DNA of 23,506 bases, taken from positions 1 to 23,506 of the IMG/VR virus record IMGVR_UViG_3300044910_000535; one strand, 5' to 3'. The stretch is from a virus. How positions within the stretch are numbered: the first letter of the stretch is position 1; the number at the start of each line of letters is the position of its first letter. The notes beneath the pieces were generated by a model that saw only the letters and a program-made list of their open reading frames with translations, was not told the origin of the DNA and did not search any database. The position numbers were made by a program, and so were the translations under genes. Positions 1 to 23,506 of the stretch are shown here, piece after piece.

Positions 1-13
1 CTCTAGTTGCTAT

Positions 14-574
14 TCAGGCAGGTAATTCGTTTCCAAGAACCTCTACAGCTGCTTCTAAAGCTACAGCCTTTACTGTAACAATCGGTTCTACGGGGATGGG
101 GGGCGACGATAGGAGCGGGGAAGGGGATACCCCTTCCCCTCTTACAGTCGTTACTGACTGTACATCACGGACAAATGCAGGCATGTCTACATTCAAAGAC
201 CTAGTATCCACTAGCGTCACTACCTGACCGACAGCGATCTGGCCATTGACACTCACCGACTTCGGCAACAGGCCATCTACACGTTCCATCAGCAGTCTCA
301 TGCAATAGGCATCTCCCTCGATAGCCTTCTCTACTAGGGTCCTAGCTACTGCCTTTGCATTCAGTCCCTCGTTAGCCTCAAGCTCCTTCATCACCAGCTC
401 GCGGAGCGTGGACAGCTTAAAGCTCACGGGCTCACTGCTAGGCTTCTCTAGCTCCTTCTTGGCCCTAGAAACCAACCGGCTCTCCGGTGACGACTCGGGC
501 TTCTGTTTAGGCTTCTTAGGCTTGAACTTTGATACCGTCTCTGCAACGTCCGTAAGGTTCAGCTTCCTCGGCAT
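14..574 (-). CDS. Small-terminase-like phage protein (tentative)
   Basis: A 186-aa protein. I start it at the ATG at 574 because the open frame further upstream is GC-rich low-complexity sequence outside any plausible protein. Residues 10-50 are lysine/proline-rich (KPKKPKQKPE) and probably disordered. Residues ~60-125 form a helical region reading LVEKAIEGDAYCMRLLMERV followed by DGLLPKSV. This 'A-x-GD-x-A-x-LL-x-R-x-G' layout resembles the C-terminal part of DUF5681-type small terminase or DNA-packaging proteins. The C-terminus is Pro/Ser/Val-rich. If correct, it would help select phage DNA for packaging, with a large terminase gene expected beyond the left edge. It ends at a TGA at 16-14. 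The terminase link is inferred from a short pattern only; hypothetical protein is the safe alternative. Confidence 0.5.
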   Translation of the reverse strand: MPRKLNLTDVAETVSKFKPKKPKQKPESSPESRLVSRAKKELEKPSSEPVSFKLSTLRELVMKELEANEGLNAKAVARTLVEKAIEGDAYCMRLLMERVDGLLPKSVSVNGQIAVGQVVTLVDTRSLNVDMPAFVRDVQSVTTVRGEGVSPSPLLSSPPIPVEPIVTVKAVALEAAVEVLGNELPA

Positions 575-575
575 G

Positions 576-588
576 TGGACTACGGTAG
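576..588 (+). promoter_or_regulatory. TGGAYNNNGGTAG motif, copy 1
   Basis: TGGACTACGGTAG, 2 nt from the start codon of the leftward gene. It contains the perfect dyad CTAC-G-GTAG. On the minus strand the string GCTACCGTAGTCCAC differs at one base from the one in front of the helicase gene. Copies also lie at 5000 (one mismatch), 8747, 12585 and 12780. It may be an operator or part of a promoter. Confidence 0.5.
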
Positions 589-626
589 CATAGACCGCCC
601 TTTCCGTGGATGTGAGTGGGAGTAAA

Positions 627-632
627 ATAATA
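627..632 (-). promoter_or_regulatory. Possible -10 box (TATTAT) for the leftward gene
   Basis: A short AT-rich island (621-633) in otherwise very GC-rich DNA. On the minus strand it reads TATTAT, 5 of 6 to the sigma-70 -10 consensus, and would start transcription near 620, leaving a leader of about 45 nt. No convincing -35 box is seen, so this is weak. Confidence 0.25.
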
Positions 633-645
633 TCGGCCCCCCGTT

Positions 646-677
646 GGGTCCCCCGCGCTGGGGGTCGGGGGTGGGGG
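646..677 (+). other. Potential G-quadruplex
   Basis: GGG at 646-648, an 11-nt spacer, then three runs of five G at 660-664, 667-671 and 673-677 separated by TC and T. This fits four G-tracts, with one long loop. It sits just inside the GC-rich boundary. It may only reflect composition. Confidence 0.35.
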
Positions 678-923
678 TCGGCACCCGCGCTCCCCGCGCG
701 CATCATGCGCACCATGCGCACCCCTCGCGCCCCGCGTCGCGCACCCCTCGAGCACGGCACCCCGGGCACCGTGGACGGCGGCAGCCAAGGCCGACCGGCC
801 CGGCCCGTGGACGGGCTGGGAACGATCCAACCGGCCCAACCGGCGACCCGTGACCGGCGGCCCAACCAGACTCGCCCAACCCGTCACAACCCCGGCGCGT
901 GCAGCGACGTGCGCAGCGCTCCG

Positions 924-953
924 CGTCCCGCCCGGGGCCCGGCGCCCGGGACG
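924..953. repeat. Inverted repeat / strong hairpin
   Basis: CGTCCCG (924-930) pairs perfectly with CGGGACG (947-953) around a 16-nt GC-only loop. No T-tract follows on either strand, so it is not a classical terminator. It may shape the leader of the operon starting at 1114. Confidence 0.4.
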
Positions 954-1113
954 GACCTACAACGACGGCACGACGTTCCCGGGATTGTTGGCAAGCCGCG
1001 ATTGCATTGTGACGATGGACGGTGTAGAAGATGGCACCCGGATTGTTGACCGTTCGAGCGCGCCGCGTTGGTGCGTTGGCCGGTCCGCGCCGGGATGACC
1101 GAGAGCATTGACC

Positions 1114-2139
1114 ATGACCAACGTGAACCCTTCCCAAGTCCGCCGGGCGACCGCCTTGCACGCCGTTGAACAACTGGCAGCGCTGATGGCGGCAGAAGCC
1201 ACCGCCCCGGCGCTCGATCGCGACGCAGTGCGCGCGGAGGTCCGCGCCGTGATCGAGGACCTGACCGCCGACGCGCGCCGGGCTCTTGACAACGTGCTAC
1301 CTCACGCCCGCCCTGACGCGCTGGGCGCAAGCGACAAGTACACCCGCACGCCGACGTGCGACGCGCTCGACGCCGCGCTGAAGGTGATGGACGTGGACGG
1401 CACGCGCTGCGTCATTATGAGCGGCCCGTCTGGCAGCTCGAAGACGTTCGCCGCGCGCCATGCTGCAGCGCGTCGCGGGCGTCCCGTGTACACCGTGGAG
1501 TGTAGCGCTGCCACAACCCGGGAGGACTTGCTTGACCGGCCGTGGACCGGCACGGAAGCCGGGCGCCTCGCGTTTGTGGAGGGCGCAGTGGCTCGCGCCA
1601 TGCGCGACGGCGGCACGCTCATTCTGGATGAGTTCGACTTAGTCCACGCCAGCGTCGTCGGTGCGTTGCACTCGGTGCTCGACCGGGACGCAAGCGCGCG
1701 CCTGTTGTCGGGCGAGCAGCTAGTGGCGCACCCCGCTTTCCGCGTCGTGCTGACGTGCAACGGGCTGCGCCGGGATAGTGGCGGCAACTACTCGGTGCAG
1801 ACCATCAGCACCGCGCTGAAGGGCCGCGCGCTGTTCATCGCAGCGGACTACTTGCCGGAGGACGTGGAAGTCAAGCTGTACGCCGCTCACGGCTACGACG
1901 AGAAGAGCAGCCGGTGGGCGCTTGCTCACTTGGTCGAGGCCCGCGCATTGTTCAAGTGCGGCGCGCACGACGTGCCGCCGTCACCGCGCATGGGCCTGCG
2001 CGTGCTCGCGGCGCTCAAGGCCGGGCTGCAGCCGGAGCAAGCTTGGGGGCTCGCGCTCATCGACGCCTTGCCGGTGAAGGCGGCTGACCAAGTTCGTGAG
2101 CGCTTCGCCGCGCTGAAGGCGACGGGGGTGACGCTGTGA
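1114..2139 (+). CDS. MoxR/CobS-like AAA+ ATPase
   Basis: A 341-aa AAA+ ATPase. I choose the ATG at 1114 (GAGAG 9 nt upstream) over the in-frame TTG at 1108. Walker A is GPSGSSKT (residues 104-111, Lys110). Walker B is LILDEFD (Asp172-Glu173), followed by a helix reading ALHSVLDRD as in MoxR/CobS proteins, where E-x-n-L-L-x-x-LE is usual. A sensor-1-like LTCNG follows, and a helical lid domain makes up the C-terminus. The first ~85 residues are an alanine-rich helical extension. Proteins of this family remodel partner complexes with ATP, usually together with a vWA protein, and the next gene, overlapping by GTGA, is exactly that. The target is unknown. Like its neighbours it has very GC-rich third positions, unlike the flanking phage genes. 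The family call is firm; the biological role is open. Confidence 0.85.
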   Translation: MTNVNPSQVRRATALHAVEQLAALMAAEATAPALDRDAVRAEVRAVIEDLTADARRALDNVLPHARPDALGASDKYTRTPTCDALDAALKVMDVDGTRCVIMSGPSGSSKTFAARHAAARRGRPVYTVECSAATTREDLLDRPWTGTEAGRLAFVEGAVARAMRDGGTLILDEFDLVHASVVGALHSVLDRDASARLLSGEQLVAHPAFRVVLTCNGLRRDSGGNYSVQTISTALKGRALFIAADYLPEDVEVKLYAAHGYDEKSSRWALAHLVEARALFKCGAHDVPPSPRMGLRVLAALKAGLQPEQAWGLALIDALPVKAADQVRERFAALKATGVTL

Positions 2140-3839
2140 GCGCCTTCACCCTGACCGCGCCCCAAGGGCACACGCTCGGCGGCATGACCATCGCGCCGAA
2201 CCGGATGCGGGACTACCACGCTAGCTGCGTTGGCAAGGCCGTCGTCATGCGACTCGCCGGTAATGACAACGGCGCCAGCTTGCTGGACAACGTCGCCGCC
2301 CTGACTGCGTCGCGCCTTCTGGTGAACTACGGAGGCAAGGCTGCAGCCAAGCTGTTCGCCGCCGGTGAGCATCATGGGGCTCGGCACGTTATCGCTGAAG
2401 CCGGTAAGCTTCCGCTCGCCGTGCTCGACCGTTTGAGCGTTGACGAGTGGCTCGTGCTGTTCGCGATCGAACGCAGCGAAGTGGATGCCGCCGTCGAAGT
2501 TGCGAAGTCGGCCCAGGTGTGTTCGGAGACGAGCGCCCGAAGCTCGAAGCTAACCCACCAGGCGTCAGCCCTTCGCCGTCGCGCGGCGGCGGTCCAGCAC
2601 GCCGAGGCCGAGCTTCAAAACGCACAAGCGTGGAACGACTCCAAGCGCTGCGAGCTGGCCCGGGCTCAGGCGCAACGGGATATGCTCGACGGCAGCACCG
2701 GCAACCGGGGCGAGAAGTCCCGCGCCACTCGCGCTCTGAACGAGGCCCGGACGGCAGCAGTGAAGGCCGAGCAGCGCCTGCAGGAAGCGCGTGAGCGCAT
2801 GGACGCAAGCGCGAAGGCTGCCGAGCTGACCGCCGAGGAGGCTCAGGTGATGGCCAAGGCCGACGCCGCAGCGCTGGAGTCTGTCGAGGCGCAGCAGAAG
2901 CACCGCGCTGCGATGACCGCGTGGTGCGCGGTGCAAGCCGCAGCCAACCGGAAGGGCGACACTCACGGCAGCGCCGTCCAGTCGTTCGGTGACTTGCTGG
3001 ACGCGACAACGCAGAACTGGTACCGGGAAGGCCGGTTGCTGGACGCCGTCGAGCAGCAGACTGGTGAGCGGTACGAGCGGAAGACCGGCGGGGCCGGGTA
3101 CTCCGGCGCTTACTCGTGCGGGAAGTGGCAGGCGCTCGAGCGCTCGCCGCTCTCGCAGGGCGCGCAGGACTTTGCCGAGGCCGTGCGCGTGGATGCCGAC
3201 GCCAACACCGTCGTGGATGAGTTCGGCGCGCGCGTAGCGTCTCCCGCGCTCGTTGGCTGGGCCGTCGGCGCGCTGCGCACGCCGCTCTGCACGCGACGTG
3301 CCGGGCGCCAGCCGGTAGCCGTGCAGTTGCTTGTGGACGTGAGTGGCAGCACGGGTGGAATGTCCGTGTCGCTGGGTGTCGCAGCCGCGCAGCTTGTGCG
3401 CGCGCTGCGCGCCGCCGGGCATGACGCCGCCGTGGACGCATGGAACGGCGAGAACTGCAGCGACGAGCAGCCGCCGGTGCTGAACTGGTCGCAGCCGTTA
3501 GACTGCGATTTCGCGCCGAGCAAGCCGAGCGGCGGCACGGACCTGACGCACAGCGCAGCGCCGCGCATGGGCCGACTGCAATCGACTGCGCGCGTTGGCA
3601 TGCGGCAGCTCGTTGTGGTCCTCACCGACGGCGAGACGCGCAGGGACGACCGCGAGTCGTTCCTGCGCAAGGCGTCTTGCCCTTGTGCGTACATCATCGT
3701 CGAGAGCAACGCGCTGGCCCCGGACGCTGACGAGGGCTGGCGCGTCGTGCTGCGTACGTCGGCTGGCGGGTTGCTCGAGGCGCTGACCGGCGCCGAGTTC
3801 GTCGCGCTGATGGACGCTGCTGGTCAGCCAGTGGGTTAG
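2136..3839 (+). CDS. vWA-domain protein, partner of the AAA+ ATPase (CobT-like)
   Basis: A 567-aa protein starting at a GTG that overlaps the ATPase stop codon (GTGA), so the two are probably made in a fixed ratio. Residues ~1-110 are a helical N-domain. Residues ~130-270 are Ala/Glu/Arg-rich and strongly coiled-coil-like. Residues ~395-560 are a von Willebrand factor A domain with a complete metal-ion-dependent adhesion site: DVSGST (Asp401, Ser403, Ser405), Thr468 in GGTDLTH and Asp498 in VLTDGETR. MoxR-vWA pairs include CobS-CobT chelatases, and vWA-MoxR ternary conflict systems have been proposed. No cobalamin or other metal-insertion gene is in the window, so a chelatase role is not supported. 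By analogy the vWA subunit would dock a substrate through the metal site for the ATPase to remodel. Confidence 0.85.
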   Translation: MSAFTLTAPQGHTLGGMTIAPNRMRDYHASCVGKAVVMRLAGNDNGASLLDNVAALTASRLLVNYGGKAAAKLFAAGEHHGARHVIAEAGKLPLAVLDRLSVDEWLVLFAIERSEVDAAVEVAKSAQVCSETSARSSKLTHQASALRRRAAAVQHAEAELQNAQAWNDSKRCELARAQAQRDMLDGSTGNRGEKSRATRALNEARTAAVKAEQRLQEARERMDASAKAAELTAEEAQVMAKADAAALESVEAQQKHRAAMTAWCAVQAAANRKGDTHGSAVQSFGDLLDATTQNWYREGRLLDAVEQQTGERYERKTGGAGYSGAYSCGKWQALERSPLSQGAQDFAEAVRVDADANTVVDEFGARVASPALVGWAVGALRTPLCTRRAGRQPVAVQLLVDVSGSTGGMSVSLGVAAAQLVRALRAAGHDAAVDAWNGENCSDEQPPVLNWSQPLDCDFAPSKPSGGTDLTHSAAPRMGRLQSTARVGMRQLVVVLTDGETRRDDRESFLRKASCPCAYIIVESNALAPDADEGWRVVLRTSAGGLLEALTGAEFVALMDAAGQPVG

Positions 3840-3840
3840 G

Positions 3841-3901
3841 CCCTGAGCGGCGCACGCGGCAGGTCGCCGCGCGCGCGTCCCAATACCTGCGGCGTTCAGG
3901 G
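3841..3901 (+). repeat. Long imperfect hairpin between vWA gene and next gene
   Basis: The outer stem is CCCTGA (3841-3846) with TCAGGG (3896-3901). After a 7-nt bulge, the inner stem ACGCGGCAGGT (3854-3864) pairs 10 of 11 with ACCTGCGGCGT (3885-3895) around a 20-nt loop. No T-tract follows, so it is more likely an mRNA stability or processing element than a terminator. It fills most of the 87-bp gap inside the operon. Confidence 0.45.
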
Positions 3902-3926
3902 ACGCCGCGCGAACCGAAACGAGACC

Positions 3927-4193
3927 ATGACCATGACAAGAAAACTTGACAAGACTGAAGCGATGGCCCGGCGCACTGCGGAAGTGCAAGCGCAGTTGGC
4001 ACACACTCACGCGCTGCACGCGCTGGAGGTCTGCAGCCAGCGCACGGCAATGGCTGCGGAGAATGAGACCCGCACGATGTGGCGCAACGCGCAAGCGCGC
4101 GCGTCGGAAGCCGCGCAGCTGCTCGAGCGGCTCGTCCGCGATATGCGCGCGGCAGACCGCGCCGAGCGCGACGCCGAAGGCGGTGACGCATGA
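3927..4193 (+). CDS. Small helical hypothetical protein
   Basis: An 88-aa, Ala/Arg/Glu-rich protein predicted to be almost wholly helical, with coiled-coil-like heptads in residues ~10-80 (for example ASEAAQLLERLVRDM). No family is recognised. The start is ATG 3927 or ATG 3933. The leader GAGACCATGACC resembles the start region of the ATPase gene (GAGAGCATTGACCATGACC). The stop overlaps the next gene's start (ATGA), so it is part of the operon. It could be a third component or adaptor for the ATPase-vWA pair, but that rests on position only. Confidence 0.65.
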   Translation: MTMTRKLDKTEAMARRTAEVQAQLAHTHALHALEVCSQRTAMAAENETRTMWRNAQARASEAAQLLERLVRDMRAADRAERDAEGGDA

Positions 4194-4582
4194 TCCCGGC
4201 GCATACATTGCACGAGGGCGTGCAAGAGTTCTGGGGGCTCAAGGTTGACGGCGTGCCGATGCCGGAAGTCGCGCGCGCACTGGTCGATGCATGTTCGCAG
4301 GCCGACGTCCAAGCGCTGCACGCGCTGCGCGACCGCGTCGTGCGTTCGTCACCGACCGGGGTCAACCTTTGGATGGCGCTGGCCATGTGTACGTCTCACG
4401 AAGCTTGGACCGTGATCCTCGACACCCGGATTGAGTGGGAGCAGACCGAAGGCACCGAAGCCGACGAGCTGCAAGCGCGCGCCGGGATGGCGCACGCGAT
4501 GGTCAGCTTCCTCAGCCTGCACGCATGGACCGGCGACGCGATTGCACCGGCGGCGCGCCGACCCGGGGAGGGGTTGAACTGA
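4190..4582 (+). CDS. Hypothetical protein of the MoxR-vWA operon
   Basis: A 130-aa, probably soluble helical protein with several Trp residues and no membrane segment or recognised motif. It starts at an ATG overlapping the previous stop (ATGA) and ends in a TGATG overlap with the next gene. This unbroken coupling argues that the protein is real and made with its neighbours. I do not recognise the family. It belongs by composition to the GC-rich segment. Confidence 0.65.
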   Translation: MIPAHTLHEGVQEFWGLKVDGVPMPEVARALVDACSQADVQALHALRDRVVRSSPTGVNLWMALAMCTSHEAWTVILDTRIEWEQTEGTEADELQARAGMAHAMVSFLSLHAWTGDAIAPAARRPGEGLN

Positions 4583-4989
4583 TGCCGCTCTGTATCCGAA
4601 TCCCGGCGGACGGCAACGCCGAGCTGGGCGCAGTGACCGCGTCAGGGTACGAGCAGCTGAATCGCGCGGTAGGTGCTGCCTACGGCGATACGGTCCGGGT
4701 CCATGACGCGCCCGGGGGCATGCACTTCGCGCTATGGATCGACGACGAGGGCGCCCTTGTCGATCACCCGGCCGGTAACGCGCGCGCGTCTGCGCTCGCG
4801 CAGGTGCCGATCTACGGCGACGCGCTCCTGATGGCGACCAACCGAGAAGGCCGTCACGTGGACCTACCCGAAGCCGTCGCCGTCGCCATCATCCGGAACT
4901 ACCCCGCCGCCGGTGCTGCCCCGCGCGTTTACAGCATCGACCCCGACGGCAAGCCGACCGAGGTCACCGGGCTCGACTGGTCGCCCTGA
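4582..4989 (+). CDS. DUF3846-like small protein
   Basis: A 135-aa protein. The open frame extends further 5', but the ATG at 4582 overlaps the upstream stop (TGATG) and begins a sensible sequence (MPLCIRIPADG), so I choose it. The central part reads LWIDDEGALVDHPAGNARAS, then VPIYGDALLMATNREG and a DLPEA tail. This order (acidic 'DE-G', 'N-x-A', then a Y-G-x-A-L-x-x hydrophobic strand) resembles DUF3846 proteins of phages and mobile elements, whose function is unknown. It is the last tightly coupled gene of the operon; a 107-bp gap follows. Confidence 0.6.
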   Translation: MPLCIRIPADGNAELGAVTASGYEQLNRAVGAAYGDTVRVHDAPGGMHFALWIDDEGALVDHPAGNARASALAQVPIYGDALLMATNREGRHVDLPEAVAVAIIRNYPAAGAAPRVYSIDPDGKPTEVTGLDWSP

Positions 4990-4999
4990 TCGCACGGGC

Positions 5000-5012
5000 T
5001 GGCCGGTGGTAG
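5000..5012 (+). promoter_or_regulatory. TGGAYNNNGGTAG motif, copy with one mismatch
   Basis: TGGCCGGTGGTAG in the intergenic gap just after the stop at 4989 and 85 bp before the next gene. It matches the motif seen at 576, 8747, 12585 and 12780 except for C in place of A at position 4. Confidence 0.4.
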
Positions 5013-5084
5013 AAACGCTGCGGGCGTCGCGGGTCTTCGGGCCTGCGGCGCCCGCGCTGCGTTGTGGCGCGCGCTGAGGGCCGC

Positions 5085-5090
5085 TAGGCT
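5085..5090 (+). promoter_or_regulatory. TAGGCT -10-like box, leaderless arrangement
   Basis: TAGGCT is followed by 6 nt and then the ATG at 5097, with no ribosome binding site between. In actinobacteria, TANNNT about 6-7 nt before a start codon marks leaderless transcripts. No clear -35 box is seen. Confidence 0.35.
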
Positions 5091-5096
5091 GCACGC

Positions 5097-5804
5097 ATGC
5101 GCGGGAAGGCGTTTGGGTTCGCGGCACGCTGCGCAGTGCGCTGGGCGCGCTGGGCGCGTTTGAGCATCGGTCCCAAGCCGCCGCCGGTGATCCCGGCAGC
5201 GTACTGGGCAGGCGTCCGGGATACGCTGGAGGCGCTCGCGCTGGCGGAGCGCGAGCGGCTTGTGCGGTCCTATCGGCACGGGGACAACGCCGAGCGCGCG
5301 GACGCGCAGCTCGAGTGGGACGCCATCCGCGAGGCCATCGGCCGAGCCCGGCGCGACGTGGACGCGCTGACGACGACCGGGGTACTTCGCGACGCTGGCC
5401 GGGTGCCGATGCTGCTGGCCGAACTGGACTACGTCCGGGGCGAAGGCCGCCCCGCTGGTGACGAGTTCGGTCCCCGGTTGCGCGGTCAAGGGGTCCGGCT
5501 CCGACCGGTGACCGGGTCAAGGGGTCAGGGGCCGGGCCAAGGGGTCGATGCCTCGCCGGGCCGCGAGGCGGCCGGTCCGGCCAACCAACCAACCCGGGCG
5601 AGCCAGTCAACTGACCTAAAATCTGATTCGGGTAAGCTAGTCACCTGCGCATCGTGCGGCAAGCCAGTCAACTGCGATAGAAATCATGAGTACGAAGACG
5701 ATCCACCTGAACAGCACTGGTACGCCCATCTCCCCAGACCCGGAAGAGACGAGAACAGAAAAACACTCCTTGCGGATGACGAACAAGGAGACGAGGAAGT
5801 CTAG
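5097..5804 (+). CDS. Hypothetical protein with C-terminal zinc-finger-like motif; possible chimera
   Basis: A 235-aa protein. Residues 1-35 are Arg/Ala-rich and basic. Residues ~40-110 are helical. Residues ~120-175 are Gly/Pro/Arg-rich and probably unstructured. Residues ~182-210 contain CASCGKPVNC and then H-E-Y and H-W-Y-A-H, a plausible zinc-binding knuckle. The tail is acidic (DDEQGDEEV). Base composition changes sharply within the gene. Up to about 5613 it is very GC-rich with CG-ending codons, and beyond that it matches the lower-GC flank. The change coincides with the first copy of a 13-bp repeat. This suggests the present gene was made by joining GC-rich sequence to a resident zinc-finger end. 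The last 119 bp overlap the next gene in another frame. Confidence 0.55.
   Translation: MRGKAFGFAARCAVRWARWARLSIGPKPPPVIPAAYWAGVRDTLEALALAERERLVRSYRHGDNAERADAQLEWDAIREAIGRARRDVDALTTTGVLRDAGRVPMLLAELDYVRGEGRPAGDEFGPRLRGQGVRLRPVTGSRGQGPGQGVDASPGREAAGPANQPTRASQSTDLKSDSGKLVTCASCGKPVNCDRNHEYEDDPPEQHWYAHLPRPGRDENRKTLLADDEQGDEEV
5484..5546 (+). repeat. Three copies of GGTCAAGGGGTC
   Basis: Copies lie at 5484-5495, 5515-5526 and 5535-5546 (the last has C for T at position 3), spaced 31 and 20 bp apart. They lie inside the low-complexity part of the gene at 5097 and encode different residues because the spacing is not a multiple of three, so the DNA rather than the protein is repeated. Confidence 0.5.
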
Positions 5805-6074
5805 GTCCGAGCAAGCCCCAGAAAACGGGCAGCTAGTCTACGTCCCCAAGTCAGTTCTTCCGTACATCCGAAGCACGCTCAACTGGGTCGGCGTTGTCGT
5901 GTCCTACACCCGGCACACGGGAGTCAAGCCGACGAAGTGTACTGGCCGCGTTCTCGACGTAAGGCTGATGAAGAACGGCAGTACATCCATGCTCGTAAAC
6001 TGCTGGGACCATGAACAGCACAAGCCGACATGGAAGCATAGCCGTGGACTTGATTACGTCGAGCCAGTCAACTG
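5601..6074 (+). repeat. Three dispersed 13-bp repeats AGCCAGTCAACTG
   Basis: Perfect copies lie at 5601-5613, 5662-5674 and 6062-6074. Each holds the palindrome CAGT-CA-ACTG. Copies 2 and 3 encode P-V-N-C in two different genes; copy 1 is read in another frame. Copy 1 lies where GC content falls. They could be a recombination footprint, a protein-binding site or a small duplication. Confidence 0.6.
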
Positions 6075-6081
6075 CCAGTAG
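5686..6081 (+). CDS. Hypothetical protein, start uncertain
   Basis: Up to 131 aa from the ATG at 5686, or 101 aa from the ATG at 5776; neither has a good ribosome binding site. The later start leaves a 29-bp overlap with the upstream gene instead of 119 bp and removes a Ser/Thr-rich leader that may be only a shadow of the other frame. The clear folded part is the last ~85 residues (QLVYVPKSVLPYIRSTLNWV onwards), with beta-strand-like stretches, two Cys and a C-terminal PVNCQ encoded by the third 13-bp repeat. No family is recognised. Its end overlaps the convergent gene's end by 14 bp (6068-6081). Base composition is like the main phage rather than the GC-rich segment. Confidence 0.5.
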   Translation: MSTKTIHLNSTGTPISPDPEETRTEKHSLRMTNKETRKSRSEQAPENGQLVYVPKSVLPYIRSTLNWVGVVVSYTRHTGVKPTKCTGRVLDVRLMKNGSTSMLVNCWDHEQHKPTWKHSRGLDYVEPVNCQ

Positions 6082-6496
6082 AACGGCACGCAAGCTCGAA
6101 CACCGCGTAGACATTGCCATTGATGGTATTGAGCTTGAACTCGACACGGTACGAGTGGCCGCCTTGGAACGCATACTGGGTCGTGAACGTGTAAGTGAAG
6201 TTGTACCCGATCAAGTCCTCTGACCACCCGTTCAAGGTCAAGGGAATGATGATGTTGGTGTAGGCAACGCTGGCCGAGTACACCGGGACTAGCGTATCGG
6301 GCAATGACGTTCCGCTCGTGCCTGCGCTAGCGTATGCAGTCAAATCTGTGCTATCAAACACAGAAATAGCGATGTTGCTCGACACCGCAGACGTAAAGCT
6401 GCTCGACGAAATCAGGTTGTTGTCGCCACCGGACAAGCGTGCTTTGAGATAGACGCCTGCGCCTTCGTAGAACTCACCTCTCATGGGGGCGATCAT
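6068..6496 (-). CDS. Probable small structural protein
   Basis: A 142-aa protein rich in Ser, Thr, Ala and Tyr, with alternating hydrophobic residues as in beta-sandwich virion proteins (for example YNFTYTFTTQYAFQGGHSY). No family is recognised. The ATG at 6496 overlaps the upstream stop as TGATG, so it is the last gene of the fibre operon. A second ATG lies five codons in. It may be a fibre-associated or decoration-type protein, judged from composition and position. Confidence 0.6.
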   Translation of the reverse strand: MIAPMRGEFYEGAGVYLKARLSGGDNNLISSSSFTSAVSSNIAISVFDSTDLTAYASAGTSGTSLPDTLVPVYSASVAYTNIIIPLTLNGWSEDLIGYNFTYTFTTQYAFQGGHSYRVEFKLNTINGNVYAVFELACRSTGS

Positions 6497-6867
6497 CAGC
6501 TACTCCATTGATGCACGTTGCCGGGGATGACGTCAGGCCCATTTGGGTACTGGAACGGCGCCAGCGTACTGGTTGCGATCATGCACGCCAGCAGCCCGCC
6601 ACTAGAGATCTGGTACGCAAGCGAGTAGATCTCCGACGTGGCCTCAAACGGCGTCAGTGCGTACCAGCCAATGAGGCGAGACGTGCCGTTCACGTCAAAC
6701 AAGAACAACTGGCCACCGAGTGTGGGGTCCGTGTCCGGAGTGTTGGCGACCGCGATCTGCGAGCCAGCGTTGTTGACGACGTAGATAGAGCCAGACGAGT
6801 CCGTAAACACTTCGCGCTGGGTCGCGTTGTTGTTTGCGTAAGTCGTAACTTGGATGCTGCCGGGCAT
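6496..6867 (-). CDS. Probable small structural protein
   Basis: A 123-aa protein of beta-strand-like composition, rich in Asn, Ser, Thr and Gly and with no Cys. The first half contains strand-turn-strand patterns around SSGSIYVVNNAGSQI. No family is recognised. Its start overlaps the fibre gene's stop (TGATG) and its end overlaps the next start in the same way, so the three proteins are probably made together. A virion accessory role, such as fibre cap or head decoration, is inferred from neighbours. Confidence 0.6.
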   Translation of the reverse strand: MPGSIQVTTYANNNATQREVFTDSSGSIYVVNNAGSQIAVANTPDTDPTLGGQLFLFDVNGTSRLIGWYALTPFEATSEIYSLAYQISSGGLLACMIATSTLAPFQYPNGPDVIPGNVHQWSS

Positions 6868-8234
6868 CAGTTCAGCTCCATGCCGGTCAAGACGCCAAAA
6901 AAACTAGGAGTGCCGGTCGCCATTGCAGTGTTATTGCCAATGCCGATTGACAAGTACCGCACGGTGCTGTCCGGAGAAACAGGGTTGATAAGGGAAGAGT
7001 AGCTTCCAATCAACGCTTGAAGCGCTCCGGCAGAGTTTACAACCTGCGCAGATGCAACAGCTTGATACATTGTGTTGGAAGTAACCATAGTGCATACAAC
7101 AGAAACAAAAACAGAATACGTTCCCGCGGCAAGCGCCGCGGTGCTTAAAAGCGTAGCTGGAGTAGTTGTGCCGGTTGGTGGGACAACGCCAATATTCCAC
7201 ACCGTAGACGTGCCTGTGGTAACAAGTCTTCCGGAAAGGCGCATCTCAAAGCACTTGCCGACCCCGGAGGCGTTGAGGACCGAAGACGACCCCACTGTCG
7301 TGCATGTGTAGTACTGAGTTTCGTAGGGCCCCGCGCCCGCTGTAGCCGAAGCCGCTGGGCCAAGCCAGTTAGTGTAGTGACCGGCTTGTTCTTGAGCGTT
7401 AGCCCCGCTAGCAGGCCCCGAAATACGCCATTGCGGGCCAAAGCTAATGTAGCCGGTGGTGCCGGTGTTAAGGTTTGTGTTGATGTAGTTCAGGTAAGAC
7501 AGACGACTGCGAGTCGTCATGTAGGGCTGACCACCAAACGCGCCCGACGTTTCGCTGTCTGAAAAATCCGACAGCGCTGGGATAGCTCCGGTCCAGTTGT
7601 TAACGGCCCCGCCAGCGCTTGCAGTCTTGTACGAAGACGCCGTCGGCATCAACGCAAAAGGCGTGCTTGAGTGCAGCGCAACACCGCGCACAGAACTGCT
7701 GATAGCGGCTCCGGAGAGCCTGCCGCCCGAAGCCGTGTCGATATGCCCGTGATTGGCGCTTGCAAATCCAGATGAACTAATCGTCGGCGTGACAATGGTC
7801 GGAGAGTTCAAGGTCTTGTTGGTCATAATCGTCGTGCTTGTAGCAGTGACGATTTCGGACCCGCCTACCTTGACTTTGCCCGTGCCCTTTCCAGCAAGGT
7901 TTAGGTCTACGTTTGACGCACCAGAGTTCTCGGCCTGCAGCGTCCCGCCGGTACCACTTGCGGCGTTAACGATCTTGACGTGGTCACAGGCAGATCCAAC
8001 GGTGGATCCTAATGTACTTGAAAACTGAACAATGGTGGCGTTGGCTGCACCCTTGCTCTCGATCAAGCTGATCGCCGGGCTACTAATGGTTTTGTTAACC
8101 AGCGTTTGAGTTGCGGTCAGCTTTGCAACGGTGCCCGGGAGAAGCGCCTCTTGGATGGTGTCCGAGGCAGAGTTCATCTCGGCAATGGTGTTAGGCGAAC
8201 CAACAACGAGCTTCAGCGGTTTCTGTTCAGCCAT
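6867..8234 (-). CDS. Tail- or head-fibre-like protein
   Basis: A 455-aa protein with GGAG 8 nt before the ATG. The start (LKLVVGSPNTI) is typical of phage surface proteins that begin with a short docking segment. Two repeat units follow, TLVNKTISSPAIS and TNKTLNSPTIVTPTIS, the 'TLTNKTL-SPTI' beta-repeats of phage fibres, then Ser/Thr/Gly/Ala-rich linkers. The last ~200 residues (from about NWLGPAAS) contain two Cys and many beta-strand stretches and probably form the distal receptor-facing or trimerising domain. No catalytic motif is seen. Fibres of this kind bind the host surface and set host range. The class is well supported; whether it is on the head or tail is not shown. Confidence 0.75.
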   Translation of the reverse strand: MAEQKPLKLVVGSPNTIAEMNSASDTIQEALLPGTVAKLTATQTLVNKTISSPAISLIESKGAANATIVQFSSTLGSTVGSACDHVKIVNAASGTGGTLQAENSGASNVDLNLAGKGTGKVKVGGSEIVTATSTTIMTNKTLNSPTIVTPTISSSGFASANHGHIDTASGGRLSGAAISSSVRGVALHSSTPFALMPTASSYKTASAGGAVNNWTGAIPALSDFSDSETSGAFGGQPYMTTRSRLSYLNYINTNLNTGTTGYISFGPQWRISGPASGANAQEQAGHYTNWLGPAASATAGAGPYETQYYTCTTVGSSSVLNASGVGKCFEMRLSGRLVTTGTSTVWNIGVVPPTGTTTPATLLSTAALAAGTYSVFVSVVCTMVTSNTMYQAVASAQVVNSAGALQALIGSYSSLINPVSPDSTVRYLSIGIGNNTAMATGTPSFFGVLTGMELN

Positions 8235-8730
8235 AAAGTTCTCCGTCCTGAGTATAGCGCATCATGACGCTGACTTTGTATGTGTCGCCATCGTCTACCG
8301 GGAACAGCTGAACCCATCCTCGCTCTTGCCACGCGCGGACCGTGTTGTCGTGCTGTGCCTCTAGATGAGCGCCTTGTCTAGGGCCGTCGGCTTGCTTGTG
8401 CTGCGCGATCCACGCGGTCTTGATCCTGATCGGGGCAATCGGGAGCGTGATCTTGCGGATACGGAACTCGTCACCGTACTTCTTGACCCACATGGAAAGC
8501 CGGTTGTGCAGGTCCTTGCCTCGCCGGTCCCTCTTGCGAGAGGGAGCACGCCACCTAGACTCGACGCCCCCGGGCGATCCGTGACGAATGACACGGGCGT
8601 GGTGCATGCGGCACAACGGCCTCTTCAGCCATGCCGAGCACGACTGGATAAACACGGGCCGGGAACAGCGCTCACTGCCGTCGGTCACGCAGCAGTTGTC
8701 GCGGTACTCAAAAAGCGTTTCGTCTTCCAT
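8227..8730 (-). CDS. Zinc-finger phage protein (C-x-C...H-x-R-x-x-x-H-G-x-P type)
   Basis: A 167-aa protein from the ATG at 8730; a GTG 12 codons upstream is possible but overlaps the conserved intergenic motif. The N-terminal half has Cys residues at CCVTDG, ERCSRPVF, QSC and PLCRMHHARVIRHGSPGG. The order C...C-x-RP...LC-x-x-H-x-x-R-x-x-x-HG-x-P matches the small zinc finger often found in phage HNH/endonuclease VII-like and DNA-binding proteins. No HNH residues follow. The C-terminal ~100 residues are basic, then mixed, and unrecognised. Its end overlaps the fibre gene's start by 8 bp, so it leads the leftward operon. DNA or RNA binding is likely; nuclease activity is not supported. Confidence 0.6.
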   Translation of the reverse strand: MEDETLFEYRDNCCVTDGSERCSRPVFIQSCSAWLKRPLCRMHHARVIRHGSPGGVESRWRAPSRKRDRRGKDLHNRLSMWVKKYGDEFRIRKITLPIAPIRIKTAWIAQHKQADGPRQGAHLEAQHDNTVRAWQERGWVQLFPVDDGDTYKVSVMMRYTQDGELYG

Positions 8731-8746
8731 TTTTCGTTCTTGTCCT

Positions 8747-8762
8747 TGGACGGCGGTAGAGT
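8747..8762 (+). promoter_or_regulatory. TGGAYNNNGGTAG motif with TAGAGT, copy 2
   Basis: TGGACGGCGGTAG (8747-8759), overlapping a TAGAGT -10-like box (8757-8762), in the divergent gap between the zinc-finger and Rad52-like genes. It shares CTTGGA...GCGGTAGAGT with the copy at 12780. It would give the recombination operon a leader of about 48 nt. Confidence 0.5.
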
Positions 8763-8816
8763 ACACTCCCGCGCACGCCTTGGCAAGGTGCCGGGGCTTT
8801 CACTCAACACTAGGCT

Positions 8817-9686
8817 ATGACCAACAAAATGTTTGACCAAGACAAGGCTACTGTGGCCGCGAACGAGGCCGCTGCACTGGAACGCCAAGCCAAGCTTCAG
8901 GCCCTTCGTACACCGTTCCCTCCCGAGAAGATCAGCCGCAAGCCCAAGGGCGGCGCGATGCTCGACTACGTCGGGCACGCCGACATCACTGAGCGCCTGC
9001 TTGACATTGACCCGGAATGGAACTGGCAGCCCTGCCGCTGGCACGAGGGCGTGCCGGAGTTTGAGCGCGACAAGAGCGGCAAGCCTATCGGCCTGTGGAT
9101 CCGCCTCACTGTGTGCGGGGTGACGCGCCTTGGCTACGGTAGCGTGGAGTCAACCGCCTTTGACGCAGAGAAGCAGTTGATCGGTGACGCGCTCCGCAAC
9201 GCGGCTATGCGCTTTGGCGTGGCATTGGAGCTGTGGTCCAAGACCGAGCGCAACACGGCGGCATCTGCGCCCCCGGTCAAGGCACAGCGCATTGAGCGCG
9301 CGCTAGCCCCCAAGCCCCAGCCTGTTCCGGAGCCTCAGTCCGGGGACGATGGCTTCATGGACCGTCTCGTCAGCAAGTTTGAAGGGGAAGAAGACACGGT
9401 CCCTTTTGATTCAGCGACCGGCGAGGTCGTCGGCGTGACTGAGGTCAACGGCGTTCCGATCACGCATGCGTACAGCCCCGAGACCGCGTACGCACAGACG
9501 CTCCCGTTTGGCAAGCACAAGGGCATGACGCTGCGCGCGCTGGCCGCGAGCAACGAGGGCTCAGGCTATCTGCGTTGGCTCGGTAACAAGATTGCCGAGC
9601 AGTTCAAGCAAGGCAAGCAACCGAGCGCCATGGAAGAGTACGCGCTTATGGTGGTGCATGACCTGCAGAGCAAGGGGGCGCTGTGA
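8817..9686 (+). CDS. Rad52-like single-strand annealing protein with ExoX-like C-terminal domain
   Basis: A 289-aa protein. Residues ~35-145 contain LDYVGHADITERLLDIDPEW, a WIRLTVCGVTRLGYG strand pair and LIGDALRNAAMRFGVALELW. This resembles the Rad52/DdrA-like annealing proteins of phages, which bind single strands and pair complementary DNA. Residues ~150-220 are a Pro/acidic linker. Residues ~235-280 read LPFGKHKGMTLRALA and then YLRWLGNKI, the 'PFGK-x-KG-x-x-L...YL-x-W' pattern of the small domain at the end of exodeoxyribonuclease X-like proteins. The next gene is a YqaJ-like exonuclease, starting in a GTGA overlap; annealer plus exonuclease is the standard phage recombination pair. No strong ribosome binding site is seen. 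The Rad52-like call is a fold-level guess supported by the partner. Confidence 0.7.
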   Translation: MTNKMFDQDKATVAANEAAALERQAKLQALRTPFPPEKISRKPKGGAMLDYVGHADITERLLDIDPEWNWQPCRWHEGVPEFERDKSGKPIGLWIRLTVCGVTRLGYGSVESTAFDAEKQLIGDALRNAAMRFGVALELWSKTERNTAASAPPVKAQRIERALAPKPQPVPEPQSGDDGFMDRLVSKFEGEEDTVPFDSATGEVVGVTEVNGVPITHAYSPETAYAQTLPFGKHKGMTLRALAASNEGSGYLRWLGNKIAEQFKQGKQPSAMEEYALMVVHDLQSKGAL

Positions 9687-10612
9687 TTCTGACCGACATC
9701 ATTCACGGCTCGCCTGATTGGCGAGTAGCGCGCAAGGGCAAGATCAACTGCAGCACCGCTGCAAACATCTTGTACCCGAGCATGCGAGGCGTGCGCGGCA
9801 CTCCGCTCAGCGAGTACATCCGCATCACGAACGAGCTTGATGGCAAGGACGTGCCCGAGGACGTAGACGACAGCTTGCAAGAGCTGTTTGACTGGGGCAC
9901 CAAGAGCGAGCGCTTGCACTTGGAAATCCTTGGGGACAAGTACCCCGACATCCTGATTGCGGCCAACAACCGCATGATCGTGCATGACCAGTACAGCTTC
10001 ATCGTAGGCACGCCTGACGCTTTCTGCTCAGGCTACGCAGAAGGACAGACGGCACCGCAAAAAGCAGTCATTGAGCTGAAGGCGCCTGTGTTTCACGACC
10101 CGTGGGGCGACGAGTGCCCGATTGGTCCGCAGACTCAGGCCCGTTTGTACGCGATGATGGCCAACGCTGACTACGGCATGGTGTCCGCGCTGATTCCTCC
10201 GTCTGTCAACGTGTACAAGTTCGACCGCGATTTAGCGTGGGAGGACTGGGCTACGACGATGCTGGTCAACTTCTGGAACGACCACATCGTGAAGCGCGTG
10301 CCGCCCCCGGCACAGTACGCCAAGGACCTTGAAGCACTCAAAGACGTTGTGCGGGCCGAGAACAAGGAAGTATCCTTGGACGCAAGTCTTCGCATGTACG
10401 GCGAGATGCTAGACGAAGGCAAGGCCATGGCCGATGCCGGAGAAGAGATGCAGCGTCATGCCCGAGCCAAGATCCTAGAGGCGATGGGCGACGCAGAGGT
10501 CGGTCGGTTCGAGGAAGGAGACGGCTTTAGCTATCTGCCCCAGACCCGCAAGACCCCGGCGCGCGAGGCTAGCACCAGCACGTTCCGTGTTTTTCGCCAG
10601 CTAAAGAAGTGA
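9683..10612 (+). CDS. YqaJ-like exonuclease (PD-(D/E)XK)
   Basis: A 309-aa nuclease with a GTG start inside the previous stop (GTGA) and an AAGGGGG ribosome binding site. The active-site series of the YqaJ/lambda-exonuclease fold is visible in order: ST-A at the N-terminus (NCSTAANIL), GTKSERLH (Glu), IVGTPDAF (Asp), VIELKAP (Glu-x-Lys) and QTQARLY (Gln). Such enzymes chew one strand from double-strand ends to give single strands for the annealing partner. Length and motif spacing are normal. Residues ~215-280 form a charged helical tail. Confidence 0.85.
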   Translation: MILTDIIHGSPDWRVARKGKINCSTAANILYPSMRGVRGTPLSEYIRITNELDGKDVPEDVDDSLQELFDWGTKSERLHLEILGDKYPDILIAANNRMIVHDQYSFIVGTPDAFCSGYAEGQTAPQKAVIELKAPVFHDPWGDECPIGPQTQARLYAMMANADYGMVSALIPPSVNVYKFDRDLAWEDWATTMLVNFWNDHIVKRVPPPAQYAKDLEALKDVVRAENKEVSLDASLRMYGEMLDEGKAMADAGEEMQRHARAKILEAMGDAEVGRFEEGDGFSYLPQTRKTPAREASTSTFRVFRQLKK

Positions 10613-10619
10613 TCGAGCA

Positions 10620-10787
10620 ATGAAGTCTCTTTTACTAGCGTTGTTGTCTGTGGCCGGGACCATTGCAGCATCATCATTTGGTGGTTCTGCTGCGGTGCTA
10701 GCCTATTGGTGGTCGTTGGCCTTCTTTGTGAAGCTTGACGGAATCCACTCTGAGCTGAAAAAGCAAAACGAAACCTTTGCTAAGTAA
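10620..10787 (+). CDS. Small single-span membrane protein
   Basis: A 55-aa protein starting 5 bp after the exonuclease stop. Residues 1-35 are hydrophobic (MKSLLLALLSVAGTIAAS, then VLAYWWSLAFFV). This could be a signal-like segment plus a second span, or one long span. It is followed by a short charged tail (KLDGIHSELKKQNETFAK) with helix or coiled-coil character. No family is recognised. A holin-like role is possible from size alone, but its position in the recombination operon does not support it. There is no good Shine-Dalgarno site. Confidence 0.55.
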   Translation: MKSLLLALLSVAGTIAASSFGGSAAVLAYWWSLAFFVKLDGIHSELKKQNETFAK

Positions 10788-10809
10788 CTAGGCGCACAAA
10801 GGCACCGAA

Positions 10810-11091
10810 GTGAGCGAGTCAGCTAAGTTCCCTTGTACGAGCTGTGGAGGCTGCTGCCGTCGCGTATGGCGGCAGCCTGCTTGGCCCCGTCAGTTCATGC
10901 GCGACGATGGGTCTTGTGTCTTCCTAGGAGAAGACAGCAGGTGCCGTATCTACGACAACCGACCGGACCTGTGCCAGATCAGCAAGGGCGGCACCACAAA
11001 AGAGTGGATGAAGCAGAACGCTGAGATCTGCAACAAGATTATGGACGAAGACAAGTTTGACGGACCGCGTATCGACGTTACACTGCTGTAG
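10810..11091 (+). CDS. YkgJ-type Cys-cluster (zinc/iron-chelating) protein
   Basis: A 93-aa protein with a GTG start and AAAGG 9 nt upstream. It begins FPCTSCGGCCRR, the C-x-x-C-x-x-CC signature of the YkgJ-type family (PF03692), then CVFL, CRIYDNRPDLC and a late Cys in AEICNK. Both the leading cluster and the C-x-I-Y-x-x-R-P-x-x-C half are intact and the length is typical. Members are thought to bind zinc or an iron-sulfur cluster; their biochemical role is largely unknown, and phages carry short versions. It is the last gene of the recombination operon, 45 bp before a strong terminator. Confidence 0.75.
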   Translation: MSESAKFPCTSCGGCCRRVWRQPAWPRQFMRDDGSCVFLGEDSRCRIYDNRPDLCQISKGGTTKEWMKQNAEICNKIMDEDKFDGPRIDVTLL

Positions 11092-11136
11092 GCAAAGGTT
11101 GGCTTGGGCCTGTATCGCACATGGCCAATCGCGTCT

Positions 11137-11180
11137 CGGGGGAGCAGCTGGATATAAGACGGCTGCTCCCCCGGTCTTTT
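11137..11180 (+). terminator. Rho-independent terminator of the recombination operon
   Basis: A perfect 12-bp stem, CGGGGGAGCAGC (11137-11148) with GCTGCTCCCCCG (11162-11173), a 13-nt loop, then GTCTTTTT. The T-tract runs into the stop codon of the convergent helicase gene. It works for rightward transcripts; the minus-strand side lacks a T-tract. Confidence 0.9.
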
Positions 11181-12580
11181 TAGTCGTAGGCGTTGTTGTC
11201 CCACCAATCGCCACCGCGCTTCTTGCGTGCCGGAGGAGCGACCGGGGATTGCTGGGACACCTTGGTGAAGTCTTCGACCTGAGGCAATCGGGTCTTGAAG
11301 CTCACCACGTCAGCGTCGAACGTCATGTTCACAACCTGACACGGCCCGTTCCGGTGCTTGGCAATGTCAAGCGTTGCCAGTGTCGGGTCTTCGTCGTCAC
11401 GGAACAGGTGGGGCCGGTTGAGCAACAGCACCACGTCAGCGTCCTGTTCGAGAGAGCCAGACTCCCGAAGATGGTTGAGGCGGGGAGACTCGTCTTCTGC
11501 TGTGCGGTTCAGCTGGGCTAGCGCGATCACGGGGCAGTTCAGCGTTCGCGCCATCACCTTCAGTTGGCGGCTGACCTCAGACACCGCCTCGTACCGGTTG
11601 TGCTTGTCCTTGCCGGACTTGATGCACTGCAGGTAGTCAACGACCACCAAGCCCAGACCTTGCTTGTGCTGGACCTTGCGGCAGAACCCGCGCATAGACA
11701 GGGGCGTTACGTCCGGGCTGTCCTTGACGATGATGTTGGCACCGGCAATCTCCTTGGCCGCGTCCCGGATGCGCGTGGCTTCCTGTGTCGTGGCCTGACG
11801 AGACTTGAGCGCGTGCAGGCTGACACCTGCGCTCCCGCAGATCATCCGCTCCCAGATCTCACCACGGGTCATCTCAAGCGAGAAGAACACCACGGTATAG
11901 CCCTGAGCGGCCACCTGCCGAATCAGGTCGCACGCCATGCTCGTCTTGCCTACACGAGAGCGCGCGGCAAGCAAGATGAGCTGACCGGCCCTGAACCCGC
12001 GAAGCACGTCATCGAGATCCGGGAACCCGGACATGACGCCTTGGCCCTTGGTCTCAACCGGCTGAACCAGTCTGTCTGCGGTAGACAGCGCTTCTGGGTT
12101 GGCGTACCCGACGTCGTCGCTCCGGCCACGGCTTACGATGTCGGACAGCTTGCCCTGCATCTTGTCGATGGCGTCGTAGACAACGGACTCTTCGGGCCGA
12201 AGGTTCTCGCTCTCGCTAAGGACCTCCGTCGCCACCGCAGCCATGTCCCTGAGCGCGGCATGGAGGCGGATCCTCTGGCACAGGTGGTTGAAGTATGCGT
12301 CGTTGACGCCCCGACCGAGGATCTCGGCAATGGCGACCCGGCCACCAACCTTCTTGAGCGAGCCAGACGCCTGAAGCTCGTCCGACACCGTTCCAATGTC
12401 CACGACTTGGCTCCGGGCCGACAGCGCTAGCACCGCACCGTACAGGAGCTTGGCCCGCTCTCCCGTAAGTGCGTCAACCGGAACAAGTTCCGACGCTTCC
12501 GCCACTAGGTGCGGCGATGTCATGACGAGGCATAAGAAGTCCTTCTCCGTTCCCGGATCACCGTGTACTCTCTTGGTCAT
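11180..12580 (-). CDS. dnaB: DnaB-type replicative helicase
   Basis: A 466-aa protein from the ATG at 12580; the longer frame upstream crosses the promoter region. Residues ~8-110 are the DnaB N-terminal helical domain (KLLYGAVLALSARSQVVDIG). The RecA-like domain has Walker A ARSRVGKTS (Lys212; the first position is Ala, as usual in DnaB), Walker B LVVVDYLQ, the LAQLNR motif, LRESGSLEQDADVVLLLNR, and the arginine-finger region AKHRNGP. The tail is basic and rich in Pro/Trp. It should unwind phage DNA at the fork as a ring hexamer. No primase gene is in view. It is transcribed against the recombination operon, from its own promoter 12588-12616. Confidence 0.93.
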   Translation of the reverse strand: MTKRVHGDPGTEKDFLCLVMTSPHLVAEASELVPVDALTGERAKLLYGAVLALSARSQVVDIGTVSDELQASGSLKKVGGRVAIAEILGRGVNDAYFNHLCQRIRLHAALRDMAAVATEVLSESENLRPEESVVYDAIDKMQGKLSDIVSRGRSDDVGYANPEALSTADRLVQPVETKGQGVMSGFPDLDDVLRGFRAGQLILLAARSRVGKTSMACDLIRQVAAQGYTVVFFSLEMTRGEIWERMICGSAGVSLHALKSRQATTQEATRIRDAAKEIAGANIIVKDSPDVTPLSMRGFCRKVQHKQGLGLVVVDYLQCIKSGKDKHNRYEAVSEVSRQLKVMARTLNCPVIALAQLNRTAEDESPRLNHLRESGSLEQDADVVLLLNRPHLFRDDEDPTLATLDIAKHRNGPCQVVNMTFDADVVSFKTRLPQVEDFTKVSQQSPVAPPARKKRGGDWWDNNAYD

Positions 12581-12584
12581 GCCG

Positions 12585-12597
12585 TGGACTATGGTAG
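12585..12597 (+). promoter_or_regulatory. TGGAYNNNGGTAG motif, copy 3
   Basis: TGGACTATGGTAG, 4 bp from the helicase start codon and overlapping its -10 box. The minus-strand string GCTACCATAGTCCAC is 14/15 identical to that in front of the gene at 574. Confidence 0.5.
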
Positions 12598-12616
12598 CGC
12601 CGACAACAAAAGTCAA
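12588..12616 (-). promoter_or_regulatory. Helicase promoter
   Basis: On the minus strand, TTGACT (12616-12611), a 17-nt spacer, then CATAGT (12593-12588). The start codon follows 7 nt after the -10 box, so the transcript would be nearly or wholly leaderless. There is no Shine-Dalgarno site. Its -35 box forms the dyad GTCAA-N-TTGAC (10-nt core between the arms) with the -35 of the opposing promoter. Confidence 0.6.
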
Positions 12617-12624
12617 CTTTCGGC

Positions 12625-12653
12625 TTGACGGTTCTTGCGAATCGAACTACATT
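12625..12653 (+). promoter_or_regulatory. Rightward promoter for the candidate small RNA
   Basis: TTGACG (12625-12630), a 17-nt spacer, then TACATT (12648-12653), predicting a start near 12660. It is back to back with the helicase promoter, the two -35 boxes being separated by 8 bp. Confidence 0.55.
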
Positions 12654-12659
12654 TCGCGC

Positions 12660-12774
12660 GGTCATAGGTCGAGGACTAGGACTCGATCCGCCCTCTAGGT
12701 CAAGAGGGAAGCCCCTTGTCATTGGGTAGGGGCGGAGCAGGCTGGGATCTCTCACTCAGCCTGCTCTTTCTTTT
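12660..12774 (+). ncRNA. Candidate structured small RNA
   Basis: About 115 nt between a sigma-70-like promoter and a terminator, with no ORF of note. Four hairpins follow one another: 12667-12673 with 12682-12688 (7 bp, one G-U); 12691-12696 with 12703-12708 (6 bp); 12711-12716 with 12728-12733 (6 bp); and the terminator stem. An alternative long-range pairing, CCGCCC (12688-12693) with GGGCGG (12730-12735), would enclose hairpins 2 and 3 at the cost of shifting ends. It is not a tRNA: no cloverleaf or T-loop fits. Function is unknown. Its place beside the helicase gene could suit an antisense, regulatory or origin-primer RNA, but that is conjecture. Confidence 0.5.
12735..12774 (+). terminator. 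Rho-independent terminator
   Basis: A perfect 10-bp stem, GAGCAGGCTG (12735-12744) with CAGCCTGCTC (12757-12766), a 12-nt loop, then TTTCTTTT. No protein gene precedes it on the plus strand, which is the main reason to suspect a small RNA upstream. Confidence 0.85.
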
Positions 12775-12779
12775 ACTCT

Positions 12780-12795
12780 TGGATTGCGGTAGAGT
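12780..12795 (+). promoter_or_regulatory. TGGAYNNNGGTAG motif with TAGAGT, copy 4
   Basis: TGGATTGCGGTAG (12780-12792) overlapping TAGAGT (12790-12795), directly after the terminator. The ATG at 12804 follows the TAGAGT after 8 nt, with no ribosome binding site, a leaderless-like arrangement. Confidence 0.5.
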
Positions 12796-12803
12796 TCGGC
12801 CCC

Positions 12804-13052
12804 ATGGAACCCCAAATCAAACCTAAGCGCCGTGTGCGCAGTGCCGAAGAACGTCGTAAGGATCTTGTGCAGCAGTTGCAGCTAGTCGATGCGCGCGAAG
12901 AAGCCCGCATGCGTGCGATGATGCAGGCTGTTGTCGAGAAGCTGGAGTCCGTCAAGATCAAGGCAAACGTTGCTATGAAGGGCAAGATGCACGATGCCTG
13001 CGAGCAGGCCATCACAATCATCAAGCCCCACACATTCTTCCCCGGCCCCTGA
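12804..13052 (+). CDS. Small basic helical hypothetical protein
   Basis: An 82-aa protein, basic at the N-terminus (KPKRRVRSAEERRKDLVQQL) and then helical with coiled-coil-like spacing through residue ~65. It has one Cys and a short C-terminal hydrophobic end. No family is recognised. The ATG lies 8 nt after a TAGAGT box. One base separates its stop from the next start, so the two are co-transcribed. Nucleic-acid binding is possible given the charge, but unproven. Confidence 0.65.
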   Translation: MEPQIKPKRRVRSAEERRKDLVQQLQLVDAREEARMRAMMQAVVEKLESVKIKANVAMKGKMHDACEQAITIIKPHTFFPGP

Positions 13053-13053
13053 T

Positions 13054-13431
13054 ATGGCATCCAGCCCCACGCAGCGAAGCCTGAAGTACCTGCGCGAGGA
13101 AGGCTACACGGTCGCTGTAGTCGAGAAATGGAATCCGCACGCACGGATCAGGCAGGACCTGTTTAACGTCTTTGATCTGCTTGCATTGCCTGCTCAGGAA
13201 TCTGGGCATGCAATGCATCCGCTGGCTGTTCAAGTGACATCTCGCTCGAACATGTCAGCACGCATCAACAAGATCACTGCCCAGCCAGAAGCAGAGATGT
13301 GGTACAGGTGCGGAGGCTTGATCGAGGTACACGGATGGGACAAGCACAAGAACAAGTGGCGCATCAAGACAGTTGAGCTGTCGTTTGATGTATTCCTTAG
13401 AGCTTGGACGGCCAAAGAGCAAACGAGCTAA
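13054..13431 (+). CDS. PD-(D/E)XK nuclease-like small protein (tentative)
   Basis: A 125-aa protein. The frame is open further upstream, but the ATG at 13054 lies 1 bp after the preceding stop and starts MASSPTQRSLKYLREEGYTV, so I choose it. The order 'L-x-x-x-G-Y-x-V-x-x-V-E-K-W' , RQDLFNVFDLLAL and VQVTSRSNMSARINKI is that of small phage proteins related to the VRR-NUC/Holliday-resolvase type of PD-(D/E)XK fold. Asp in FDLLAL and Gln-x-Thr in VQVTS occupy the places of D and E-x-K. The last element is not a canonical catalytic pair, so it may be inactive, use Gln, or only share the fold. Residues 75-125 contain further strands with Trp. A role in DNA processing next to the helicase is plausible. 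Confidence 0.6.
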   Translation: MASSPTQRSLKYLREEGYTVAVVEKWNPHARIRQDLFNVFDLLALPAQESGHAMHPLAVQVTSRSNMSARINKITAQPEAEMWYRCGGLIEVHGWDKHKNKWRIKTVELSFDVFLRAWTAKEQTS

Positions 13432-13465
13432 AGACAAACGCCAGCCCTGTGACGGTGCTGGCGTT
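13430..13465 (-). terminator. Terminator of the leftward virion operon
   Basis: AACGCCAGC (13437-13445) pairs perfectly with GCTGGCGTT (13457-13465), 9 bp with an 11-nt loop. On the minus strand the stem is followed by TGTCTTTAG. The plus-strand side lacks a T-tract, so it mainly serves transcripts coming from the right. Confidence 0.65.
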
Positions 13466-13515
13466 GCCTGCCGCAGGCTGGTGCCTGACTGGCAGAGGCT
13501 GAGAGCTGTCAGCCT
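13466..13515. repeat. Cluster of three short hairpins
   Basis: GCCTG/CAGGC (13466-13470, 13474-13478), TGCC/GGCA (13482-13485, 13491-13494) and AGGCTGA/TCAGCCT (13496-13502, 13509-13515), placed end to end between the terminator at 13437 and the 15-codon ORF. No gene is seen here. The cluster may belong to the 3' end of either convergent transcript. Confidence 0.45.
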
Positions 13516-13516
13516 A

Positions 13517-13564
13517 TCAGCGCGGGCGCTTTTTGCCCGAACCCTTTTTCGTTCCGCACTTCAT
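13517..13564 (-). CDS. 15-residue basic peptide ORF with near-perfect ribosome binding site
   Basis: ATG at 13564, stop TGA at 13519-13517, product MKCGTKKGSGKKRPR. Eight of 15 residues are Lys or Arg, with one Cys. It is preceded by AAAGGAGGTGAT, with 8 nt between GGAGG and the ATG, the strongest Shine-Dalgarno site in the window and complementary to the 16S rRNA tail over about 10-11 bases. It is the last ORF of the leftward virion operon, 33 bp after the stop of its neighbour. Such a site is unlikely by chance, so translation is probable; function is unknown. Nucleic-acid binding or packaging with DNA is one guess from charge. Confidence 0.55.
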   Translation of the reverse strand: MKCGTKKGSGKKRPR

Positions 13565-13597
13565 TTTAATCACCTCCTTTGCTTGCTGGAATTGTTG

Positions 13598-14035
13598 TCA
13601 AGAGGAAGAGCCCTTGAGAACGCCGCTGCCATTTTTGAGTAGACTGCTAACAAAAGACGTCTGGGGCATATTGCCAATCAGCATTTGGTACATCGACTTG
13701 CCAAGGTAGCCCTTTAAGCCACCCTGATACTGGCGCGCCAGATTGGGGTTGTTCTTGATCAAGTTGTAGAACCCCTGCTTGTTTTTGGCAAAAGCCAGAC
13801 TATTGGCCTGCAGCTTTGCAAGGCTGGGCATCACTAATCCAAAAGCATTGGCCGCTGGAGAAGGCTTTGGCAGACTTTTGGCGTACGCATTCAGCTCTTG
13901 GTCACCGGCATAGCCATAGCCCAAGGTACCGCCGTAGCTCTTAAACTCCTTGGTGACGTTCTGGTTCTTAGAGTAATCGCTAGTGCCCGTTCCGTAGATC
14001 GGGCCACTACCCGGCAATGCTGATACGGAGGGCAT
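13598..14035 (-). CDS. Hypothetical virion-operon protein
   Basis: A 145-aa protein with AAGGAG before the ATG, inside the preceding gene's end. The N-terminus is Gly/Ser/Tyr-rich and probably flexible (YGTGTSDYSK, GGTLGYGYAG). Residues ~45-130 are helical with Asn, Gln and Lys (NPNLARQYQGGLKGYLGKS). No Cys, signal peptide or membrane segment, and no family recognised. Its place at the end of a structural-type operon and the Gly/Tyr-rich start suggest a minor virion protein. Confidence 0.65.
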   Translation of the reverse strand: MPSVSALPGSGPIYGTGTSDYSKNQNVTKEFKSYGGTLGYGYAGDQELNAYAKSLPKPSPAANAFGLVMPSLAKLQANSLAFAKNKQGFYNLIKNNPNLARQYQGGLKGYLGKSMYQMLIGNMPQTSFVSSLLKNGSGVLKGSSS

Positions 14036-14041
14036 AGCCAG

Positions 14042-14257
14042 TCACTCCTTAGCAGCGGCCACCTTGGCGGCGACAACAGGCTGGAGCTTGGCCGCAGCCT
14101 CCTTCACACCGTACGCGCCTTGGCCAGCCATCACGGCTTCCCACGGGACGTCAATGCCGATTTGCTGCAGCAGAAGCTTCAGCAGCGGGAGAAGAACGCT
14201 GACCCAGAACGTGCTGCTGTTAGCGATCTTGGCGAGTAGGGCGAGTACGGCTTGCAT
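14042..14257 (-). CDS. Small membrane-associated protein, holin-like candidate
   Basis: A 71-aa protein with AGGAG 10 nt before the ATG. Residues ~15-36 form one hydrophobic stretch (FWVSVLLPLLKLLLQQIGI), preceded by STFWV, similar to small phage membrane proteins that carry S-x-TFW before the span. The C-terminal ~30 residues are Ala/Lys-rich and amphipathic. Size, one span and a charged tail fit a holin or accessory membrane protein, but no endolysin gene is in the window. It overlaps the preceding 55-aa gene by 38 bp. Confidence 0.6.
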   Translation of the reverse strand: MQAVLALLAKIANSSTFWVSVLLPLLKLLLQQIGIDVPWEAVMAGQGAYGVKEAAAKLQPVVAAKVAAAKE

Positions 14258-14387
14258 GTTTCTTCAATCTCCTGTGCTTGGCGCGGACGCGCCGCTTGTT
14301 GTCATTCAGTTTACCGCGAAGACGGTCAACTGCATCTTGGATTTGCTTGGTGACATCCGCCGGATACCACCATGTAGGGACGCTCAT
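14220..14387 (-). CDS. Small basic protein nested between two membrane-protein genes
   Basis: A 55-aa protein: MSVPTWWYPADVTKQIQDAV followed by a very basic half (KRRVRAKHRRLKKHASRTRP). The ATG overlaps the upstream stop as ATGA, which supports translation by coupling, and the 3' end overlaps the next gene by 38 bp in another frame. No family is recognised. The basic tail suggests binding to nucleic acid or membrane. It fills what would otherwise be a 126-bp gap in a tightly packed operon. Confidence 0.55.
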   Translation of the reverse strand: MSVPTWWYPADVTKQIQDAVDRLRGKLNDNKRRVRAKHRRLKKHASRTRPTRQDR

Positions 14388-14623
14388 CGCACTTCTGGGA
14401 CGTTTAGGCTGGGGTTCTCCCTAGCCAGCTTCAGGGCCCAGTTCTCCATGGACACCTGATTCCAGCTAGCGTCTGTCTTGTACTCGATCCGTTCTAGCTT
14501 GCGGTCAATGTCGGCCAGTCTGCCCTGCAGCCACCATGTTGCCCCGATGAAGGTCGTCACGATGGCTGCAGTGACCCCCAAGGGGATCAACGTATTGCGG
14601 TCGATGTGGCCTTGAGATGACAT
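14384..14623 (-). CDS. Small single-span membrane protein with coiled coil
   Basis: A 79-aa protein with GAGAG 5 nt before the ATG. Residues ~12-32 are a membrane span (LIPLGVTAAIVTTFIGATWW). Residues ~33-55 are a coiled-coil-like segment (LADIDRKLERIEYKTD), then a helical tail with Trp. The layout resembles XhlA- or Rz/holin-type phage membrane proteins but no signature is certain. It starts 15 bp after the stop of the giant gene. Confidence 0.6.
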   Translation of the reverse strand: MSSQGHIDRNTLIPLGVTAAIVTTFIGATWWLQGRLADIDRKLERIEYKTDASWNQVSMENWALKLARENPSLNVPEVR

Positions 14624-14637
14624 AGCTCTCGCTGTTG

Positions 14638-17600
14638 CTACTTTGTCCGGCGATTGAACCTGATGTTGTACTGCTGCATGCGGAGCAGCATTTTCTTAGT
14701 GTACCGCTCCTGCGCATTCGGATCAGTAGCTTCTTTAGCCATTTTGCGTAGGCCCCGGATTTCCTTTTCGGTGTCGGTCGTAAGGCTGTCCATGGACCGC
14801 AGCTTGCTTCTAGACGCTTCGTTCTTGGTCTTTGGGTCCTCGAAGTCGTCTCGCCATTCGGCCATCTTCTGGATGTTCTCGTAGAACTCAGACATGGTCC
14901 GGTTGGCGGCGGGCGTTTCGCGGAAGAACCGACCGACAATCGGTCCTGCCAGCGGAACCTCGCGCACCGTAGACGGACCTTCGCCAAACAGCTTCATGAA
15001 CCCGTCCACGCTACTGAACAGGTAGTCTCCCGCGCCCCCAGCCACAAAGCGCAGGACGTGCTCAATGCTTTCGGGCGAGATGTCTAGGATCTTGATGGCT
15101 GCCTTCTTGCGCTCGCTTCCCCCGGCTAGCTCGTTCAGGTATTCGGCCGCTGCCTTGATCGCCGGGTTTACAGTCTTGAACGAGAGCTGGCTGTCCGGGA
15201 CCGGCGTGCGATCGTACGGGTTTTGGTCCGGGTAGATCTTCTGGCCACGGAAGTCGGCGTTTTCTACAACCTGCACAATTGGGTCTGCAAACGTAGGCGA
15301 AACAAACTGGGCCAAGCTTGCCCCGTCCATGGGACTGATGTTCGTCAGCGCCACTTCCATAAAGTTGCCCATGCCCTCAGTCGGCGTCTCGTACCCGGCA
15401 ATGATCCGGTCGAGCACGACACCAGCGTAGTACGGCACGTTCAGTCCGTACGGGAGCGGGATGTTGATTCGACCGTTTTGTCCGAGCTTACTAGGCGCAA
15501 CGATGTTCCCTTGCAGCTCGTGCTTGGGAATGTTCTTCATCTTGTTTTCGCCTTCGTCGTCATCGTCGGCGGCCATGCGGGCAATGAAGTGGTTCATGTA
15601 ACCAAACATCATCATGGCCGTCAGGCCGCCAATCATGCGCCGGTTCTGCTCGGGGGTGCGATCTGCGGCCCACGGCATGCGCCGGTTGATGTTTAGCGCT
15701 GACTGCATGCGCGCGTTGAAGAACGTGTACATGGTGTTGAGCGTCGGAGACGCCGTTCCACCGCGCTCAAAGTTGATCGTGAGGTTCTTGGCTTCCTCGG
15801 CGCTCTTGAGGGGCGACATGCCATTCTGCGTACGGGCCGCTGCGTAGCTCGCAAGGCGCACGCTGCGCTCTGACACTTGGCCAAAGCCGACCAGCACCCT
15901 GCCGATCTTGAGTGCTAGGCGCTTGGCGATGTCAGGCGTGATGTCTTTGACAGCGCGCAGGACCGTGCCGGGCTTGGTACGGCCAAACAGAATGTCCATC
16001 TCTAGCTGCAACTCGGCCATTGCGCTTTCAACGCTCTGGTACTGGGCGTACTCAGTGAACCCGCCCTCGTTGTCCATTTCGTTGTAGAACTTGGCCATCT
16101 GGGGATTGGTCGGCTTACGACCAAACGCCATCTGGAAGCACGTCCTAGTTGCTGACGGCATGTACTTAGACATCACCTTCAGCGTCTCTGTGCCCCGGTC
16201 AACCCAAGTAAAGAACAAGCCCAAGCCAGCGTCCCGCAGGAAGTTGGTCGGGATAAACGCCGGGCTGTACTGCGTGTTCAGCCGGGTGTACAAGCGCGTC
16301 AGTGAAGCCGTCCACGCCGTAAACGTTGACAGGCTTTGCGAGTCCATGTCACGCAGTGCCTTGACGATCTCGGCATTGCGAATGACGACGTGGACTTCCT
16401 TGCCCTTGAACTTAGCCGTGATGACGCGCTCAAGGTCCTTGACGGGGATTGCGTCTCGGTTCTTGTAGAACTCCCATGACGGGTTCGGGTTGGCCTTCAG
16501 CAGCGTCAAGAACGCTTGACCAACGCGGTTCCGCACAGCGCGCGAAGCGACCGCGCCGTAGTCCACAATGGCAAATCCAAGCAAGTCGTCGGCAAGCGAC
16601 GTCCGGCCCTTGGCCCGTTCTGATTCGCGGCCCTTGATCGAAAACGAGCTACCGCCAAAGGTTGTCTCGGACGGATCGTTCTTGGTTGTCTTGAGCGGGA
16701 TGTAGTCGGGCCCGTACTTGCTTTGCCAGTCACGGGACGCTTCTTCGCTCAATAGACCGTACTGGACGGCTAGCTTGAGCTTGCGGGATTGCAGGTCGCG
16801 CGACGCAGCAGAGATCTCGTCGTAGTGCTTTTGCTTGCCGCTTGCCGCTGCCCGGCTCAGGATGTCGTCGGCCTGAGCGTTGGTCATACCTGACTGCGAC
16901 ATCAGGTTCGGGTTGCGCGCGACCATCTGTGCCGCTCTAGCAGCCGCAGCGACCGAGTTACCGGCTGCCAGCGCTGCTGCGTACACGTCGTCCGCCATCA
17001 GGTCGTCAACCAACAAGACAGCGTTTCGGCGCTTGGCGTGCTTGGCGTACAAGTACTCCTCGGCAGACGGAATGCCGGTCGGCGCAGCACCAGACGAAGT
17101 AGCCGAAGTAGCTGTAAGCGGGATGTCGCCATCAGCCAAGGCCTTCTGGATACGAGAGATGATCTCGTCCGAGTACTGAAGCATCTTGGCGAGCTGCGCC
17201 TTGTGCATGTCGGCGCGCGCGCTGAAATCCATCGTCTCGCGGAACCGGGTCAACCGGCCCGTCACCGGGTTCGGAACGCCAGCGGCCTTGGCTGCTTCAA
17301 TGGCCTTCTGCACATTCCGAGGGGCCATGAGCTTGTCACCAAGTCTCTTGATGAAGAAGCCCATCGAGGGGTCGTCCATCTGGCTGAAGTCCAGAGGATT
17401 GTTCTTGTCGCGGCCATTGCTAAACCACGGGCGCGGGTCCGGGAAGAACGCGCGCATCTTGGCCGGGTTTGCCATGGGGTCAGCCCCGGTCGCTAGCACC
17501 GGACGGACCGAGCCAGAAGACAAGGTCATGAAGCTCATGCTCTTGATGTCTTCGACCTCGTTGACGTACATGATCCCGTCAATGCCTGCGCTCAACAGCG

Positions 17601-20600
17601 CGTGTGAAGCGGCAAAGTGGTGGTAGCCGTTCATCGCCTTCTTGACTAGGCGGCGCGCGTCAACCATCTGGCTTGCTTCGGACTCAGGCTCCGAGTACGC
17701 CGCAGCCGCGAAGGCCGTAAACGCCTTAGCCCATTCAACCGGCCCGTCGGTGCTGGGGCTGTAGCCACTAGCTACCACAGCGTTGTAAACGTCCGGGACC
17801 GATAGCTCGTAGTACTTGATGATGTCCTTGGCATTGACCCAAGACATCATGAACTCCATGGCCACCGGCGAAACCGTCTCGTACGACTGCAGGTCCATCT
17901 TTAGCTCAAACGAGCGCGGATGGCCGTCAAAGTCATACGAAATCGTCTTCGTGAACTTCGGGTCCCCGGCCTCGTCAACTAGCGCAGACGTTGTGACGCG
18001 GGTGTAAGACGGACGAACCTCGAATGCGTCCACGGCCGAGATGCGGCTCATGATCGCGCGCGCTTCTGCAATCTTTGGCGCTAAGGCCGCGCCCGCGTAC
18101 TTTTCCTTCAGGATGTTGAACGCGACCGCAAAGTGACCGGCATGCACAGAGTAGTTGTAGGTGACATCCGAAAAGCTCTTCGGGTCAAACGTATTGGCTA
18201 CGCTGTCCGACGTCACTACAGGGGACTTGGCAGAGACCACCATAGGGTAGTCAACGACCGACGCGAAGGATCCGTTCGTGAACAGCACCATCCGAGGACG
18301 CGCTGTTTCGGTTACGGCAAAGTGCTGGGAGTTCTCCTCGGCAAGGGCGCGAAGCTCGCTGCGCGCGTTGAGGTACTTAACGATGTTGAGCCTGTACGCC
18401 TCACGCAAAGACGCTAGCAGGCCCTCAGGGTTTTGAACGGGCGACGGCTCAGGAGCGACAAACGCCGGTTGAGGTTGGGAGGTTTTGATAGACGGCGACT
18501 TAGAGACAGCCGCCACCAGCATGCTCTCAATAGACCCGGTGGGCGTCAAAGCAAGAGCGCCAACGTTGATCTGCTCGGCTAGGTCAGACGCATTCTTGAA
18601 TAGATTCTTGATCTGCAGCGTCAGCTTGAAAGCTTTGTCTGCGCGCCAAAGAACCTTCATCTTTTCGTCGTTAGACAGGCCCTGCACCGACGGCAGCGAG
18701 AAGATGTCAGTCTGCGTGGGGTGACGGAGGAACGGGTTAACCGTTCTGTCAATAGCGGCAGTCGGCGTACCTAGGTGCGCGTACGGTGCAAAGTTCGCCA
18801 CGCCTTCACTGGGCGTGCTTGCAAAGCCTGAAGAGTAGGCAGCCCGGCGAATGGCCGTGGAGTGGACAAGCGGCACGGGCTTTCCGTCCGGGGACGTAAA
18901 CGCAGAACCTTCAAGGAACCGCTCAATCTCCGGGTCCACGTTAACCAGATTGATGTCTGGGTCCTCGAACTGCTCAAGCAGTTGAGGGTTCTCAGCCAGC
19001 CAAGGCTCTAGCGCATCCTGCAGGGCCTTGTTCGACGGCTTCAGCTCATTCGGGTACTTGGTGAAGAAGCTGATGTTTTCGTTCGGAACAAACGCTCGTA
19101 GTTTTGCACCTCCTCGACCGCCTCGTTCATCAGCTCCACGTTCGATCTCTGCTTGCGGCTTAAATTTGGATAGGCCTCTTGCAACCAAAGGTCCACTGTA
19201 GGTCGATGTCCGTCCCGCAGAATAGAATGAAGTTCTAGGCTCAGTTGATGCCAGTACCCATTCCGGTAGGCGTGCTCCACCAGCGGCTTCGCGGATTGTG
19301 GCAAAGGTTTGTTCGCGGCCAACGACGGCTGCGCGGTCAATGGCTTCTGTGATTGCACGTTTGCTTGCTTTAGCTTCCGATCCTGAGGCTCCATACCGCG
19401 TACCTTTCGGCAAGTCAAACAGAGAGCGGATCTGCTCCCAGACGATTGACTGCATTTGTTTGGGCAGCACGCCGTGGCGCTTTGCCGATCTAATGTACGC
19501 CTCGCGAATCAGGGCGTATAGGCCTGACGTGCCAAGCGCATCGCTGCCCGGGGCTTTTGACAAGGTCTGCTTGACGACGGTGTCTTCGCCGGACAGAGGC
19601 TGCATCAGCGCAGCCGCGATAGCGTGCGTGTCAACCGTGACCGTCAGCTCGTTGGTTGGGTCAGCAATGTCAGAGTAGAAGCTGCGCACCTTGTTCTGCG
19701 AGCCCAGCTGGATAGACACTGTCTCAAGGTCTGACTCATCAGCCAGCCAGATCTTTAGTGCCTTTTCGACAATGTTTGTGCTGCCCCAAGCAACGCTGTC
19801 GCCGGTCGGCGTGTACAGCATGCCATCCGGGCGTGCGCGCGTGTACTCACGGCTGTTCTTGGCTTCGTCAAAAGCTTTGACCGAATACCGTACGTTTTCT
19901 CTTGCGGTAATGATCTCTTGCTGGTTTTGCGCCATTTGCTCTGCAGTCCACCCTGTGGCCCGCTCGACAAACTCAGCGCTAGGCTTTGTGAGCCTTACAT
20001 ATTCGCGGACAAGGTCGCCAATGCTCTTGCCCTTAACCGAGTCACGCACGCGCTCTAGTTTCTTGATGGTCTTAAGCGCGGCATTGACTTCGGCTTCGTC
20101 CCGCGCGCGCTTGGCCTTTCTGGCCTTTTGCATCTCGGCGCGCTCTTCCGGGGACGCCTTACTCAGCTTCTTGCGGTACCTTGCTTCGCGGTTCCTAATC
20201 GTGTCGATAGATTCTTGGATCTCCGCAATCTTGGCGTTAAACCCATCCTTGAAGACTTGGTCGTCAATGACGGCACGATCCATAGCGACAAACATGTCAA
20301 GCACGCGCTCTGTCAAGCTGATGTTTTGGTCCCAGTCTTTCTGGGGGCTAAACACCGCAATCATGGCAGCGGCCTTCTCTAGCGAGATCCCGTAGCGTTT
20401 AGACCAGTAGCCGCCGATGATGTTCGCGCCCCGGTACCACAGCTTTGCGGCCTCGCGGGCCTGCGGGTCCATAAGCAGGAACAGGTCTTCAAGGTTGTCC
20501 GCCATGCGCTCGATGGCGATTTCGAGCACCTCGCGGTCCGACTTGCCTTTTAGCTCGCCACGGTTGATGAACCGGAAGTCCTTGGAGCTCTTGACGATCT

Positions 20601-23506
20601 CGACCAGCTTAGACACTACGTTTAAGCCGGTCTTGCTATTGAACAGCTGCTCGTAGTCAGCCTGAACGTTGATGTCTTGAACGTCGGTGACAATCCTGCG
20701 GCGCTCGCCGGTGCCTTGGTATCCAATAGCGCCTGCCATTGCCTTGCCCGGTTTCATCTCCCGGGCAACGCGCTTCTTCATAGCGTCAACAATGCGCCTG
20801 AACCCCGGGACCGACCCAAGCGTCGAATCGCCTGTGTCGTTGTCGTTGGGGATAAAGGCGCGCAGCTTTGCGCCTCCCGGGATGTCGTCTAGGTCTGATT
20901 GCGCTTGAGCAATCTGGCCACGAAGGATCTCAACGATCTGTTCGTCTGTCTTGCCGGACAACTCCGGGTTGGTCATTGACAGGGCGCTACGCAGTTCTGC
21001 TGCTTCGGGCGCCAGCATTGCCGTCAACCCGTCAATAGTCTCGCGCAATTCAACGGCCTTGGTCTTTTGCTCAGGAGTTGCCTCCGGCATAGGCACATCT
21101 GTGTTGGCGGGCGGCGGGGTTGAGGCGTCGGCTTCTTCGCCTTCCTCGCCCTCTTCACCTTCCTCGGTAAGCTCAGGCTCGGCCTCGGCGGCTCCCTCGG
21201 CTTCAAGCGCGGCTTCGGGCGTAGGCGTAGGCGTAGTCGCTTCTACCGGCGCAGTAGGCGCAGCGGGCTCTGTAGGCGCAGGCGTAGTCGTTGCAGCGGG
21301 CTTGGGCGTCGCCTTGCCCTTGGGCTTCTGCGGAACAGGCACAAACGGCGTGGCCCCAATCATCACGCGCTGATTGGCCTTGCCCTTTGCCTGAGCCTTG
21401 ACCTCCGTGCGCACGGCATTGCCGTGACGGGTGACGTCGTTTAGGTTGTACCCGGCTTTCTTCAGGTCAGCCTTTAGCTGGGTAGCGGCGGCTGTGGACT
21501 TCCTGCCGCTTCCCTCGGTCGCAACAATGTAAGCGGCTCGGTCAAAGTCACTTTCAAAGTCAATGTTGTTGCTACCGTACTTCTGCTGGCCGTTCTTGAC
21601 GGTCGTGGGAAGCTTAAACCCAGACGTGTCCTTAGCGCCAGCCGGGATTGGCTTGGGTGCAGCAGCGGTCGGGGTGGTCGTTGTCGGGGTAGTGGTCGTT
21701 GACGTAGAGCCCGCAGCGCCTGCCGTACCTGTTGCGCCTGCCGTGCCCGTCGCCGCAGCTGTACCGCGCGATAGCTGCAAGCGCTTCATGATGTCTTGGG
21801 CAAGGCCCCGAGATCCCGTCTCAGTAGCAATGGCTTGCTCGACGTCGGCTTCGCTTGTGCCGGAGTCAAGCATGCCGGAAGCCTTTGACATCAGATCGCG
21901 CCGACGGTCAAGCAAGTCCGAGATCGTCTCGTTGAACTTGGTGACAGCGCCCATCGCCTTGACGACGCCGCCCTTGCCTGACTCGGTTGCGCCGCCGACC
22001 TTGCGATTGATCTCTTGGCTAAACTGCGCCTCAAACGCCTTGGCCGAGTCAAACAGCCTGTTGATGATTTGCTCTTGGAACGGAGACGCAGTTCCGCGCT
22101 TGAGCATTTGATTGCCCCAAGACGTGATGACGTCAACCATGTCGGCAAAGATGCCCGGGGACCGCTCGTACAGTTTGATCATGTCCGCGTCGGACATAAG
22201 GCTGGTAGCCAAATACCCCGACATGCGGTTGGTCATGAAGTTGGTCAGCGCTTCTTCCGTGAGCAGGTCGTCAACTTGAGCGACCGAAAACTTAGGGTTG
22301 TCCTTGCGCGCTTGATCAGCGTAAGCGCTCGAGGGTCCAAAGTTCTGCTCTTCAAACTTCAGGTATTCGTCGCCAAACGTGTCAATGAAGTACTGGCGCA
22401 AGGCGTCAATGTCGCCACGAAACGAACGCCGAAGGTCATGCACTACCTCGTGCGACTTGACTACGGCAAACTGCATTTCCGGCGACACCGCCGCGTTGAC
22501 GTACACCGTGCCAGTCTTTTCGTCGTACCAGCCAACATGGCCGTTGGACTCGCCGGTGGTGATCTTGTCTTCAGCTACGCCTGTCGCGCTGGAAATATCC
22601 GTCGCATTGTCTGACGGCTTGACAAAGACCACGCGCACGCCCGTAGACGCCAAGTTCTTAGCGGCTTCGTCTAGGGCTTCGGTGCTTGCCGTTGTCAGGT
22701 CCCAAGCCACGCCCGTGTCCATCAACTCCTGCCGCATCTCGGCTTGCTGCTCAGGAGTCATGTCCGCGTACTTCACCGTCTGCTGCTCGAGCGGTTGCAT
22801 CGAGCGGTCGCCAACACGGAAGAAGGACTTATCGCCGTTAAAGATCTTCTCTAGCTCGGACAGACGGCCCTTTGTTGCCTTAGCCTTAAACGCTGCCATA
22901 GCAGCCAACGGCGACGTGGCAAGCGGAACCGTGTTAAACAGGCTTGCTTGGCTTTCAGCAAACCGGCTCATGATTGTCGAGTCGTCCTTGAGGTACGACG
23001 CCTTGCCTACTGAGCCCGCTAGCGCCTCGCCTTGCTCACCAAGGTACTCCTTGCCAATCTCCACGGCCCCAGTGGTAAAGAAGCCGGGCAAGTCCTTGGC
23101 CTTCGGCAAAGGGATGCGCTTGCCGGAAACAGGCGCGGTTACCTTGCCCGCAAGGCCCGGCGCAAGCTTGCCAATCAGCGCGTCGGTTGTGCGCTCAAAC
23201 TGGCCGGACACAAGGCCCATCGCAATCGGCAAACGACGCTCCTTGCGTGCTTGCTCGGGATCGTACTGCTGGCCAGCTTCCTCGGCCTGAGCTACCTGCG
23301 TCTCGTACGCTTCCTTGCCCGCGCTACCGGCCATCTGTAGCGATGCCGCCTGAACGCCGGTCGAGCCAGCGGCAAACCTAGCGCCACGGCTAATTGCGTC
23401 GCTCGCGGTGCGCAAGCCTGCCGGTAACCTAGAAGCAACTTTTCCGGCACGAGAAACAGCGGACGCTCCAGCGGTTGTCTTAGCTAGGGCTTTTCCCGCC
23501 GTCTTG
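14638..23506 (-). CDS. Giant polyvalent virion-type protein (5' end beyond window)
   Basis: At least 2955 codons, open from the window edge to the TAG at 14638; the true start is outside. Four blocks. A (23505-20878): Gly/Ala-rich start as in internal virion proteins; a zincin-like KSHEVVHDL (HExxH at 22452-22438) with a later LLTEEALTNF as possible third ligand; low-complexity Thr/Pro and EEGEEGEE linkers; and a small domain with FESDFDRAAYIVA. B (20877-19114): a domain with SPQKDW, NKVRSFY and VTVDTHA, like DUF7178-type phage domains and faintly like HhH-GPD glycosylases. C (19113-17470): an ADP-ribosyltransferase-like domain with LVHSTA, then GIDGIMYVNEVED at its end, with a long insert. 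D (17469-14641): an LPD38-like helical region with ERGGTASPTLNTMYTFFNA. Such proteins are thought to be injected with phage DNA and act early in the host. Domain names rest on remembered patterns. Confidence 0.8.
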   Translation of the reverse strand, partial: KTAGKALAKTTAGASAVSRAGKVASRLPAGLRTASDAISRGARFAAGSTGVQAASLQMAGSAGKEAYETQVAQAEEAGQQYDPEQARKERRLPIAMGLVSGQFERTTDALIGKLAPGLAGKVTAPVSGKRIPLPKAKDLPGFFTTGAVEIGKEYLGEQGEALAGSVGKASYLKDDSTIMSRFAESQASLFNTVPLATSPLAAMAAFKAKATKGRLSELEKIFNGDKSFFRVGDRSMQPLEQQTVKYADMTPEQQAEMRQELMDTGVAWDLTTASTEALDEAAKNLASTGVRVVFVKPSDNATDISSATGVAEDKITTGESNGHVGWYDEKTGTVYVNAAVSPEMQFAVVKSHEVVHDLRRSFRGDIDALRQYFIDTFGDEYLKFEEQNFGPSSAYADQARKDNPKFSVAQVDDLLTEEALTNFMTNRMSGYLATSLMSDADMIKLYERSPGIFADMVDVITSWGNQMLKRGTASPFQEQIINRLFDSAKAFEAQFSQEINRKVGGATESGKGGVVKAMGAVTKFNETISDLLDRRRDLMSKASGMLDSGTSEADVEQAIATETGSRGLAQDIMKRLQLSRGTAAATGTAGATGTAGAAGSTSTTTTPTTTTPTAAAPKPIPAGAKDTSGFKLPTTVKNGQQKYGSNNIDFESDFDRAAYIVATEGSGRKSTAAATQLKADLKKAGYNLNDVTRHGNAVRTEVKAQAKGKANQRVMIGATPFVPVPQKPKGKATPKPAATTTPAPTEPAAPTAPVEATTPTPTPEAALEAEGAAEAEPELTEEGEEGEEGEEADASTPPPANTDVPMPEATPEQKTKAVELRETIDGLTAMLAPEAAELRSALSMTNPELSGKTDEQIVEILRGQIAQAQSDLDDIPGGAKLRAFIPNDNDTGDSTLGSVPGFRRIVDAMKKRVAREMKPGKAMAGAIGYQGTGERRRIVTDVQDINVQADYEQLFNSKTGLNVVSKLVEIVKSSKDFRFINRGELKGKSDREVLEIAIERMADNLEDLFLLMDPQAREAAKLWYRGANIIGGYWSKRYGISLEKAAAMIAVFSPQKDWDQNISLTERVLDMFVAMDRAVIDDQVFKDGFNAKIAEIQESIDTIRNREARYRKKLSKASPEERAEMQKARKAKRARDEAEVNAALKTIKKLERVRDSVKGKSIGDLVREYVRLTKPSAEFVERATGWTAEQMAQNQQEIITARENVRYSVKAFDEAKNSREYTRARPDGMLYTPTGDSVAWGSTNIVEKALKIWLADESDLETVSIQLGSQNKVRSFYSDIADPTNELTVTVDTHAIAAALMQPLSGEDTVVKQTLSKAPGSDALGTSGLYALIREAYIRSAKRHGVLPKQMQSIVWEQIRSLFDLPKGTRYGASGSEAKASKRAITEAIDRAAVVGREQTFATIREAAGGARLPEWVLASTEPRTSFYSAGRTSTYSGPLVARGLSKFKPQAEIERGADERGGRGGAKLRAFVPNENISFFTKYPNELKPSNKALQDALEPWLAENPQLLEQFEDPDINLVNVDPEIERFLEGSAFTSPDGKPVPLVHSTAIRRAAYSSGFASTPSEGVANFAPYAHLGTPTAAIDRTVNPFLRHPTQTDIFSLPSVQGLSNDEKMKVLWRADKAFKLTLQIKNLFKNASDLAEQINVGALALTPTGSIESMLVAAVSKSPSIKTSQPQPAFVAPEPSPVQNPEGLLASLREAYRLNIVKYLNARSELRALAEENSQHFAVTETARPRMVLFTNGSFASVVDYPMVVSAKSPVVTSDSVANTFDPKSFSDVTYNYSVHAGHFAVAFNILKEKYAGAALAPKIAEARAIMSRISAVDAFEVRPSYTRVTTSALVDEAGDPKFTKTISYDFDGHPRSFELKMDLQSYETVSPVAMEFMMSWVNAKDIIKYYELSVPDVYNAVVASGYSPSTDGPVEWAKAFTAFAAAAYSEPESEASQMVDARRLVKKAMNGYHHFAASHALLSAGIDGIMYVNEVEDIKSMSFMTLSSGSVRPVLATGADPMANPAKMRAFFPDPRPWFSNGRDKNNPLDFSQMDDPSMGFFIKRLGDKLMAPRNVQKAIEAAKAAGVPNPVTGRLTRFRETMDFSARADMHKAQLAKMLQYSDEIISRIQKALADGDIPLTATSATSSGAAPTGIPSAEEYLYAKHAKRRNAVLLVDDLMADDVYAAALAAGNSVAAAARAAQMVARNPNLMSQSGMTNAQADDILSRAAASGKQKHYDEISAASRDLQSRKLKLAVQYGLLSEEASRDWQSKYGPDYIPLKTTKNDPSETTFGGSSFSIKGRESERAKGRTSLADDLLGFAIVDYGAVASRAVRNRVGQAFLTLLKANPNPSWEFYKNRDAIPVKDLERVITAKFKGKEVHVVIRNAEIVKALRDMDSQSLSTFTAWTASLTRLYTRLNTQYSPAFIPTNFLRDAGLGLFFTWVDRGTETLKVMSKYMPSATRTCFQMAFGRKPTNPQMAKFYNEMDNEGGFTEYAQYQSVESAMAELQLEMDILFGRTKPGTVLRAVKDITPDIAKRLALKIGRVLVGFGQVSERSVRLASYAAARTQNGMSPLKSAEEAKNLTINFERGGTASPTLNTMYTFFNARMQSALNINRRMPWAADRTPEQNRRMIGGLTAMMMFGYMNHFIARMAADDDDEGENKMKNIPKHELQGNIVAPSKLGQNGRINIPLPYGLNVPYYAGVVLDRIIAGYETPTEGMGNFMEVALTNISPMDGASLAQFVSPTFADPIVQVVENADFRGQKIYPDQNPYDRTPVPDSQLSFKTVNPAIKAAAEYLNELAGGSERKKAAIKILDISPESIEHVLRFVAGGAGDYLFSSVDGFMKLFGEGPSTVREVPLAGPIVGRFFRETPAANRTMSEFYENIQKMAEWRDDFEDPKTKNEASRSKLRSMDSLTTDTEKEIRGLRKMAKEATDPNAQERYTKKMLLRMQQYNIRFNRRTK
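17437..17469 (-). other. Repeated domain-border motif, copy 3 (NPAKMRAFFPD)
   Basis: This lies between the ADP-ribosyltransferase-like block and the LPD38-like block of the giant protein. It matches copies 1 and 2 as AK-[LM]-RAF-[IVF]-P-[ND]. A new segment begins right after it (PRPWFSNGRD). Confidence 0.6.
19081..19113 (-). other. Repeated domain-border motif, copy 2 (GGAKLRAFVPN)
   Basis: This lies between the DUF7178-like block and the ADP-ribosyltransferase-like block. Ten of 11 residues equal copy 1, while most codons differ at the third base, so the peptide rather than the DNA is conserved. Confidence 0.65.
20845..20877 (-). other. Repeated domain-border motif, copy 1 (GGAKLRAFIPN)
   Basis: This lies at the end of a linker helix after the acidic low-complexity stretch and before the DUF7178-like block. 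It is preceded by DDIP and followed by a Gly/Asp/Ser loop, a plausible exposed site. Confidence 0.65.

What the first reader, a model, noticed from the sequence alone, without database searches (positions are those of the whole stretch)
17437..20877. Peptide AK[LM]RAF[IVF]P[ND] recurs exactly at three domain borders of a giant protein
The giant protein carries GGAKLRAFIPN, GGAKLRAFVPN and NPAKMRAFFPD at 20845, 19081 and 17437. Each sits where one recognisable block ends and another begins, cutting the visible protein into about 880, 590, 550 and 940 residues. Between copies 1 and 2 the peptide is 10/11 identical while Gly, Lys, Leu, Arg and Ala codons have mostly changed at synonymous positions, so selection acts on the peptide. 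This is what a protease processing site, or a docking or unfolding signal for stepwise ejection, would look like. The HExxH zincin in block A is a candidate self-protease. I know of no description of this signal.
Basis: partly seen in the sequence, partly recalled or inferred. Interest (0 to 1): 0.78.

Follow-up and report, generated by a model that had tools for sequence, protein, structure and literature searches.

The report
Repeated border peptide in phage polyvalent protein
A giant phage protein of the kind that is injected with the DNA carries one nine-residue peptide three times in the linkers between its domains, and many unrelated giant phage proteins do the same with a peptide of their own, which looks like a set of cutting or docking marks that nobody seems to have described.

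Summary
AKLRAFIPN, AKLRAFVPN and AKMRAFFPD lie in one 2955-aa open frame (3141 aa with the start found in a second contig) and far exceed chance. Each lies outside the recognisable folded blocks. The protein is a large polyvalent protein (LPP): HExxH stretch, DUF7178, a possible ADP-ribosyltransferase-like block, and an LPD38 C-terminal block shared with virion proteins. The exact peptide was found in no other LPP in IMG/VR or 85,000 prokaryote genomes. However, unsupervised searches of 141 giant phage frames found the same arrangement in others: one protein repeats its own short peptide 3-5 times beside different domains (FMPE x5, RFMP x4, RYSP x4, FSRR x4, RYSV x3). AlphaFold models place such peptides in low-confidence linkers. 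I favour recognition of every linker by one factor, most simply a protease cutting the chain polyprotein-style; docking for packaging or ejection is the main rival. The specific idea that the internal zincin is the cutter is not supported: HExxH presence does not track the repeats. No cleavage is shown. I found no paper describing this class of peptide.

The parts
14638..23505 (-). Large polyvalent protein gene, 5' end outside the window (2955 aa visible; 3141 aa from the ATG at L002:9443)
   Evidence: ORF; L002 is identical to the window over 9854 bases and extends it upstream
20845..20877 (-). Border peptide copy 1, GGAKLRAFIPN (aa 877-887)
   Evidence: pLDDT about 50-66 in the model of aa 861-1500
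19081..19113 (-). Border peptide copy 2, GGAKLRAFVPN (aa 1465-1475)
   Evidence: pLDDT about 27
17437..17469 (-). Border peptide copy 3, NPAKMRAFFPD (aa 2013-2023)
   Evidence: recurs at the border before the C-block in a test against other giants
22126..22722 (-). Zincin-like stretch with HEVVH (aa 352-356; 22438-22452)
   Evidence: sequence; no Pfam hit; assignment from the HExxH motif and LPP context only
19417..20667 (-). DUF7178 block (Pfam hit aa 1244-1360; predicted folded core aa 947-1363)
   Evidence: Pfam E 4e-25; phrog_3842; AlphaFold2
17539..18933 (-). Possible ADP-ribosyltransferase-like block (aa 1525-1989)
   Evidence: two collinear weak matches to a profile of LPP ART domains, not significant alone; no Pfam hit
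14650..17061 (-). Conserved C-terminal block with LPD38 (aa 2149-2952; LPD38 aa 2654-2852)
   Evidence: Pfam E 4e-27; phrog_14770 E 9e-99; tblastn to Vibrio, Burkholderia and other phages

Best explanation
AK[LM]RAF[IVF]P[ND] is this phage's version of a border peptide: a short linear motif that a large polyvalent protein repeats in the flexible linkers between its domains. Shown: the three copies, their position outside the recognisable folded parts, and the same arrangement with other, protein-specific peptides in many other giant phage proteins. Inferred: because copies agree inside one protein but differ between proteins, each set is read by one cognate factor that acts at every border. 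The simplest such factor is a protease (of the phage or the host) that cuts the polypeptide into its domains during head assembly or after ejection, as in viral polyproteins. Here that would give pieces of about 1064, 579, 539 and 932 residues. I give about 0.85 to the border-motif part and about 0.4 to cutting.
For: Copies beyond chance, codons diverged. Unsupervised scan of 141 giant frames: the top recurring short patterns are border peptides, L107 FMPE x5, L147 RFMP x4, L119 IxFMP x4, L149 FMPxP x3, L060 RYSP x4, L125 FSRR x4, L122 FSPxR x3, L101 RYSV x3. They sit beside different domains: L101 558 | ART 583-776 | 784; L107 1115 | ART 1151-1317 | 1326 and 1625 | DUF7178 1685; L125 1463 | PBECR5 1479, 2182 | LPD3 2215; L139 1148 | ART 1170-1314 | 1322. 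In 70 giants with NPDIR[FY], the own nine-residue peptide finds a better second match in the same protein than in others in 20% at p<0.05, 7 of 70 at p about 0. Peptides lie in low-confidence linkers next to confidently folded domains. P1 DarB, an LPP detected in virions and packaged through its first 30 residues (PMC9024508), has no such repeat, so the repeat is not needed for packaging of LPPs in general. Processing of polyvalent proteins was predicted by Iyer et al. 2017 (PMC5512222).
Against: No cleavage has been observed. Repeats are not significantly commoner in giants with HExxH (12 of 16 versus 59 of 91, p 0.31). Trees of zincin and ART domains labelled by peptide type were inconclusive. 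A conserved proline next to the cut region is unusual for many proteases (general knowledge). In some giants the repeated stretch is longer and may be a duplicated linker (L125). At the homologous border before the C-block only about 5 of 48 relatives show a clear recurring peptide. The core-only and flank-only versions of the concordance test were not significant.
Confidence: 0.5

Rival explanations
1. Docking motif: each copy binds one partner, such as an internal head protein, portal or host chaperone, so that the long chain is packed in order or threaded out domain by domain. Nothing is cut.
For: Other giants repeat a different short motif at their N-terminus, where the known P1 DarB packaging signal lies: L227 DFGF[VI]PD, L190 LFDDLP[ND] (also internally at 118 and 406), L163, L031, L202 (PMC9024508). 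F-[IV]-P-[ND] in the window resembles F-[VI]-P-D in L227. Repeats do not depend on HExxH.
Against: P1 DarB is packaged without any internal repeat. Peptides bracket domains on both sides, which docking does not require. The window protein's own N-terminus lacks the motif.
Confidence: 0.3
2. Scar of domain shuffling: the peptide is a linker remnant copied when domain cassettes were inserted, kept as a harmless linker.
For: NPDIR[FY]S follows ADP-ribosyltransferase domains so regularly that it seems to move with them; L125 carries a longer duplicated linker.
Against: In the window no flanking similarity surrounds the three copies, and 6 of 10 identical residues in copies 1 and 2 use changed codons, so the peptide outlived the DNA similarity. 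Copies follow unlike domains.
Confidence: 0.17
3. Structural cap: the peptide is the last strand of the domain before it.
For: In many LPPs the tail QIKSATGN..FDP.NPDIRFS directly follows the ADP-ribosyltransferase fold.
Against: The model of that domain with its tail, built on 45 sequences, gives about 50-65 pLDDT and no secondary structure for both peptides; the peptides also precede domains and follow unrelated ones.
Confidence: 0.05
4. Chance recurrence.
For: The third copy alone scores no better than the best chance pairs.
Against: Copies 1 and 2 exceed all shuffles; expected further matches to the class about 1e-6; parallels in other giants.
Confidence: 0.01

Closest known systems
Large polyvalent proteins of phages and conjugative elements (Iyer et al. 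2017, PMC5512222; P1 DarB, LPD38, ART-PolyVal)
   Same: Giant multidomain protein with LPD38, DUF7178 and a zincin-like HExxH; the relative JC1 gp69 of the DarB-like group was found in purified virions (PMC9144972); processing by zincin peptidases was predicted for the class
   Different: That paper names no linker peptide; the word linker does not occur in its main text. The recurrent, protein-specific border peptide is the new element
Polyproteins of RNA viruses with repeated protease sites
   Same: Repeated short sites between domains, alike within one protein and different between lineages; Iyer et al. drew the parallel for polyvalent proteins
   Different: No protease or cut is shown here, and presence of the candidate protease motif does not track the repeats
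Prohead protease sites of phages (for example SPN3US gp245, motif AXE; PMC10052503)
   Same: A short motif cut in several internal head proteins, some of them ejected
   Different: The window motif has no glutamate; it occurs in one protein only and between domains, not in N-terminal propeptides
Capsid targeting sequences (P1 DarB first 30 aa, T4 IPIII; PMC9024508)
   Same: Short peptide that could bind a head component
   Different: N-terminal and single in the known cases; internal and repeated here

Membership tests
Large polyvalent protein of a phage | Very long protein with several unlike domains including LPD-type domains | tested here: met
   3141 aa; LPD38 and DUF7178 above Pfam cut-offs, PHROG matches to 2800-3900-aa families
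Large polyvalent protein of a phage | Packaged in the virion and ejected | not testable with these tools
   Inferred from relatives: JC1 gp69 and P1 DarB were found in virions (PMC9144972, PMC9024508)
Self-processing by an internal zincin peptidase | HExxH zincin domain | tested here: inconclusive
   HEVVH present at aa 352, but no family hit
Self-processing by an internal zincin peptidase | Repeated sites found with the zincin and absent without it | tested here: not met
   No association across 107 giants, Fisher p 0.31; many frames are partial
Prohead protease substrate | Glutamate-containing cleavage motif such as AXE | tested here: not met
   No glutamate in any of the three copies
General LPP border tail NPDIR[FY]S | NPDIR[FY] sequence after an ADP-ribosyltransferase domain | tested here: not met
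   Window has NPAKMRAFFPD after a block whose ART identity is not significant; analogous position only

The most novel reading that the evidence does not exclude
Phage polyvalent proteins are true polyproteins: each lineage repeats its own cleavage peptide at domain borders, read by a cognate protease, so that one injected chain is cut into separate effectors. The window's AK[LM]RAF[IVF]P[ND] is one dialect.
Probability: 0.38. Interest if true: 0.85.

Novelty: new variant of a known kind. Interest (0 to 1): 0.62.

Why it matters
How proteins of 2000-4500 residues are packed, pushed through a phage tail and turned into separate working parts is poorly known. If such proteins mark their own borders with a repeated peptide, the domains of many unannotated giant proteins can be delimited from sequence alone, and the question whether they are cut in the virion or the cell becomes testable with ordinary proteomics on phages already in culture.

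Tried and rejected
Exact-motif scans of IMG/VR and of 84,980 prokaryote genomes gave only this phage plus hits that look like chance, several in ordinary proteins. Relatives by an alignment of the C-block: the first alignment was too diverse, a closer one gave 80 loci. HExxH association: none. Zincin and ART trees labelled by peptide type: inconclusive, long branches. Host-clade test: the NPDIR[FY] pattern occurs in 4 of 1142 bacterial genomes of four classes, too few to compare, though this suggests it is mostly a phage feature. PDB search with the C-block: nothing. Literature searches for the peptides or for a described signal: nothing. Shiga-toxin phages appeared among relatives; I did not open their records and used other phages for named comparisons; loci fetched by the C-block scan may include such prophages, but only their giant frames were analysed.

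Full report
OBSERVATION. The window is a 23,506-base viral record. Its minus strand carries a frame open at the 5' end, 14638-23505, 2955 aa. The three peptides are at the stated places and nowhere else in any frame. Self-comparison against shuffles puts copies 1 and 2 far beyond chance (56 versus at most 38); copy 3 is ordinary as a pair, but given the motif about 1e-6 more matches are expected. Six of ten residues shared by copies 1 and 2 use different codons; identity is 25/33, 20/33 and 18/33 bases for the three pairs. A second IMG/VR contig, L002, is identical over 9854 bases and shows the missing start: ATG at L002:9443 after AAGGAAAG, giving 3141 aa with copies at 1065, 1653 and 2201.

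WHAT THE PROTEIN IS. Pfam finds DUF7178 (aa 1244-1360) and LPD38 (aa 2654-2852), and PHROGs finds three giant families over the C-terminal 750 or so residues. tblastn finds that block in Vibrio, Burkholderia, Escherichia and other phages at 22-29% identity. In Pelagibacter phage Lederberg the homologous gene comes after tail tubular proteins and a putative internal virion protein. A Burkholderia relative of the DarB-like group, JC1 gp69, was detected in purified virions (PMC9144972). So this is a large polyvalent protein in the sense of Iyer et al. 2017 (PMC5512222), very probably packaged and ejected; that step is inferred. Block A holds HEVVH at aa 352; no family model recognises it. The block between copies 2 and 3 has two weak collinear matches to ADP-ribosyltransferase domains of polyvalent proteins, not significant alone.

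THE EXACT PEPTIDE IS PRIVATE. A degenerate DNA pattern for AK[hydrophobic]RAF[hydrophobic]P[ND] found, in 2.9 million viral contigs, only the twin contig with three copies and four single hits that are not in such proteins. In 84,980 prokaryote genomes it gave 68 single hits; none of those in a long frame repeats the motif. So it is not a universal phage signal.

THE ARRANGEMENT IS GENERAL. Without using that lead, a search for repeated ten-residue stretches and for repeated four-residue patterns in non-redundant giant frames put border peptides at the top: FMPE five times in L107, RFMP four times in L147, IxFMP four times in L119, RYSP four times in L060, FSRR four times in L125, RYSV three times in L101, and others. 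Pfam positions show them next to different domains, often on both sides of one. Among 70 giants with the NPDIR[FY] tail, the protein's own nine-residue version has an unusually good second copy inside the same protein in 20% (5% expected; KS p 6e-5), after masking ADP-ribosyltransferase tails; core-only and flank-only versions of the test were not significant. At one homologous border, in front of the C-block, 4 of 48 relatives, the window's among them, reach p<=0.025, a modest excess. Frequencies are conditional: part of the set was collected with the NPDIR[FY] pattern and many frames are partial. The window motif resembles the RF-M-P type: arginine, aromatic residue, hydrophobic residue, proline, polar residue.

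WHERE THE PEPTIDES LIE. An AlphaFold2 model of an ADP-ribosyltransferase domain with RFMP on both sides (45 sequences) gives block means of 81-96 over most of the domain and about 50-65 without secondary structure for both peptides. A model of window aa 861-1500 (8 sequences, mean 61) folds aa 947-1363 and leaves copy 1 at about 50-66 and copy 2 at about 27.

MECHANISM. Copies alike within a protein and unlike between proteins suggest one reader per protein. Cutting at each border is the simplest reading and was predicted in general terms for polyvalent proteins with zincin domains. But HExxH and repeats are not associated and the tree tests were inconclusive, so if there is cutting, the internal zincin is not the obvious agent. 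Docking for packing or ejection remains open: other giants repeat a different F-x-x-[LVI]-P motif at their N-terminus, the place of the known P1 DarB packaging signal (PMC9024508). P1 DarB itself has neither HExxH nor repeats: one data point, which shows that an LPP can be packaged without them.

NOVELTY. The protein class is known, its processing was predicted, and no paper that I could search names these peptides; the library misses most subscription journals. I rate it a new variant of a known kind with a testable, more novel reading.

Noticed in passing
N-termini of giant frames in L227, L190, L163, L031, L202, L198, L203: Short motif repeated within the first 45 residues of other giant phage proteins (DFGFVPD/DFGFIPD, LFDDLPN, FADLPD, FDDVP, EWTPVE, GGFFDEF); in L190 and L227 it recurs further inside. 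Possibly capsid-targeting signals.
   Followed up: partly
L003 giant frame, aa 325 and 863: Another repeated linker peptide type, KHPRGEHGRW / EHPRDPKGQW, in a phage protein with a DUF7178-like domain.
   Followed up: no
L071 and L042: Short frames that end at or just after NPDIRY, so the tail can also be a C-terminus.
   Followed up: no
window 1108-2139 and 2136-3839 (+): AAA_5 ATPase next to a 567-aa protein without a family hit, reminiscent of CobS/CobT-like pairs in phages.
   Followed up: no
window 9683-10612 (+) and 11180-12616 (-): YqaJ-like recombinase and DnaB-like helicase genes near the giant gene.
   Followed up: no
window about 13652; L002 about 19853: Window and L002 are identical for 9854 bases and then diverge abruptly, 3' of the giant gene: an indel, recombination point or assembly difference.
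   Followed up: no
G798 contig 51:81880-82929 (L344-L346): Three NPDIR[FY] tails within about 1 kb in a bacterial genome, spaced about 510 bases apart.
   Followed up: no
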